Source: Clostridium sp.
GTDB lineage: Bacteria > Bacillota > Clostridia > Clostridiales > Clostridiaceae
NCBI RefSeq assembly: GCF_022482905.1
Contig: NZ_JAKVOI010000001.1
Location: 3,163,958-3,227,957 of the forward strand
Length of the DNA stretch: 64,000 nucleotides
Direction of reading: 5' to 3'
The notes below the pieces were generated by a model that worked only from the letters and a program-made list of their open reading frames with translations, did not search any database and was not told the origin of the DNA. Positions 1 through 64,000 of this stretch are shown here, piece by piece. Every line of letters starts with the position of its first letter. The first letter of the stretch is position 1. Made by a program: the position numbers and the translations under genes.

Positions 1-1163
1 AAGAAAAAGAAGATTCAATAAGGGTACAGGATTTTGAAAAGGCCGCTAAGCTTAGAGATAAGGAAAAAGCTTTAAAAGATAAGCTCGAAGGTATGAAAAC
101 TGATTGGAAAACCGAAAAGCAGGTATCTACCCTAAAAGTTACAGAGGAGCATATTGCATCTGTAGTATCACAATGGACTAATATACCAGTTCAAAAATTA
201 ACAGAAAAGGAATCCGAAAGGCTTCTTAAACTTGAAGATATACTTCATCAAAGGGTTATAGGCCAAGACGATGCAGTAAAATCTATATCCAGGGCAGTAA
301 GAAGAGCAAGAGTTGGATTGAAAGATCCAAATAGACCTATAGGTTCATTTATTTTTCTCGGACCTACAGGAGTAGGAAAGACAGAGCTGTCCAAGGCATT
401 GGCAGAAGCTATGTTTGGTGATGAGAATAATATGATAAGGATTGATATGTCGGAGTATATGGAAAAGCATACAGTATCAAGACTTATTGGATCGCCTCCT
501 GGATATGTTGGACATGATGAAGGTGGTCAGCTCACCGAAAAAGTAAGAAGGAACCCTTATTCCGTAGTATTGTTTGATGAAATAGAGAAAGCAAACCCCG
601 AGATATTCAATATATTACTTCAGATACTTGAAGATGGGAGACTGACAGATGGAAAAGGTAAGACTGTAAATTTTAAAAATACTATAGTAATAATGACATC
701 AAATGTTGGTGCATCTACTATAAAGAAACAAAAATTTATGGGATTTACATCGGGAAGTGAGGAAAGTAATAGAGAAGATGATTACGAAAGAATGAAGGAT
801 AACATAATGGATGAACTTAAGAATTCTTTCAGACCTGAATTTTTAAATAGAATTGATGATATTATAGTATTTAGAAAACTTGAAAAAGATGATTTGAAGA
901 AGATAGTAAAGCTTATGTTAAATGAAGTTTCTTCACGATTGAAAGAGCAGGATATAGAAATTGATTTTACAGAAAATGCACAAGAATATTTGACTAAGCA
1001 AGGATTTGATATAAATTATGGAGCAAGGCCGCTTAGAAGAGCTATTACTAAAACTGTAGAAGACAAACTTTCAGAAGAAATGCTAAAGGGAAACGTAAAG
1101 AAGGGAGACAAAGTAAAGGTAAGTGTAAATGATGATAAACTGGAATTTAGTAAAGTAGAATAG
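1..1163 (+). CDS. clpC: ATP-dependent Clp protease ATP-binding subunit ClpC, C-terminal part
   Basis: This is the 3' part of a ClpC-type AAA+ unfoldase; the N-terminal domain and first ATPase module lie upstream of the window, and the reading frame is open from base 3. ClpC feeds unfolded proteins to the ClpP peptidase in the cytoplasm. The first visible residues ([15 protein letters not shown]) match the UVR-type linker of ClpC. The second ATPase module follows, with Walker [11 protein letters not shown], Walker [11 protein letters not shown], sensor motif [10 protein letters not shown] and the [10 protein letters not shown] segment, and ends in the usual small D2 domain. An ATG at 93 is an internal methionine, not the start. 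In related genomes clpC closes the ctsR-mcsA-mcsB-clpC operon. A hairpin follows the stop. Confidence 0.95.
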
Positions 1164-1170
1164 ATTTTGG

Positions 1171-1200
1171 AATACCCCATGCTTTAGAGTATGGGGTATT
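1171..1200 (+). terminator. Hairpin terminator after clpC
   Basis: A perfect 10-bp stem (AATACCCCAT with ATGGGGTATT) and a 10-base loop lie 7 bases after the clpC stop. The following T-run is poor (CTTGATAATTT), so termination may be partial, but it separates clpC from radA. Confidence 0.7.
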
Positions 1201-1285
1201 CTTGATAATTTAAAAAGTTGGATAAACTACTGCAAAAGTTAGATTTTATAATGTATAATTATTGTTATATGGAGGAGATTATAAA

Positions 1286-2653
1286 GTGACAAAGATAAAA
1301 ACTGTTTTTATCTGCCAGAATTGTGGATATGAATCATTAAAATGGCTAGGTAAATGTCCTAATTGTAATAAGTGGAATAGCATGGTAGAGGAAGTCAAAA
1401 CCATTGATAAAAAAAGTAATCTTAGTGATTGCCATGGCATTGGAGGTAATGGCCAGCCTCAAAATATTAATAATATAAAGTCCGGAGAATATGCAAGGTT
1501 TGATACTGGAATAAATGAGTTAAATAGGGTATTGGGAGGAGGAATTGTTAAAGGTTCTCTAACTCTTATATCGGGTGCTCCAGGTATAGGCAAATCTACA
1601 TTGCTTCTTCAAACGGCAAATAATATTGCAAAAAAATATGGAAAAGTGCTTTATATATCTGGAGAGGAGTCAGAAGAGCAGATAAAAATGAGGGGGGATA
1701 GATTGAATACTTTGTCAGACAATATCTATGTGCTTTCAGAAACAAATCTGGGGAAAATAGAGGAACATATAGAAAATATTAGACCCATATTTGTTATAAT
1801 AGACTCAATACAGACATTGTTTAAAGATACTGTAGGATCAGCGCCTGGGAGCGTTTCCCAGGTTAGAGAAAGTTCTAATGATATTATGCGGATGGGAAAG
1901 GTGAATGATATATCTTTTTTCATAGTAGCGCATATTACGAAACAGGGAGAATTGGCGGGACCTAGGGTATTAGAACATATGGTGGATACGGTTCTTTTCT
2001 TTGAGGGAGAAAGAACTGAAGAATTTAGAATTATTAGGACTATAAAAAATAGGTTTGGTACCACAAGTGAAATTGGTGTATTTGAAATGAAAGAAAGTGG
2101 ACTTTTAGAAATATCTAATCCATCCCAGGTGTTTTTGGAAGAGAAGAATTTTCAGCAGGAAGGTTCCATGGTTATTGGTATTATGGAAGGAACGAGACCA
2201 ATACTTATAGAAATACAGGCATTGGTTAGTCAAACCAAAGCTGTAATGCCAAGAAGAACTGCTGTTGGTATTGATAATTCACGGCTAAATCTTATTTTAG
2301 CTGTACTTGAGAAAAAATTAAAAATTCCTTTTTATAATTGTGATGTTTATGTCAATGTAGTTGGAGGACTTGAAATAGAAGGTACCTATGGGGATTTAGG
2401 ACTTGCGCTTTCGCTTATTTCAAGTGCAAAGTCTGCAGAATCGAGATTGAAAAATCTTCTTGTTGTCGGAGAAGTTGGACTTACAGGTGAGGTACGACCG
2501 GTATCATTTTGTGATAGAATTATTAATGAAGCTATGAAAATGGGGTTTAAAAACATATTAGTTCCAAATAGAAATAAAGAGAAAATAAATAGTAGCGAAA
2601 TAAATATTATGGGTGTGTCTTCCCTTAAAGAGGCATTAAATAAAGTCTTTTGA
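1286..2653 (+). CDS. radA: DNA repair protein RadA (Sms)
   Basis: RadA is a RecA-like helicase/branch-migration ATPase used in homologous recombination. The N-terminus has a four-cysteine zinc finger (CQNCGYESLKWLGKCPNCN), followed by Walker A GAPGIGKST, the RadA-specific KNRFG motif and a C-terminal Lon-protease-like domain. I place the start at GTG 1286 because GGAGGAG at 1271-1277 lies 8 bases upstream; this gives 455 residues, the usual length. An in-frame TTG at 1262 lies before the Shine-Dalgarno sequence and is unlikely. radA-disA is a conserved Firmicute pair, and disA follows after 15 bases, so they are probably co-transcribed. RadA is reported to contact DisA in Bacillus. Confidence 0.96.
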   Translation: MTKIKTVFICQNCGYESLKWLGKCPNCNKWNSMVEEVKTIDKKSNLSDCHGIGGNGQPQNINNIKSGEYARFDTGINELNRVLGGGIVKGSLTLISGAPGIGKSTLLLQTANNIAKKYGKVLYISGEESEEQIKMRGDRLNTLSDNIYVLSETNLGKIEEHIENIRPIFVIIDSIQTLFKDTVGSAPGSVSQVRESSNDIMRMGKVNDISFFIVAHITKQGELAGPRVLEHMVDTVLFFEGERTEEFRIIRTIKNRFGTTSEIGVFEMKESGLLEISNPSQVFLEEKNFQQEGSMVIGIMEGTRPILIEIQALVSQTKAVMPRRTAVGIDNSRLNLILAVLEKKLKIPFYNCDVYVNVVGGLEIEGTYGDLGLALSLISSAKSAESRLKNLLVVGEVGLTGEVRPVSFCDRIINEAMKMGFKNILVPNRNKEKINSSEINIMGVSSLKEALNKVF

Positions 2654-2668
2654 TTTAAGGTGATAATT

Positions 2669-3742
2669 TTGAGAATAGAAAAAAATAGAGAATTAAAAAG
2701 TATGCTTAAACTTCTTGCACCAGGTACACAACTTAGAGATGGGCTTGAAAATATACTTAGGGCAAAGACTGGGGGGCTTTTGCTTCTTGGAGATAGTGAG
2801 CAAATATTAAAAGTTGTAGATGGAGGATTTACTATAAATTCTGATTATAGTTCTTCATATGTCTATGAACTTGCAAAAATGGATGGAGCCATAGTTTTAA
2901 GCAGTGATCTCAAGAAGATATTATGTGCAAATGCACAGCTTATTCCTGATTCAGGTATTGTTACCTTTGAAACAGGAACAAGACATAGGACTGCGGATAG
3001 GGTGGCAAAACAAACAGGAGCCATAGTAATTGCAATTTCCCAAAGAAGAAATATAATAACCATATATAAGGGATATATAAAATATGTGCTAAGGGATAGT
3101 AGTATAATATTGGCGAGAGCAAACCAGGCGCTTCAGACATTGGAAAAGTATGTTTCTGTATTAGAAAGAGTTATAAATAATTTAAATATATTGGAATTTC
3201 AGGACATGGTCACATTGTTTGATGTTATGACAGCTATTCAGAGGACTGAAATGGTAATGCGTATAGTATCTGAGATTGAAATATATATATGTGAACTTGG
3301 CAATGAAGGAAGACTTATATCGATGCAGCTAAATGAATTAATAAAAGATATTGAGCAGGATGGAATATGGATGATAAGAGATTATTGCCAAAAGGATATT
3401 GATTACGATGAAATTTACAAGCAAATACAAGGAATGTCTCAAGATGAGATTTTAAATTTGGATTGTATTGCAAGGACTTTGGGATATACAGGTGTACCCC
3501 TTGTGGATACGTTAATTTCACCAAGAGGATACAGGATGTTGAATAAGATACCTAGAATACCAACGAATGTAATAGAAAATCTGGTGAAGAATTTCAGAGA
3601 ATTGAAAGGTGCCATAGAGGCATCTTATGAAGAACTGGACAGTGTTGAGGGAATTGGAGAAGCAAGGGCCAGGGCTATAAAAAATGGACTTAGAAGATTG
3701 AGAGAACAGATGCTAGTAGATGACAACTTTAGCACAAAATAA
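2669..3742 (+). CDS. disA: DNA integrity scanning diadenylate cyclase DisA
   Basis: DisA makes cyclic di-AMP from two ATP and scans DNA for branched structures. The N-terminal DAC domain carries both signature motifs, DGA (about residues 72-74) and RHRTA (about 105-109). A helical spine and a C-terminal helix-hairpin-helix DNA-binding domain follow ([17 protein letters not shown]). The start is taken as TTG 2669, 8 bases after TAAGG; this gives 357 residues, the family norm. An in-frame GTG at 2660 overlaps that Shine-Dalgarno sequence. The window also holds a second cyclase (cdaA, 59868) and a c-di-AMP riboswitch (about 59633-59725). The stop codon lies inside an inverted repeat that may terminate transcription. 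Confidence 0.96.
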
Positions 3743-3763
3743 TAATACATAATTATTTTGTGC
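3732..3763. terminator. Inverted repeat at the disA 3' end, possible bidirectional terminator
   Basis: A perfect 12-bp stem (GCACAAAATAAT with ATTATTTTGTGC, 8-base loop) overlaps the disA stop codon and sits between convergent disA and the reverse-strand gene ending at 3770. There is no T-run on either side, so it is a structure with plausible but unproven terminator function. Confidence 0.45.
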
Positions 3764-3769
3764 ACAAGT

Positions 3770-4174
3770 TCACCTAAAGGAGTATTTCCCTAAAGTACTT
3801 ATTTTATCGTGTTCCTTCAATAGTATATCATATAAATTTAGATTTAATATATTGCATAAAGAAGTTAAATAAAAAAGGTTATTACCTATTTCATCTGTGA
3901 TAATTTCCCGGCAGGTATCACATAAATTACCATCCAAGTGGGTTTTTAGGCAATCCTTTAGGGAATCTATGTCAAGATTATCTTTATCACAAGGTAAATG
4001 TTGCTTTTCAGCAGAAATTTTTATGCATCCACAATTTGTAACTGATTTTGCTATTGCTCTGTTTATTCTTCCATTGGATTCCTGAAGTTTAGTTATTATA
4101 TCTAAAATACTTTTATGTCTCAGTAATGATTCATTAACTGCATTTTGAAAATCGTCAAAGATTATATCCTTCAT
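3770..4174 (-). CDS. Small Cys-rich protein of unknown function, MazG-like C-terminus
   Basis: A 134-residue soluble protein with no signal peptide or membrane segment. The first half is helical (residues 1-45). The middle contains clustered cysteines (NCGC, LPC, DCL, LCDTC), six in all, that could hold a metal. The C-terminal part (EIGNNLFYLTSLCNILNL...) resembles the last helices of all-alpha NTP pyrophosphohydrolases of the MazG type. However, the acidic ExxE..ExxD metal set is not convincing, so I do not assign an activity. The start ATG at 4174 has AAGGAG 9 bases upstream. It is transcribed towards disA from its own consensus promoter (4221-4250). Clostridial genomes may label this family DUF1573; I am not sure of that label. 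Confidence 0.75.
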   Translation of the reverse strand: MKDIIFDDFQNAVNESLLRHKSILDIITKLQESNGRINRAIAKSVTNCGCIKISAEKQHLPCDKDNLDIDSLKDCLKTHLDGNLCDTCREIITDEIGNNLFYLTSLCNILNLNLYDILLKEHDKISTLGKYSFR

Positions 4175-4220
4175 TCAGTTCAACTCCTTATTTAGAATTA
4201 GCGTACTTATCTATAGGTTA

Positions 4221-4250
4221 ATTATAATTTTCGTTAGATAATTTTGTCAA
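4221..4250 (-). promoter_or_regulatory. Sigma-A promoter for the Cys-rich gene
   Basis: On the reverse strand the -35 TTGACA (4250-4245) and -10 TATAAT (4226-4221) are both perfect consensus, separated by 18 bases. The start codon lies about 47 bases downstream of the -10. The gene is therefore expected to be well expressed in vegetative cells. Confidence 0.8.
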
Positions 4251-4503
4251 CAAGGCATATAGACATTTCCTTTTATAGATACATGATAATCTAATTATGG
4301 TATTATGAACAGGGGGATATTTACAAAGTTTTATTTAAGCATAATTACGATATTCTGATTAAAATAAGAAATTTTAGTAAATAATTTATTAAAAGAATGG
4401 AGTTTTATTGAAAAAAATATTTTGTTAATATATATTAGTATTAACGATGTATTAGCGATATAAACACATTTAATAGAGAAAATTTTATAAGGAGGTGAGT
4501 CTA
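4251..4503. other. Gap between divergent genes, mostly empty
   Basis: Between the reverse-strand promoter and the PIN/TRAM gene I see no gene. The stretch holds one good forward promoter (4408-4436). A second promoter-like spot ends in TATTAT near 4297-4302 and is followed by AGGGGGA near 4310, but no start codon follows it, so it could be a remnant of a lost gene or chance. Confidence 0.4.
4408..4436 (+). promoter_or_regulatory. Promoter for the PIN/TRAM-ispD genes
   Basis: TTGAAA (4408-4413) and TATATT (4431-4436) are separated by exactly 17 bases, 68 bases before the TTG start of the PIN/TRAM gene. Confidence 0.65.
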
Positions 4504-5610
4504 TTGCTAAAAAAAATACTGAGAGGACTTTTTACAATAATAGGCTTGATAATTGGATATTTGCTTGGAGAAGCTTTAATTCACAGTCATTACTTTGGTA
4601 GATTGGGTTATTTAAGTAATGGACCTGTAGGCACAGCTTTGTTTTTAATTATAATAACTGCAATTTTTGGAATTATATTATTTTTAATATCGCCGTGGAT
4701 TAATTTGCTTATAATGAAGATTATGGATTACATTGAAAGAAGCCTTCAAAAACTTCCTGCAGTTGAAATCCTGATTGGACTTGTAGGTGCACTTTTAGGA
4801 TTGCTTATATCAGCTCTGTTTGTAAATTTACTGGCTAGAATACCAGTTATAGGGACAATACTTGCAGTAGTAGTAGCTGTACTTATGGCTGCTCTAGGAG
4901 GAAATCTCGCAATAAAGAAAAAAGAAGAACTGATAAGTCTATTTGGAAGTATATCTATAAAAAGATCCCAAAATACTAAGGATAAGAAGAATAAAGGAGA
5001 GTTTGGTAGTGTATGTCCTAAGGTACTTGATACATCTGTAATAATTGATGGAAGAATATTTGATATATGTCAGACTGGTTTTATAGAAGGGCCGTTAATA
5101 ATTCCAACTTTTGTACTGGCAGAACTCAGACATATAGCGGATTCTTCAGATGGCTTGAAGAGAACTAGAGGAAGAAGGGGGCTTGATATACTCAACAAGA
5201 TACAGAAGGAATTGAATATAGCTGTAAAAATATATGAAAAAGATTTCCCTGATATAAAGGAGGTTGACAGTAAACTTTTGAAACTTTCCCAGGTATTAAA
5301 TGGGAAGGTTATAACAAATGATTATAATTTAAACAAAGTGGCTGAATTCCAGGGTGTGCCTGTCTTAAACATAAATGAACTTGCAAATGCGGTTAAGCCA
5401 GTTGTACTCCCGGGTGAAGAGATGAAGGTACAGATAATTAAAGATGGTAAGGAGTCGGGACAGGGGATAGCCTATCTTGATGATGGTACTATGATAGTTA
5501 TAGAAGGTGGAAGAAAATATATAGGGGATACAAAAGATGTAGTTGTGACTTCTGTATTACAAACGGCGGCAGGAAGAATGATATTTGCAAAACAAAAAGA
5601 GGAGTTCTGA
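4504..5610 (+). CDS. PIN and TRAM domain membrane protein (YacL family)
   Basis: A predicted membrane-anchored ribonuclease-like protein of 368 residues. About four transmembrane helices occupy residues 5-140. A PIN nuclease domain follows ([16 protein letters not shown] with its acidic residues, then [11 protein letters not shown]), and a C-terminal TRAM RNA-binding domain ends the protein. The start is TTG 4504, seven bases after AAGGAGGT (4489-4496); an in-frame GTG at 4495 lies within the Shine-Dalgarno sequence. This matches Bacillus YacL in order and length. The substrate is not known. It overlaps the ispD translation signal and is probably co-transcribed with it. Confidence 0.93.
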
Positions 5611-5611
5611 T

Positions 5612-6307
5612 ATGGAAGGAAATTATGCTATTATAGTAGCGGCAGGAAAAGGAACTAGAATGCATGCTGATATAAATAAGCAGTTTATAAATATAGATGG
5701 GAAACCAATTCTTTATTATTCTGTAGATACGTTTTCTAAAAATAAATTTGTTGACGGCATAGTACTGGTTTGTTCAAAAAGTGAGATTGAATATTGTAGA
5801 CATGAAATAGTTGAGAAATATAATTTTACAAAGGTTTTGGATATTGTTGAAGGTGGAGATGAACGACAGAATTCAGTTCTAAATGGACTTAATGCCTTGG
5901 AAAAATATAAATGTAATATAGTATTAATTCATGATGGAGCAAGGCCTTTTGTTACAGATCGAATGATAAATGATGGTATAAAGTTTTCTAAGCTTTATAG
6001 TGCATGTGCTTGTGGTGTAGAGCCTAAAGACACTATAAAAATTAAAAATAGAGAAGGGTTTTCCATAAGTACATTAGATAGGGGAAAACTCGCAATGGTA
6101 CAGACACCTCAATGCTTCCACTATAAGCTTATTCTGGAATGTCATAGAAAAATTTTGGAGGAAGGCCTTAAAGTTACGGATGATACAATGGTAGTTGAGC
6201 ACTATGAAAATAAAGTGTATTTATATAGAGGAAGTTACAATAATATAAAGATAACTGTACCTGATGATCTCAATACTGCTAAGATGATAGTTAAAAGTTT
6301 TATATAA
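5612..6307 (+). CDS. ispD: 2-C-methyl-D-erythritol 4-phosphate cytidylyltransferase IspD
   Basis: Third enzyme of the MEP isoprenoid pathway, joining CTP and MEP to give CDP-methylerythritol. The nucleotide-binding signature [16 protein letters not shown] is at residues 9-24, and the later IHDGARPF and DDTMVVE motifs are present. The start is ATG 5612, shortly after AGAGGAG inside the upstream gene; this gives 231 residues, as expected. In many Firmicutes ispF follows directly, but here a terminator and cysS come next, so ispF must be elsewhere. Confidence 0.96.
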
Positions 6308-6319
6308 GCTGAGTTTGGC

Positions 6320-6357
6320 TCCCCTGTCTCAAATACATGCGGCAGGGGATTTATTTT
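6320..6357 (+). terminator. Rho-independent terminator after ispD
   Basis: TCCCCTGTC pairs with GGCAGGGGA (one G-U pair), and the stem is followed by TTTATTTT. Confidence 0.85.
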
Positions 6358-6371
6358 AAATGAAAATGAAA

Positions 6372-6400
6372 TTTACAGACTTTATATTATATAATAATAT
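6372..6400 (+). promoter_or_regulatory. Probable promoter for cysS and downstream genes
   Basis: TTTACA (6372-6377) and TAATAT (6395-6400) are spaced 17 bases apart, about 54 bases before the cysS start. The AT-rich surroundings offer alternatives. Confidence 0.5.
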
Positions 6401-6453
6401 GATAAAATGAATACTGACTATATATTAAAATTAAAACTGAATAGGGAGTGCAG

Positions 6454-7857
6454 ATGTCTATGAAAATTTATAATACTATGACTAATAGAAAAGAGGAATT
6501 TATACCTCTGGTTCCCGGGGAAGTTAGCATGTATGTATGTGGACCCACGGTATATAACTTTTTTCACATAGGGAATGCGAGAACTTTTGTAGTATTTGAT
6601 ACAGTGAGAAGATATTTTGAATATAGGGGATATAAAGTAAAATTTGTACAAAACTTTACTGATATTGATGATAAAATGATTAGAAGGGCAAATGAAGAAG
6701 CTATAACAGTAGAACAGCTTGGAGATAAATTTATAGAAGAATACTATAAAGATGCAGATGCCCTGAATATAGAAAGAGCTACTGCTAATCCACGGGCTAC
6801 AGCATATATAGATCAAATAATTTCATTTGTAAAAGATCTTATAGATATAGGATATGCATATGAAGTAGATGGAGATGTGTATTTTAGTACTAAGAAATTT
6901 AAAGAGTATGGCAAGTTATCCGGACAAAATATTGAAGATCTCCAAGCAGGAGCAAGGATAGATATAGATAAAAGGAAACAGGATCCTATGGATTTTGCAG
7001 TATGGAAGAACCAGAAACCTGGTGAGCCTGCATGGAAAAGTCCATGGGGTATGGGAAGACCAGGTTGGCATATAGAGTGTTCATGCATGGTATATAATTT
7101 ATTGGGGGATACAATAGATATTCATGCAGGAGGAGCTGACCTGATTTTTCCGCATCATGAAAATGAAATAGCACAGAGTGAGAGTAGAACAGGAAAACCT
7201 TTTGCAAAGTATTGGATGCATTCTGCCTTTGTAAATGTCAATAATCAGAAGATGTCAAAGTCGCTCAACAATTTTTTTACAGTAAGAGAAATACTTCAAA
7301 AATATGATCCAGATGTAATAAGAATGTTCATGTTATCCGGACACTATAGAAATCAGATAAATTTTAATTTAGAACTTCTGGATTCAACAAAATCTGCTTT
7401 AGATAGGGTGTATAATTCTATTGCAAATTTAGAGAATCTTTTAGAAGAGACTTCAGTAGAAAATCTAATTGAAACTGAAAAAAATTACAAAAATAAATTG
7501 AATGAATATAGAAGCAAATACATAGAAAAAATGGATGATGATTTCAATACCGCTGACGCAATATCTGTTATATTTGATCTCATAAAGGACATAAATATTA
7601 ATGTAAATAATAAGTCTTCCAAACAACTAATAAATTATTGCTTAGATATTATTAAAGAACTTGGTGCTCCTCTCGGAATCCTGCAGAAATCAAAAAAAGG
7701 TAATATTGAAGATTATATACAGCAGTTGATAGAACAAAGACAGCAGGCAAGAAAAGACAGGAATTGGGCTGTGGCCGATAAAATAAGAGATGAATTAAAA
7801 GATGAAGGAATAATTCTTGAAGATACACCTCAGGGAGTGAGATGGAAGAAAATATAA
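6454..7857 (+). CDS. cysS: Cysteinyl-tRNA synthetase
   Basis: Class I aminoacyl-tRNA synthetase that charges tRNA-Cys. The HIGH-type signature appears as FHIGNA near residue 40, the zinc-binding region includes CGPTV and WHIECS plus HHENE, and the KMSKS loop is intact (QKMSKSLNN). The C-terminal helical tRNA-binding region is complete, and the length of 467 residues is normal. The start is ATG 6454, 5 bases after AGGGAG; ATG 6460 is a less likely alternative. cysS-mrnC-rlmB-rae1-sigH is a conserved Firmicute arrangement, and here the genes are nearly contiguous. Confidence 0.97.
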
Positions 7858-7858
7858 G

Positions 7859-8272
7859 ATGGAAAATTTTTTGTATAACGGCGTATTTACCGAAAAAGAA
7901 GTTAAAAATCTTAACCCGCTTGTTTTGGCATTTGTAGGAGATGCAGTATATGAAGTCTTTATAAGATCTTATTTGGTTAGTAAAAATAGAGATATGCCAG
8001 TTCATAAACTTCATGTTAAAGCTGTGCAATTTGTAAAAGCACATTCTCAAAGTGAAATTATAAAAAGATTGTCCAGTGAACTTTCAGATGAGGAATTGTA
8101 TTTTTTCAAACGAGGTAGAAATACAAAATCTGGCACTATTCCTAAAAATGCAGATGTTCAGGAATATAAATTTGCTACGGGTTTTGAAGCTCTTATTGGA
8201 TATCTATATCTAACTAAAAAAATAGATAGATTAAAATATCTTCTGGATTCTATAATCAGTTTGAAGATTTAA
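7859..8272 (+). CDS. mrnC: Mini-ribonuclease III
   Basis: A small RNase III-like endonuclease without the double-stranded RNA-binding domain; in Bacillus it matures 23S rRNA ends. The catalytic segment LAFVGDAVYEVFIR is near residues 21-34, followed by the conserved KRGRNTK region. At 137 residues it has the usual size. The ATG begins one base after the cysS stop, which suggests translational coupling. Confidence 0.95.
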   Translation: MENFLYNGVFTEKEVKNLNPLVLAFVGDAVYEVFIRSYLVSKNRDMPVHKLHVKAVQFVKAHSQSEIIKRLSSELSDEELYFFKRGRNTKSGTIPKNADVQEYKFATGFEALIGYLYLTKKIDRLKYLLDSIISLKI

Positions 8273-8293
8273 AAGGGGTTGAAATTTTACAGC

Positions 8294-9088
8294 ATGAAAA
8301 GAGATGGATTTATAAAAGAAAAAGGTACTAAAGATAATTTTGCAGAAGATATAATAGAAGGAAGAAATGCAGTTATTGAAGCATTGAAATCTGATAAAAC
8401 AATTGAGCAAATTTTTGTTTCAAATGGTGAAATTACAGGATCGCTAAACAAGATACTTGCAATGGCTAAAGAGAAAAAGCTTGCAGTAAAAAAGATTGAC
8501 AAAAGAAAGTTAGACCAAATGTCATATACAGGAGTGCACCAGGGTGTAATTGCAAAGGTTACTCCTTATAAATATTGTGAGGTTGAAGATATACTGCAAT
8601 ATTCAATGCAAAAGAAAGAAAAACCCTTTATATTAATATTGGATGAAATAGAAGATCCACATAATTTTGGCGCTATAATAAGGACTGCAGAGGTATTTGG
8701 CGTACATGGAATAATTATACCCAAAAGGCGTAATGTGGGAGTTACGCCTATAGTATACAAGGCATCTGCCGGGGCGGTTGAACATATGAAGATATGTAAA
8801 GTAACTAATATAAGTTCAACTATTGATAAATTGAAAAAGAGCGGAATATGGGTATATGGTGCAGATATGGAAGGTGAAGAATACTGTTTTAATACGGATT
8901 TCGCAGGGAATACTGCCTTGGTCATAGGAAATGAAGGAAATGGCATTTCAAAATTAGTTAAAGAAAAATGTGATGTACTTGTAAGAGTACCAATGATAGG
9001 CAATATATCATCATTGAATGCTTCAATGGCAGGGGGAATAATAATGTATGAAATTTTAAAGCAAAGGTTAAAAGAGAATAAAAAGTGA
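8294..9088 (+). CDS. rlmB: 23S rRNA (guanosine-2'-O-)-methyltransferase, RlmB/TrmH family
   Basis: A SpoU/TrmH-type SAM-dependent 2'-O-methyltransferase with an N-terminal substrate-binding domain (EDIIEGRNAVIEAL) and a knotted catalytic domain. Motifs 1 to 3 are visible: DPHNFGAIIRTAEVFG, VIGNEGNGIS and SSLNASMAGGIIMYEIL. The start is uncertain: AAGGGG (8273-8278) lies 15 bases before ATG 8294 but abuts an in-frame TTG at 8279. ATG 8294 gives 264 residues. The stop overlaps the GTG of the next gene. Confidence 0.93.
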   Translation: MKRDGFIKEKGTKDNFAEDIIEGRNAVIEALKSDKTIEQIFVSNGEITGSLNKILAMAKEKKLAVKKIDKRKLDQMSYTGVHQGVIAKVTPYKYCEVEDILQYSMQKKEKPFILILDEIEDPHNFGAIIRTAEVFGVHGIIIPKRRNVGVTPIVYKASAGAVEHMKICKVTNISSTIDKLKKSGIWVYGADMEGEEYCFNTDFAGNTALVIGNEGNGISKLVKEKCDVLVRVPMIGNISSLNASMAGGIIMYEILKQRLKENKK

Positions 9089-9597
9089 GAAATATTTTTG
9101 TAGACGGATATAATGTAATAAATAGCTGGTCTGTATTAAAGCAAACTAAAAATTATAGTTTTGAATCGGCAAGACAACATCTTATAGAACTTTTGACAAA
9201 TTATGCTGCTTTTAATGGATATAAAATATTTATAGTTTTTGATGCACAGCTGGTTACTGGAAGTATGGAAAAAAAAGAAAAGGTTAGTGATAATGTAACC
9301 ATAGTATTTACTAAGGAAGGTGAAACTGAAGATGCATATATAGAAAAAACTGTAAATAATATAGGGCGTAAAAATGAGGTGTTTGTAGTAACTTCAGATA
9401 AATTGGAGCAACAGCTTGTTTTTCAAAGAGGAGCAGTTAGGATGTCTTCTTTAGAATTTTGCAAGGAAGTTGAGGCCATAAATCATAAAATTCACAGTAA
9501 AATTGAAATTAATTACTCAGACAAAAAACATGCCTTAGAAGATAGAATAGATAAGAAGATATTAGATGAACTAGAAAAAATTAGAAGAAGTGAATAA
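9085..9597 (+). CDS. rae1: NYN/PIN-like ribosome-dependent mRNA endonuclease (Rae1/YacP family)
   Basis: A 170-residue NYN domain protein. The N-terminal IFVDGYNVINSW and IFIVFDAQ motifs and the acidic VTSDKLEQ segment form the PIN-like metal site. In Bacillus the homologue Rae1 (YacP) enters the ribosomal A site and cleaves certain mRNAs. The GTG start overlaps the rlmB stop as GTGA, a sign of coupled translation. sigH follows, as in other Firmicutes. Confidence 0.92.
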   Translation: MRNIFVDGYNVINSWSVLKQTKNYSFESARQHLIELLTNYAAFNGYKIFIVFDAQLVTGSMEKKEKVSDNVTIVFTKEGETEDAYIEKTVNNIGRKNEVFVVTSDKLEQQLVFQRGAVRMSSLEFCKEVEAINHKIHSKIEINYSDKKHALEDRIDKKILDELEKIRRSE

Positions 9598-9603
9598 AAT
9601 CTA

Positions 9604-9633
9604 TTGACTATGAATTTATTTCTAATGTATAAT
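9604..9633 (+). promoter_or_regulatory. Promoter for sigH
   Basis: TTGACT (9604-9609) and TATAAT (9628-9633) are 18 bases apart. The position, just before the proposed TTG start of sigH at 9670, argues against any longer sigH reading frame beginning at 9604. Confidence 0.75.
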
Positions 9634-9669
9634 CAATATGTGGTGTATATTTGTTTTGGGGGGATAGGC

Positions 9670-10311
9670 TTGGAGAATAGGGGTTATATTAGTAAGAAAA
9701 TTTCCTCCTTTAAAGAAAGTTTGGATGAGGAAGTAGTTGCTGAAGCTAAAAATGGAAATAAAAGGGCTCAGGAATATTTGATTAATAAATATGAGAACTT
9801 TGTTAAATCGAAAGCAAAGTCTTATTTTTTAATCGGAGCAGATAAAGAAGACATATATCAAGAGGGAATGATTGGCTTGTATAAAGCCATAAGAGATTTT
9901 AAGGCGGATAAATTATCATCTTTTAAGGCATTTGCTGAATTGTGTATAACACGTCAAATAATAACAGCTATAAAAACAGCTACAAGACAGAAACATATTC
10001 CGTTGAATACATATGTTTCCCTTAATAAACCTATATATGACGAGGAATCTGACAGGACTTTGTTGGATGTCTTATCAGAAGCAAAGGTAGCTGATCCTGA
10101 GGAACTCATAATAAGTAGAGAGGAATTAAACCATATACAGAGAGAAATAGGGGGTATACTTTCAGATCTGGAAATGGAAGTGCTTATGTCCTATTTAGAT
10201 GGTAAATCCTATCAGGAAATTGCGTGTGATTTAGATAGGCATGCAAAATCTATAGATAATGCGCTGCAAAGAGTTAAAAGAAAATTAGAGAAATGTTTAA
10301 TCCACAAATAA
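9670..10311 (+). CDS. sigH: RNA polymerase sporulation sigma factor SigH (Spo0H)
   Basis: A sigma-70 family factor for early stationary-phase and sporulation genes. Conserved region 2 (FLIGADKEDIYQEGMIGLYK, then SSFKAFAELCITRQII) and region 4 (SYQEIACDLDRHAKSIDNAL) closely match Bacillus SigH. I use TTG 9670, which follows GGGGGGAT (9658-9664) by 5 bases, giving 213 residues. An in-frame start at 9604 coincides with the promoter -35 and is rejected. Its presence supports a spore-forming host. Confidence 0.95.
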   Translation: MENRGYISKKISSFKESLDEEVVAEAKNGNKRAQEYLINKYENFVKSKAKSYFLIGADKEDIYQEGMIGLYKAIRDFKADKLSSFKAFAELCITRQIITAIKTATRQKHIPLNTYVSLNKPIYDEESDRTLLDVLSEAKVADPEELIISREELNHIQREIGGILSDLEMEVLMSYLDGKSYQEIACDLDRHAKSIDNALQRVKRKLEKCLIHK

Positions 10312-10319
10312 AATTAATA

Positions 10320-10348
10320 TTGACAAAGAAATGCAGATGTATTAAAAT
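10320..10348 (+). promoter_or_regulatory. Promoter for the tRNA-tuf region
   Basis: TTGACA (10320-10325) and TAAAAT (10343-10348) are spaced 17 bases apart, about 38 bases before tRNA-Gly. With no terminator between the tRNAs and tuf, it may serve all three. Confidence 0.75.
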
Positions 10349-10386
10349 TGATAATCGGTATGTAACTCATAGTTGTATATTTATAG

Positions 10387-10458
10387 GCGGGAGTAGTTCA
10401 GTGGTAGAACACTAGCTTCCCAAGCTAGTTGTCGCGGGTTCAATCCCCGTCTCCCGCT
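10387..10458 (+). tRNA. tRNA-Gly (anticodon CCC)
   Basis: A full cloverleaf is visible: acceptor GCGGGAG/CTCCCGC, D arm GTTC/GAAC, anticodon stem CTAGC/GCTAG with loop TTCCCAA, and T arm with TTCAATC. Position 34-36 reads CCC. The discriminator is T, and the next bases are TCC rather than CCA, so the tail is probably not encoded in register. Confidence 0.93.
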
Positions 10459-10471
10459 TCCAACTTAGATT

Positions 10472-10547
10472 GCCCATGTAGCTCAGTTGGCAGAGCGTCA
10501 CCTTGGTAAGGTGGAGGTCACCAGTTCAATCCTGGTCATGGGCTCCA
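10472..10547 (+). tRNA. tRNA-Thr (anticodon GGT)
   Basis: Cloverleaf with acceptor GCCCATG/CATGGGC, D arm GCTC/GAGC, anticodon stem TCACC/GGTGG with loop TTGGTAA, and T arm ACCAG/CTGGT. The discriminator T is followed by an encoded CCA. It lies 13 bases after tRNA-Gly and 99 bases before tuf. Confidence 0.95.
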
Positions 10548-10630
10548 ATAGAGTATAAAATTATATAAATGACATTGCAACACACCAGGGTGAGTTTACT
10601 TAATTAAAACTTAAAATTTTGAACAAACAG

Positions 10631-11855
10631 GGAGGAAGAAAATAAAATGTCAAAAGAGAAGTTTGAGAGAACGAAACCACATGTAAACATAGGGACAATA
10701 GGACACGTAGACCATGGTAAGACAACACTGACGGCAGCAATAACGACAGTATTGGCAAAAGAGGGGAAAGCAGCAGCAACAAAATATGATGAAATAGATA
10801 AGGCACCAGAAGAGAAAGAAAGAGGAATAACAATAAATACAGCACACGTAGAGTATGAGACAGACAAGAGACACTATGCACATGTAGACTGTCCAGGACA
10901 TGCAGATTATGTAAAGAACATGATAACAGGAGCAGCACAGATGGATGGAGCAATCCTGGTAGTAAGTGCAGCAGATGGACCAATGCCGCAGACAAGAGAG
11001 CATATACTTCTGGCAAGTAGGGTAGGAGTACAGTATATAGTAGTATTTTTGAATAAGTCAGATCAGGTAGATGACCCTGAATTAATAGAATTGGTTGAGA
11101 TGGAAGTAAGGGAATTGTTGAGTGAGTATGGGTTCCCAGGAGATGACGTTCCAATAATAGTAGGAAGTGCATTGAAGGTACTGGAAAATCCAGATGATCC
11201 AGAAGCAACAAAGTGTATACATGAGCTTATGGATGCAGTAGATAATTATATACCGACACCGGAAAGACCAATAGATAAACCATTCCTAATGCCAATAGAG
11301 GATATATTCACAATAACAGGAAGAGGAACAGTAGCAACAGGAAGAGTAGAGACAGGAGTGCTCAAGATAGGAGACGAACTTGAGATAGTAGGACTTAGTG
11401 AAGAGAAGAAGAAGACAGTATGTACAGGAGTGGAAATGTTCAGGAAGCTTCTTGACCAGGCAATGGCAGGAGACAACATAGGGGTACTGTTGAGAGGAAT
11501 ACAGAGAGAAGAAGTAGAGAGAGGCCAGGTATTGTCAAAACCGGGAACAGTACATCCGCACAAGAAATTTGTAGGGCAGGTTTATGTATTGAAGAAAGAA
11601 GAAGGAGGAAGACATACTCCGTTTTTCAATGGATACAGACCGCAGTTTTATTTCAGGACAACAGATGTAACAGGCTCGATAGCCCTTCCAGAGGGAGTAG
11701 AGATGGTAATGCCTGGAGATCATATAGACATGAATGTAGAGCTTATAACACCGGTAGCAATGCATGAAGGACTGAGATTTGCAATAAGAGAAGGCGGAAG
11801 AACAGTTGGCTCAGGTGTAGTTACTAAAATTGTAGAGTAGCTTTTTGGGAAAAGA
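10631..11855 (+). repeat. Direct repeat, copy 1: tuf gene with its ribosome binding site
   Basis: A 1,225-base segment recurs at 26632-27856, shifted by 16,001 bases. It begins at the GGAGGAAG ribosome binding site and ends 15 bases after the stop. I found no difference at any place I compared, while the flanks diverge at once. Confidence 0.9.
10647..11840 (+). CDS. tuf: Translation elongation factor Tu, copy 1
   Basis: EF-Tu delivers aminoacyl-tRNA to the ribosomal A site as a GTP complex. G motifs are intact: GHVDHGKTT (G1), DCPGHADY (G3) and NKSDQVD (G4, with Ser where most EF-Tu have NKCD or NKVD). Domains 2 and 3 are complete, and the length of 397 residues is standard. The start follows GGAGGAAGAAAATAAA. 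It is preceded by two tRNA genes and followed by a terminator, so it is separate from the str operon, which holds the second, identical copy at 26648. Confidence 0.98.
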
Positions 11856-11884
11856 GGACTGGGTTTCTTGGATCTGGTCCTTTT
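11852..11884 (+). terminator. Terminator after tuf copy 1
   Basis: AAGAGGACTGG pairs with CTGGTCCTTTT (some G-U pairs), and the T-run forms the 3' side of the stem. Confidence 0.6.
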
Positions 11885-11912
11885 CAAAACTTATAGAAAT
11901 ATAAATTTTTCA

Positions 11913-11941
11913 TTGACATAAAAACTAAGCTGTGATAAAGT
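11913..11941 (+). promoter_or_regulatory. Promoter for rpmG-secE-nusG
   Basis: TTGACA (11913-11918) and TAAAGT (11936-11941) are separated by 17 bases, and TGA precedes the -10 as an extended element. It implies a leader of about 210 bases. Confidence 0.6.
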
Positions 11942-12100
11942 ATATAAGTAATGCGTAATTTTAGAATTATTAAGATACATATGGTTTAATTGTTTATGGA
12001 TTCTAAATTAGGAACATAAATTTTTATTAAATGCGGTGTTGTCAATCATCGTCATAAACTATGTGAAGTTTTTGATATGTTTTAAAAAATAATTTTGTTA

Positions 12101-12122
12101 AACCCCATCTTCTATGGGGATT
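12101..12122 (+). promoter_or_regulatory. Hairpin in the rpmG leader
   Basis: CCCCAT (12103-12108) and ATGGGG (12114-12119) form a tight hairpin with loop CTTCT, followed by ATTAATT. It could be a weak attenuator or a protein-binding site in front of rpmG; I recognise no known family. Confidence 0.4.
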
Positions 12123-12155
12123 AATTGACATACATCAACGATATTAGGAGGTGTG

Positions 12156-12311
12156 ATGGCAGTGAGAGTTAAAGTGACATTAGCATGTACGGATTGTAAG
12201 CAGAGAAATTATAGTACGATTAAAAACAAAAAAAATAATCCTGATAGACTAGAGTTGAAAAAGTATTGTCCATTTTGCCATAAACATACAGTTCATAAGG
12301 AAACAAAGTAA
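12156..12311 (+). CDS. rpmG: 50S ribosomal protein L33
   Basis: A 51-residue ribosomal protein of the zinc-binding (C+) type: two CxxC pairs, CTDC near the start and CPFC near the end, with the expected [14 protein letters not shown] stretch between. The start is ATG 12156, four bases after GGAGG; GTG 12162 is an alternative giving 49 residues. rpmG-secE-nusG is the standard Firmicute order before the L11 genes. Confidence 0.95.
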
Positions 12312-12361
12312 AATGGCATAGATAAATTAAATGTATGAAATATTTCAAGGGTGTGAATATA

Positions 12362-12586
12362 ATGGCAACAAGCAATAGAAAGACTAAAAAAAATGCAGTT
12401 TCATCTAATAAAAAGTCCAATTTTTTTAAGGATTTAATTTTAGAATTTAATAGAATAACTTGGGCATCAAAAGAAAATGTAAAAAAAGCATCCATATCTG
12501 TTATTGCATTTTGTGCTGTATATGCCGTTATTGTTGGAATATTGGATTTTGGATTCAATTTTATAGTTCAAAACATGTTGAAATAA
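12362..12586 (+). CDS. secE: Preprotein translocase subunit SecE
   Basis: A small essential subunit of the SecYEG channel. The 74 residues comprise a basic cytoplasmic N-terminus, the conserved amphipathic FNRITWASKENVKKAS segment and one transmembrane helix (VIAFCAVYAVIVGILDFGF). The start is ATG 12362, eight bases after AAGGGTG; an in-frame ATG at 12335 has no ribosome binding site. Its partner secY is at 37448. Confidence 0.95.
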   Translation: MATSNRKTKKNAVSSNKKSNFFKDLILEFNRITWASKENVKKASISVIAFCAVYAVIVGILDFGFNFIVQNMLK

Positions 12587-12592
12587 TAGTAA

Positions 12593-12634
12593 AAGGAGGT
12601 AGGGACTAAGAAATATCATGTCCCTGAGATTATG
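12593..12634 (+). promoter_or_regulatory. Distant Shine-Dalgarno and bridging hairpin at the nusG start
   Basis: A strong AAGGAGGT (12593-12600) lies 31 bases before the nusG ATG at 12632, too far for normal initiation. Between them AGGGAC (12601-12606) pairs perfectly with GTCCCT (12620-12625). Folding this hairpin leaves six bases (12626-12631) between the stem and the ATG, which restores a normal effective spacing. No in-frame start lies closer to the Shine-Dalgarno sequence. Confidence 0.7.
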
Positions 12635-13153
12635 GCAGATAAAGCTAGATGGTATGTAGTTCATACATATTCTGGTTATGAAAATAAGGTTAAAGCTAAC
12701 CTTGAGAAAACCATAGAAAATAGAAACCTCTATGAGTGGATAGATGATGTTCAAGTTCCTATGGAAGAGCAGGTTGAAATTAAAGATGGAAAGAAAAAAA
12801 TAACCCTTAAGAAAATTTTCCCAGGATATGTTTTGATACATATGGTTATGAGTGATGATTCTTGGTATATAGTTAGAAATACTAGGGGTGTTACAGGCTT
12901 TGTCGGACCTGGATCTAAGCCCGTTCCCCTTACAGATGAAGAAGTTAGAACCATGGGAATAAGTGAAAAGCCTGTAAATGTAGATGTATCAGTAGGAGAA
13001 AATGTAAAAGTTAAGTCTGGCCCTCTTGAAAATTTTTCGGCTGTTATCCAGGAAATTAATACTGAAAAGAAAAAGATTAAGGCATTAGTAAACATGTTTG
13101 GCAGGGAAACTCCTGTTGAACTTGATTTTAATCAAATAGAAAAGTTAGACTAA
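12632..13153 (+). CDS. nusG: Transcription termination/antitermination factor NusG
   Basis: NusG binds RNA polymerase and modulates pausing and termination. The N-terminal NGN domain begins MADKARWYVVHTYSGYENKV, with the FPGYVLI and VRNTRGVTGFVG motifs; a C-terminal KOW domain follows (GENVKVKSGPLENFSAVI). It has 173 residues. The start is fixed by homology; the ribosome binding site is 31 bases away and seems to be brought close by a hairpin (see 12593-12634). The out-of-frame ATG at 12618 opens a frame of only about 13 codons. Confidence 0.97.
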   Translation: MADKARWYVVHTYSGYENKVKANLEKTIENRNLYEWIDDVQVPMEEQVEIKDGKKKITLKKIFPGYVLIHMVMSDDSWYIVRNTRGVTGFVGPGSKPVPLTDEEVRTMGISEKPVNVDVSVGENVKVKSGPLENFSAVIQEINTEKKKIKALVNMFGRETPVELDFNQIEKLD

Positions 13154-13165
13154 GGAGGTGTTATT

Positions 13166-13591
13166 ATGGCTAAAAAGGTAGTAGGAATGATAAAGCTTCA
13201 GCTTCCTGCAGGTAAGGCAAGTCCAGCACCACCAGTTGGTCCGGCACTTGGACAGCATGGTGTAAATATCATGGGATTTTGTAAAGAATTCAATGCTAAA
13301 ACTAATAATCAGGCTGGGTTGATTATTCCAGTGGTAATTACTGTATATCAGGATAGATCATTCAGCTTTATATTGAAAACTCCACCAGCAGCAGTATTAC
13401 TTAAAAAGGCTGCAGGAATTGAAAGTGGTTCCGGAGTACCAAATAAGACAAAGGTTGCCAAGGTAACAAAGGAACAGGTTAAGCAGATAGCAGAAACAAA
13501 AATGCCTGATTTGAATGCAGGATCAATAGAGGCTGCTATGAGAATGGTGGCAGGAACAGCAAGAAGTATGGGAATAACTGTGGAAGAATAG
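13166..13591 (+). CDS. rplK: 50S ribosomal protein L11
   Basis: Component of the GTPase-associated centre of the large subunit and needed for the stringent response. The proline-rich N-terminal domain ([20 protein letters not shown]) and the C-terminal rRNA-binding domain are both complete at 141 residues. The ATG follows AGGAGGTGTTATT. It forms the usual pair with rplA 57 bases downstream, with a candidate L1-binding hairpin between them. Confidence 0.98.
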
Positions 13592-13605
13592 CATGGATCA
13601 AAATA

Positions 13606-13633
13606 GTGGGAGGCAAAAGCCGTTAATTACCAC
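13606..13633 (+). promoter_or_regulatory. Candidate L1-binding mRNA hairpin between rplK and rplA
   Basis: GTGG (13606-13609) pairs with CCAC (13630-13633), and GGC with GCC around an AAAA loop, leaving an asymmetric internal loop. It sits just before the rplA ribosome binding site. This resembles the rRNA-mimic used by L1 to repress its own mRNA. Confidence 0.55.
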
Positions 13634-13648
13634 AGAGGAGGATTTTAA

Positions 13649-14338
13649 ATGGGAAAAAATTATGTAGAAAGTGTCAAGCTTATTGATAAAAATGTATTGT
13701 ATTCACCAGAAGAAGCAATAGATATAGTTTTAAAAACAGCAAAGGCTAAATTCGATGAAACTATAGAAATTGCATTAAAACTTGGTGTCGATCCAAGACA
13801 TGCAGATCAGCAAGTTAGAGGAGCTGTTGTGCTTCCAAATGGAACCGGTAAACAAGTTAGAGTTTTAGTGTTTGCAAAAGGCAGTAAAGTTGATGAAGCA
13901 AAAGATGCGGGAGCAGATTTTGTAGGAGCAGAAGAATATGTGGAAAAAATCCAAAAAGAAAACTGGTTTGATTTTGATATCGTTGTTGCAACACCGGATA
14001 TGATGGGTGTTGTAGGCAGATTGGGTAGAGTGCTTGGACCGAAAGGCTTAATGCCAAACCCTAAATCAGGTACCGTAACTTTTGATGTAGCAAAAGCTAT
14101 AAATGAAATTAAAGCTGGAAAAGTTGAATACAGGGTGGATAAGACTTCTATAATACATGTTCCAATAGGTAAGAAATCTTTTGAGTCAGGAAAATTGGTA
14201 GAAAATTTTCATGCACTGTTGGATGCTATTATAAAAGCAAAGCCATCAGCAGCTAAGGGCCAATATTTAAAATCTGTAGTATTGTCAAGTACTATGGGGC
14301 CTGGAGTAAAGGTAAATCCAACTAAAGTTTTGGATTAG
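13649..14338 (+). CDS. rplA: 50S ribosomal protein L1
   Basis: L1 forms the mobile stalk at the E site and often represses its own operon. The 229 residues include the conserved [20 protein letters not shown] and NPKSGTV motifs and the [11 protein letters not shown] segment. The ATG follows GAGGAGGATTTTAA. The preceding hairpin is a plausible autoregulatory site, and a transcription attenuator separates it from rplJ. Confidence 0.98.
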
Positions 14339-14377
14339 TATTAAAATAAATTGATATTTTATTAAATAAGTAAATAT

Positions 14378-14486
14378 TCCATAGACAGTAGGTGCGTGAG
14401 CATAACGGTTATCAACCTACCCAGGGTTCCAATATAAGAAAAGTAATTGGTCTCTCTTTTGTCTATGGAGGGATCATTTTTATAGT
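14378..14486 (+). promoter_or_regulatory. Ribosomal protein L10 leader RNA
   Basis: A structured leader before rplJ. Outer arms CCATAGAC (14379-14386) and GTCTATGG (14461-14468) are perfectly complementary and enclose a multi-branch region (GTAGGTGCG...CCTAC). This is the L10-leader family by position and form, which senses the L10-L12 complex. Confidence 0.85.
14448..14481 (+). terminator. Attenuator terminator in the L10 leader
   Basis: TGGTCTCT (14448-14455) pairs with AGGGATCA (14469-14476) and is followed by TTTTT. Its loop contains the 3' arm of the leader's outer stem, so the two folds compete. Confidence 0.7.
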
Positions 14487-14516
14487 TGTAGTATAACCGT
14501 GAGGAGGTGTAATGCG

Positions 14517-15023
14517 ATGACAAAAAATAGAGAATTAAAGGAAGCTAAGGTCCAAGAGATAAAAGAAAAGATGGAAAAGTCTAAAAGTATAGTATTCTCT
14601 AAATACCAGGGATTAACAGTAGAGCAAGATACAGAACTTAGAAAGAGTCTAAGAGAAGCAGGTGTAGAGTATAAAGTTTACAAGAATACATTATCTACAT
14701 TGGCTGCGAAGGAATTGGGATATAATGATGCAGAACAAATCCTTAAAGGACCAATATCAATAGCATTTGGATATGAGGATGTTACTGCTCCAGCAAGAGT
14801 AATTAATAATTATGCAAAGGATCATAAAGCTTTAGAGTTAAAAGGTGGAATTGTAGATGGAGAATTCTTTGATGAGGATAAAATTAAAAAACTTGCCACT
14901 GTACCATCAAAGGAAATACTTATTGCGAAGTTGCTTGGAAGTTTCAAGGCTCCAGTATCAAAATTTGTATATTTATTAGATGCAATATCAAAACAGAAAG
15001 ATTCGGCTTCAGAAGAAGCATAA
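14517..15023 (+). CDS. rplJ: 50S ribosomal protein L10
   Basis: L10 anchors the L7/L12 dimers of the ribosomal stalk. The 168 residues include the N-terminal rRNA-binding part ([20 protein letters not shown]) and the C-terminal helix that binds L12. The start is ATG 14517, eight bases after GAGGAGGT; the GTG at 14499 precedes that site. It is controlled by the leader and attenuator immediately upstream and is followed by rplL. Confidence 0.97.
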
Positions 15024-15055
15024 TTAAAGGAAGAAATTTCGGAGGTGTATATTAA

Positions 15056-15427
15056 ATGAGTAAAGAAGAAATCATTCAGGCTATAAAAGATATGAGTGTT
15101 TTAGAATTAAACGAATTAGTAAAGGCATGTGAAGAAGAATTTGGTGTAAGCGCAGCAGCTCCAGCAGCTGCTGCAGGTGGAGCTGCTGCTGGAGATGGAG
15201 CAGGCGCTGCAGAAAAAACTGAATTTGATGTAGTTTTGAAAGAAGCAGGAGCACAAAAAATAAAAGTTATAAAGGTAGTTAGAGAAGCAACTGGCTTGGG
15301 ATTAAAAGATGCTAAAGCTTTGGTTGACGGAGCTCCTAAGACAATAAAAGAAGCTGTAAGTAAAGAAGATGCAGAAGCTATGAAAGCAAAATTTGAGGAA
15401 GTTGGAGCTACGGTAGAATTAAAGTAG
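15056..15427 (+). CDS. rplL: 50S ribosomal protein L7/L12
   Basis: Stalk protein that recruits translational GTPases. It has an N-terminal dimerisation domain, an Ala/Gly-rich hinge (about residues 37-55) and the C-terminal factor-binding domain ([20 protein letters not shown]). At 123 residues it is normal. The ATG follows GGAGGTGTATATTAA. A very strong terminator follows. Confidence 0.98.
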
Positions 15428-15450
15428 TATAAAAGTTATAGAATGAAGTT

Positions 15451-15490
15451 TATAAAAGGAACGCTTTAGTTTTAAAGCGTTCCTTTTATA
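15451..15490. terminator. Very strong terminator after rplL
   Basis: A perfect 18-bp stem (15451-15468 with 15473-15490) closes a four-base loop. The stem ends include A and T runs on both strands, so it could stop transcription in either direction. Confidence 0.9.
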
Positions 15491-15527
15491 AACCTTCAGA
15501 TAATTTTTAAAAACCTTTAATTCATTG

Positions 15528-15556
15528 TTGACAAAAATTTGGTATTATGCTAATAT
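15528..15556 (+). promoter_or_regulatory. Promoter for rpoBC
   Basis: TTGACA (15528-15533), 17-base spacer, TAATAT (15551-15556), with TGC directly before the -10 as an extended element. It implies a leader of roughly 160 bases. Confidence 0.75.
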
Positions 15557-15597
15557 AATAAATTGCATTGATTAATTAAAAATCAATAGGATAATTG

Positions 15598-15647
15598 CAA
15601 ATTAGTATAATTTGAATTAATTATAAAAAGTAGGTTATACTAATTTG
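15598..15647 (+). promoter_or_regulatory. Inverted repeat in the rpoB leader
   Basis: CAAATTAGTATAA (15598-15610) and TTATACTAATTTG (15635-15647) are perfectly complementary over 13 bases around a 24-base loop. A further TTAGTAT occurs at 15651. The function is unknown; autoregulation of rpoBC is a possibility. Confidence 0.5.
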
Positions 15648-15722
15648 ATATTAGTATGAAGAATCCATAAACATATGTAGATGTTTTTGGCTATTTTTAG
15701 TTTATGCAAGGGGTGAAAGTCA

Positions 15723-18700
15723 ATGGTACATCCTGTCCAGGTTGGTAAAAGAACTAGAATGAGCTTTTCCAGACTTAAAGAAATAGGTCATATGCCTAAT
15801 CTAATTGAAGTACAGCTAGATTCATATAATTGGTTTCTAAAAGAAGGCTTGCAGGAAGTATTTGATGATATTAATCCTATTCAAGATTATACTGCAAATC
15901 TTAATCTAGAATTTGTAGGCTACAAACTTGATATGGATAACATCAAATACTCGGTAGAGGATTGTAAAGAAAGAGATGCTACTTATGCGGCACCTTTAAA
16001 GGTGAAAGTTAGGTTATTGAATAAGGAAACTGGAGAAGTTAAGGAGCAAGAGGTTTTTATGGGGGATTTCCCTCTCATGACGGAACAGGGAACTTTTATA
16101 ATTAATGGAGCGGAAAGAGTTATAGTAAGTCAGCTTGTAAGATCACCAGGGGTATATTATGATATGTCTTTAGACAAGACAGGTAAGAAGCTTTTCTCAT
16201 CAACGGTTATTCCTAATAGGGGGGCCTGGTTAGAGTATGAGACTGATTCAAATGATATAATATATGTAAGAATTGATAAGACAAGGAAACTTCCCATAAC
16301 TATTTTAGCTAGAGCAATGGGCTATGGTACAGATAATGAAGTTATTGAGTTTTTTGGAGAAGATGAAAGATTAAAAGCTACGATTGAGAAGGATAATACT
16401 AAAACTCATGAAGAGGCCCTGCTTGAGATTTATAAAAGGTTGAGACCGGGAGAACCACCTACAGTAGACAGTGCGCAGTCACTTATTGATTCTTTGTTTT
16501 TTGATGCAAAGAGATATGATCTCTCTAGAGTTGGAAGATATAAGTTCAATAAAAAGTTGGCGCTTTATCTTAGAATTGCCAATCAAATAGCAGCTAAGGA
16601 CATAGTAAACCCACAGACGGGGGAGATACTGGTTCAAAAAGGTGATAGGATTGATAGAGATAAGGCTGTTGATATACAACAATGCGGTATAAATATAGTA
16701 GACATTCAGATAGAAGACGCAACTTTAAGAATAATAGGTAACAATTTTGTGAACATACATAATTTTGTTGACTTTAATATAGATGATTTGAATATAAAAG
16801 AAAGTGTTCATTATCCGGTATTAAAAGAAATATTGGATAATTACAGTGATGAAGAAAGTATTAAGGATCAGATAAAAAAGCATATGCATGAGTTGATTCC
16901 CAAACACATAGTCAAAGATGATATATATGCCACAATCAGCTATGAACTGGGATTGGCTTATAATATAGGTCATACAGACGACATTGATCATCTTGGCAAT
17001 AGAAGACTTAGATCTGTAGGTGAATTGCTTCAAAATCAATTTAGAATAGGTCTTTCAAGGATGGAAAGAGTAGTAAAAGAGAGAATGACCATACAGGACC
17101 AAGAGGTAATAACGCCTCAGGCACTTATAAATATAAGACCTGTAGCAGCATCAATAAAAGAGTTTTTTGGAAGTTCACAGCTTTCGCAGTTTATGGACCA
17201 GACTAATCCACTATCCGAACTCACGCATAAGAGAAGACTCTCAGCATTGGGACCGGGAGGGTTGTCACGAGAAAGAGCCGGATTTGAGGTTAGAGATGTT
17301 CACAATTCTCATTATGGAAGAATGTGTCCTATAGAAACTCCAGAAGGACCTAATATAGGTCTTATTAACTCTCTTGCAACCTATGCAAAGGTGAATGATT
17401 ACGGCTTTATTGAAGCTCCTTATAGAAAAGTGGATAAATCAACTGGAGTGGTTACTAATGAGATTGTATATATGACAGCAGACGAAGAGGATGAATATCT
17501 AATAGGTCAGGCGAATGAACCTCTTGATGAGGAAAGCAAATTTATTGATACTAGAGTTACAGTTAGAGATAAAGGTGAGGTTATAGTAGTACCTCGTGAA
17601 GATGTTGATTTTATAGATGTTTCACCGAGACAAATTGTTTCAGTAGCTACGGCCATGATACCTTTTCTTGAAAATGATGATGCAAGCCGTGCGTTAATGG
17701 GCTCAAACATGCAGAGGCAGGCTGTACCACTTTTGAAACCTCAGGCGCCTATAGTAGGTACAGGTATAGAATATAAAGCAGCTGTAGACTCAGGAGTCCT
17801 TCCAAAGGCAAGAAATGCAGGAACTGTAGTATATGTAAGCGCAAATGAAATCAGGATAAAGAGAAATTCAGATGCAGGAATAGACACCTACCGACTGATT
17901 AAATTTAAAAGATCAAATCAGGGAACTTGTATAAATCAAAGGCCTATAGTTAAAACAGGTGAAAAAGTTGACAAGGGAACTGTAATTGCAGATGGACCTT
18001 CAACAGACTTAGGTGAAATAGCTCTGGGAAAGAATATAAGAATGGGGTTTACAACCTGGGAGGGCTACAATTATGAAGATGCCATGCTTATATCTGAGGA
18101 ACTTGTCAGGGATGATGTATTTACATCTATTCACATAGAAGAATATGAATCCGAGGCAAGGGATACAAAACTTGGACCTGAAGAAATTACAAGAGATATA
18201 CCTAATGTTGGTGAAGATGCCCTTAAAGATATAGATGATAGAGGAATAATAAGAATAGGAGCAGAAGTAAGAGCAGGAGACATATTAGTTGGAAAGGTAA
18301 CTCCCAAAGGCGAAACTGAACTTACAGCAGAGGAAAGGCTTTTAAGGGCTATATTTGGAGAAAAAGCTAGAGAAGTCAGGGATACGTCGCTTAGAGTTCC
18401 TCATGGAGAATACGGAATAATTGTTGATGTGAGAGTATTTACTAGGGAAAATGGAGATGAACTTCCACCTGGTGTAAATAAACTTGTTAGATGTTACATA
18501 GCTCAGAAAAGGAAAATATCCGTAGGTGATAAAATGTCGGGCAGACATGGTAACAAGGGTGTTATCTCAAGAGTGCTTCCAGAAGAGGATATGCCGTTTT
18601 TACCAGATGGAAGACCCCTTCAGATATGCCTGAATCCTCTTGGAGTTCCATCGCGTATGAATATAGGTCAGGTACTTGAAGTTCATCTGGGGTGGGCGGC

Positions 18701-19412
18701 AAGCAAACTTGGGTGGCATATAGCGACGCCTGTATTTGATGGTGCCAGAGAGGAAGATATTTTGGAGTGTCTTCAGAAAGCAGGCTATAAATCCCACGGT
18801 AAAACTGTACTGTATGACGGAAGAACAGGAGAACCTTTTGATAGGCTTGTAACAGTTGGATACATGTACATTCTAAAATTAGCACATTTAGTTGACGATA
18901 AAATTCATGCTAGATCTACAGGACCGTATTCACTTGTTACCCAGCAGCCTCTTGGAGGTAAGGCCCAATTTGGAGGCCAGAGATTTGGTGAGATGGAAGT
19001 ATGGGCACTTGAAGCATATGGTGCGGCTCATACCCTTCAGGAAATACTTACAGTTAAATCTGACGATGTAGTAGGAAGGGTAAAGACCTATGAAGCTATA
19101 GTAAAAGGTGAAAATGTGCCGGAACCAGGAGTTCCAGAATCGTTTAAAGTTCTCATAAAGGAACTTCAGGCACTTTGCCTTGATGTAAAAGTCCTCAATG
19201 ACAACAATGAAGAGATAAAGATAAAAGAGTCAATAGATGATGATGTTGAAGATTTGGGTGTTAATATAGAAGGAAATGAAGATTCAGTTCCACAGGAACA
19301 GAAGGTTGTAAAAGATGAACCTGAAGATATTAATGACGATGAAGAAGATGAATCTGAAGATGATTTGAATTTAGATGATCTTGATATAGACGATTTCAGC
19401 GATGAACATTAG
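15723..19412 (+). CDS. rpoB: DNA-directed RNA polymerase subunit beta
   Basis: The beta subunit forms one pincer of RNA polymerase and part of the active site. The 1,229 residues show the rifampicin region ([20 protein letters not shown]) with no obvious resistance substitution, then [18 protein letters not shown], the [10 protein letters not shown] motif and the [19 protein letters not shown] clamp segment. The C-terminus extends as an acidic tail rich in Asp and Glu (last 60 residues), common in clostridia. The ATG follows AGGGGTGAAAGTCA. rpoC follows after 17 bases. Confidence 0.99.
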
Positions 19413-19429
19413 GAAGGGAGGATTTACCC

Positions 19430-22400
19430 TTGTTTGAATTAAATAATTTTGATGCAATGCAAATAGGTCTTGCTTCTCCGGAAAAGATAAGAGAGTGGTC
19501 TAGAGGTGAAGTTAAAAAGCCTGAAACTATAAATTATAGAACTTTAAAACCAGAAAGAGATGGGTTGTTCTGTGAGAGAATATTTGGACCTACAAAAGAT
19601 TGGGAATGCCATTGTGGAAAATATAAAAGAATAAGATATAAGGGAATAGTATGTGACAGATGTGGTGTCGAGGTAACCAAGGCAAAAGTAAGGCGTGAAA
19701 GAATGGGCCATATTGAACTTGCAGCGCCAGTATCTCATATTTGGTATTTTAAGGGTATTCCATCAAGAATGGGACTTATACTGGATATGTCACCACGATC
19801 ATTGGAGAAGGTGCTTTACTTTGCATCTTATGTGGTTCTGGATCCGAAAGAAACTCCACTGTTAAAAAAGCAACTTTTAAATGAAAAAGAATATAGGGAA
19901 GCTGCTGATAAATACGGCGAAGAATCTTTTGTAGCAGGAATGGGGGCTGAGTCTATTAAAAAACTATTAGAGGAAATAGACCTAGAGCAGCTTTCATTGG
20001 AACTGAAGGAAAACTTTAAAAGCAGCACGGGACAGAAAAAGGTTAGAATAATAAGAAGGCTTGAAGTGGTAGAATCCTTTAGAAAGTCAGGCAACAAGCC
20101 AGATTGGATGATAATAGACGTGATACCTGTAATTCCACCTGATTTAAGACCTATGGTTCAGTTGGATGGAGGAAGATTTGCTACATCAGACTTAAATGAC
20201 CTTTACAGAAGAGTTATAAATAGAAATAATAGACTTAAAAAACTTTTGGATCTTGGGGCACCAGACATAATAGTTAGAAATGAGAAGAGAATGCTCCAGG
20301 AGGCAGTTGATGCTCTTATAGACAACGGAAGACGTGGAAGACCGGTAACAGGCCCTGGAAATAGACCATTAAAATCATTATCGGATATGCTGAAGGGAAA
20401 ACAGGGTAGGTTTAGACAGAATTTGCTTGGAAAGCGTGTTGATTATTCAGGACGTTCGGTTATAGTTGTAGGCCCTGAACTAAAAATGTATCAATGTGGT
20501 CTTCCTAAAGAAATGGCTTTAGAACTTTTTAAACCATTTGTGATGAAAAAGCTGGTTGAAAGCGGCCTTGCTCATAATATCAAGAGTGCCAAGAGAATGG
20601 TGGAACGAATTCAAACTCAGGTATGGGATGTATTGGAAGAGGTAATATCGGATCATCCAGTACTTTTGAACCGTGCACCTACACTTCACAGATTAGGTAT
20701 TCAGGCTTTTCAGCCGGTTCTTGTAGAGGGAAAGGCAATAAAGCTGCATCCACTTGCTTGTACAGCATATAATGCAGATTTTGATGGGGACCAGATGGCA
20801 GTTCATGTTCCTCTTTCTGTTGAAGCTCAGGCAGAAGCTAGATTTTTAATGCTTGCTGCACATAATATATTAAAACCATCGGATGGTAAGCCGGTAGTTG
20901 TACCTACACAGGATATGGTTCTCGGTTCTTACTATCTCACTATAGAAGAAGATGGTGCAGAAGGTGAAGGAAGGATTTTTTCTAGTCAGGATGAAGTAAT
21001 AATGGCATACCAGCTTAAACAGATAAGCATACATGCTAAAATCAAGGTAAGGATGACTAAGATAAAAGATGGAAAACTTATAAACGGCATAATTGAAACA
21101 ACTCCAGGTAAGCTCATATTCAATGAATCGGTACCGCAGGATCTTGGCTTTGTAGATAGAAGCAAACCTGAAAATGAATTTAAGCTGGAAATTGATTTTT
21201 TGGTTGCAAAGAAAAATCTTGGCAAAATAATAAATAAGTGCTATATGAAGCATGGTGCCACTAAAACATCTATAATGCTTGATAAGATAAAGGCAAGGGG
21301 ATATCATTATTCTACTATAAGCGGTATAACAGTCTCGACTTCTGATATGGTTGTACCTGAAGCTAAGAAACGACTTCTTAGTGAATCAGATGCAGCTGTT
21401 GATAAAATAGAGAAGATGTACAGACGAGGATTTATATCGGAAGATGAAAGGTATCAGAGAGTTATAGAGAAATGGACCAAAACTACGGAAGATGTCGCAG
21501 ATGAACTTATGAACAATCTTGATAAGTTTAATCCAATATTTATGATGGCTGATTCTGGAGCCAGAGGTTCCAAGAGTCAGATCAAACAGCTTGCAGGTAT
21601 GAGAGGGCTTATGGCAAATCCTTCAGGAAAAATAATAGAACTCCCAATAAGGGCATCGTTTAGAGAAGGATTGGATGTACTTGAATATTTTATATCTACC
21701 CATGGAGCTAGAAAAGGTAATGCTGATACGGCACTTAAGACGGCAGATTCAGGTTATCTTACAAGAAGGCTTGTAGATGTAAGTCAGGATGTTATAGTAA
21801 GGGAAGAAGATTGTGGAACACATGAGGGATATGAAGTATCTGAAATAAAAGAAGGAAATGAAGTTATAGAAAGTTTGTCAGAAAGATTAACCGGAAGATA
21901 TTCGGCAGAAGATATTAAAGATCCAAATACAGGAGAACTCATAATTGCTAAAGATAGCTACATGGATTCAAAGATAGCTGAAAAAATAGAGAATACAGGT
22001 ATTAAAAAGGTTAAGATAAGATCAGTATTTACCTGTAGATCTAAGCATGGAGTGTGCTCAAAATGTTATGGAATGAATATGGCTACTGCCAAAAAAATTG
22101 ATATAGGTGAATCTGTAGGAATAATAGCGGCACAAAGTATAGGTGAGCCAGGTACGCAGTTGACAATGAGAACCTTCCACACAGGTGGAGTTGCAGGTTC
22201 GGATATAACTCAGGGACTTCCAAGAGTTGAAGAATTATTTGAAGCAAGAAAACCAAAAGGTCTTGCTATAATAAGTGAAGTATCTGGTACTGTAAAAATG
22301 GAAAAAACCAAGAAGAAAAGAACTATATCTGTTATTACGGATAGTGGTGAAGAGGTTACTTATGATATTCCATTTGGATCAAGAATTAAAGTATCCGATG

Positions 22401-22981
22401 GTGATGTTATAAGTGCTGGAGATGAAATAACAGAAGGATCTGTAAATCCTCATGATATTTTAAGAATAAAAGGAGTTCAGGGAGTTAAAAATTATTTGCT
22501 TTCTGAAGTTCAGAAAGTTTATCGGCTGCAAGGTGTTGATATAAATGACAAACATCTCGAGGTCGTTATAAGACAAATGACAAGAAAAGTAAAAATAGAA
22601 GATTCAGGAGATACGGAGTTGTTACCAGGAACTATGATAGACATATTTGACTTTGAAGAAGAAAATGATAAGGTGATTTCCAATGGAGGTAAGCCTGCAC
22701 AGGGAAGAATAACGCTTCTTGGTATAACCAAAGCTGCACTTGCAACGGATTCATTTTTATCAGCTGCTTCTTTCCAGGAGACAACAAGAGTACTTACTGA
22801 TGCAGCTATAAAAGGCAAGATTGATCCTTTGCTTGGATTAAAGGAAAATGTAATTATAGGTAAACTTATACCGGCAGGAACTGGTATGATGAGATATAGA
22901 TCTATAAAGCTTGATACGGCAAATGACGCGGGAAATACTGATAATGACATTGTAAACAGTGAGGATAAAAAGGAAGCCTGA
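19430..22981 (+). CDS. rpoC: DNA-directed RNA polymerase subunit beta'
   Basis: The catalytic large subunit. The N-terminal zinc finger ([20 protein letters not shown]), the invariant magnesium loop NADFDGDQ, the bridge helix/trigger loop region and the second zinc site ([13 protein letters not shown]) are intact in 1,183 residues. The start is TTG 19430, eight bases after AGGGAGGA. It is the last gene of the rpoBC unit; a new promoter begins 4 bases after the stop. Confidence 0.99.
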
Positions 22982-22984
22982 ATA

Positions 22985-23013
22985 TTGACATAACAGTACT
23001 AAAATGATAAAAT
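22985..23013 (+). promoter_or_regulatory. Promoter for the str operon
   Basis: TTGACA (22985-22990), 17 bases, TAAAAT (23008-23013), with TGA before the -10. It drives the L7Ae-like gene, rpsL, rpsG, fusA and tuf copy 2. Confidence 0.8.
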
Positions 23014-23032
23014 ACAGCTATGTGTTTTTAAA

Positions 23033-23058
23033 GAGGCAAAGTTTAAGAGCTTTGTCTC
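23033..23058 (+). promoter_or_regulatory. Hairpin at the 5' end of the str operon mRNA
   Basis: GAGGCAAAG (23033-23041) pairs with CTTTGTCTC (23050-23058), with one G-U pair and an eight-base loop. It lies about 20 bases after the promoter and has no T-run, so it is a stabilising or regulatory stem rather than a terminator. Confidence 0.4.
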
Positions 23059-23087
23059 TATAACACTGTAAGGGAGGAAATAGGTTT

Positions 23088-23327
23088 ATGATTTACAGAC
23101 TTAAGGGAAAAAAGGTTGTTGGTATAAAGCAGACTGTTAAGGCCATTAAAAATGATGAGGCTAAAACTGTATATATAGCTAAAGATGCTAACGAGAGTCT
23201 GATGAAACCGGTAGAGATATTAGCTAAAGATAATTCCTTAGAAGTTGTATATATAGATACCATGAAAGAATTGGGTAGGCTATGTGGAATAAATGTAGGT
23301 GCGGCTACTGCTGCTCTGCTTAAGTAA
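23088..23327 (+). CDS. rplGB: L7Ae-family ribosome-associated RNA-binding protein
   Basis: A 79-residue protein of the L7Ae/L30e/YbxF family, which binds kink-turn RNA. The fold is visible in the KTVYIAKDANESLMKPVEILAK segment and the C-terminal LGRLCGINVGAATAALL. Bacillus YbxF, in the same place before rpsL, is ribosome-associated but not essential. The ATG follows GGGAGGAAATAGGTTT. It is the first gene of the str operon. Confidence 0.93.
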   Translation: MIYRLKGKKVVGIKQTVKAIKNDEAKTVYIAKDANESLMKPVEILAKDNSLEVVYIDTMKELGRLCGINVGAATAALLK

Positions 23328-23431
23328 GTTGTTAGTCAGCTTTTATGATATTTAATATAAATTTTATAGTTGTTTATATCTAATATTTTAATTTATAGAT
23401 ATTAGTTTAATAGTAAAAAGGAGGTGTAAAG

Positions 23432-23809
23432 ATGCCAACAATAAGCCAGTTAGTTAGAAAAGGAAGAAAAACTTCAAATTTAAAATCACAGGCACCAGCA
23501 TTAAGGGAATGTCCTCAGAAAAGAGGGGTTTGCACAGTAGTAAAAACAACTACTCCTAAAAAGCCTAACTCCGCACTTAGAAAAATAGCCAGAGTTAGAT
23601 TGGTAAATGGTTATGAAGTTACTTCTTACATTCCTGGTATAGGACATAATCTTCAGGAACATAGTGTTGTTCTTATAAGAGGTGGAAGAGTAAAAGATCT
23701 TCCAGGTGTAAGATATCATATTGTAAGAGGAGCTTTAGATTCAGCAGGAGTAGCTGATAGATTGCAGGCAAGATCAAAATATGGTGCAAAAAAACCAAAG
23801 CAGAAATAG
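23432..23809 (+). CDS. rpsL: 30S ribosomal protein S12
   Basis: Decoding-centre protein. The 125 residues include [16 protein letters not shown] (streptomycin-site lysine present) and [26 protein letters not shown], so the protein looks wild-type for streptomycin sensitivity. The ATG follows AGGAGGTGTAAAG. The 104-base gap before it is AT-rich and holds a 7-bp stem (23380-23386 with 23399-23405). A longer structured gap separates it from rpsG. Confidence 0.98.
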
Positions 23810-24454
<645 letters not shown>

Positions 24455-24533
24455 TAATATTCAAAACTGTTTTGGTGGGTTTGCTAAAACAGTTTTGTCG
24501 AATTAAATTTACAGTTGCAAGGAGGAAGAGCAA

Positions 24534-26603
24534 GTGGGAAGAGAATATCCATTAGATAAATTCCGTAATATTGGAATAATGGCACATATAGATGCTGGAA
24601 AAACTACCACTACAGAACGTATACTTTTCTATACGGGAAGAACCCATAAAATAGGAGAAGTACACAATGGTGAAGCTACAATGGACTGGATGGCACAAGA
24701 GCAGGAAAGAGGAATAACAATAACTTCAGCAGCTACATTCTGTCAGTGGAAAGGTTATGCGATAAATATAATAGATACACCAGGACACGTGGATTTTACT
24801 GTAGAAGTTGAAAGATCATTGAGAGTTTTAGATGGTGCGGTTACTGTTTTAGATGCAAAAAGTGGAGTGGAGCCTCAGACAGAGACTGTATGGCGACAGG
24901 CAGATAATTATGGAGTTCCAAGAATGGTGTATGTAAATAAAATGGACTCTGTTGGAGCAGATTTTTATATGTGTATAAATACATTGAGAGAAAGACTTCA
25001 TTGTAATGCAGTACCTATCCAGATTCCAATAGGAACAGAAGATCAATTTAAAGGTATAGTTGATCTCATAAAAAATGAAGCTATAATATATGAAGATGAT
25101 TTGGGTACCGTTATGGATGAAGTGGAAATACCTGATGATTTGAAGGATAAGGCAAGTGAATACAGGACTGCATTAATTGAGGCAGTAGCTGATTTTGATG
25201 AAGATTTAATGATGAAATATCTGGATGGAGAAGAGCTGACTGAAGAAGAAATAATATCTACTCTTAGGAAAGGTGTTATTGCAAATGAAATAGTACCTGT
25301 TTTGTGTGGATCTTCATATAAAAACAAAGGCGTACAACCAATGATAGATGCTGTAGTCAATTTCATGCCATCACCTCTTGATATACCGCCTGTAAAGGGA
25401 AAAAATCCTGAAACTGGTGAAGATGATGAGAGACCTGCTGATGATAATGCACCTCTGTCTGCACTGGCATTTAAAATAGCAACTGATCCATTTATAGGAA
25501 AGCTAGCATTTACAAGGATATATTCTGGCATCATGAAAAGCGGTACTTATGTTTATAATTCAACTAAAGGTAAAAAAGAGAGAATTGCCAGACTTGTAAA
25601 AATGCATTCAAACCACAGACAGGAAATTGATGAACTCTATGCAGGAGATCTTGGTGCAATAGTAGGGCTGAAAGAAACAACTACCGGTAATACTCTTTGT
25701 GATGAAAATGATCCTATAGTACTTGAGAGCATGGAATTTCCAGAGCCAGTTATAGATGTAGCTATAGAACCTAAAACAAAAGCAGATCAGGAAAAGATGG
25801 GTATAGCTCTTGCGAAACTTGCAGAAGAAGATCCAACTTTTAAAACTTATACAGATCATGAAACCGGCCAGACAATAATAGCTGGAATGGGTGAACTTCA
25901 TTTGGAGATAATTGTTGATAGACTCCAGAGAGAATTTAAAGTGGAATGTAATGTTGGTAAACCTCAGGTTGCGTATAAAGAAACCATTAAGAAGACTGTT
26001 AAGGCGGAGGGAAAATTTATAAGACAATCTGGTGGACATGGACAATATGGACACTGCTGGATAGAAATGTCTCCTTCAGGAGATGGATATTCCTTTGAAA
26101 ATGCCATTGTAGGTGGAACTATACCTAAAGAGTATATCGGACCAATTGACAATGGAATACAGGAAGCTGCACAGAGCGGTGTAGTAGCTGGATATCCGGT
26201 TATAAATTTTAAAGTCAAACTTTATGATGGTTCATATCATGATGTAGACTCTTCTGAAATGGCATTTAAGATAGCGGCTTCCATGGCATTTAAAAATGCC
26301 ATGAACAAAGCGGATCCTATTTTACTTGAGCCTATGGAAAAAGTTGAAGTTACAGTACCGGAAGAATATATGGGAGATGTAATGGGAGACATAAATTCCA
26401 GAAGAGGAATTATTGAAGGAATGACTCAGAGATCGGGTGCACAAGTTATAAGGGCATTTGTACCTCTTTCTGAAATGTTTGGATACGCCACAGTTCTTAG
26501 ATCAAGGACACAGGGTAGAGGCGTGTATTCTATGTCATTTGACCATTATGAAGAAGTTCCAAAGAGTATTCAAGAAAAAGTTACAGGCGAAAGAAACGGT
26601 TAA
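24534..26603 (+). CDS. fusA: Elongation factor G
   Basis: Translocase GTPase that moves tRNA and mRNA after peptide bond formation. G1 [14 protein letters not shown]3 DTPGHVDF and G4 NKMDSVG are intact, and domains II to V follow, including the domain IV tip (GGHGQYGH). It has 689 residues. GTG 24534 follows GGAGGAAGAGCAA. It is flanked by rpsG and, 44 bases downstream, tuf. Confidence 0.99.
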
Positions 26604-26631
26604 ATTTATTTATAATTTTAATTTGTGTTGA

Positions 26632-27856
26632 GGAGGAAGAAAATAAAATGTCAAAAGAGAAGTTTGAGAGAACGAAACCACATGTAAACATAGGGACAAT
26701 AGGACACGTAGACCATGGTAAGACAACACTGACGGCAGCAATAACGACAGTATTGGCAAAAGAGGGGAAAGCAGCAGCAACAAAATATGATGAAATAGAT
26801 AAGGCACCAGAAGAGAAAGAAAGAGGAATAACAATAAATACAGCACACGTAGAGTATGAGACAGACAAGAGACACTATGCACATGTAGACTGTCCAGGAC
26901 ATGCAGATTATGTAAAGAACATGATAACAGGAGCAGCACAGATGGATGGAGCAATCCTGGTAGTAAGTGCAGCAGATGGACCAATGCCGCAGACAAGAGA
27001 GCATATACTTCTGGCAAGTAGGGTAGGAGTACAGTATATAGTAGTATTTTTGAATAAGTCAGATCAGGTAGATGACCCTGAATTAATAGAATTGGTTGAG
27101 ATGGAAGTAAGGGAATTGTTGAGTGAGTATGGGTTCCCAGGAGATGACGTTCCAATAATAGTAGGAAGTGCATTGAAGGTACTGGAAAATCCAGATGATC
27201 CAGAAGCAACAAAGTGTATACATGAGCTTATGGATGCAGTAGATAATTATATACCGACACCGGAAAGACCAATAGATAAACCATTCCTAATGCCAATAGA
27301 GGATATATTCACAATAACAGGAAGAGGAACAGTAGCAACAGGAAGAGTAGAGACAGGAGTGCTCAAGATAGGAGACGAACTTGAGATAGTAGGACTTAGT
27401 GAAGAGAAGAAGAAGACAGTATGTACAGGAGTGGAAATGTTCAGGAAGCTTCTTGACCAGGCAATGGCAGGAGACAACATAGGGGTACTGTTGAGAGGAA
27501 TACAGAGAGAAGAAGTAGAGAGAGGCCAGGTATTGTCAAAACCGGGAACAGTACATCCGCACAAGAAATTTGTAGGGCAGGTTTATGTATTGAAGAAAGA
27601 AGAAGGAGGAAGACATACTCCGTTTTTCAATGGATACAGACCGCAGTTTTATTTCAGGACAACAGATGTAACAGGCTCGATAGCCCTTCCAGAGGGAGTA
27701 GAGATGGTAATGCCTGGAGATCATATAGACATGAATGTAGAGCTTATAACACCGGTAGCAATGCATGAAGGACTGAGATTTGCAATAAGAGAAGGCGGAA
27801 GAACAGTTGGCTCAGGTGTAGTTACTAAAATTGTAGAGTAGCTTTTTGGGAAAAGA
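26632..27856 (+). repeat. Direct repeat, copy 2: tuf gene with its ribosome binding site
   Basis: Second copy of the 1,225-base segment at 10631-11855. Identity starts at the ribosome binding site and stops 15 bases past the stop codon. Confidence 0.9.
26648..27841 (+). CDS. tuf: Translation elongation factor Tu, copy 2
   Basis: The protein is identical to the copy at 10647 in all 397 residues, with the same GTPase motifs ([24 protein letters not shown]). This is the ancestral position at the end of the str operon, after fusA. Identity with the other copy reaches synonymous positions and the ribosome binding site, which implies continued gene conversion. A separate terminator follows, so the S10 operon starts from its own promoter. 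Confidence 0.98.
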
Positions 27857-27888
27857 AGGATAAGACTTGCTTAAAAAGTTTATAAGTT

Positions 27889-27918
27889 AAAGGGGAAGGG
27901 GACGCCCTTCTCTTTTTA
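27889..27918 (+). terminator. Terminator after tuf copy 2
   Basis: AAGGGGAAGGG and CCCTTCTCTTTT form a stem with G-U pairs and a short GACG loop, ending in TTTTT. It closes the str operon. Confidence 0.8.
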
Positions 27919-27948
27919 CGTGCATTTAAAAATTAGTTTTTATTTTGC

Positions 27949-27977
27949 TTGTAAAATAAAAATATTTATAGTATAAT
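27949..27977 (+). promoter_or_regulatory. Promoter for the S10-spc-alpha gene series
   Basis: TTGTAA (27949-27954) and a perfect TATAAT (27972-27977) are 17 bases apart. Confidence 0.75.
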
Positions 27978-27989
27978 TAAGAAGTTGTG

Positions 27990-28180
27990 TTGTTATAACA
28001 GTGATGAAGTGAGAGGTTGCCGGGCTTCCGGGGAATTCTTGACTGAACAATCTAGGTCTTTGAACCAGATGACGGTGGTTCTGTATGTGTATTATTAGGC
28101 GAAATAAGATGAAACGCCAGGAACAGTTTACAGAATATATCCGCTGTTGTACGTAAGAAGCAAAGCGTGCATGAAAAGGA
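27990..28180 (+). promoter_or_regulatory. Structured leader RNA before rpsJ (S10-leader type)
   Basis: About 190 bases that are clearly more GC-rich than other gaps and contain several stems, such as CCGG/CCGG near 28020 and GGCG/CGCC near 28098-28120, the latter enclosed by GTTCTG and CAGGAAC. No gene is visible. Position and composition fit a clostridial S10 operon leader, probably bound by a ribosomal protein of the operon. Confidence 0.6.
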
Positions 28181-28190
28181 GGGAATATAA

Positions 28191-28499
28191 ATGGCAAAAC
28201 AGAGAATAAGAATAAGATTAAAGGCTTTTGATCATAGCATATTGGATCAGTCTTCAGAGAGAATTGTAGAAACAGCCAAATCCACTGGAGCAAAGGTGGC
28301 AGGTCCAGTACCATTACCTACTGAGAAAGATGTTGTCACAATACTTAGAGCTCCGCATAAATACAAGGATTCAAGAGAACAATTCGAGATAAGAACACAT
28401 AAAAGACTTATAGATATTATAAGCCCATCACCAAAGACGGTAGATGCTCTTATGAGATTGGATCTTCCAGCAGGTGTTGATATAGAAATCAAGCTTTAG
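28191..28499 (+). CDS. rpsJ: 30S ribosomal protein S10 (NusE)
   Basis: A 102-residue small-subunit protein that also acts as NusE in antitermination. It shows the [16 protein letters not shown] start and [20 protein letters not shown]. The ATG follows AAGGAGGGAATATAA. It opens the S10 series behind a long leader. Confidence 0.98.
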
Positions 28500-28503
28500 A
28501 TTG

Positions 28504-28527
28504 TTGTAATAGATTTGACTATTACAA
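28504..28527 (+). promoter_or_regulatory. Perfect hairpin between rpsJ and rplC
   Basis: TTGTAATAG (28504-28512) pairs with CTATTACAA (28519-28527) around a six-base loop, with no T-run. It may be an mRNA processing or stability element; the function is not known. Confidence 0.4.
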
Positions 28528-28579
28528 ACTATTATGATTGCAATATGTGATCCGCTAATATGTTGAGGAGGTGTGTAAA

Positions 28580-29209
28580 ATGAAAAAGGCAATAATGGGT
28601 AAAAAACTTGGCATGACCCAGATATTTGATGAAAACAGAAAGGTAGTACCGGTTACAGTTATTGAAGCAGGTCCTTGTGTGGTTTTACAGAAGAAAACTT
28701 CAGAAAAAGATGGTTATGAGGCTATTCAGGTAGCTTTTGATGATATGAGGGAAAAACTTGCAGGAAAACCTATGAAGGGACACTTTAAAAAGGCAGGAGT
28801 AGCACTGAAAAAATTTATAAGGGAATTTAGAATTGACGATATAACTTCTTATGAAGTCGGTCAGGAAATAAAGGCTGATGTTTTTGAGTCAGGTGAAAGA
28901 GTTGATATTTCAGGAGTTTCAAAAGGTAAGGGATTTCAGGGAACTATAAAAAAATGGAATGCACAGAGAGGTCCTATGTCCCATGGTTCAAAATTTCATA
29001 GAGCAGTTGGTTCAATGGGTGCAGCATCAGATCCATCGAGAACATTCAAAAACATGAAGATGCCTGGACATATGGGTAATGTAAATTCAACAGTACTAAA
29101 TTTACAAGTTGCAAAAATTATTCCTGAGAAAAATCTTATATTGATAAAAGGTGGAGTACCAGGTCCTAATAAAGGATTAGTAATAATAAGAAATACTATA
29201 AAAGCGTAA
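28580..29209 (+). CDS. rplC: 50S ribosomal protein L3
   Basis: Early-assembly protein next to the peptidyl transferase centre. It has the [20 protein letters not shown] start and the [20 protein letters not shown] loop. The start is ATG 28580 after GAGGAGGTGTGTAAA; an in-frame GTG at 28571 overlaps the ribosome binding site. 209 residues. rplD follows after 26 bases. Confidence 0.98.
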
Positions 29210-29235
29210 TATTTTTTTAGAAAGGAGGATACAGA

Positions 29236-29856
29236 ATGCCTACAGTAGGATTATTTAATAAAGATGGTAAAAAAATTGGAGATTTGGACTTATCAGATAA
29301 GGTATTTGGAGTTGAAGTTAATGAATATGCAGTCCATGAAGTAGTTGTTGCACTGCTTGCTAATAAGAGACAGGGAACTCAATCAGCTAAGACCAGATCT
29401 GAAGTTTCTGGAGGTGGAATTAAACCTTGGAGACAGAAAGGAACGGGTAGAGCAAGGCAGGGATCAATAAGAGCTCCACAATGGATTCATGGTGGTATGG
29501 TTTTTGCAGTAAAACCTAGAAGTTACAGAATTTCTGTGCCTAAGTCCACTAGAAAAGTTGCAATGAAGTCTGCACTTACAAGCAAGGTTAAGGAAGATGA
29601 GATAATTGTTTTAGACAATTTAACTCTTGATGCTCCAAAAACAAAAGATATGGTAAGTATCTTGAATGCAATCAATACTCAAAAGACATTGATTGTTACA
29701 GAACAATCCGATCAGAATGTATATAAATCAGCACGAAATATAAAAGGTGTAAAAGTGATCCCCGTTAATAACTTAAATGTATATGATCTGCTGAAATTTG
29801 ATAAACTTGTGATAACAAAGGATGCTGTATCAAAGATTGAGGAGGTGTATGCATAA
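29236..29856 (+). CDS. rplD: 50S ribosomal protein L4
   Basis: Lines the peptide exit tunnel; in E. coli it represses the S10 operon. The tunnel loop [20 protein letters not shown] is intact, without the changes typical of macrolide resistance. 206 residues. Its stop overlaps the rplW start by one base. Confidence 0.98.
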
Positions 29857-30152
29857 TGAAATATACAAATTATGATATCATAAGAAGACCTGTTATAACT
29901 GAAAAAACAATGGCTTCCATGAACAATAAAAAATACACCTTTATAGTTGATATACGTGCTACGAAAACAATGATTCGCACGGCTATTGAAGATGTGTTTG
30001 ATGTTACTGTAGAGGACATCAAGACAGCTAGATATGTAGGAAAGCCTAAAAGGGTTGGAGTACATTTGGGAAAAAGACCGGATTATAAAAAGGCAATTGT
30101 CAAGCTTACAGGAGACAGCAAGACAATAGAGTTTTTTGAAGGAATGCAGTAG
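29856..30152 (+). CDS. rplW: 50S ribosomal protein L23
   Basis: Exit-site protein that docks trigger factor and the signal recognition particle. The 98 residues include the [14 protein letters not shown] start and the [21 protein letters not shown] segment. The ATG shares a base with the rplD stop (TAATG), so translation is coupled. Confidence 0.97.
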
Positions 30153-30212
30153 AAATAAAGCAGTTATTGGTTTGTAGACCAGATAAGCGATAAATAAGGA
30201 GGAAATACGGTA

Positions 30213-31046
30213 ATGGCAGTTAAAGGATTTAAACCAACCACTCCATCAAAAAGAAATATGACAGTTAGTACATTTGAAGAATTAACTACAGATGTACCTG
30301 AAAAATCACTTCTTGCAACATTAAAGAAGAGTGGTGGTAGAAATGCCAACGGCAGAATAACAGTTCGACACATAGGCGGAGGAGAAAAAAGAAAATATAG
30401 AATAATTGATTTTAAAAGAGATAAAGATGGTATACCAGCTAAAGTTGCCACTATAGAATATGATCCTAATAGATCTGCATATATAGCTCTTGTGAATTAC
30501 ACAGACGGAGAGAAAAGATACATAATAGCTCCAGTTGGATTGAAAGTTGGAGATGTTATAGTTTCTGGATCTGATTCAGATATAAAAGTTGGAAATTGTC
30601 TTCCGCTTGTAAATATACCAGTTGGTACTATAATTCATAATATAGAACTTCAAAAAGGAAAGGGAGCTCAGCTTGTAAGATCGGCTGGAGCATCAGCACA
30701 ACTTATGGCAAAAGAGGGAGAGTATGCTACTCTTAGATTGCCAAGCGGTGAAATGAGATATGTTAGAATCGAGTGCAGAGCTACTATTGGTACAGTTTCA
30801 AATTTAACTCATGAGATAATTAGCTTGGGTAAAGCAGGCAGAAAGAGGCACCTGGGTGTTAGGCCAACGGTAAGAGGATCTGTCATGAATCCTAATGACC
30901 ATCCACATGGTGGTGGTGAAGGTAAATCACCAGTAGGTCATCCAGGACCACTTACTCCTTGGGGTAAACCGGCTTTAGGATATAAAACTCGAAAAAACAA
31001 AAAATATTCCGATAAGTTTATAGTTAAGAGGAGAAATAGTAAGTAG
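30213..31046 (+). CDS. rplB: 50S ribosomal protein L2
   Basis: Highly conserved peptidyl transferase centre protein. The [20 protein letters not shown] start, the [19 protein letters not shown] stretch and the [13 protein letters not shown] motif with the critical histidine are present. 277 residues. The ATG follows AAGGAGGAAATACGGTA. Confidence 0.98.
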
Positions 31047-31106
31047 TTTGAAGAGAATGTACATTCTCTTCCATAAGCTATAGGGTAATGAAAGGAGGAC
31101 AATAAG

Positions 31107-31418
31107 TTGAGTAGATCGGTTAAAAAAGGACCTTATGTTCAAGAAGCTCTTTTAAAGAGAATAAATGAAATGAATAAAAAGGGTGAAAAGAAAGTAATAA
31201 AGACTTGGTCAAGGAGTTCAACTATATTCCCACAGATGATAGGTCATACCATTGCAGTACATGATGGAAGAAAGCATGTACCTGTATATATATCTGAAGA
31301 TATGGTAGGACATAAATTAGGAGAATTTTCATTGACTAGGACATATAGAGGACACGTTCAGAAATCAGAAAAAACAACTAGTGTTGCTAATAATGTTGCT
31401 AAGCCAGCTGCTAAATAG
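31107..31418 (+). CDS. rpsS: 30S ribosomal protein S19
   Basis: Head protein that contacts S13. The core has [18 protein letters not shown] and [10 protein letters not shown]-like [10 protein letters not shown] motifs. The start is TTG 31107 after AAGGAGGACAATAAG. At 103 residues it is about ten longer than usual because of an Ala/Lys-rich C-terminal tail ([11 protein letters not shown]). Confidence 0.97.
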
Positions 31419-31438
31419 CAATGAAAGGAGGTACGAAA

Positions 31439-31777
31439 ATGGAAGCCAAAGCAATAGTTAAATACGTAAGAATGTCTTCAAGCAAGGTAGAAATAGTTCT
31501 TGACTTGATAAGAGGCAAAAATGTAAATGAAGCCTTTGCTATATTAAAATATACTCCGAAAGATGCAGCTGTAGTGGTTAATAAATTGCTTAAATCAGCA
31601 GTTGCCAATGCGGAAAATAATTTGGATTTGGACGCAAATGATTTATATGTATCGGAAGCATATTCATGTCAGGGCCCAACTTTAAAGAGATTTCAGCCGC
31701 ATGCTCAGGGCAGAGCATTTGGTATAAAAAAGAGAAGCAGTCATATAACTTTGGTAGTTAAAGAGAGAGAAAATTAA
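31439..31777 (+). CDS. rplV: 50S ribosomal protein L22
   Basis: Tunnel-lining protein whose hairpin meets L4. The 112 residues contain [19 protein letters not shown] and the C-terminal [20 protein letters not shown]. The start is ATG 31439; the in-frame ATG at 31421 lies before the AAGGAGGT ribosome binding site and is rejected. Confidence 0.97.
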
Positions 31778-31791
31778 AAGGAGGGAAATAG

Positions 31792-32463
31792 ATGGGACAG
31801 AAAGTACATCCACATGGTCTCAGAGTTGGTGTCATTAAAGAATGGGATGCTAAATGGTATGCAGACAAAAAGAACTTTGCGGATAATTTGATTGAAGATA
31901 ATGTCATAAGAAATTTTGTAAAAGATAAAACTAGGATTGCAGGAATTTCTAAGATTCAAATTGAGAGAGCAGCTAAGAGAGTCAAGTTGAATATATTTAC
32001 AGCAAAACCAGGCATGGTTATAGGAAAAGGCGGACAGGGAATAGAAACCTTGAAATCAGAACTTCAAAAGATAATTAAAGCAAAAACAATATTGATAAAT
32101 ATAGTTGAAGTTAAATCCCCGGAAGCAGATGCTCAGCTTATGGCAGAAAATATAGCAACGCAACTTGAAAAGAGGATTTCATTTAGAAGGGCAATGAAGC
32201 AGACAATACAAAGAGCAATGAAGACAGGAATTAAAGGAGTTAAAACGACTTGTGCAGGAAGACTTGGCGGTGCAGAAATTGCAAGAACTGAATCTTATCA
32301 TGACGGAACAATTCCACTTCAGACTTTGAGAGCTGATATAGATTATGGATTTGCCGAAGCAAATACAACTTACGGAAAAATTGGAGTTAAAGTTTGGACT
32401 TATAAGGGAGAGATACTTCCAACTAAGAAAAAGGCTGAGAGTAAAGAAGAAGTTAACGCTTAG
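31792..32463 (+). CDS. rpsC: 30S ribosomal protein S3
   Basis: Forms part of the mRNA entry channel. It has an N-terminal KH domain ([15 protein letters not shown]) and a C-terminal domain with [12 protein letters not shown]-like [13 protein letters not shown]. 223 residues. The ATG lies 14 bases after rplV, behind AAAGGAGGGAAATAG. Confidence 0.98.
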
Positions 32464-32480
32464 GAAAGGAGGAATAGAAC

Positions 32481-32924
32481 ATGTTAATGCCTAAAAGAGT
32501 TAAACATCGTAAGGTACAGCGTGGTAGAATGAAAGGTAGAGCTACAAGAGGTAATTTTATATCATATGGAGATTATGCTATACAGGCTACTGAATGCGGA
32601 TGGATTACAAGCAATCAAATAGAGGCTGCCAGAATAGCTATAAATAGATATATTAAAAGAGGAGGAAAACTTTGGATAAAGATTTTCCCGGATAAACCAG
32701 TTACTGAAAAACCAGCGGAAACTCGTATGGGTTCCGGTAAAGGAACACCAGAATACTGGGTAGCAGTTGTAAAACCTGACAGAGTATTATTTGAATTATC
32801 GGGTGTTGGTGAGGATGTAGCTAGAGAAGCTATGAGACTTGCTGCATATAAGTTGCCTATAAAGACTAAGTTTGTAACAAGAAAAGATTTTGAAAAAATG
32901 GGTGGTGAAAGCAATGAAGGCTAA
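32481..32924 (+). CDS. rplP: 50S ribosomal protein L16
   Basis: Positions tRNA near the A site. The 147 residues begin [19 protein letters not shown] and include [18 protein letters not shown]-like [17 protein letters not shown]. The ATG follows AAAGGAGGAATAGAAC. Its 3' end overlaps rpmC by 11 bases. Confidence 0.98.
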
Positions 32925-33126
32925 AGAATTGAAAGAATTAAGAAATGATAGCCCTCAGGACTTACAGACAAAATTAGCTGATTTCAAGTCTGAATTGTTT
33001 AATTTGAGATTCCAATTGGCTATTGGTCAGCTGGAGAACCCAATGAGAATAAAAGAAGTAAAAAAATCTATAGCTCAAGTTAAAACCATCCTTAGAGAGA
33101 ATGAACTAAGGGCTTTGGAACAATAG
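32914..33126 (+). CDS. rpmC: 50S ribosomal protein L29
   Basis: A small helical protein near the exit tunnel. The 70 residues contain the hallmark [20 protein letters not shown]. The start is ATG 32914 inside the rplP end, after GGTGGTGAAAGC; a longer frame from TTG 32890 has no support. Confidence 0.96.
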
Positions 33127-33145
33127 ACTGAAAGGAGGTTGCCAT

Positions 33146-33400
33146 ATGGAAAGAAATTATAGAAAAACCAAAATCGGAAGAGTTGTTTCTGATAAAATGG
33201 ATAAGACAGTAGTTGTGGCTGTAGAAACGAAAGTACGTCATCCGTTATATGGTAAAATAATGAATAGAACCACTAGATTTAAAGCTCATGATGAAAATAA
33301 TGAAGCTAAAACTAATGATAGAGTATTAATAATGGAAACCAGACCTCTATCTAAAGACAAAAGATGGAGACTTGTTGAAATAGTAGAAAAAGCTAAATAG
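33146..33400 (+). CDS. rpsQ: 30S ribosomal protein S17
   Basis: Primary 16S-binding protein of the 30S body. The 84 residues show [19 protein letters not shown] and the [20 protein letters not shown] end. The ATG follows AAAGGAGGTTGCCAT. Confidence 0.97.
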
Positions 33401-33426
33401 TATAAAGCTGAAAGGAGGGTATTTCA

Positions 33427-33795
33427 ATGATTCAACAACAAACATTGTTGAAAGTTGCAGATAATTCTGGTGCTAAAGAGGTTATGTGTATAAGAGTGTT
33501 AGGTGGTTCCAAAAGAAAATGGGGAAACATCGGAGATGTAATAGTTGCTAGTGTTAAAAGCGCAACACCTGGCGGTGTTGTTAAAAAGGGAGAAGTTGTA
33601 AAAGCAGTTATAGTAAGATCTGTAAAGGGATTGAGAAGAGCGGATGGTTCATACATAAGATTCGATGAGAATGCTGCAGTTCTGATAAAGGAAGATAAGC
33701 AGCCGAGAGGAACTCGTATTTTTGGACCAGTTGCAAGAGAGCTAAGAGATAAGGATTTTACAAAAATATTATCATTAGCGCCTGAAGTTCTATAA
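33427..33795 (+). CDS. rplN: 50S ribosomal protein L14
   Basis: Subunit-interface protein. The 122 residues begin [20 protein letters not shown] and end with the typical [20 protein letters not shown]. The ATG follows AAAGGAGGGTATTTCA. Confidence 0.98.
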
Positions 33796-33813
33796 GATAA
33801 GGAGGTGGCTATA

Positions 33814-34131
33814 ATGGCAAAAGTGCATGTAAGAAAGAAAGATACTGTTATGGTTATATCAGGAAAAGATAAGGGAAAAATCGGAGAAGTATTATCAGTA
33901 AATCCCAAATCAAGCAAAGTTATTGTTAAAGATGTAAATATTATTACAAAACATCAAAAACCTAACAGAGAAAACATGGAAGGCGGAATAATTCATAAAG
34001 AAGCGCCTATATATAGTTCTAAAGTAATGTTATATTGCAATAAATGTAAAGGTGTTACAAGAATAAGCCATAAAATATTAGATGATGGAACAAAGGTAAG
34101 AGTATGTAAAAAGTGCGGAGAGACATTTTAA
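33814..34131 (+). CDS. rplX: 50S ribosomal protein L24
   Basis: Assembly initiator with an N-terminal KOW motif ([18 protein letters not shown]). The C-terminus carries two CxxC pairs (CNKCKG and CKKCGETF), a zinc-type end found in some L24. The start is ATG 33814 after AAGGAGGTGGCTATA; the GTG at 33805 lies within that site. 105 residues. Confidence 0.97.
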
Positions 34132-34152
34132 TCTTTGAAAGGAGGGCAAAAT

Positions 34153-34698
34153 ATGAGTTCAAGATTACAAGAAAAGTATAATAACGAAGTGATTCCTGCT
34201 TTAGTAGAGGAATTCAAATACAAAAATGTAATGCAGGCACCGAGATTAGAAAAGATAGTTATAAATATGGGTGTCGGAGAAGCTAAAGATAATCCAAAAG
34301 TTTTAGAATCGGCAGTAAATGATTTGACTATAATTACAGGACAAAAGCCTGTATTGACAAGAGCTAAGAAATCAGTAGCAAATTTTAAAATAAGAGAAAA
34401 AATGCCTATAGGCTGCAAGGTTACCTTGAGAAAACAGTATATGTATGAATTTGCTGATAAACTGATGAATGTTGCTCTTCCGAGAGTAAGGGATTTTTCA
34501 GGGGTTCCTGATAAATCTTTTGATGGAAGAGGAAATTACTCACTGGGAATTAAAGAACAATTAATATTTCCTGAAATAGAATATGATAAAATAGATAAAG
34601 TAAGAGGTATGGATATAATTTTTGTTACAACTGCCAATACTGACGAAGAGGCAAAGGAACTGCTTAAATTTCTTGGTATGCCGTTTGCTCAAAGATAA
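34153..34698 (+). CDS. rplE: 50S ribosomal protein L5
   Basis: 5S rRNA-binding protein. The 181 residues include [35 protein letters not shown] and the [20 protein letters not shown] end. The start is ATG 34153 after AAAGGAGGGCAAAAT; the TTG at 34135 precedes the ribosome binding site. Confidence 0.98.
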
Positions 34699-34710
34699 GG
34701 AGGGAAAAAC

Positions 34711-34896
34711 GTGGCACGTAAGGCTTTGATTGAAAAATACAAGAAAGAACCTAAATATCCAACTAGAGCTTATACCAGATGCAGAATATGCGGGAGACCA
34801 CATTCTGTATTAAAAAAATATGGTATATGTCGTATTTGCTTTAGAGAACTTGCATATAAGGGAGAAATACCTGGCTGTAAAAAGGCAAGTTGGTAA
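34711..34896 (+). CDS. rpsZ: 30S ribosomal protein S14 type Z (zinc-binding)
   Basis: The short, zinc-binding S14 form: 61 residues with CRIC and CRIC pairs. GTG 34711 follows AAGGAGGGAAAAAC. The non-zinc rpsN form is not in the window. Confidence 0.97.
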
Positions 34897-34929
34897 TTAG
34901 TAGTTATAGATGAAAGGAGGCACACATAA

Positions 34930-35328
34930 ATGGTAATGACTGATCCTATCGCAGATTTACTTACACGTATAAGGAATGCAAATATTGTTAGACATGAGAC
35001 AGTGGAAGTACCTTCTTCAAACATTAAGAAGGCAATATTAAATATAATGCTTCAAGAAGGATATATTAAGGATTTAGAAGAATATACAGATGGTTCTGTT
35101 AAAATGATAAGATTTTCTATGAAATATATTGAAAATAAACAGAGAGTTATAACAGGTCTCAAAAGAATTTCAAAACCGGGTTTGAGAGTTTATTGTAGAA
35201 AAGAGGAAATTCCTAAGGTATTGAATGGTCTTGGGGTTGCCGTAATTTCGACTTCAAACGGAATTGTTACCGATAAAGAGGCGAGAAAATTAGGAGTAGG
35301 TGGAGAAGTACTTTGTTACATATGGTAA
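34930..35328 (+). CDS. rpsH: 30S ribosomal protein S8
   Basis: Central-domain 16S-binding protein and, in E. coli, repressor of the spc operon. The 132 residues show [17 protein letters not shown] and the [20 protein letters not shown] end. ATG 34930 follows AAAGGAGGCACACATAA; ATG 34936 is possible. Confidence 0.98.
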
Positions 35329-35358
35329 TAACCTACGAATACCACAGGAGGTGTAATA

Positions 35359-35901
35359 ATGTCAAGAATAGGAAGACTTCCAGTAGCTATTCCAAGTGGC
35401 GTGACGGTCACAGTAACGCCAGACAACGTTGTTACTGTTAAGGGGCCTAAAGGTCAGCTTGTTAAAGCTATGAGAAAAGAAATGAATATATCTATTGAAG
35501 ATAATTCAATAATAGTTAAGAGAAATAATGATGAAAAAGAAATGAAGGCACTGCACGGATTAACTAGAGCACTTATAAATAATATGGTAGTTGGAGTTAC
35601 GGAAGGATATTCTAAAGCCTTGGAACTTGTAGGTGTTGGATACAGGGCCCAATTACAAGGTAAAAAATTAGTAATGCATCTAGGATATTCACATCCAGTT
35701 GAAATAGAACCTGCCGAAGGAGTAACTTTTGAGATACCAAGCGCTACACAGGTTGTGGTAAAAGGAATTGACAAAGAGGTAGTCGGAGATATAGCAGCTG
35801 ATATAAGAAATTGGAGAAAGCCGGAACCTTATAAGGGAAAAGGAATTAAATATGAAAATGAACATATAAGACGTAAAGAGGGTAAAACTGGTAAGAAATA
35901 A
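35359..35901 (+). CDS. rplF: 50S ribosomal protein L6
   Basis: Two-domain protein near the factor-binding site. The 180 residues begin [17 protein letters not shown] and end [20 protein letters not shown]. The ATG follows AGGAGGTGTAATA. Confidence 0.98.
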
Positions 35902-35920
35902 TGGAAAGGAGTGAATATTT

Positions 35921-36280
35921 ATGTTCAAAAAAGATGACAAGAAAAAGTTGAGATCAAAACGTCATCTGAGAGTTCGAAAAAAGATTTTTGGAACCTCTGG
36001 AATACCAAGACTTGCAGTCTATAGAAGTGAAAAGAACATATATGCTCAGATAATAGATGATATTAAAGGAATAACTTTGATTTCAGCATCTACGTTAGAT
36101 AAAGATTTTGAAGGAGTAGGAAGTAATAAAGAGGCAGCTAGAATTGTTGGCGGAAATATTGGAAAGAAAGCTGTTGAAAAGGGAATTAAAGAAGTAGTAT
36201 TTGATAGAGGCGGATATGTATACCATGGAAGGATACAAAACCTTGCAGAAGGAGCAAGGGAAGCTGGCTTGAAATTTTAA
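35921..36280 (+). CDS. rplR: 50S ribosomal protein L18
   Basis: 5S rRNA-binding protein. The 119 residues include [20 protein letters not shown] and the [20 protein letters not shown] end. The ATG lies 19 bases after rplF. Confidence 0.97.
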
Positions 36281-36296
36281 AGAAGGAGGAAAATTG

Positions 36297-36794
36297 ATGA
36301 GAATTGATCCTAGCACTTTAAATCTTAAAGAGAAGGTTGTGTTTATAAATAGGGTTGCTAAGGTTGTCAAAGGTGGTAGAAACTTTAGATTCAGCGCACT
36401 TGTTGTTGTTGGAGATGAAGCCGGGCATGTAGGTGTTGGAACTGGTAAATCTATAGAAATACCTGAGGCAATTAGAAAAGGAATAGAAGATGCTAAAAAG
36501 AATTTAATTAATGTTGCGATTGTTGAAACTACGGTACCACATGATATTGTTGGTGAGTTCGGCACAGGAAGAGTACTTATAAAAACCGCTTCAGAAGGAA
36601 CGGGAGTTATAGCAGGAGGTCCAGCTAGGGCAGTACTTGAACTTGCCGGTTTGAAGGATGTCAGAGCAAAATCACTTGGAAGCAATAATCCAACAAATAT
36701 GGTAAATGCTACTATTGACGGTTTGTCTAAATTGAGAACGGCAGAACAGATTGCTGCTCTTAGAGGTAAAACTGTTGAAGAGATTTTAGGTTAG
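36297..36794 (+). CDS. rpsE: 30S ribosomal protein S5
   Basis: Accuracy protein at the mRNA entry. The 165 residues have [20 protein letters not shown] and [16 protein letters not shown]; the loop affected by spectinomycin resistance looks normal. The start is ATG 36297 after AAGGAGGAAAATTG. Confidence 0.98.
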
Positions 36795-36806
36795 GAGGTA
36801 ATACCT

Positions 36807-36989
36807 TTGGCTAAACTTAAAATAACTTTGGAAAAAAGTTTAATAGGAAGAAAAAAAGATCATATAGCTACAATTGAAGCTCTTGGATTGAGAAAAATAA
36901 GAAGTGTAGTAGAAAAAGAAGATACTCCTCAGATAAGAGGTATGATAAAAAAAGTTAGTTATCTTTTAAAAGTTGAAGAAGCACAATAA
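36807..36989 (+). CDS. rpmD: 50S ribosomal protein L30
   Basis: A 60-residue protein with [20 protein letters not shown] and the [20 protein letters not shown] stretch. It starts with TTG 36807 after TAGGAGGTAATACC. Confidence 0.96.
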
Positions 36990-37005
36990 GAGGAGGTGTA
37001 AGAAA

Positions 37006-37446
37006 ATGAAACTTCACGATTTGAAATCTGCAGCAGGATCAAGAAAATCACCTAAGAGAGTTGGTAGAGGTACCGGTTCAGGGCTAGGAAGAAATGCTGG
37101 TAGAGGTGAAAATGGACAGAAAGCCAGATCTGGCGGCGGAGTAAGGGTAGGATTTGAAGGTGGGCAAATGCCTTTATTCAGAAGAATTCCTAAAAGAGGA
37201 TTTACTAATATATTTGCAAAACAGTATTCACAAATCAATGTGGAGAGATTAAATATATTTGAAGATGGAACAGAAGTAACACCACAATTGCTTCTGGAAA
37301 AGAAAATAATTAAGAAATCCAAAGATGGTGTGAAAATACTTGGAAATGGCGAGTTGAATAAAAAACTTACAATAAAAGCAGCTAAATTTACAAAAGCTGC
37401 AGCTGAAAAAATAGAAGCTGCTGGAGGAAAAGTTGAGGTGATATAA
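37006..37446 (+). CDS. rplO: 50S ribosomal protein L15
   Basis: Late-assembly protein. The 146 residues contain the Gly/Arg-rich [20 protein letters not shown] stretch and [17 protein letters not shown]. The start is ATG 37006 after AGAGGAGGTGTAAGAAA; the in-frame TTG at 36973 lies inside rpmD. secY begins one base past the stop. Confidence 0.98.
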
Positions 37447-37447
37447 G

Positions 37448-38725
37448 ATGTTATCAACCTTATTAAATGCCTGGAAAGTTCCAGAGTTAAGGAAAAGATT
37501 GCTATTCACTCTGTTTATGATAATAATTTTTAGAATGGGAAATTTTATACCTGTTCCAGGGATAGATACTTCAAAGCTAGCTAATCTGACTAGCGGAGGA
37601 TCGTTGATTGGTTTTTATGATCTTATATCAGGCGGAGCGTTTAGTAGGTTTAGTATATTTGCAATGGGTGTTATTCCCTTTATCAATTCTTCTATCATAA
37701 TGCAATTGCTTACAGTAGCAATACCACGTTTAGAGCAATTGTCCAAAGAAGGAGAAGAAGGAAGAAAGAAAATACAGGAGTATACAAGATATGCATCTGT
37801 TCCATTAGGATTGATACAGAGTTTTAGCATATATGCTATAATAGCTAGTGCAGGTGCTTTGACAGAGACATCAAAGTTGAACATTTTCATAATAATGCTG
37901 ACTGTTACAACAGCTTCCACTTTTCTTATGTGGCTTGGAGACAAAATTACTCAACATGGTGTTGGAAATGGAGTTTCTCTTATAATATTTATAAATATTA
38001 TTTCAGGTTTTCCGTCTACACTTGCTGGCATTTTTAAGTTGCAACAGACTCAAATAGTAAATTTTGTTGAAGTAATAGGATTTGCAGCCATTATAGTGTT
38101 ACTTTTTGTAGTAGTGGTAATTACTAATCTATCTGAAAGAAGAATTCCTATTCAATATGCAGGTAAAACTGCTGGTGGAAGAATGTATAAAGGACAATCA
38201 ACTAATATTCCTATTAATGTAAATGGTGCTGCAGTCATTGGAATAATATTTGCCATATCTGTTATGCAATTTCCAACGACTATAGGACAATTTTTCCCTG
38301 AATCAAGCTTTTATAAGTTTGTAGTTGCAAGTAAATTTAGTCCTTTTAAGGGAAGTGGCTGGGAATATGCGTTGCTGTATTTTGTATTGACAATCTTTTT
38401 TACATGGTTTTATACTCAGGTAACTTTAAAACCGGACGAAATGGCAGAGAATATGCATAAATCTTCTGGATTTATTCCGGGAATAAGACCAGGTGAGCCA
38501 ACGGCAGTATATATAGAAAAAGTTTTGACACGAGTATCAATTTTAGGTGGAGGATTTGCAGGAATAATAGCAATTGCACCTATAATAGCAGAAACCTATA
38601 CTAATTTTAAGGGAATATATTTTGGTGGAACCGGGTTGCTTATAATAGTAAATGTTGCAATTGAAACCATCAGGCAGTTGGAATCTCAATTAGTAATGCG
38701 TCATTACCAGGGATTTTTAAAGTAA
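37448..38725 (+). CDS. secY: Preprotein translocase subunit SecY
   Basis: The membrane channel of the Sec system, with about ten transmembrane helices in 425 residues. Signature stretches are FIPVPGIDTSKL, AMGVIPFINSSIIMQLLTVA and the cytoplasmic loop QYAGKTAGGRMYKGQSTNIP. The end LESQLVMRHYQGFL is conserved. Its start is separated by one base from the rplO stop, so translation is coupled. Partner secE is at 12362. Confidence 0.98.
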   Translation: MLSTLLNAWKVPELRKRLLFTLFMIIIFRMGNFIPVPGIDTSKLANLTSGGSLIGFYDLISGGAFSRFSIFAMGVIPFINSSIIMQLLTVAIPRLEQLSKEGEEGRKKIQEYTRYASVPLGLIQSFSIYAIIASAGALTETSKLNIFIIMLTVTTASTFLMWLGDKITQHGVGNGVSLIIFINIISGFPSTLAGIFKLQQTQIVNFVEVIGFAAIIVLLFVVVVITNLSERRIPIQYAGKTAGGRMYKGQSTNIPINVNGAAVIGIIFAISVMQFPTTIGQFFPESSFYKFVVASKFSPFKGSGWEYALLYFVLTIFFTWFYTQVTLKPDEMAENMHKSSGFIPGIRPGEPTAVYIEKVLTRVSILGGGFAGIIAIAPIIAETYTNFKGIYFGGTGLLIIVNVAIETIRQLESQLVMRHYQGFLK

Positions 38726-38747
38726 AGATAATTTGGAGATGATTTAG

Positions 38748-39398
38748 TTGAAAATAGTTTTGTTAGGCCCTCCAGGAGCTGGAAAAGGAACTCAGGCTAA
38801 ATTTATCAGTGATAAGTTTTGTATACCTCATATATCCACAGGAGATATTTTCAGAAAAAATATCTCAGAAAAAACTCCACTTGGAGTAAAAGCCAAAAGT
38901 TATTTGGATGAAGGCAAATTAGTACCGGATGAAGTAACTATAGACATAGTTAAAGATAGATTAAGCATGGAAGATTGCAAGAATGGATTTCTATTGGATG
39001 GGTTTCCAAGAACAGTAAATCAGGCAAATGCACTTGATGCTTTTTTAAATGATAATTCACAAAGTATAGACAGGACATTACTTATAGATGTACCTAGAGA
39101 GTTGATTCTTGAACGAATGACTGGAAGAAGAGTTTGTTCCGCATGCGGGGCAAGTTATCATATTAAATTCAATCCTACCAAGATTGATGGCAAATGTGAT
39201 ATCTGTGGTGGAAAGGTAGTTCAGAGAAAAGATGATACAACCGCCACTGTGAAAGATAGACTGGATGTATATGAAGAACAGACACAGCCTTTAATAGGTT
39301 ATTATAAAAATCGAAATAAACTTTCAACAGTAGATGGAACTGGAGAAATAAATCAGGTTTTTGAAAGGGTAAAAAAATCCCTGGGTGCTGCATCTTAA
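38748..39398 (+). CDS. adk: Adenylate kinase
   Basis: Interconverts ATP + AMP and 2 ADP. The P-loop [14 protein letters not shown], the AMP-binding [13 protein letters not shown] and the LID with a four-cysteine zinc site (CSACG and CDICGG) are complete in 216 residues. TTG 38748 follows GGAGATGATTTAG. In most Firmicutes map follows; here the next gene overlaps the adk stop by one base instead. Confidence 0.98.
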
Positions 39399-39682
39399 TG
39401 ATAGATATTGGAAAATGCGATTGCTATATTGGAAGAGTAGTTTCATCAAAAGCTGGAAGAGATAAAGGAAAATTTTTTATAATAGTGGGAATTTTAGATG
39501 AAGGTCATGTATATATAAGTGATGGCAAGCTTAGAACTATTGAAAAACCAAAGAAAAAGAAACTCAAACATTTAAATTTTATTGACTGTGAATTTAAAGA
39601 TATGGGAGATCTTCTAAGCAGACATCGACAAATCGATAATTCCATCATAAAGAGTTTTTTAGAGCCTTACGACAAGAAATAA
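39398..39682 (+). CDS. KOW-domain RNA-binding protein (L14e/L27e-like)
   Basis: A 94-residue protein. The N-terminal KOW motif ([21 protein letters not shown]) and the [22 protein letters not shown] stretch resemble archaeal/eukaryal L14e and L27e. Clostridial genomes often carry it in the spc-alpha region between adk/map and infA. It is probably ribosome-associated; the function is not known. The ATG shares a base with the adk stop (TAATG). Confidence 0.88.
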
Positions 39683-39699
39683 GGAGGTTTGATTACCTT

Positions 39700-39918
39700 A
39701 TGTCAAAAGATGATGTGATAGAAATGCAGGGTACTGTTTTAGAAGCTTTACCTAATGCAATGTTCGAAGTAGAATTAGAAAGCGGACATAAAATATTAGC
39801 ACATATATCAGGCAAATTAAGAATGAATTTTATAAGAATACTCCCAGGTGATAAAGTTACAGTAGAACTTTCTCCATACGATTTAACTCGTGGAAGAATA
39901 ACCTGGAGAGCAAAGTAA
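39700..39918 (+). CDS. infA: Translation initiation factor IF-1
   Basis: A 72-residue OB-fold factor that occupies the A site during initiation. It has [20 protein letters not shown], and [20 protein letters not shown]. The ATG follows GGAGGTTTGATTACCTT. rpmJ comes 16 bases later. Confidence 0.98.
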
Positions 39919-39922
39919 TTAA

Positions 39923-40048
<126 letters not shown>

Positions 40049-40076
40049 CTTAATAAGGTATTTGGTTAATGATGTT

Positions 40077-40120
40077 TTAAGGTACGGCTGCAGCGGAACA
40101 TTTAGTTCTGCTTGCCTTAA
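40077..40120 (+). promoter_or_regulatory. Structured leader before rpsM
   Basis: TTAAGG (40077-40082) pairs with CCTTAA (40115-40120). Inside, GCGGAAC (40093-40099) pairs with GTTCTGC (40105-40111), with a G-U pair and a five-base loop. The 133-base gap is unusual in this tightly packed series. A ribosomal protein (S4 or S13) binding site for the alpha genes is a plausible role. Confidence 0.5.
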
Positions 40121-40181
40121 GGCTTTATATAAAAATTATTTAAATAATCCTTAACAAGCAGATATTAGGAGGTGTAATTTA

Positions 40182-40556
40182 ATGGCAAGAATATCAGGTA
40201 TTGATTTACCGAAGGAAAAACGAGTAGAAATAGGTCTAACATATATATTTGGTATAGGGTTACCGACTTCACAGAAAATATTAAGAGAAACTGGTGTGAA
40301 TCCGGACACAAGGATAAAGGACTTAACAGAAGAAGAAGTCAACCTTTTGAGGGATTATATCAAGAACTTGAAAGTCGAAGGTGACTTGAGAAGAGAAACT
40401 GCTCTTAACATAAAGAGATTGATAGAAATAGGTTCATATAGAGGAATAAGACATAGAAGAGGTCTTCCGGTTAGAGGACAAAAGACAAAGACAAATGCAA
40501 GAACTAGAAAAGGTCCTAAGAAATTAGTGGGAGCTAAGAAAAAGAAATTAGTATAA
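40182..40556 (+). CDS. rpsM: 30S ribosomal protein S13
   Basis: Head protein bridging to the 50S subunit. The 124 residues include [20 protein letters not shown] and the basic C-terminal [16 protein letters not shown]. The ATG follows TAGGAGGTGTAATTTA. Confidence 0.98.
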
Positions 40557-40568
40557 GGAGGTAAATAG

Positions 40569-40967
40569 ATGGCAGCAGTATCGAAAGCTAAAAAGTCAAA
40601 AAGAAAAAAAGAAAGAAAAAATGTTGAACATGGCTGTGCACATATAAAATCAACTTTTAATAATTCAATAGTTACTATAACTGACGCCGTTGGTAATACA
40701 TTATCCTGGGCTAGTGCAGGCGGCTTAGGCTTTAGAGGTTCAAGAAAAAGTACTCCATTTGCTGCTCAGATGGCAGCTGAAACTTCAGCAAAAGTAGCTA
40801 TGGAGCATGGATTAAAAAGTATAGAAGTATATGTTAAAGGGCCAGGATCTGGAAGAGAAGCAGCAATAAGGTCACTTCAGGCTGCAGGTTTGGAAGTTAC
40901 ATTGATAAAAGATGTAACACCTATACCACATAATGGTTGTAGACCACCAAAGAGAAGAAGAGTTTAG
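40569..40967 (+). CDS. rpsK: 30S ribosomal protein S11
   Basis: Platform protein contacting mRNA near the E site. The 132 residues have a Lys-rich start, [20 protein letters not shown] and the [18 protein letters not shown] end. The ATG lies 12 bases after rpsM behind AAGGAGGTAAATAG. Confidence 0.98.
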
Positions 40968-40987
40968 TAATAGGAGGTGTAATTTTA

Positions 40988-41608
40988 ATGGCAAGATATA
41001 CTGGATCAGTATGCAGACTTTGTAGAAGAGAAGGTTTAAAACTATTTCTTAAAGGGGATAGATGTTATACAGATAAATGTGCAGTTTCAAGAAGAGGATA
41101 TGCACCAGGACAACATGGTCAGGGAAGAAAAAAAGTCTCTAACTATGGTTTACAGCTAAGGGAAAAGCAAAAGGCCAGAAGAATATATGGAATACTGGAA
41201 GGACAATTTAGAAAATACTATGACAAGGCTGACAGAAAAAGGGGTATAACAGGTGAAAACTTGCTTAAATCTCTTGAATTGAGACTCGATAATGTAGCTT
41301 TTAAACTTGGTTATGGGCAGTCAAGAGCAGAGGCTAGGCAATTGGTAACCCATGGGCATTTTTTAGTGAATGGTAAAAAGGTTGATATTCCTTCTTATGA
41401 AGTATCAGTTAATGATGTTATATCTGTTTCTGATAAGAGCAGATCATCGGAAAAATTTAAAACTTTTGCAGAAAACCCCAAGACTCTTCCTACATGGTTA
41501 GAGGGAACTGCAGAAAATTTTGAAGGAAAAGTTGTCAGGGAACCTTTAAGAGAAGATATAGATATTCCTGTTAATGAAACATTAATAGTAGAGTATTATA
41601 GTAAATAA
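40988..41608 (+). CDS. rpsD: 30S ribosomal protein S4
   Basis: Nucleates 30S assembly and often represses the alpha genes. It is the zinc-binding form: four cysteines at residues 9, 12, 26 and 31 (CRLC, CYTDKC). The S4 RNA-binding domain [20 protein letters not shown] follows. 206 residues. The ATG follows AGGAGGTGTAATTTTA. Confidence 0.98.
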
Positions 41609-41672
41609 GTAATATAAGAATCAGTTGCCCTCAAAATAAATTATAATATAAATAAGAAGGAGGGTTATATTC

Positions 41673-42620
41673 ATGTTAGAAATAGAAAAGCCCAAAATAG
41701 AGTGTGTAGAGGTAAGTGAAGACGGTAAGTACGGAAAATTTGTGGTAGAACCATTGGAAAGAGGTTATGGTATTACTCTTGGAAATGCACTCAGGAGAAT
41801 ACTTCTTTCTTCATTGCCTGGAGTAGCTGCTAATCATATTAAAATTGATGGTGTGCTTCATGAGTTTTCTACTGTTCATGGAGTGAAGGAAGATGTTGCG
41901 GAGTTAATTCTAAATATAAAATTATTAGCTCTGAAGATGAATGGCGATGAGCCTAAAATAATATATATAGATGCAGAAGGACCAGGAGAAGTAAAAGCAG
42001 GGGATATAAAAACTGATGGTGATGTTGAAATAGTAAATCCGGATTTACATATAGCTACTTTAGATGATGACGGGAAATTATATATGGAGATCATGGTAAA
42101 TACAGGAAGAGGATATGTATCTCAAGCAAGAAACAAGAGTGAAGATATGCCAATAGGTACAATTCCTGTAGATTCTATATATACACCAGTAAAAAGGGTT
42201 AATTTTAACATAGAAAATACAAGAGTTGGTCAAATTACTGATTATGATAAGTTATCTCTTGAGGTATGGACTAATGGAACTATAATGCCAGATGAGGCTA
42301 TAAGTTTATCAGCAAAAATATTAATAGAACATTTTAAGCTGTTTATGACTCTCACAGATCATGCTAACAATGTAGAAATAATGGTTGAAAAAGAAGAGGA
42401 TAAAAAGGAAAAAGTTCTTGAGATGACTATTGAAGAACTTGACCTTTCTGTTAGAAGTTATAATTGTTTGAAGAGGGCTGGTATAAATACAGTTCAAGAA
42501 TTAACTGAAAGAACTATGGATGATATGATGAAGGTTAGAAACTTAGGTAAAAAATCCTTAGAAGAAGTCGAACAAAAACTAGAGGCTTTGGAATTGTCAT
42601 TGAAGCAGAACGAAGAATAA
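41673..42620 (+). CDS. rpoA: DNA-directed RNA polymerase subunit alpha
   Basis: Assembles RNA polymerase and contacts UP elements and activators. The N-terminal dimerisation domain ([20 protein letters not shown]) and the C-terminal helix-hairpin-helix domain ([20 protein letters not shown]) are both complete in 315 residues. The ATG follows AAGGAGGGTTATATTC. rplQ follows after 60 bases. Confidence 0.99.
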
Positions 42621-42680
42621 TAGAGTATTAAATCAATAGAAAATCAATAGAATTTTCGTGGACAGATAGGAGGGATATAG

Positions 42681-43022
42681 ATGGCTTCACATCGTAAATT
42701 AGGTCGCCCAACTGACCAAAGAAAGGCAATGCTCAGAAATCTTGTTACAAGTTTTTTAAAGCATGAAAAAATTCAAACTACATCTACAAGGGCACAGGAA
42801 ACTAGAAGCATAGCTGAGAAAATGATAACATTGGCTAAAAGAGGAGACCTTCATGCTAGAAGACAGGTGCTTTCATTTGTAACAGAAGAAGAAGTTGTAA
42901 AAAAATTATTTGATAATATAGCTCCTAAATATAATGAAAGAAATGGCGGATATACAAGAATGTATAAGATGGGACCAAGAAGAGGAGACGGAGCTGAGGT
43001 AGTTATACTAGAGTTAGTATAA
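42681..43022 (+). CDS. rplQ: 50S ribosomal protein L17
   Basis: The 113 residues begin [20 protein letters not shown] and end [19 protein letters not shown]. The ATG follows AGGAGGGATATAG. It closes the ribosomal protein series, with a perfect palindromic terminator a few bases after the stop. Confidence 0.98.
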
Positions 43023-43027
43023 AACCC

Positions 43028-43058
43028 AGGGGGATTAAGTTAACTTAATCCCCATTTT
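43028..43058 (+). terminator. Terminator after rplQ
   Basis: A perfect 24-base palindrome (GGGGATTAAGTT/AACTTAATCCCC, 43030-43053) followed by ATTTT ends the series. Confidence 0.85.
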
Positions 43059-43076
43059 AACATATTATTCTTTAAT

Positions 43077-43105
43077 TTGAATTTTAAACGTGGTATATTT
43101 AATAT
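43077..43105 (+). promoter_or_regulatory. Promoter for the ECF transporter genes
   Basis: TTGAAT (43077-43082) and TAATAT (43100-43105) are 17 bases apart, about 49 bases before the first ATP-binding gene. Confidence 0.5.
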
Positions 43106-43153
43106 TAATATAGTGCTAAAAGTATTTTTGCTTCTCTGTAGTGAGGTGTTTAT

Positions 43154-43999
43154 ATGGAAAAAAAGATGATAGACTGCAAAAATTTAAGCTTTAGTTATAA
43201 TGCCAGTAATGAAAATAGCAATAAGTTAGCTGTAGACGATGTTACTTTTAATATTAAAAAGGGCGAATTTTTGGCCATTCTTGGTAGAAACGGTTCTGGG
43301 AAATCTACCCTGGCTAAGCATATGAATGCATTATTGGTGCCAACCAGTGGAAAAATGTACGTAGAAAATTTAGATACTTCTGATGAAAAAAATGTATGGA
43401 ATATAAGAAATAAGGCGGGCATGATATTTCAGAATCCAGACAACCAAATAGTTGCTACTATTGTAGAAGAAGACGTAGCTTTTGGACCGGAAAATTTGGG
43501 AATTGATCCACAGGATATAAGAAACAGAGTTGATGACTGCTTAAAAAAAGTAAATATGTATGAATACAGGAAACATGCACCACATTTACTTTCAGGTGGA
43601 CAAAAGCAAAGAGTGGCTATAGCGGGTGTTCTTGCTATGAGGCCTCAGTGTATAATATTTGATGAATCCACTGCAATGCTTGATCCATCAGGAAGACAGG
43701 AAGTAATGAATACTATAAGGGAAATAAATCATAGTTATAATATGACAGTGGTTTTAATTACACATTATATGGAGGAAGCTGCCAGGGCTGATAGAATAAT
43801 TGTTATAGATGAAGGTAAAATTGCCATGGAAGGTACTCCTAGGAATATATTTAGCCAGGTTCAAAAAATGAAAAGTTTGGGGCTTGATGTGCCTCAAATG
43901 ACTGAGTTGGCCTATGAACTAAAGAAGTCAGGAGTTAATATACAATCAGATATATTAACTATAGATGAGATGGTGAGAGAATTATGTCGATTGAAATAA
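43154..43999 (+). CDS. ecfA1: ECF transporter ATP-binding protein EcfA1
   Basis: First of two ABC ATPases that power vitamin and micronutrient uptake with exchangeable S components. Walker [10 protein letters not shown], signature LSGGQKQR and Walker [12 protein letters not shown] are intact; note DES in place of the common DEP. 281 residues. The ATG is preceded by GTGAGGTGTTTAT. It overlaps ecfA2 by 16 bases, and ecfT and truA follow, the conserved clostridial order. Confidence 0.96.
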
Positions 44000-44838
44000 A
44001 AAATTTGACTCATATATATATGAAGGGATCTCCTTTTGAGAAAAAAGCAATAGATAATGTTACCGTTGAAATACAAGAAGGAGAATTTGTAGCCCTAATA
44101 GGACATACTGGTTCTGGAAAATCAACGCTTATTCAACATATCAATGGGCTTCTGAAACCAGATTCGGGAAGTATAATAATAGATGGAGTTGATATAACAG
44201 ATAAAAGTACAAATCTCAATTTTATAAGAAAAAAAGTAGGACTTGTATTTCAGTATCCAGAATATCAGTTGTTTGAAGAGACTATTGAAAAAGATATTGC
44301 CTTTGGTCCTAAAAATTTGGGACTAAAGGATGATGATATAAATAAAAGAGTAAAAAGAGCTATGAATATGGTTGGACTTGAATATGAAAAATACAGGAAT
44401 AAATCTCCTTTTGAAGTAAGCGGTGGACAAAAGAGAAGGGTAGCCATAGCAGGTGTGGTTGCAATGGAACCTAGAGTTCTGATTCTGGATGAACCTACAG
44501 CAGGATTGGATCCAAAAGGCAGGGATGAAATTCTAGGTAAAATAAAGGACTTACATAGAGAATATAATATGACTATAATACTGGTATCACATAGTATGGA
44601 AGATGTTGCAAAGCTCGCAGACAGAATACTTGTTATGCATAAGGGGAAATGTATACTTGATGGTGCTCCGCAGAAAGTATTCTCCGAAGTTGATACATTG
44701 GAAAGTGTAGGCCTGGCGGTACCACAGGTAACTTATCTTGTAAAGAAACTAAAGGATAAAGGATTTAATATATCAACTAATATATTTACAGTAGATCAGG
44801 CTAAAAATGAAATACTTAGAATATTAAACGAAGGATAG
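43984..44838 (+). CDS. ecfA2: ECF transporter ATP-binding protein EcfA2
   Basis: Second ATPase of the energizing module. Walker [11 protein letters not shown]-loop [12 protein letters not shown], signature VSGGQKRR and Walker [13 protein letters not shown] are all present in 284 residues. It pairs with EcfA1 and couples to EcfT. The start lies within the ecfA1 end, implying coupled synthesis of the heterodimer. Confidence 0.96.
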
Positions 44839-44848
44839 GTAAGTCGTT

Positions 44849-45658
44849 ATGATTAAAGATATTACAATAGGACAATATATACCTGGAGATTCTTTTGTTC
44901 ATAAATTGGATCCACGAGTTAAAATATTGATTTCCATAGTCTATATTATAGACCTGTTTATAATAAATAGTTTTAGAGGATATATATTTATAGTGCTTTT
45001 TACATTTCTAGCCATAATCATATCAAGGGTTAAATTTGTATATATTTATAAAGGATTAAAGCCAATTTTGATTCTGGCACTCATAACAGCGATTTTAAAT
45101 ATATTTATGACTACAGGGGCAAATCCACCTTTATTTAAATGGAAATTTATATCTGTATATAGTGAAGGATTGATATTAGCTGCATTTATGGTTATAAGGC
45201 TTGTATTTTTGATAGTGGGTACATCTCTTTTGACACTTACTACATCACCTATTGAACTTACGGATGGAATAGAGAAATTGTTGAATCCCATGAAAAAAAT
45301 AGGGGTCCCAGCTCATGAATTAGCTATGATGATGACTATAGCCCTTAGATTTATACCTACCCTTATGGATGAAACTGATAAAATAATGAAAGCACAGATG
45401 GCACGTGGAGCAGATTTTGAATCTGGAAATTTGATACATAGAGCCAAAAGTCTCATACCCATTCTAGTACCTCTTTTTATAAGTTCTTTTAGACGTGCGG
45501 ATGAACTGGCTATGGCCATGGAAGCGAGGTGCTATAGAGGCGGTGAAGGAAGAACCAGAATGAAGCAATTGAGACTTACAAATAAAGATTTTATAGCATC
45601 CTTAAATATAGCAGCTTTGGTTGTAGTGTCAATACTCGGCAGAGTCTGGTGGAGCTAA
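44849..45658 (+). CDS. ecfT: ECF transporter transmembrane protein EcfT
   Basis: Membrane scaffold linking the two ATPases to the S component. The 269 residues have about five or six transmembrane helices in the first 130 positions and near the end. The two coupling motifs with A-R-G/C are present (MARGADFESG and MEARCYRGGEGRT). The start at 44849 is ten bases after ecfA2, and the stop shares a base with the truA start. Confidence 0.95.
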   Translation: MIKDITIGQYIPGDSFVHKLDPRVKILISIVYIIDLFIINSFRGYIFIVLFTFLAIIISRVKFVYIYKGLKPILILALITAILNIFMTTGANPPLFKWKFISVYSEGLILAAFMVIRLVFLIVGTSLLTLTTSPIELTDGIEKLLNPMKKIGVPAHELAMMMTIALRFIPTLMDETDKIMKAQMARGADFESGNLIHRAKSLIPILVPLFISSFRRADELAMAMEARCYRGGEGRTRMKQLRLTNKDFIASLNIAALVVVSILGRVWWS

Positions 45659-46392
45659 TGAAGAATATAAAGCTTATTCTTGAATATGACGGAACAAATT
45701 ATTCAGGATGGCAGAGACAGAAAAATGCAATGACTATACAGGAAAAACTGGAGAAGGCAATAAGAAAAGCTACAGAAGAAGTGTGTGGGACAATTGGCTG
45801 CAGCAGAACTGATGCAGGAGTTCATGCAAGAGGTTTTGTCTGTAATTTTTTAACAAACAGTAAAATACCACCTGACAATTTTAAAATGGTATTAAATAAA
45901 TTACTACCTGATGATATAGTTATTCTTAAGTCCAAAGAGGTTGATATCGGATTTCACTCCAGGTATGATAGTACAGGTAAAAAATATACTTATACGATTA
46001 TAACTGGAAACAACAGACCGGCTATTGGGAGAAGTTACATGTACTGGTTTTATAGAAGATTAAATATTGAAGATATAAAAAGGGCATGCAAGTATTTTAT
46101 AGGAACACATGATTTTTCAGCATTTAAATCCAGCGGAAGCTCAGTTAAAACTTCAGTGAGATGTATAACTGAATTTACAGTTGTTAAAGAAGAAAATTTC
46201 ATAAGATTCAGTGTTATAGGCAATGGCTTTCTATACAATATGGTAAGGATCATGGTTGGTACTGTGCTTGAAGTTGGAGTAGGAAGATTTAAACCGGAGT
46301 ATATAGAATCAATACTAGCTTCTAAGGATAGATCTAAAGCAGGGAAACCAGCACCTCCACATGGCTTGTGCCTTGAAGAGGTGTTTTATTGA
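45658..46392 (+). CDS. truA: tRNA pseudouridine(38-40) synthase TruA
   Basis: Modifies the anticodon arm of tRNAs. It has LEYDGTNYSGWQRQ, the catalytic-aspartate motif GCSRTDAGVHARGF, and the DFSAFKSSGSSVKTSVR and GNGFLYNMVRIMVGT segments. 244 residues. ATG 45658 overlaps the ecfT stop as TAATG; the in-frame GTG at 45649 lies inside ecfT. Confidence 0.97.
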   Translation: MKNIKLILEYDGTNYSGWQRQKNAMTIQEKLEKAIRKATEEVCGTIGCSRTDAGVHARGFVCNFLTNSKIPPDNFKMVLNKLLPDDIVILKSKEVDIGFHSRYDSTGKKYTYTIITGNNRPAIGRSYMYWFYRRLNIEDIKRACKYFIGTHDFSAFKSSGSSVKTSVRCITEFTVVKEENFIRFSVIGNGFLYNMVRIMVGTVLEVGVGRFKPEYIESILASKDRSKAGKPAPPHGLCLEEVFY

Positions 46393-46421
46393 AGCATCTG
46401 AATTTTTTGTTTTAGAAAATA

Positions 46422-46450
46422 TTGACACGCCAGGATCGTTGTATTATAAT
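46422..46450 (+). promoter_or_regulatory. Perfect-consensus promoter for rplM-rpsI
   Basis: TTGACA (46422-46427) and TATAAT (46445-46450) are both exact and spaced 17 bases apart. Confidence 0.9.
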
Positions 46451-46460
46451 ATAAATGTTT

Positions 46461-46512
46461 GTATCTAAGCATAAAGGGTCCACTAGCCCCGGATCTTTAT
46501 ATAGATAAATAC
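46461..46512 (+). promoter_or_regulatory. Ribosomal protein L13 leader RNA
   Basis: GTATCTA pairs with TAGATAAATAC across the element, and AAAGGGTCC with GGATCTTT inside it, enclosing CACTAGCCCC. The position, 34 bases before rplM and just after the promoter, matches the Firmicute L13 leader. Confidence 0.75.
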
Positions 46513-46546
46513 AATTATAGTAAAAAGTTCGAGGAGGAAAACCGGG

Positions 46547-46981
46547 ATGAAATCATATATTGCTAAGCCGCAGGATATTGAAAGAAAATGGTACGTTGTT
46601 GATGCAGCTGGGAAGCCATTAGGAAGAGTGGCAAGTCAGATTGCTTCTATATTAAGAGGAAAAAATAAACCTATATTTACACCGCATGTAGATACAGGAG
46701 ATTTTGTCATAGTAATAAATTCAGAAAAAGTAGTTTTAACTGGTAAGAAATTAGATCAGAAATTATTAAGACATCATTCGTTATATGCAGGTGGATTAAA
46801 GGAAACTCCATATAGAGAGGCGTTACAGAAGAAACCGGAATTTGTGTTTCAGGAAGCTGTTAGGAGAATGCTTCCAAAGGGAGTACTGGGAAGACAGATG
46901 CTTAAGAAATTAAAGGTTTATAGAGGATCGGAACATAACCATGAAGCTCAAAAACCAGAATTGTTGGAATTAAGATATTAA
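46547..46981 (+). CDS. rplM: 50S ribosomal protein L13
   Basis: Early-assembly protein. The 144 residues include [36 protein letters not shown] and [18 protein letters not shown]. The ATG follows GAGGAGGAAAACCGGG. It is probably feedback-controlled through the leader upstream. Confidence 0.98.
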
Positions 46982-47005
46982 TGGAAGTTGGAAGGAGGAT
47001 AAATA

Positions 47006-47398
47006 ATGGCTAAGGTTCAGTATTTGGGAACAGGAAGAAGAAAGAAATCAGTAGCAAGAGTTAGACTTGTACCAGGAGAAGGTAAAGTCACAATAAATAA
47101 AAGAGATATTGAAGATTATTTTGGATTGGAAACATTAAGGGTTATAGTTAATCAACCCCTGGAATTGACTTCAACAAAGGGAAAATTTGACGTACTTGTA
47201 AATGTCTTTGGCGGAGGATTTACTGGTCAGGCAGGAGCTATAAGACATGGAATATCAAGGGCACTTTTAAAGGCAGATGAAAACTTGAGACTTGAACTCA
47301 AAAAAGCTGGGTTTCTGACTAGAGATCCAAGAATGAAGGAAAGAAAGAAATACGGTCTTAAGAAAGCAAGAAGAGCTCCTCAATTTTCAAAGAGATAG
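47006..47398 (+). CDS. rpsI: 30S ribosomal protein S9
   Basis: Its C-terminal tail reaches the P-site tRNA. The 130 residues show [19 protein letters not shown] and the [18 protein letters not shown] end. The ATG follows AAGGAGGATAATA. Confidence 0.98.
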
Positions 47399-47460
47399 TT
47401 TATATGTTTTGCATATATGTTTTACTATAGATTATTTTAAGTTTGAGAATTTGTGTTGGC

Positions 47461-47499
47461 AAGAGCAGAAAGATTTTAATAGTCTTTCTGCTCTTTTTT
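47461..47499 (+). terminator. Terminator after rpsI
   Basis: A perfect 13-bp stem (47461-47473 with 47483-47495), nine-base loop, then a six-T run. Confidence 0.93.
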
Positions 47500-47566
47500 G
47501 TATATTTTTGTGGAATTGAGACAAAAATAATCTCTAGAATTGATGAGAGGAAGTGATTATTAATTT

Positions 47567-48280
47567 ATGATAAAAAAGATACGTATAAAAATTGCTGCAA
47601 TAATGATGATATGTATTTGTACTACGGTGATTTTTCAAGATAAAGTATATTCAACTGCATCTTCTAGTAGTATAAATGACAGACAAAAAACTATTATACT
47701 TGTAGATCCAGGACATGGCGGTATAGATGGTGGTGCTGAGGCTAAAGATGGTACTATGGAGAAAAATATAAATTTGAAAATAAGTAGCAAACTTAAAAAT
47801 AACCTGAAAAAACAGGGATATACTGTACTTATGACAAGAGAAAGCGACAAAGGACTGTATACTCAAGGAGGAAAAATAAGAAAGAAAAAGGTGGAGGATT
47901 TGGGAAACAGGGCCAGGATGAAAAATGACACCAATTGCAATATGTTTATAAGTATACATCTAAACAAGTTTCCACAATCCAAATATTATGGTGCGCAGGT
48001 GTGGTATTCTAAAAATCAAGACAGCAAACAACTGGCTAAAATTATACAGGATAATTTAATAAGGGATTTGGATTCAAGTAACAACAGACATGAAAAAGCA
48101 GCCCTTGATTTATACAAAATATTAAGGGAAAATGATGATATGCCTTCTGTCATAGTAGAATGCGGATTTTTGTCCAATGATCAAGAAAGAGAAAAATTGA
48201 AATCAGATGACTACCAAAACAAAATAGCAGACTCTATAGCCAAATCAGTTAATGAATACTATAAGTGCTTTGATAAGTAA
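47567..48280 (+). CDS. cwlD: N-acetylmuramoyl-L-alanine amidase CwlD
   Basis: A zinc amidase that helps form muramic delta-lactam in spore cortex peptidoglycan. After an N-terminal signal or anchor (residues 7-28), the amidase_3 domain shows VDPGHGGIDGG, the MEKNINL glutamate, SIHLN and the catalytic VIVECGF motif. 237 residues. The ATG follows GAGGAAGTGATTATTAATTT. Location after rpsI is typical in clostridia. Expression is expected during sporulation, but I see no clear sigma-E or sigma-G site. Confidence 0.94.
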   Translation: MIKKIRIKIAAIMMICICTTVIFQDKVYSTASSSSINDRQKTIILVDPGHGGIDGGAEAKDGTMEKNINLKISSKLKNNLKKQGYTVLMTRESDKGLYTQGGKIRKKKVEDLGNRARMKNDTNCNMFISIHLNKFPQSKYYGAQVWYSKNQDSKQLAKIIQDNLIRDLDSSNNRHEKAALDLYKILRENDDMPSVIVECGFLSNDQEREKLKSDDYQNKIADSIAKSVNEYYKCFDK

Positions 48281-48286
48281 AGTTTG

Positions 48287-48330
48287 TTGCATATGCATGA
48301 CTGATTGTGATACTATTAATTTGCAATAGT
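48287..48330 (+). promoter_or_regulatory. Promoter and candidate operator of the GntR gene
   Basis: TTGCAT (48287-48292) and TACTAT (48311-48316) are 18 bases apart, with TGA before the -10. An inverted repeat ACTATT-N7-AATAGT (48312-48330) overlaps the -10 and start point, a good place for autorepression by the GntR protein. Confidence 0.45.
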
Positions 48331-48350
48331 ACTAATTGATACTTTTTGGG

Positions 48351-49328
48351 GTGGTTAAAATAGACATTAAATTGGATAAGGCAAGCAATATCCCTCTTTA
48401 TTTACAGGTAAAAAAGCAGATAATATACTTGATAAGAAATAATATTTTAAGAGTTGGAAACAAAATGCCTACTGAAAGAGAATTGTCTGAAAGTCTTAAA
48501 ATAAGCAGAAACACTGTAAGCTCGGCATATAACGAATTGGAAGAGGAAGGCATTTTGAAGTCCTATCAAGGGAGAGGTACGTTTGTAGCAGAGGATATGA
48601 ATTTATGGAAAATACAGAATGTAAAAGAGAAGATACTAAAATTTATAGATCTTGCCTTTGAAGAAGCCATAGAAACTGGAATGAGCCCAGATGAATTTTT
48701 GGAAATTATGGTAAATAGAATAAAAGAAAAAAGAAAGATCATGAGCAGGATAACTGCAGTATATGTGGAATGTAATATAGAACAATCCAGAATGTTTAGC
48801 AAGCAGCTTATGGAAAGTACGGATATAAACGTAATTCCCCTTACTATAAATGATTTAAAAAACTCAGATAAAAAGGTCAAGAATATTATACAACATTGTC
48901 AGGTTATAATAGCTACATTCAACCATGTTAATGAAGTTGTAAATATTACGAGTAATTTTAGCAAAGAAGTAATTGGAGTTGCAATTAATGTGGATTTAGA
49001 GACAATAGTTAAAATTGCCAGATACCCTGATGGAACTAGATTTGCATTTGTGTGTATTTCCAATGAATTTATTTTTAAGGCACGTGGTGCTCTGGAAAAA
49101 GCAGGGCTTGGCAATATAAATATTCAATACACAAATACTACTGATGATAATGAATTGAAAAAGATTGTAGGCAGCGTGGATGTAATAATAGTTTCACCTG
49201 GTAGATATGAGAACGTAAAAGAGATTTCAAGTGGAAATAAGCGCATATTAAAGTTTGTATATAATTTGGATGATGATTCTGTAAAAGCATTGAAATCAAA
49301 AATAATTGAGTTGAAATATCAAAATTAA
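48351..49328 (+). CDS. GntR family transcriptional regulator
   Basis: The N-terminal 75 residues are a classic winged-helix GntR domain (NIPLYLQVKKQIIYLIRNN, MPTERELSESLKISRNTVSS, YQGRGTFVAED). The remaining 250 residues include a helical linker and an alpha/beta domain (CQVIIATFNHVNEVV, VDVIIVSPGRYENV) that I do not recognise as an aminotransferase or a known ligand domain. The start is uncertain: GTG 48351 overlaps GGGG, and TTG 48336 has no site. It directly precedes the two fumarase genes, so control of C4-dicarboxylate metabolism is a guess from context. Confidence 0.85.
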   Translation: MVKIDIKLDKASNIPLYLQVKKQIIYLIRNNILRVGNKMPTERELSESLKISRNTVSSAYNELEEEGILKSYQGRGTFVAEDMNLWKIQNVKEKILKFIDLAFEEAIETGMSPDEFLEIMVNRIKEKRKIMSRITAVYVECNIEQSRMFSKQLMESTDINVIPLTINDLKNSDKKVKNIIQHCQVIIATFNHVNEVVNITSNFSKEVIGVAINVDLETIVKIARYPDGTRFAFVCISNEFIFKARGALEKAGLGNINIQYTNTTDDNELKKIVGSVDVIIVSPGRYENVKEISSGNKRILKFVYNLDDDSVKALKSKIIELKYQN

Positions 49329-49349
49329 TCATGGAGGATAATGCTTACT

Positions 49350-50192
49350 ATGAGAGAAATAAATGTTATGGATATAACTGAATGTATAAAAAGATTATGT
49401 ATAGAGGCTAATTATTATCTTTCAGAAGATGTTGTAGATAGAATAAAATCTTCTGAAAAAAAAGAGAGCTGGCCTATGGCAAAGGATATATTAAACAAGA
49501 TATTGGATAATGTAGATATTGCAAGGAGTAATGATATGCCTATCTGTCAGGATACAGGTATGGCCTGTATATTTTTAAAAGTTGGACAAGATGTTCACTT
49601 TACAGGCGGCTGTATAGAAGATGCAATCAATCAGGGGGTTAGGGAAGGATATACAGAAGGCTATCTTAGAAAATCCGTTGTGGAGGATCCTCTTAGAAGG
49701 ATAAATACAAAGGACAATACACCCGCTATTATAAATTATGAAATAGTTCCAGGGGACAAGGTAAATATAATTGTTGCACCAAAGGGGTTTGGATCGGAAA
49801 ATATGAGTCGGATAAAAATGCTTAAACCTTCAGATGGCATAGAAGGGGTAAAGAGATTTATAATTGATGTTGTGAAAGATGCAGGGCCAAATCCATGTCC
49901 TCCTATCGTTGTAGGCGTTGGAATCGGTGGAAATTTTGACAGGGCCGCAGGTTTGGCCAAGAAGGCCCTGATAAGATCCTTAGACAAGAGAAATGAAGAC
50001 GAATTTTACAGGAATATAGAGATAGAATTACTTAACAAGATAAATTCACTTGGCATCGGTCCTCAGGGGTTGGGCGGCAGGACAACTGCATTGGCAGTGA
50101 ATATAGAAACATATCCAACTCATATAGCAGGACTTCCTGTAGCAGTAAATATAAATTGTCATGTTACGAGACACAAAGAAATTGAAATTTAA
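49350..50192 (+). CDS. Fumarate hydratase (class I, two-subunit) alpha subunit
   Basis: Iron-sulfur hydro-lyase subunit of the FumA/TtdA N-terminal type. It contains MPICQDTGMACIF, NTKDNTPAIINYEIVPG, AGPNPCPPIVVGVGIGGNFD and GIGPQGLGGRTTALAVN, with the cysteines that bind the 4Fe-4S cluster. I take ATG 49350 (MREINVMDITE), giving 280 residues, the usual size; ATG 49341 is only three bases after GGAGG but cannot be excluded. Tartrate dehydratase is the main alternative. The beta subunit follows after 47 bases. Confidence 0.92.
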   Translation: MREINVMDITECIKRLCIEANYYLSEDVVDRIKSSEKKESWPMAKDILNKILDNVDIARSNDMPICQDTGMACIFLKVGQDVHFTGGCIEDAINQGVREGYTEGYLRKSVVEDPLRRINTKDNTPAIINYEIVPGDKVNIIVAPKGFGSENMSRIKMLKPSDGIEGVKRFIIDVVKDAGPNPCPPIVVGVGIGGNFDRAAGLAKKALIRSLDKRNEDEFYRNIEIELLNKINSLGIGPQGLGGRTTALAVNIETYPTHIAGLPVAVNINCHVTRHKEIEI

Positions 50193-50239
50193 ATAAAATT
50201 TATAAGATAAGGAGTTGAGTAACTGCATTATTGCGGTGA

Positions 50240-50797
50240 ATGATGGATAAGATAATAGAGACTCCTCTTACGGGAGATAAAATAAAGACATTACAGGCAG
50301 GAGATACTGTGCTTATTTCCGGTATAATATATACTGCCAGGGATGCTGCACATAAAAGGCTCATACAATTGCTTGATGAAGGAAAGAAGCTGCCATTGGA
50401 AATAAAGGATCAGATAATATACTATGTTGGCCCAACTCCAGCTAAACCTGGCTATCCCATAGGATCAGCAGGACCTACTACAAGCTATAGAATGGACAGC
50501 TTTACTCCAAGGCTGTTGGATATTGGGCTGAAGGGAATGATAGGCAAGGGCGCTAGATCAGGTGATGTAATAGAATCCATGAAGAAGAATAATGCAGTAT
50601 ATTTCGGTGCTATAGGTGGAGCAGCGGCACTTATAGCCAGGTCAATAGAAAAAGCTGAAGTTATAGCCTATGAAGATTTGGGTTCAGAAGCTATAAGAAA
50701 ACTTACAGTTAAGAATTTACCGGCCATTGTAATAATAGATTCTGAAGGAAATAATTTATATGAAATGGGACAAAAAAGCTACCTGGAAAGTTTGTAG
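50240..50797 (+). CDS. Fumarate hydratase (class I, two-subunit) beta subunit
   Basis: The C-terminal half-enzyme (TtdB/FumA-C type) of 185 residues. It has LQAGDTVLISGIIYTARDAAHKR, the YVGPTPAKPGYPIGSAGPTT motif, and a GKGARS segment. Together with the alpha subunit it interconverts fumarate and malate in anaerobes. Two ATGs are adjacent (50240, 50243); the ribosome binding site is weak (GCGGTG), which suggests coupling to the alpha subunit. Confidence 0.92.
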   Translation: MMDKIIETPLTGDKIKTLQAGDTVLISGIIYTARDAAHKRLIQLLDEGKKLPLEIKDQIIYYVGPTPAKPGYPIGSAGPTTSYRMDSFTPRLLDIGLKGMIGKGARSGDVIESMKKNNAVYFGAIGGAAALIARSIEKAEVIAYEDLGSEAIRKLTVKNLPAIVIIDSEGNNLYEMGQKSYLESL

Positions 50798-50827
50798 CCA
50801 TTATATGTTTTATAGGAGATATTTGAT

Positions 50828-51496
50828 ATGGTATTAAAGAAAAATAGAGTTCCTTTAAAAATCAAGGCAGTAATATTTGCTCTATTAAGCGTTGCTGCAA
50901 TTATAATATATGTGAATGCAGCTGTTGAAAACAGGAGAAACAATGCTAAAACCGGTCAACAGGTTCAAAAGTACTCAATAGAGGCTAAAGAAAAGAAGGA
51001 TGACAAAAATGTACAGTTGGAAGAACAGTATAAACAGGCAGAAAGCCTGTTCAGAAATAAGCAGTATGCAAATTCTATAGAGAAGGCAGATAAAATTATA
51101 GAACAGGATGTAAAATTCTATAAGGCCTATAACATAAAGGGAATAGCACTGTGCTACAGTAATAATTATGAGGAAGGAATGAAAAACATAGACAAATCCC
51201 TTGAATTAAATCCAGACTATGGATATGCTAGATTCAACAAGGCGCTTGCATATGAACTCTATGGGAAATATGATGAGGCCTTGTTATGGTATGACAAGGA
51301 TCTGGAGATAGAAAATTATGTATGGAGTTATTATGGCAAAGCAAGTATTTATGGAAGAAGAGGTGACGTTCCAAATACTGTTAAATATCTTAAGACAGCT
51401 TTGGATATATCACCGGAGATAAAAAGTACAGCTAGGGAAGAAAGAGACTTTGATCCCGTAAGAGCTTCGGAAGAATTTCAGGATTTAGTTAAATAA
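50828..51496 (+). CDS. Membrane-anchored TPR protein
   Basis: A 222-residue protein with one N-terminal transmembrane helix (about residues 10-32), a short charged linker, then about three to four tetratricopeptide repeats (AESLFRNKQYANSIEKADKI, AYNIKGIALCYSNNYEEGM, ARFNKALAYELYGKYDEAL). It probably scaffolds protein contacts outside or at the membrane. The specific role is unknown. The ATG follows TATAGGAGATATTTGAT. Its 3' end overlaps the convergent regulator gene by eight bases. Confidence 0.88.
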   Translation: MVLKKNRVPLKIKAVIFALLSVAAIIIYVNAAVENRRNNAKTGQQVQKYSIEAKEKKDDKNVQLEEQYKQAESLFRNKQYANSIEKADKIIEQDVKFYKAYNIKGIALCYSNNYEEGMKNIDKSLELNPDYGYARFNKALAYELYGKYDEALLWYDKDLEIENYVWSYYGKASIYGRRGDVPNTVKYLKTALDISPEIKSTAREERDFDPVRASEEFQDLVK

Positions 51497-53498
51497 AATT
51501 TTTATCTATACCATATTTTTTACACTTTAGGGAGATGGTTCTATGGGTTAATCCCAGTATTTTACCTACTTTATTATAACTCCCGTATTTTTTCATAGCC
51601 TTTGATATGATTTCCCTTTCGTATTCTTCAATAGTAGCCAGTTCTCCATCTTTTAGATTTATTAGACTTTCTGCATCCTGACTGTCATTTTTTATATAGA
51701 AGGGTAAATCATCTGATCTTATTGCATGTCCGTCGCACATATTTATTGCCCTTTCTATTATGTTCTCCAATTCTCTTATGTTTCCAGGCCAGTGATATTC
51801 CCTTAAATAATTTAGGGATTTCTTGTCTATTCGAGAAACGCTCTTGTTTAGTTTTTTATTTATTTTCTTTATGAAATGCTCCACCAGGAGATTTATATCT
51901 TCTTTTCGATCTCTTAAAGGAGGAAGTATTATACTTATAACATTTAATCTATAATATAAATCTTCTCTGAACTTATTGGATTTTAACATTGCCTCCAGAT
52001 TTTTATTGGTAGCGGCTATTATTCTTACATCTACCTTATGGGTGGTGAGTCCGCCTACGCTTTCAAATTCTTTCTCTTGAAGTACTCTCAGCAGTTTGAC
52101 CTGCATGGATACAGGCATATCACCTATTTCATCCAGAAATATAGTTCCCCTGTCTGCAAGATCAAATTTACCGGGTTTACTCTTTACAGCGCCGGTAAAA
52201 GCACCCTTTTCATATCCAAAAAGTTCGCTTTCAAATAAATTCTCTGGTATTGCAGCGCAATTTATTCTAATTAAAGGTTCATTTCTCCTGTTGCTGTTAT
52301 TATGTATGGCTTTTGCTATAAGCTCCTTACCTGTACCACTTTCACCTCTTATAACTACAGTGGAAGTGGATTTGGATGCTTTTTCAGCAATTACAAGACA
52401 TTCCTTCAAAGAACCGCTGTTGCCTATTATGGAATTGAAAGAACCGGCCAATCTGTTTTGTCTATTTAATTCCTCCTTATAATAATTTAGTTTTTCTTCT
52501 GAGTTCTCTAGTTTTTTAAGAAGGTCTTTTAATTCATCGGCAGTTCGTGATATTGACATTACCCCTTTGAATTTTTTATCTGCATATATTGGAGTCACTG
52601 TTGAAATTATTGTTTTATTGTCTTTATGATAAACTTTGTTTTTAATGGAAATCTTGGAATTGAATACTTTTATTCTCAAGCCGTGTGGAGAAATATTTAT
52701 TAAGTCCTTTCCCACGATATCCGGGCTTTTTATATTATAGTGATTTTCATATGCCGGATTTACATAACTCACAATTCGCCTGTCATCTATAAAGCAGATT
52801 AGTTCATGAGATGCTTCAAGTATTTTTTTGAAACGTTCATTTAGTTCCTTTATACCTACAAGATCGGAAATATCCTGAAATATACCCATGGCACCTATTA
52901 CCTTGTCATTTAAAAATATGGGAGATCTATTGGTTATTACAAGATTTTTGTTTATATACTGGGTTTCACCTACTTTTTTTCTCTTTATTTTAAGCAGATT
53001 TGGGAGATCTGAAGTTGGGATTATATCTTTTACAAACCTTCCCGTTACTTCCTGTAAGGTCTTATTTACAATTTTTAGGGCATAATCATTCATTGTGGTG
53101 ATACAGGCATTCTCATCTATGACAACTATACCGACAGGTATATTTTTAACTATTTGTTCGTAAGCTATTGTATTTTCTTCCATTATGTCATCTATTTTTG
53201 ACGCAGTAGGATTATCTTTTGACAGGTCATTGATTATGAAATTGCATAGTTTGTGCACGGCTTTTTTGCCGGTTTCGGTATCTTCCAGACAGGATACCTC
53301 GATTTTTTCATTTTGTTTTATTTTAAGAGATACGAGAGCCAGCATGCTTACAGCAAGAGGTTCTTTTGCTGCAAGATTTTTTATATACAAATTTATTCCG
53401 TATTTATTTTTAATCTGTACTGCCATATGGACAATTAAGGCTGCAATTCTTATATGAATTCCGTTTGGGATTGGTACTGTAATTATATTTTTATACAT
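51489..53498 (-). CDS. Sigma-54-dependent activator with N-terminal HPr-like domain
   Basis: A 669-residue enhancer-binding protein. Residues 1-88 form an HPr-like domain that aligns without gaps to Bacillus HPr: GIHIR with His15 and Arg17 kept, but Glu at position 46 where HPr has regulatory Ser46. Two PAS-like domains follow (about 112-215 and 220-320), then the AAA+ domain with Walker A GESGTGKE (385-392), GAFTGA (432-437), Walker B GTIFLDEIGD (451-460) and WPGNIREL (570-577). A TyrR-like helix-turn-helix ends it (YNKVGKILGLTHRTISLKCK). The start is ATG 53498 (AAGGATG upstream); a longer frame from 53534 runs through a palindrome. It is divergent from Enzyme I, which has a sigma-54 promoter. 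Confidence 0.94.
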   Translation of the reverse strand: MYKNIITVPIPNGIHIRIAALIVHMAVQIKNKYGINLYIKNLAAKEPLAVSMLALVSLKIKQNEKIEVSCLEDTETGKKAVHKLCNFIINDLSKDNPTASKIDDIMEENTIAYEQIVKNIPVGIVVIDENACITTMNDYALKIVNKTLQEVTGRFVKDIIPTSDLPNLLKIKRKKVGETQYINKNLVITNRSPIFLNDKVIGAMGIFQDISDLVGIKELNERFKKILEASHELICFIDDRRIVSYVNPAYENHYNIKSPDIVGKDLINISPHGLRIKVFNSKISIKNKVYHKDNKTIISTVTPIYADKKFKGVMSISRTADELKDLLKKLENSEEKLNYYKEELNRQNRLAGSFNSIIGNSGSLKECLVIAEKASKSTSTVVIRGESGTGKELIAKAIHNNSNRRNEPLIRINCAAIPENLFESELFGYEKGAFTGAVKSKPGKFDLADRGTIFLDEIGDMPVSMQVKLLRVLQEKEFESVGGLTTHKVDVRIIAATNKNLEAMLKSNKFREDLYYRLNVISIILPPLRDRKEDINLLVEHFIKKINKKLNKSVSRIDKKSLNYLREYHWPGNIRELENIIERAINMCDGHAIRSDDLPFYIKNDSQDAESLINLKDGELATIEEYEREIISKAMKKYGSYNKVGKILGLTHRTISLKCKKYGIDKNFI

Positions 53499-53512
53499 AT
53501 AATCATCCTTTC

Positions 53513-53528
53513 TGATAAAAAATATCAA
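53513..53528. promoter_or_regulatory. Palindrome A, candidate activator site
   Basis: TGATA-AAAAA-TATCAA, a half-site pair with a five-base spacer, just upstream of the regulator's ribosome binding site. It matches palindromes B and C except for one spacer base. Confidence 0.65.
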
Positions 53529-53542
53529 TATCAAAATAAAAT

Positions 53543-53559
53543 ATGATAAAAAGTATCAA
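53543..53559. promoter_or_regulatory. Palindrome B, candidate activator site
   Basis: ATGATA-AAAAG-TATCAA. It is 31 bases from palindrome A, close to three helical turns, so two dimers could sit on one DNA face. Confidence 0.7.
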
Positions 53560-53642
53560 CTATTATGTTACAGCTAAAATGGCCTGAAGTCTAGTTTATG
53601 TAATTTGAGATCTTGTAAATATAATAATATGTAAAATAATGC

Positions 53643-53659
53643 TTGATAAAAAGTATCAA
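53643..53659. promoter_or_regulatory. Palindrome C, candidate activator site
   Basis: A perfect TTGATA-AAAAG-TATCAA, exactly 100 bases from palindrome B and about 130 bases upstream of the sigma-54 promoter, the usual distance for an upstream activating sequence. Confidence 0.75.
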
Positions 53660-53789
53660 ATATTTAATCCTCAAATTTTTATTGCATTATAAAATAAAAT
53701 TTTATTTAAAAAGTCTTATTGCAGGAATTCAGGGGCTTGATCGGATATGAAAAATATGTGCCATAAAAAATTTTCAACATCAGCTTGAT
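53660..53789. other. AT-rich linker between activator sites and sigma-54 promoter
   Basis: No gene or other motif is visible. The high A+T content would suit DNA looping, but that is inference. Confidence 0.4.
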
Positions 53790-53806
53790 TTGGCATAAAA
53801 ATTGCT
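53790..53806 (+). promoter_or_regulatory. Sigma-54 (-24/-12) promoter of the Enzyme I gene
   Basis: TTGGCATAAAAATTGCT has GG at 53792-53793 and GC at 53804-53805, separated by exactly 10 bases, and fits the TGGCAC-N5-TTGC consensus with one change. The Enzyme I start codon is 33 bases downstream. Confidence 0.88.
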
Positions 53807-53838
53807 ATAATAAATAATACACAGAAGGGGGAATATTA

Positions 53839-55452
53839 ATGAAGAAAGGTATTGCAGCTTCAAAAGGATATTCGATAGGCAAAGTATATTTAAAAAAAGA
53901 TAGAAAAATAAAAATAGAAGATAGAAAAGTAGATGATGTAAAAGGAGAAATTTCAAGATTCAAGACTGCCCTTGAAGCCTCCAAAAAGCAGCTTGAAAAC
54001 ATAAAAGCCAAGGCTGAAAAAGAACTGGGTGCTGATAAAGCGGCAGTGTTTGACAGTCATATTATGCTTTTGGATGATCCGGAATTTGCAGGCTCAATAG
54101 AAGGAGAAATTGAAAGCAATAGTGTAAATGCGGAAAAGGCACTTTCTGATATGGTAAAAACGTATATGGCAACATTTGCAGCAATGGAAGATGAATATCT
54201 GAGGGAAAGGGGAGCAGATGTAAAAGATGTAGGAAAGAGAATACTGGATAATCTTACAGGCAATGTATCAGGAATTTCAGAAGTAGCGGAAAATACAGTA
54301 ATAGTGGCCCATGATTTAACTCCATCTGATACGGCGCAGCTTGATAAAAGTAAGGTTACAGCGTTTTTGACTGATATAGGTGGGAGAACTTCCCATAGTG
54401 CAATTATGTCAAGAACTCTGGAAATACCGGCAGTAGTTGGCATGAAGGATATAACTTCCTCAGTTAAAGATGGAGATATAGTAATTGTTGATGGAATTGA
54501 AGGTATTGCTATAATAAATCCTGATGAAAGAACCATAAGCGAGTATGAATTAAAGAAGGAAAATTATGAAAAGGAAAAAGCCAAACTTAAAAAGCTTATA
54601 AGTGTAGAGACAAGGACTAAAAGTGGAAAGCGTGTATTGGTGGCAGGAAATATAGGAAAACCCAAGGACGTAGATCAAGTTATAGAAAATGGTGGAGATG
54701 CCATAGGATTGTTCAGAACGGAATTTTTATATATGGATAGAGATGAGATGCCAGGCGAAGATGAACAGTTTGAAGCTTATAAATATGTTCTTGAAAAGAT
54801 GGGAAACAAATCTGTAGTTATAAGAACACTTGATATAGGTGGAGATAAAAAACTCTCATATCTTCCATTACCTGAAGAAATGAATCCCTTCCTCGGATAC
54901 AGAGCTATAAGACTTTGTCTTGACAGGCAGGACATATTCAAAGTACAGCTTAGGGCATTGCTTAGAGCATCAATTTATGGCAATCTCAAAATAATGTTTC
55001 CTATGATATCTTCTCTGGAGGAAATACTTCAGGCAAAAAATGTAATCGAGCAATGTAAAGAAGAACTTAAAAATGAAGGCAAACAGTATAAAGATGACAT
55101 AGAAGTTGGTATAATGGTTGAGATACCTGCCGCTGCTGTGAATTCTCAGGAACTTGCCAATTATGTAGATTTCTTTAGTATAGGGACTAATGATTTGATT
55201 CAATATACCTTAGCTGCAGATAGAATGAATGAAAAAGTATCATACTTGTATAATCCAATGCATCCAGCAGTGCTGAAACTTATAGAGATGACAATACAAT
55301 CTGCACACAGGGCTGGAAAGTGGTGTGGAATGTGCGGTGAGATGGCTGGTGATGAGAGGGCTATTCCTACATTGGTAGAATATGAACTGGATGAATTTTC
55401 AATGAGTGCATCTTCAATACTGAAAGCAAAACAACTCATAATGGAGAAATAA
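53839..55452 (+). CDS. ptsI: PTS Enzyme I (phosphoenolpyruvate-protein phosphotransferase)
   Basis: Transfers phosphate from PEP to HPr, starting the sugar PTS relay. The 537 residues have the N-terminal HPr-binding/phosphohistidine domain with GGRTSHSAIMSR (active His about 186) and the PEP-binding barrel with GLFRTEFLYMDRDEMP, SIGTNDLIQYTLAADR and the catalytic cysteine region WCGMCGEMAGD. The ATG follows AGAAGGGGGAATATTA. No HPr gene adjoins it; instead a divergent activator carries an HPr-like domain, and the gene has a sigma-54 promoter. It may be a second or dedicated Enzyme I, or the cell's only one; the window cannot tell. Confidence 0.95.
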   Translation: MKKGIAASKGYSIGKVYLKKDRKIKIEDRKVDDVKGEISRFKTALEASKKQLENIKAKAEKELGADKAAVFDSHIMLLDDPEFAGSIEGEIESNSVNAEKALSDMVKTYMATFAAMEDEYLRERGADVKDVGKRILDNLTGNVSGISEVAENTVIVAHDLTPSDTAQLDKSKVTAFLTDIGGRTSHSAIMSRTLEIPAVVGMKDITSSVKDGDIVIVDGIEGIAIINPDERTISEYELKKENYEKEKAKLKKLISVETRTKSGKRVLVAGNIGKPKDVDQVIENGGDAIGLFRTEFLYMDRDEMPGEDEQFEAYKYVLEKMGNKSVVIRTLDIGGDKKLSYLPLPEEMNPFLGYRAIRLCLDRQDIFKVQLRALLRASIYGNLKIMFPMISSLEEILQAKNVIEQCKEELKNEGKQYKDDIEVGIMVEIPAAAVNSQELANYVDFFSIGTNDLIQYTLAADRMNEKVSYLYNPMHPAVLKLIEMTIQSAHRAGKWCGMCGEMAGDERAIPTLVEYELDEFSMSASSILKAKQLIMEK

Positions 55453-55466
55453 AATAACTGAGTTTT

Positions 55467-55500
55467 AAAATCCCCCGATAGTGATATTGTGGGGATTTTG
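55467..55500 (+). terminator. Terminator after the Enzyme I gene
   Basis: AAAATCCCC pairs with GGGGATTTT around an inner CGATA/TATTG stem, and the 3' side ends in TTTT. Confidence 0.8.
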
Positions 55501-55577
55501 TATTTGAAGCATTGAAAAAATTCAGATTTATTGGTAATCTATAGATATAGTGTAATTACCTTGATAGGAGGGGTTTT

Positions 55578-56336
55578 ATGAAAAGTTTTAAGATGGTTAA
55601 GAGTATATCCATAGGTGTTCTCTTTTTGATTTTGGCATTGGGATTTACTGCGTGCAGCAAAAATAATACAAGTACTTCACAAGTTCCTTCGGATAATAAT
55701 TCTGCGGATTCACAAAAATCAACTCAAAAGTCCAGTAGTGAAACTAAAGACAAAAAGGAAGAAGTCAAGCAGGAAGAAGTCAATACAAAAGTTAAGACTT
55801 CAGGTGGAATTGAGTTTACCAAGAAGGAATTGGACAGCAATACCAAGGTTGAATTCAATACTCCCTGGGAAAGCTCCGAAGGTGGTACATATAGTGCAAC
55901 TATAGAGGGAAAAGGTGAAGAGGCAATAGAAGAGGGACAGGGCAAGATAATATTGAAAGGCAATGATAAAGTTTATTCTTTTGAACTTATAAATAATTCA
56001 CAAAAATCCCCTAAATCAATTGAATGGGCTGATGATGAAAATTTGCTCGTTGTTATTGGAATGTCAATGGGTACGGTTTCAAAAGGCGGAAACCTGTATA
56101 TGCTGAATGTGAATACAGGGAAAGTATTTTTGGTTCTGGATACACCAAGTGACAAACAGCAGGTTATGTCTGCGGAGAAAAATGGAAATAAGTTAAATCT
56201 AAAGGTAAATGTATATGATGACGATGTCTATAATAAATCCCATATAGAAAATTGGGTGATTGAGCCTTTTGATCCAAGCCTTAATAGTGATATGAAAGTT
56301 AGAGACTCTAGCGGAAAATTAATTTCAGAAATATAA
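55578..56336 (+). CDS. Lipoprotein of unknown function (DUF4652-like)
   Basis: A 252-residue secreted lipoprotein. The signal peptide ends in LGFTAC with the lipidated cysteine at residue 26. A Ser/Lys/Glu-rich linker (about 27-75) precedes a beta-rich domain with GGTYSATIEGKGEEA, KSIEWADDENLLVVIGMSMG and KGGNLYMLNVNTGKVFLV. This resembles a single beta-propeller-like unit seen in clostridial DUF4652 proteins; I am moderately sure of the label. The ATG follows AGGAGGGGTTTT. The next gene, a TPR membrane protein, is 42 bases away. Confidence 0.85.
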   Translation: MKSFKMVKSISIGVLFLILALGFTACSKNNTSTSQVPSDNNSADSQKSTQKSSSETKDKKEEVKQEEVNTKVKTSGGIEFTKKELDSNTKVEFNTPWESSEGGTYSATIEGKGEEAIEEGQGKIILKGNDKVYSFELINNSQKSPKSIEWADDENLLVVIGMSMGTVSKGGNLYMLNVNTGKVFLVLDTPSDKQQVMSAEKNGNKLNLKVNVYDDDVYNKSHIENWVIEPFDPSLNSDMKVRDSSGKLISEI

Positions 56337-56378
56337 TGATTATGTAAATGCTTTTGAATTACTGAAGGAGTAAATTTT

Positions 56379-57647
56379 ATGGATAAGTCTCGAAAAATAT
56401 ATACAAAAGCTTTGGACAAGTATAATGACGGTTACATAGATAAGGCTGTAGAATTGTGTGAAAAAAGCATATCTATTGATTTACACAATGCGGCCGCTAT
56501 TAATCTAAAGGGACTTCTCATGTATTTAAAAGGTGATATTGAAACGGCCCGTAAATTATGGAAGATGAATGCACAGACAAATAAAGACGGAGTTTCAGAA
56601 AAATACCTTGAGAATTCAAATGGAGATGTAAGCAGGAAGATACTATATAATAAGGCAATATCCTTTATAAAAAAATTAAAAATCAATGAGGCGATTCCAT
56701 TACTTGAACAATGCAGTGAAAGTGATTTCAATATGATTGATGTAAACAACTATCTGGCACTATGTTACATAAAAAAAGGTAAATATTCCAAGTCAATTGA
56801 ACTTTTGGACAAGGTTTTTCAAATTGACAGAAATAATAAGATGGCAAGACAAACCAGAAAATCTCTTCAGGATATGAAGATGGTTAAAAAACAGGTAAAT
56901 TTAAAAAGAAAAATTTGTATATCTATAATAATTGTAATTGCAATAATCTCTGTATTATATTTTTTGTTAGTTGGGAAAAATAATTATGGAAAGCTGCAAA
57001 ATATAAAAGGAATTAACTTGTTAAGTTTAATAAATGGTCAGAAACATTATAAAGATGAAGTAGTACATAATGACAAAAAAAGTCAATCTTCAAAAGTTCC
57101 TAAAAAAGAAAAAAATATTAAAAAAAGCAATTTCCCTTATAATGACATTAAAAGTTATATGGGTAATAGAGATTATGATAAATTATACAGTGAACTTATG
57201 AATTTTAAAGAAGAAGATGATTCTCTGACTATTAATGAAAAGGTGATTCTAATAAAAGCCAAACAGCTTCTTGTTTCAGATGGAGTTGATTACTTCTATA
57301 ATAAAGGGTGCAGTTACTTGAACAACAGGGATTACACAAAAGCAAAAGAATATCTTCAAAAGGCTTTCCGGTATGGTTTAAGTAGTTCTATATACCCGGA
57401 TATAATCTACATGCTGGGTTATAATCTTGAACTATCCGGTGATATAGAAAATGCTATAAGTTACTATGACAAATATGACAAGAATTATAAAGATGGATCA
57501 TATGAAGAAACGGTAATTTACAGACTTGCACTTATTTACAGAGATCTGGATAAATCTATGGCTAAAGCGTATGCACAGAGATTGGTAGATAAATATCCAA
57601 CTTCCATATATAATAATTCTGTGATACATTCTATAATAGGAAGTTGA
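56379..57647 (+). CDS. TPR-repeat membrane protein of unknown function
   Basis: A 422-residue protein with tetratricopeptide-like repeats on both sides of a single central transmembrane helix (about residues 178-199, ICISIIIVIAIISVLYFLLV). N-terminal repeats include YNDGYIDKAVELCEKSISID and YIKKGKYSKSIELLDKVFQI. C-terminal ones include KGCSYLNNRDYTKAKEYLQK and YNLELSGDIENAISYYDKYD. It has no enzymatic motif. With the helix in the middle, one TPR set would be cytoplasmic and the other outside, so it could connect the two. The ATG follows GAAGGAGTAAATTTT. Confidence 0.87.
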   Translation: MDKSRKIYTKALDKYNDGYIDKAVELCEKSISIDLHNAAAINLKGLLMYLKGDIETARKLWKMNAQTNKDGVSEKYLENSNGDVSRKILYNKAISFIKKLKINEAIPLLEQCSESDFNMIDVNNYLALCYIKKGKYSKSIELLDKVFQIDRNNKMARQTRKSLQDMKMVKKQVNLKRKICISIIIVIAIISVLYFLLVGKNNYGKLQNIKGINLLSLINGQKHYKDEVVHNDKKSQSSKVPKKEKNIKKSNFPYNDIKSYMGNRDYDKLYSELMNFKEEDDSLTINEKVILIKAKQLLVSDGVDYFYNKGCSYLNNRDYTKAKEYLQKAFRYGLSSSIYPDIIYMLGYNLELSGDIENAISYYDKYDKNYKDGSYEETVIYRLALIYRDLDKSMAKAYAQRLVDKYPTSIYNNSVIHSIIGS

Positions 57648-57662
57648 ATATGCGTAAAAATA

Positions 57663-57691
57663 TTGACTAAGTAAATAATAGAGTATAGAAT
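57663..57691 (+). promoter_or_regulatory. Promoter for trxA
   Basis: TTGACT (57663-57668), 17 bases, TAGAAT (57686-57691). A second TATAAT overlaps at 57691. Confidence 0.6.
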
Positions 57692-57703
57692 ATAATTAAA
57701 AGA

Positions 57704-57728
57704 TATACCCTTATAGGGTATAAGGAGG
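57704..57728 (+). promoter_or_regulatory. Hairpin abutting the trxA ribosome binding site
   Basis: TATACCC (57704-57710) pairs perfectly with GGGTATA (57716-57722) around TTATA, and the last stem base is the first A of AAGGAGG (57722-57728). It lies near the 5' end of the mRNA and could protect it or affect ribosome access. Confidence 0.45.
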
Positions 57729-57737
57729 TTGGAAAGA

Positions 57738-58055
57738 ATGATAGAAGAAATAAAAGATGAAAATTTTTCACAGTCGGTCAATGAGTCATCTGCTCCTGTA
57801 GTTGTGGATTTTTGGGCTTCATGGTGTGGACCATGTAAAATGCTGTCACCTATAATGGATGAGGTGTCCGAAGAAGTTGGATCAAAGGCCAAATTCTTCA
57901 AGGTGAATGTAGATGAAAACCCTAATACAGCTTCCCAATTCAAAGTTTCAAGCATTCCTACTGTAATGGTATTTAAGGATGGAAATGTAGTGGATAAGTT
58001 TGTTGGATTCAAACCTAAAGAGGCCGTAAAACAAGTACTGGAAAAGCATATATAA
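57738..58055 (+). CDS. trxA: Thioredoxin
   Basis: A 105-residue disulfide reductase with the active site WCGPC (cysteines 30 and 33), preceded by VVVDFWAS, and the conserved cis-proline in SSIPTVMVFKDG. The start is ATG 57738, nine bases after AAGGAGG; the TTG at 57729 touches that site. The reductase-like gene downstream is its likely partner. Confidence 0.96.
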   Translation: MIEEIKDENFSQSVNESSAPVVVDFWASWCGPCKMLSPIMDEVSEEVGSKAKFFKVNVDENPNTASQFKVSSIPTVMVFKDGNVVDKFVGFKPKEAVKQVLEKHI

Positions 58056-58089
58056 TTTTGATAGTCATAGATTATCCATTATGGAATTG

Positions 58090-58125
58090 AAATGGCAGAT
58101 TGACTGTTATGTTGATTTGCCATTT
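58090..58125 (+). other. Hairpin between trxA and the reductase gene
   Basis: AAATGGCA (58090-58097) and TGCCATTT (58118-58125) are perfectly complementary with a 20-base loop. It occupies the leader of the reductase gene, with no T-run. Confidence 0.35.
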
Positions 58126-58158
58126 TATTATAAACTTTTAAATGGAGATGGTAACCAA

Positions 58159-59022
58159 ATGGAAGGTACAAGGTACGATATAGCTGTAGTTGGCAGCGGG
58201 CCGGCAGGTCTTGCAGCGGCAATTAATGCAAAGATAAGAAATAAGAATATAGCTTTGTTCGGGATAGAAGAATTAAGCAACAAGCTGGTAAAAGCACCTA
58301 TAATAAATAATTATCTTGGCTTTTACAACATGACGGGACAGCAGTTTAAAGAAAAATTTAAAGAGCATATAAAATTTCTCGATATATCCATAATTACGGA
58401 AAAGATAAATACTATTTATGCCATGAGAGACTATTTTGCGCTGGATTCAAATGGGAAAATGTATGAAGCAAAATCCGTTATAATTGCAACGGGTGTCGAA
58501 TATACAAAACCTCTAAATGGAGAAGAGAAGTTTTTGGGCAGGGGCGTAGGTTATTGTGCTACTTGTGATGCGCCGCTTTACAAAGGTAAGAGGGTATGTA
58601 TAATAGGATATAACAAGGAAGCAGAAACTGAAGCAAACTATGTTAGTGAGCTTGCCGGCAAGATATATTACATACCAATGTATAAAGGTGAATTAAAATT
58701 AAATGAGAATATAGAAATTATAAGGGAAAGAGCTGTAGAAATACAGGGTAGTGATAAAGCAGAAAAGGTTATACTTAAAAATGGAGAAATTGAGGCAGAC
58801 GGTATATTTGTCTTAAAAGACAGTATATCACCAGGCCAGCTTGTGCCTGGACTCGACATGGAAAATAATCATATAAAGGTAGATCTTGATATGAAGACGA
58901 ATATAAAAGGTTGTTTTGCAGCAGGAGACTGTACCGGGAAACCTTATCAATATATGAAGTCAGTTGGCCAGGGACAGGTGGCAGCTTTGAGTGCGGTTGC
59001 CTATCTGGATTCAATTGAGTAA
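58159..59022 (+). CDS. Thioredoxin reductase-like flavoprotein, probably not NADPH-dependent
   Basis: A 287-residue two-domain flavoprotein. The FAD-binding GSGPAG (12-17), the redox CATC (133-136) and the C-terminal CFAAGDCTGKPYQ FAD motif are clear. The second nucleotide domain lacks the GGGxxA motif (it reads IIGYNKEAE) and the HRRxxxR arginines (it reads IPMYKGELK), so NADPH binding is unlikely. This pattern fits the clostridial ferredoxin-dependent flavin thioredoxin reductases. The start is ATG 58159 after GGAGATGGTAACCAA; an in-frame ATG at 58081 has no ribosome binding site and lies in a hairpin region. It follows trxA. Confidence 0.9.
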   Translation: MEGTRYDIAVVGSGPAGLAAAINAKIRNKNIALFGIEELSNKLVKAPIINNYLGFYNMTGQQFKEKFKEHIKFLDISIITEKINTIYAMRDYFALDSNGKMYEAKSVIIATGVEYTKPLNGEEKFLGRGVGYCATCDAPLYKGKRVCIIGYNKEAETEANYVSELAGKIYYIPMYKGELKLNENIEIIRERAVEIQGSDKAEKVILKNGEIEADGIFVLKDSISPGQLVPGLDMENNHIKVDLDMKTNIKGCFAAGDCTGKPYQYMKSVGQGQVAALSAVAYLDSIE

Positions 59023-59033
59023 ATAGAAAAAGT

Positions 59034-59075
59034 AGGGGATGTCACACTGATTTTTTAGTGCGACATCCCCTTTTT
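59034..59075. terminator. Terminator between convergent reductase and hydrolase genes
   Basis: AGGGGATGTC with GACATCCCCT, extended by CACT/AGTG across one mismatch, followed by TTTTT on the forward strand. It may act for both directions. Confidence 0.88.
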
Positions 59076-59092
59076 ACTAACTGCCAGGCGTA

Positions 59093-59617
59093 TTAATCCG
59101 CTGCAAAGAAAACATGATGACCTATGGATTTAACATTTCTCTTGCCTATATCTTTCATCCATGTTGATGTAGCTATTCTTGGATTATAGAAAAATACTGC
59201 CTTATTTGTGGGGTCTACCCCTTTTAATGCCTGTGATACTGCATTGTAGTTATTTTGGTTTGGAACTGCGGGTACATTTCCATTTCTAACGCAGGAAAAA
59301 GCGCCCCTTTGATTTATTACTTCCTGCACGGTTTTCGGGAATTCCGGGTATTTCAATCTGTTCAGTATAACAGAAGCTACAGCAACCTGCCCTTCAAAGG
59401 GCTCGCAATTGCTTTCTGCATATACGACTTTTGCCATTAAATCTACGTCTTTTTGAGTTATATATAATTTTTGATTTGAGTAGTTAAATACCTGGACTAT
59501 CTCTTCCTCTTCATTGAAAAGATTGATATCTTTTTTTATTATGGAATTTGCTGATATCTTTTCCAATGGAGTAAATAGCATGAATAATAAACTTACAAAG
59601 CAAAAAAATTTTTTCAA
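59093..59617 (-). CDS. SleB/CwlJ-type cell wall hydrolase
   Basis: A secreted 174-residue protein: signal peptide (about residues 1-23), short linker and a hydrolase_2 domain. The catalytic region reads VVYAESNCEPFEGQVAVAS with the key glutamate, followed by VILNRLKYPEFPKTVQEVI and the NPRIATSTWM stretch. The family cuts spore cortex or cell wall peptidoglycan. The start is TTG 59617 after AGGAGAGGATTTTA. Because a c-di-AMP riboswitch precedes it, a role in growth-phase wall turnover seems more likely than one limited to germination. Confidence 0.92.
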   Translation of the reverse strand: MKKFFCFVSLLFMLFTPLEKISANSIIKKDINLFNEEEEIVQVFNYSNQKLYITQKDVDLMAKVVYAESNCEPFEGQVAVASVILNRLKYPEFPKTVQEVINQRGAFSCVRNGNVPAVPNQNNYNAVSQALKGVDPTNKAVFFYNPRIATSTWMKDIGKRNVKSIGHHVFFAAD

Positions 59618-59632
59618 ATAAAATCCTCTCCT

Positions 59633-59725
59633 TGTTACCTGCGGGGTTAGCTGACGGGTTCGGTAAAGGCATAACCTACGTATAAATACGATTCACCCCA
59701 AGTGTTTTTTGGTTTCCCCGTGTTT
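59633..59725 (-). promoter_or_regulatory. Cyclic di-AMP riboswitch (ydaO-yuaA type)
   Basis: Read on the reverse strand, the hallmark pieces occur in order: GGGGAAACC, CTTGGGGTGAATC, then CCGAACCCGTCAGCTAACC and CCGCAGG. The CGGGG and CCCCG ends can close the aptamer. The Shine-Dalgarno sequence of the hydrolase gene follows within a few bases, with no clear terminator between, so translational control is likely. ydaO riboswitches are usually OFF switches for c-di-AMP. Confidence 0.93.
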
Positions 59726-59867
59726 TTTTGTTAAACTTAGGCTAATGATATTGTGTCCGTTTTATAAAAAAAAATACGGATTTTATTAAAATTTTATAAA
59801 ATACTTTTTAGCTCTGATATAAATAATATTAAATAGTGTATAATTGTAAATAGATATTCTGTAAGGG

Positions 59868-60734
59868 ATGGTGGGATACTTGGAGCTGCTGCAAATACTT
59901 ATTAATTCGATAAAATACATGAGTTTGTCATCTGTAATGGATATACTTGTAGTATCCTATATTTTATATAAAGCATATATGCTTCTAAAGGAAACGAGAG
60001 CAGAACAGCTTTTAAAGGGAATAATACTTTTAATACTATTGATACCCATAAGCAGTTTTTTTAATCTGACAATGTTAAACTGGATACTTACAAAGACATT
60101 GACAATAGGTGTTCTTTCAATTATCATCATATTTCAGCCTGAAATCAGAAGTGCACTCGAGCATTTGGGCAGGACTGCTTTTACTGACAAGCATATTTTC
60201 GATGACGAAGAAACCATGCGGAATATTATAACTGAAATTGTGAATGCGGTGGATAATTTATCCAAAAGCAAAACAGGGGCACTTATTATAATAGAACAGG
60301 TTACGGGGCTGCAGGATATAATAAAGACAGGGACAAGACTCGATGCCATACTATCTTCTGCACTTCTGGAGAACATATTTGTAGTTAATACCCCTCTTCA
60401 TGATGGAGCCGCTGTTGTAAAAAACAATAGAATAGTAGCTGCAGGATGTTTCCTACCACTTACCGATAATGGGGATTTGAACAAGAAGTTAGGTACAAGA
60501 CATAGGGCAGGACTTGGAATATCTGAAAAATCAGATGCACTGGTGATTATTGTATCTGAGGAGACCGGGGTTATTTCACTTGCGGTGCATGGCCGAATTA
60601 CACGGGACTATACGAAAGACCATCTTAGAAATTTATTGATACGTATAATGAAAAGCAGATCTGAAAAACAGTCGGGATTTAGGGGGAAAGTAAATAAATG
60701 GAAGCGAAAATTTCAAAAAACCAAATCCTTGTAA
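59868..60734 (+). CDS. cdaA: Diadenylate cyclase CdaA
   Basis: The main membrane-bound c-di-AMP synthase. Three transmembrane helices occupy about residues 20-90, followed by the DAC domain with LHDGAAV (DGA 179-181) and GTRHRAG (RHR from 211). 288 residues from ATG 59868; an in-frame TTG at 59880, better spaced from AAGGGATGG, is an alternative start (284 residues). It is followed by cdaR with 37 bases of overlap. c-di-AMP controls osmolyte uptake and wall homeostasis. Confidence 0.96.
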   Translation: MVGYLELLQILINSIKYMSLSSVMDILVVSYILYKAYMLLKETRAEQLLKGIILLILLIPISSFFNLTMLNWILTKTLTIGVLSIIIIFQPEIRSALEHLGRTAFTDKHIFDDEETMRNIITEIVNAVDNLSKSKTGALIIIEQVTGLQDIIKTGTRLDAILSSALLENIFVVNTPLHDGAAVVKNNRIVAAGCFLPLTDNGDLNKKLGTRHRAGLGISEKSDALVIIVSEETGVISLAVHGRITRDYTKDHLRNLLIRIMKSRSEKQSGFRGKVNKWKRKFQKTKSL

Positions 60735-61948
60735 GGGCCTGCTGTATTATTATATCTTTTATCTTGTGGCTTTACATATTTAATGTAGAAAATCCAATGA
60801 GGGAAAGGAAGATTTCTGTTCCAGTGAAAATAGTAAATGAAACTGCACTCACCCGGTCAAATCTTATAAAGGTAGGAGACGATAATTACAAAATATCTCT
60901 TGATGTAAAAGGGAATGCTTCGGAGGTGTTTTCAATAAATCCTGATGATTTTGAACTGGAATGTGATTTGAGTTCTTATGTCATGAAAAAAGGGAAAAAC
61001 AATGTACCTGTGAAAGTTAAAAAGCGCCCGAAGAATATAAGTATATTAAATGAAGAAAATTTATGGATGACCATAGAACTGGATGATATTTTTAAGAAGA
61101 CGGTTCCAGTAAAACTTATCATAGAGGGTGAAACCAAGAATGGACTTCATGCAGTAAATCCTGTGCTGAATATAAAAAATGCTCAGATATCCGGTCCGTC
61201 AAGCATAGTCTACAATTTGAATTATGTAGTTGCAAGATATAATATAAAAAATATCAGCAAAAATACAAAAGTAAAAGTTGCTCTTGAAGCAGAGGATTCA
61301 TCTGGAACTATTGTAAAAAATGTAAATATAAGTCCGAAATATGTCAACATAGATATACCTGTTGCTTATATCAAGAGTGTACCTGTTCAAATAAAGACTG
61401 TAGGTAAGATTCAGGATAATATGATACTTAGATCAGTAGTATCTCTGCCTGATAAAGTATATGTATCAGGCGAACGCAAGCTTGTTTCCAGTCTGGATGG
61501 GTTGGATACGGAACCATTGGATTTAAGCCCGATTTCAAGCAGCAGGAGTGTGGATGTAAAATTGATAATACCTGATGGAATAAAGCTTGTAAATAGCAAT
61601 GGATATGTAAATTTGAAAGTTGAAGTAACCAAAAGTGGTGAATCAAATGGGGTTGAAGAGAAGAGCTTTAATCTTAACATAGAAATGAGAAATCTGAATA
61701 ACAATTATACGGCTCAACTTTCAAACAATAGTTCTTCAATTGTAGTTTCCGGGAATGAAAGTATTTTAAGCAATTTGAGCGAGAATGACATATCTTGCTT
61801 TATAGATCTATCTTCCGTGTCCCAGGGTGAGGAAAGCGTTCCTTTAAATGTGATACTTCCTGAAGGTGTATCTCTTATATCAAAGAATCCACAGAACGTG
61901 AAAGTTATTATCAGCAAAAAAACATCGGAGGGTGAAAATGCCAATTAA
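60698..61948 (+). CDS. cdaR: CdaA regulator CdaR (YbbR-domain protein)
   Basis: A membrane-anchored extracytoplasmic protein that modulates CdaA. One N-terminal transmembrane helix (about residues 12-30, ACCIIISFILWLYIFNV) is followed by four YbbR-type repeats of about 80-90 residues (for example SVPVKIVNE, TVPVKLIIEG, SVPVQIKTVG). 416 residues. It overlaps cdaA upstream and the oxidoreductase gene downstream, so all are translated from one mRNA. Confidence 0.95.
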   Translation: MEAKISKNQILVRACCIIISFILWLYIFNVENPMRERKISVPVKIVNETALTRSNLIKVGDDNYKISLDVKGNASEVFSINPDDFELECDLSSYVMKKGKNNVPVKVKKRPKNISILNEENLWMTIELDDIFKKTVPVKLIIEGETKNGLHAVNPVLNIKNAQISGPSSIVYNLNYVVARYNIKNISKNTKVKVALEAEDSSGTIVKNVNISPKYVNIDIPVAYIKSVPVQIKTVGKIQDNMILRSVVSLPDKVYVSGERKLVSSLDGLDTEPLDLSPISSSRSVDVKLIIPDGIKLVNSNGYVNLKVEVTKSGESNGVEEKSFNLNIEMRNLNNNYTAQLSNNSSSIVVSGNESILSNLSENDISCFIDLSSVSQGEESVPLNVILPEGVSLISKNPQNVKVIISKKTSEGENAN

Positions 61949-63530
61949 AATAAATAGCTTGACTATAAATCTTGATGAAGATTTAAAAACTCTAAAGACC
62001 AAGGCAGCTAAAAAATTGAATATAGATGAAGAGAGTATAAAAAGATTTAGAATATTGAGAGAATCTGTAGATGCCAGGCGAAAAAACAAAATAAGGTTGA
62101 ATTATATAGTAGAAATTGAAACTGAAGACGAAGAGAGATTGATGTCAAGAATACATGATAAAAATATAGTATTTTATGAAAGACATCAGTATAACGTTAA
62201 ACTTGGGACACAAAAACTCATTAATAGACCAGTTGTAATAGGGATGGGACCTGCTGGAATGTTTGCAGGTCTTCTACTGGCCAAATTCGGCTATAAACCT
62301 ATTATAGTGGAAAGAGGTGAGAAGGTAGAGGATAGAACAAACACCATAGAGAGATTTTGGAAAACCGGACAATTGAATACCGAATCAAATGTACAATTTG
62401 GGGAAGGTGGTGCAGGCACTTTTTCAGATGGGAAGCTTACTACGCGAACAAAAGACGGCAGATGTAGAATTGTACTTGAGACTTTTGTCAGGCATGGAGC
62501 ACCTGAAGAAATATTGTACAGCGGCAAGCCACATATTGGAACTGACATACTTAAGAATGTTATAAAAAATATAAGATGTGAAATAGAAAAAAATGGAGGA
62601 AAAATATTATTCAATACGAAGTTAAACGATCTTAATGTCAGAAACGATAAACTTGAGTCAATTACAATAGGTAGTGAAGAACTGCCATGTGATGATCTTG
62701 TGCTCTCCATAGGGCACAGTTCAAGAGATACATATGAGATGTTGCTTGAAAAGAACATATTTATGGAGCAGAAGCCTTTTGCCATTGGGGTAAGAGTTGA
62801 ACATCTCCAGCACATGATAGATGTAAATCAATATGGAAGATATGCCGGACATCCAAGGCTTGGTGCATCGGATTATAGACTTACTTCAAAAAGTAAAAAT
62901 GGAAGAGGTGTGTACAGCTTCTGCATGTGTCCTGGAGGAGAAGTTGTAGCAGCATCTTCCGAAAATGGCATGCTGGTTACAAATGGAATGAGCAACTATA
63001 AAAGAGATGGAAGAAATGCCAATTCCGCTGTAGTTGTAACTGTAGACAAAAATGACTTTGAAGATAATCTTCCTCTCAGCGGTATGGAATTCCAGAGACA
63101 TTATGAGAGTATGGCATATAAAGTTGGAGGAGAAAGCTACGAAGCACCAGTTCAATTAATAAGGGATTTTTTGGAAGATAGTGTATCGCATGAATTTGGA
63201 AGTGTAAAACCAAGCTACAGACCCGGGTATAATTTTGCAGATTTAAGGAGGTGTCTTCCTTCGTCTGTCATTGAGGCACTTAAAGATGGATTTGTGAATT
63301 TTGAAAGGAAAATAAAGGGGTTTTCAAGTGGAGATGGTGTTATAACCGGAATAGAGACTAGAACTTCAGCACCTGTCAGGATACCGAGGAATGAAAATCT
63401 TGAAAGCATATCTGCAGGGGGAATTTATCCATGTGGTGAAGGTGCGGGATTTGCAGGAGGTATAATATCTTCGGCAGTTGATGGAATAAAAGTAGCTGAA
63501 AAAATAATGTGTAAATACAAGCCTTTTTAA
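61938..63530 (+). CDS. FAD-dependent oxidoreductase, NAD(FAD)-utilizing dehydrogenase family
   Basis: A 530-residue flavoprotein of unknown substrate. An N-terminal about 85-residue domain precedes the FAD-binding VIGMGPAGMFAGLLLAKFG, followed by the VQFGEGGAGTFSDGKLTTR motif and the C-terminal GIYPCGEGAGFAGGIISSAV. It belongs to a conserved but uncharacterised family, common in clostridia beside cdaR-glmM. The start is ATG 61938, five bases after CGGAGGG and inside the cdaR end; the GTG at 61932 overlaps the site. Its placement between cdaR and glmM is conserved context, not proof of a wall role. Confidence 0.92.
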   Translation: MPIKINSLTINLDEDLKTLKTKAAKKLNIDEESIKRFRILRESVDARRKNKIRLNYIVEIETEDEERLMSRIHDKNIVFYERHQYNVKLGTQKLINRPVVIGMGPAGMFAGLLLAKFGYKPIIVERGEKVEDRTNTIERFWKTGQLNTESNVQFGEGGAGTFSDGKLTTRTKDGRCRIVLETFVRHGAPEEILYSGKPHIGTDILKNVIKNIRCEIEKNGGKILFNTKLNDLNVRNDKLESITIGSEELPCDDLVLSIGHSSRDTYEMLLEKNIFMEQKPFAIGVRVEHLQHMIDVNQYGRYAGHPRLGASDYRLTSKSKNGRGVYSFCMCPGGEVVAASSENGMLVTNGMSNYKRDGRNANSAVVVTVDKNDFEDNLPLSGMEFQRHYESMAYKVGGESYEAPVQLIRDFLEDSVSHEFGSVKPSYRPGYNFADLRRCLPSSVIEALKDGFVNFERKIKGFSSGDGVITGIETRTSAPVRIPRNENLESISAGGIYPCGEGAGFAGGIISSAVDGIKVAEKIMCKYKPF

Positions 63531-63541
63531 ATAAATAACAT

Positions 63542-63570
63542 TTGAATAAATATTCACAGTATAATATAAT
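63542..63570 (+). promoter_or_regulatory. Promoter for glmM
   Basis: TTGAAT (63542-63547) and TATAAT (63565-63570) are 17 bases apart, 53 bases before the glmM start. glmM may therefore also be transcribed apart from cdaAR. Confidence 0.65.
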
Positions 63571-63623
63571 GTGATTTGTGTATTTGATTTTAAGATTAAC
63601 AATTGATAAGAGAGGTATTTTTA

Positions 63624-64000
63624 ATGCATAGAATGTTTGGAACTGATGGAGTCAGAGGGATTGCAAACAAGGAATTGACATGTGAACTGGCGTACAAGCT
63701 GGGGAAGGCCGGGGCCTGTGTACTGACGGAAGGAGCCGGAAGCCCTAAAATACTTGTTGGAATGGATACGAGAATATCTGGAGACATGCTTGAAGGGGCA
63801 TTGGTTTCAGGAATACTTTCAGTTGGAGCAAAAGCCATATGTGTAGGGGTCATACCAACACCTGCAATAGCATATCTCACAAAAAAATACGGTGCAGATG
63901 CGGGTGTTGTAATATCGGCATCTCATAATCCTGTAGAATACAATGGAATTAAATTTTTTAATGGACAGGGATATAAGCTTTCAGATGAACTGGAAGATAA
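63624..64000 (+). CDS. glmM: Phosphoglucosamine mutase GlmM, N-terminal part
   Basis: Converts glucosamine-6-phosphate to glucosamine-1-phosphate for peptidoglycan precursors. The visible 125 residues start [19 protein letters not shown] and include the phosphoserine loop [18 protein letters not shown]. The frame is open at the window end, so the C-terminal domains lie outside. The ATG follows AGAGGTATTTTTA. The cdaA-cdaR-glmM order is conserved in Firmicutes, and GlmM is known to bind and inhibit CdaA in Bacillus relatives. Confidence 0.95.

Follow-up and report, generated by a model that had tools for sequence, protein, structure and literature searches.

A sigma-54 activator with an N-terminal HPr-like domain as a candidate regulator of the adjacent Enzyme I gene in Clostridium sp.

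LevR and CelR are PRD-type sigma-54 activators that read PTS phosphorylation. E. coli DhaR is a regulator of sigma-54-family descent that is steered by a PTS-linked system; the sensor part interacts with DhaK or DhaL and is not known to contain an HPr fold. Clostridiales activators with PTS-HPr domains have already been listed by Nie et al. 2019 (PMC6615313), and Table 1 of that paper gives ptsI, along with dhaKLM, as a target of DhaQ, so that sigma-54 control of ptsI has already been predicted. In the part of that paper available we found no discussion of the role of the HPr domain. The HPr tree of Comas et al. 2008 (PMC2405797) includes sequences from C. perfringens and C. acetobutylicum under the label 'rocr'; going by the available parts of these two papers, the HPr-activator architecture is not unreported. 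In the open literature, with subscription journals mostly outside this coverage, we found no description of HPr as the receiver domain of such an activator. Expression of ptsI in C. acetobutylicum falls in a ccpA mutant, and no CRE site was found for the gene (PMC3507653, in the part available), and thus an intermediate regulator is wanted in this species. An HPr-domain activator is a concrete candidate regulator of ptsI, and the question bears on organisms employed in gas and solvent fermentation.

We analysed a 64,000-nucleotide stretch of Clostridium sp. DNA (the window). The activator gene and the parts of its product are as follows.

51489..53498, minus strand: sigma-54-dependent activator, 669 aa, HPr-PAS-PAS-AAA+-HTH (ORF list, translation, Pfam)
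53235..53486, minus strand: HPr-like domain, residues 5-88 (Pfam PTS-HPr, alignments, AlphaFold, Foldseek)
53454-53456, minus strand: His15 codon of the HPr-like domain
53361-53363, minus strand: Glu46 codon (equivalent to HPr residue 41)
53346-53348, minus strand: Ser51 codon (equivalent to HPr Ser46)
52872..53162, minus strand: first PAS domain, residues 113-209 (Pfam PAS)
52500..52823, minus strand: second PAS domain, approximately residues 226-333, limits judged by eye (Pfam PAS)
51930..52430, minus strand: AAA+ sigma-54 interaction domain with GAFTGA, residues 357-523 (Pfam Sigma54_activat, E 1.7e-72)
51507..51632, minus strand: C-terminal helix-turn-helix, residues 623-664 (Pfam HTH_50)

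The frame starts at an ATG; an alternative upstream TTG in the same frame would give 681 aa (ORF list). The PAS match in Pfam consists of two stretches, with coordinates given for the best stretch only. Pfam also matches the AAA lid, and GAFTGA is read in the translation. Judged by its sequence, the protein is a genuine sigma-54 activator of the order HPr-PAS-PAS-AAA+(GAFTGA)-HTH, and the fusion of an HPr-like domain to two PAS domains, a sigma-54 AAA+ domain with GAFTGA and a helix-turn-helix, as proposed in the initial annotation, is borne out by Pfam and the translation. Sigma-54 itself is encoded in the host genome (464-aa frame, PF04552, E 6.3e-56). The likeness to LevR and CelR would lie in being a sigma-54 activator that reads PTS phosphorylation and controls PTS genes (PMC4706839, in the part available); the difference lies in the sensor, here an N-terminal HPr fold, and the claim that the protein is unlike this PRD/EIIA type agrees with Pfam, which at E <= 0.1 finds neither PRD nor EIIA domains in the activator. 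The best NCBIfam match is PrdR (NF041552), an identity that we rejected because its 512 bits fall short of the 795-bit cut-off; the likeness covers the second PAS, AAA+ and HTH part, whereas the HPr domain is left uncovered by the best stretch (216-663). The NCBIfam model of E. coli DhaR matches only residues 350-667.

Divergent from the activator gene lies ptsI, and the region between the two genes holds candidate regulatory elements.

53839..55452, plus strand: ptsI, Enzyme I of the PTS, predicted target (TIGR01417, 706 bits)
53790..53806, plus strand: predicted sigma-54 promoter TTGGCATAAAAATTGCT upstream of ptsI, the only exact match within the window
53512..53528, no strand assigned: candidate enhancer site 1, CTGATAAAAAATATCAA, exact TGATA-N5-TATCA core
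53543..53559, no strand assigned: candidate enhancer site 2, ATGATAAAAAGTATCAA, exact TGATA-N5-TATCA core
53643..53659, no strand assigned: candidate enhancer site 3, TTGATAAAAAGTATCAA, exact TGATA-N5-TATCA core

This ptsI is the only Enzyme I gene found in the genome: PF02896 matches its frame and one other of 904 aa, which, judged by its length, is probably pyruvate phosphate dikinase. A stretch of 32 bases separates the end of the predicted promoter from the ptsI start codon, and the promoter agrees with the sigma-54 consensus printed in PMC6615313. Genome-wide there are 18 matches to the promoter pattern, that of ptsI among them, against 0 for a reversed-pattern control, and only the ptsI promoter has exact palindromes within 450 bp upstream. 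By itself the palindrome is no rarity: the genome has 18 exact TGATA-N5-TATCA sites vs 10 for the reversed pattern, and the two-mismatch count in the window is not significant (16 vs 10.8 expected; 8 of 100 shuffles reach 16). Three of the 18 exact sites fall within the 340-bp gap between the activator gene and ptsI, where 0.0017 would be expected (P ~8e-10, computed with 341 bp). At the level of sequence, a C-terminal helix-turn-helix, upstream candidate sites and a -24/-12 promoter at the target are thus all present.

We searched for related loci with an alignment of the HPr and first PAS domains. This gave 70 main-type (E <= 1e-60) and 19 sister-type matches, and 67 and 18 loci, respectively, were read, the omissions being G050 and G117 (match near the contig start), G044 (stops inside) and the sister copy of G113. 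The 67 main-group loci include close species, and clustering of their HPr domains at 80% identity reduces them to 49 clusters; loci L003-L013, partly from the same genomes as loci with G handles, were not added to the counts. One of these, L007, is from the non-pathogenic C. carboxidivorans P7. A divergent ptsI is present in 65 of the 67. Within 700 bp of the regulator start, at least two palindromes are found in 65/67 loci and at least three in 51/67, and within 900 bp the promoter NTGGCAY-N5-TTGCN is found in 58/67, 53 of these fitting TTGGCAY-N5-TTGCW. A relaxed search, limited to the seven main loci with ptsI but without a strict match, added five more. L212 and L216 have no adjacent divergent ptsI, palindromes or promoter; L245 and L246 have palindromes and no promoter match even with the relaxed pattern. 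As controls we took 40 genomes without a main-group regulator, hand-picked from about 125 such genomes of the family (all nine of the same genus plus 31 others). Counting both elements within 900 bp upstream of the ptsI start, we found palindromes in 0/40 and promoters in 0/40. Sigma-54 is encoded in 36 of these genomes, including all nine of the same genus, and missing from four; five of the 40 have a sister-type regulator. Sites and promoter thus co-occur with the regulator, and ptsI is accompanied by its own HPr-domain activator in many of the family's genomes.

In the sister clade, the activator gene precedes dhaK-dhaL in 18/18 loci. A tree of 37 main-type, 20 dha-type and six other activators of the organism's own (two lacking an exact GAFTGA were dropped, L212 and L216 were labelled 'ptsI' despite having no adjacent ptsI, and joins of long outgroup branches were flagged as unsafe by the program) places the window's protein in a clade separate from the dhaKLM-linked one with support of 100/100. 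The link to sites is weaker in the sister clade: a sigma-54 promoter is found in 14/18 loci and a palindrome in 11/18, in most of them as the variant TGATA-N5-TACCA, and a related site variant is what related helix-turn-helices would predict. The palindrome is present in 0/2 Bacillaceae-type loci. By Pfam, the sister-clade member L225 has the order HPr-PAS-AAA+-HTH. In this order, in the sigma-54 promoter and in the related palindromes the dhaKLM-linked clade resembles the DhaQ group of PMC6615313, as far as that group is described in the part available; the window's protein differs from it in belonging to a separate clade and in having ptsI instead of dhaKLM as its neighbour. Our guess is that the DhaQ group merges the ptsI- and dha-linked clades.

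The proposed HPr-like domain is beyond chance by its Pfam match (residues 5-88, E 1.2e-9, 38.5 bits vs a cut-off of 23), and the two sequence-based conditions on which the initial annotation had staked its proposal turn out in its favour: a structural match to HPr, found with AlphaFold and Foldseek, and conservation of His15. The model of the domain has a pLDDT of 88, and all 32 Foldseek matches in the PDB at E <= 1e-3 are HPr or Crh entries or complexes containing them, with TM by target length of 0.66-0.85. Similarity to single solved HPrs by sequence is weak (best E 0.0068, phmmer vs PDB HPrs). His15 and Arg17 are in place, as had been claimed, and both are identical in 67/67 main-group orthologues (MAFFT alignment). 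Together with G13, A20 and S51 they are the only columns identical in all 67 domains; averaged over residues 1-92, the commonest residue of a column has a share of 0.62. With HPr (PtsH) and Crh the domain shares the fold, Arg17 and the Ser46 position, and with HPr also His15; it differs in the fusion to an activator, in five extra residues ahead of the Ser46 helix and in the replacement of Pro18. At that position the 67 domains have I (42), V (13), F (8), Y (3) or L (1), and Pro is present in 0/67 of the main group and 0/18 of the dha clade, against 43/43 stand-alone HPrs. The latter were taken one per locus from 43 loci (for 30 of them the best-scoring of a PF00381 search in 194 family genomes) with a motif that permits Pro or Ala at position 18, a choice that favours canonical HPrs. 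HPr residues Lys24, Asn43 and Lys45 are also substituted in the activators' domains, and with Pro18 lost as well, phosphoryl transfer may be impaired. A normal stand-alone HPr is also encoded in the host genome, distant from the activator gene.

It had been proposed that the first 50 residues align with HPr without gaps, and that Glu46 therefore imitates a permanent phosphorylation of Ser46. By plain counting, residue 46 of the translation is indeed Glu. However, three alignments (phmmer to PDB HPrs, MAFFT with host and B. subtilis HPr, and MAFFT of 67+18+2+43 sequences) need a net insertion of five residues before the Ser46 position, and in all three HPr Ser46 falls on Ser51, with AVS51MLALVSL of the activator aligned to host HPr IKS46LIGVLSL; likewise, the Pfam match extends over 84 residues vs 76 profile positions. 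Identities in the disputed stretch (4-5/32 ungapped, 6-7/29 with the five-residue shift) are too close to decide the matter as a sole criterion, and since they are few either way, we assign Ser51 from the alignments, its invariance in 67/67 orthologues and the fold: the modelled helix starts at residue 52, and Ser51 is thus at the start of the helix B position. Glu46 aligns with HPr residue 41 in a variable column (E in 32 and D in 25 of 67). Mimicry by Glu46 is thus almost certainly wrong, and the real anomaly is position 18, never Pro in these activators, and not Ser46. An invariant Ser at the HPr Ser46 position and a gene for HPr kinase in the genome (PF07475, 1.6e-67) could instead mean that Ser51 is read by HPr kinase/phosphorylase, tying ptsI transcription to the glycolytic state and not to Enzyme I charge. 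We regard this as very improbable, for the nearby residues differ (Lys45 is mostly Ile/Val and Asn43 mostly Leu/Ile/Met) and this position is Asn in L014 and L015, two relatives of the Bacillaceae type.

Two further explanations concern the domain as a whole. E. coli DhaR, steered by the binding of DhaK and DhaL, offers a model in which the HPr domain serves solely for docking: it would bind Enzyme I or another PTS protein and be held or let go according to the state of that partner, never becoming phosphorylated itself. The loss of Pro18 in all 67 domains, with Ala20 and the hydrophobic residues 52-56 nevertheless retained, suits this model; but the invariance of His15 and Arg17, stricter than in the rest of the domain, is more than a pure docking face should need, and we consider docking alone rather unlikely. 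It is quite improbable that the HPr fold has survived as a structural relic, with a small metabolite sensed by the PAS domains and ptsI controlled incidentally. The HPr fold is indeed separated from the AAA+ domain by two PAS domains, and PAS is the usual sensor of clostridial activators (PMC6615313, in the part available). Against a relic, no columns of the domain are invariant except those of active-site residues and of the Ser46 equivalent, an HPr-carrying activator is also found with dhaKLM, another operon linked to the PTS, and L247-L251, although about 110 residues shorter (554-557 aa), retain the HPr domain.

In the reading that we prefer, with a probability of roughly 0.6, the protein is a sigma-54 activator dedicated to ptsI, with an HPr domain that is predicted to report on Enzyme I. 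The activator would bind two or three of the TGATA-N5-TATCA palindromes located between the two genes and drive the sigma-54 promoter of ptsI, and the two palindromes near its own start may let it restrain its own gene. The conserved arrangement of palindromes, sigma-54 promoter and ptsI makes a reading of PTS state more likely. We infer contact with Enzyme I, for which the N-terminal domain would be a reporter substrate: a phosphoryl group taken on His15 would report the amount of charged Enzyme I in the cell. We put forward tentatively a more specific proposal: the activator has an HPr receiver of its own, Enzyme I phosphorylates this receiver on His15, and the gene under the activator's control encodes that very Enzyme I. 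As for the sign of the response, the uncharged form would most likely be active and the phosphorylated form off, a view that we hold weakly; this would create a negative-feedback loop matching Enzyme I to demand, to which the PAS domains may add a second cue.

If true, this would be a direct charge sensor from an enzyme to its own gene, setting PTS capacity in clostridia, where ptsI is separate from ptsH. Through the activator, the cell may monitor and tune the machinery by which it takes up sugars.

The regulator is, by its sequence, a sigma-54 activator lying divergently from ptsI, and the elements of the locus are as follows.

51489-53498, minus strand: regulator ORF, 669 residues counted from ATG
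53512, 53543 and 53643 (starts), in the 340-bp gap between regulator and ptsI: palindromes (candidate enhancer sites), 17-bp form, each with an exact TGATA-N5-TATCA core
53790-53806, in the same gap: sigma-54 promoter TTGGCATAAAAATTGCT, the sole exact sigma-54 match in the window
53839-55452, divergent from the regulator: ptsI (TIGR01417, 706 bits)

Pfam matches a PTS-HPr domain at residues 5-88 of the regulator (E 1.2e-9), two PAS stretches, a sigma-54 AAA+ domain (E 1.7e-72) with its lid, and HTH_50; with GAFTGA also found, the activator architecture proposed in the initial annotation holds. The top NCBIfam model is PrdR (best stretch 216-663), but it falls far under its cut-off. Besides ptsI, PF02896 matches just one frame in the genome, which at 904 aa is probably pyruvate phosphate dikinase, judged by its length. 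The stand-alone HPr gene lies ~1.86 Mb from the regulator along the contig. Elsewhere in the window, a DUF4652 protein gene follows ptsI (55578-56336); 10 of the 11 named Clostridium loci have a match to it (two of them partial). Also, a CdaA-type diadenylate cyclase gene overlaps a YbbR gene at 59868-61948, the usual pairing.

That the N-terminal domain is HPr-like is borne out by its predicted fold. While the best single-sequence match to solved structures, itself an HPr, is weak (E 0.0068), a structure model built from 14 relatives is confident (pLDDT 88), and all 32 PDB matches with E ≤1e-3 are HPr or Crh entries or complexes containing either. Across the 67 main-group orthologues only G13, H15, R17, A20 and S51 are invariant (each 67/67), in keeping with the initial annotation as regards His15 and Arg17. 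Its headline residue was, however, wrong: Glu46 had been put at the position of HPr Ser46 because the domain was aligned without gaps. Gapped alignments require five extra residues, after which AVSMLALVSL pairs with the Ser46 helix, and therefore Ser51 is, by alignment, the equivalent of Ser46; the modelled helix starts at residue 52. Residue 46 pairs with HPr residue 41 and is Glu in 32/67 and Asp in 25/67. What distinguishes the domain from stand-alone HPrs is position 18: Pro in 43/43 of the latter, it is never Pro in the main group (0/67) or in a sister clade of HPr-domain activators (0/18). HPr Lys24, Asn43 and Lys45 are likewise substituted in nearly all regulator domains. Since His15 is invariant but these four positions have changed, we conclude that this is an HPr with its phospho-acceptor retained and the surroundings altered.

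The sequence TTGGCATAAAAATTGCT fits the sigma-54 consensus TTGGCATNNNNNTTGCT printed in PMC6615313. Allowing one mismatch yields three window matches versus 1.7 expected, so only the exact match counts; the 17-bp palindrome with two mismatches gives 16 matches versus 10.8 expected in the window, which is not significant. Exact cores number 18 genome-wide (10 for the reversed pattern), three of them in the regulator/ptsI gap (P about 8e-10). The genome encodes sigma-54 and has 18 strict sigma-54 promoters (none for the reversed pattern); exact palindromes lie ≤450 bp upstream only at ptsI, and two other promoters each have one single-mismatch site within that distance. With ptsI the regulator has a better-supported target than the initial annotation gave it. 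The same genome holds eight further sigma-54 AAA+ proteins in frames of 864-985 aa, which by size alone resemble PRD/LevR-type PTS regulators; given these lengths, sigma-54 in the host may serve mainly the PTS.

An HPr+PAS1 profile at E ≤1e-25 has matches in 76 of 194 family genomes, and 67 of 70 main-group loci were taken in. In 65/67 ptsI adjoins the regulator on the opposite strand, and each of these 65 also carries two or more palindromes ≤700 bp from the regulator start (three or more in 51). The first two are spaced 28-33 bp apart in 51/65, most commonly 31 bp (26 loci), about three helical turns. Together, ptsI, two palindromes and a strict promoter occur in 58/67, and five of the remaining nine have a relaxed promoter. 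As a control, we examined the 900 bp preceding ptsI in 40 genomes without a main-group regulator: palindrome and promoter were each found in 0/40. Sigma-54 is present in 36 of these, including all nine of the host genus, so a lack of sigma-54 does not account for the missing elements; within that genus 4/13 genomes have the regulator. With 58-65 of 67 loci versus 0/40 controls, regulator, sites and promoter are thus present or absent together, four loci excepted: L212 and L216 are without adjacent divergent ptsI, palindromes and promoter, while L245 and L246 have palindromes but no promoter match, even in relaxed form. Five main-group activators (L247-L251) are ~110 residues shorter (554-557 aa), with HPr domain, palindromes and ptsI present; they perhaps lack one PAS domain. 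The L012/L177 activator is comparably short (559 aa), and the Enzyme I at that locus matches in two pieces split near residue 250, possibly by a frameshift or sequencing error.

What the sequences show, then, is a sigma-54 activator whose HPr fold keeps its active-site residues unchanged across orthologues, together with a promoter at ptsI and conserved sites that track this activator. His15 of HPr is the normal phosphoryl acceptor of Enzyme I. We suggest that the regulator's HPr domain meets Enzyme I and that phosphorylation of its His15 would switch the activator off, so that ptsI would be under negative feedback, though the sign may also be the reverse. Given the loss of Pro18, the domain may instead, less probably, only dock without being phosphorylated; given Ser51, HPr kinase, whose gene the genome has, may also play a role.

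The sister activators (18 of 19 loci taken in) form their own clade (support 100/99; ptsI group 100/100). A tblastn search with the proteins of one sister locus, L225 (Dak1, Dak2 and EIIA-man by Pfam), places dhaK and dhaL after the regulator in 18/18 and dhaM in 14/18; in the remaining four, the stretch analysed runs out within dhaL or shortly past it. Two Bacillaceae-type relatives (L014, L015) have all three genes. Of the 18 sister loci, 14 have a sigma-54 promoter after the regulator and 11 have a palindrome of the form TG[AG]TA-N5-TA[TC]CA. DhaM receives its phosphate from HPr, and thus both clades serve PTS-fed enzymes. In one relative (L292, G042:C80:5000-18050), the HPr-domain activator and rpoN (the sigma-54 gene, by Pfam) are divergently arranged; after rpoN come a sigma-54 promoter and then ptsH and ptsI, so that the activator, its sigma factor and the two general proteins of the PTS are encoded in one cluster. 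After the second such activator of another genome (L293, G082:C47:78000-94000) come a sigma-54 promoter and the gene for an adenylate kinase, possibly an unusual target.

In the sections consulted, Nie et al. 2019 (PMC6615313) count PTS-HPr among the sensor domains that clostridial activators carry and name dhaKLM and ptsI as DhaQ targets, and C. perfringens and C. acetobutylicum sequences labelled 'rocr' stand in the HPr tree of Comas et al. 2008 (PMC2405797). Neither the architecture nor the sigma-54 link of ptsI is therefore new. Excerpts of other work describe PTS genes, and in Clostridia dihydroxyacetone kinase, as enriched for sigma-54 (PMC12316311), ptsI as lying apart from ptsH with the separation unexplained (review, PMC4706839), and C. 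acetobutylicum ptsI expression as lowered when ccpA is mutated, with no CRE site identified for ptsI (PMC3507653). In the excerpts surveyed, mostly open-access, we found no description of an HPr domain as receiver. This work adds the palindromes, a comparison with control genomes that have no main-group regulator, the separation of a ptsI clade from a dha clade, and a corrected anatomy of the active site.
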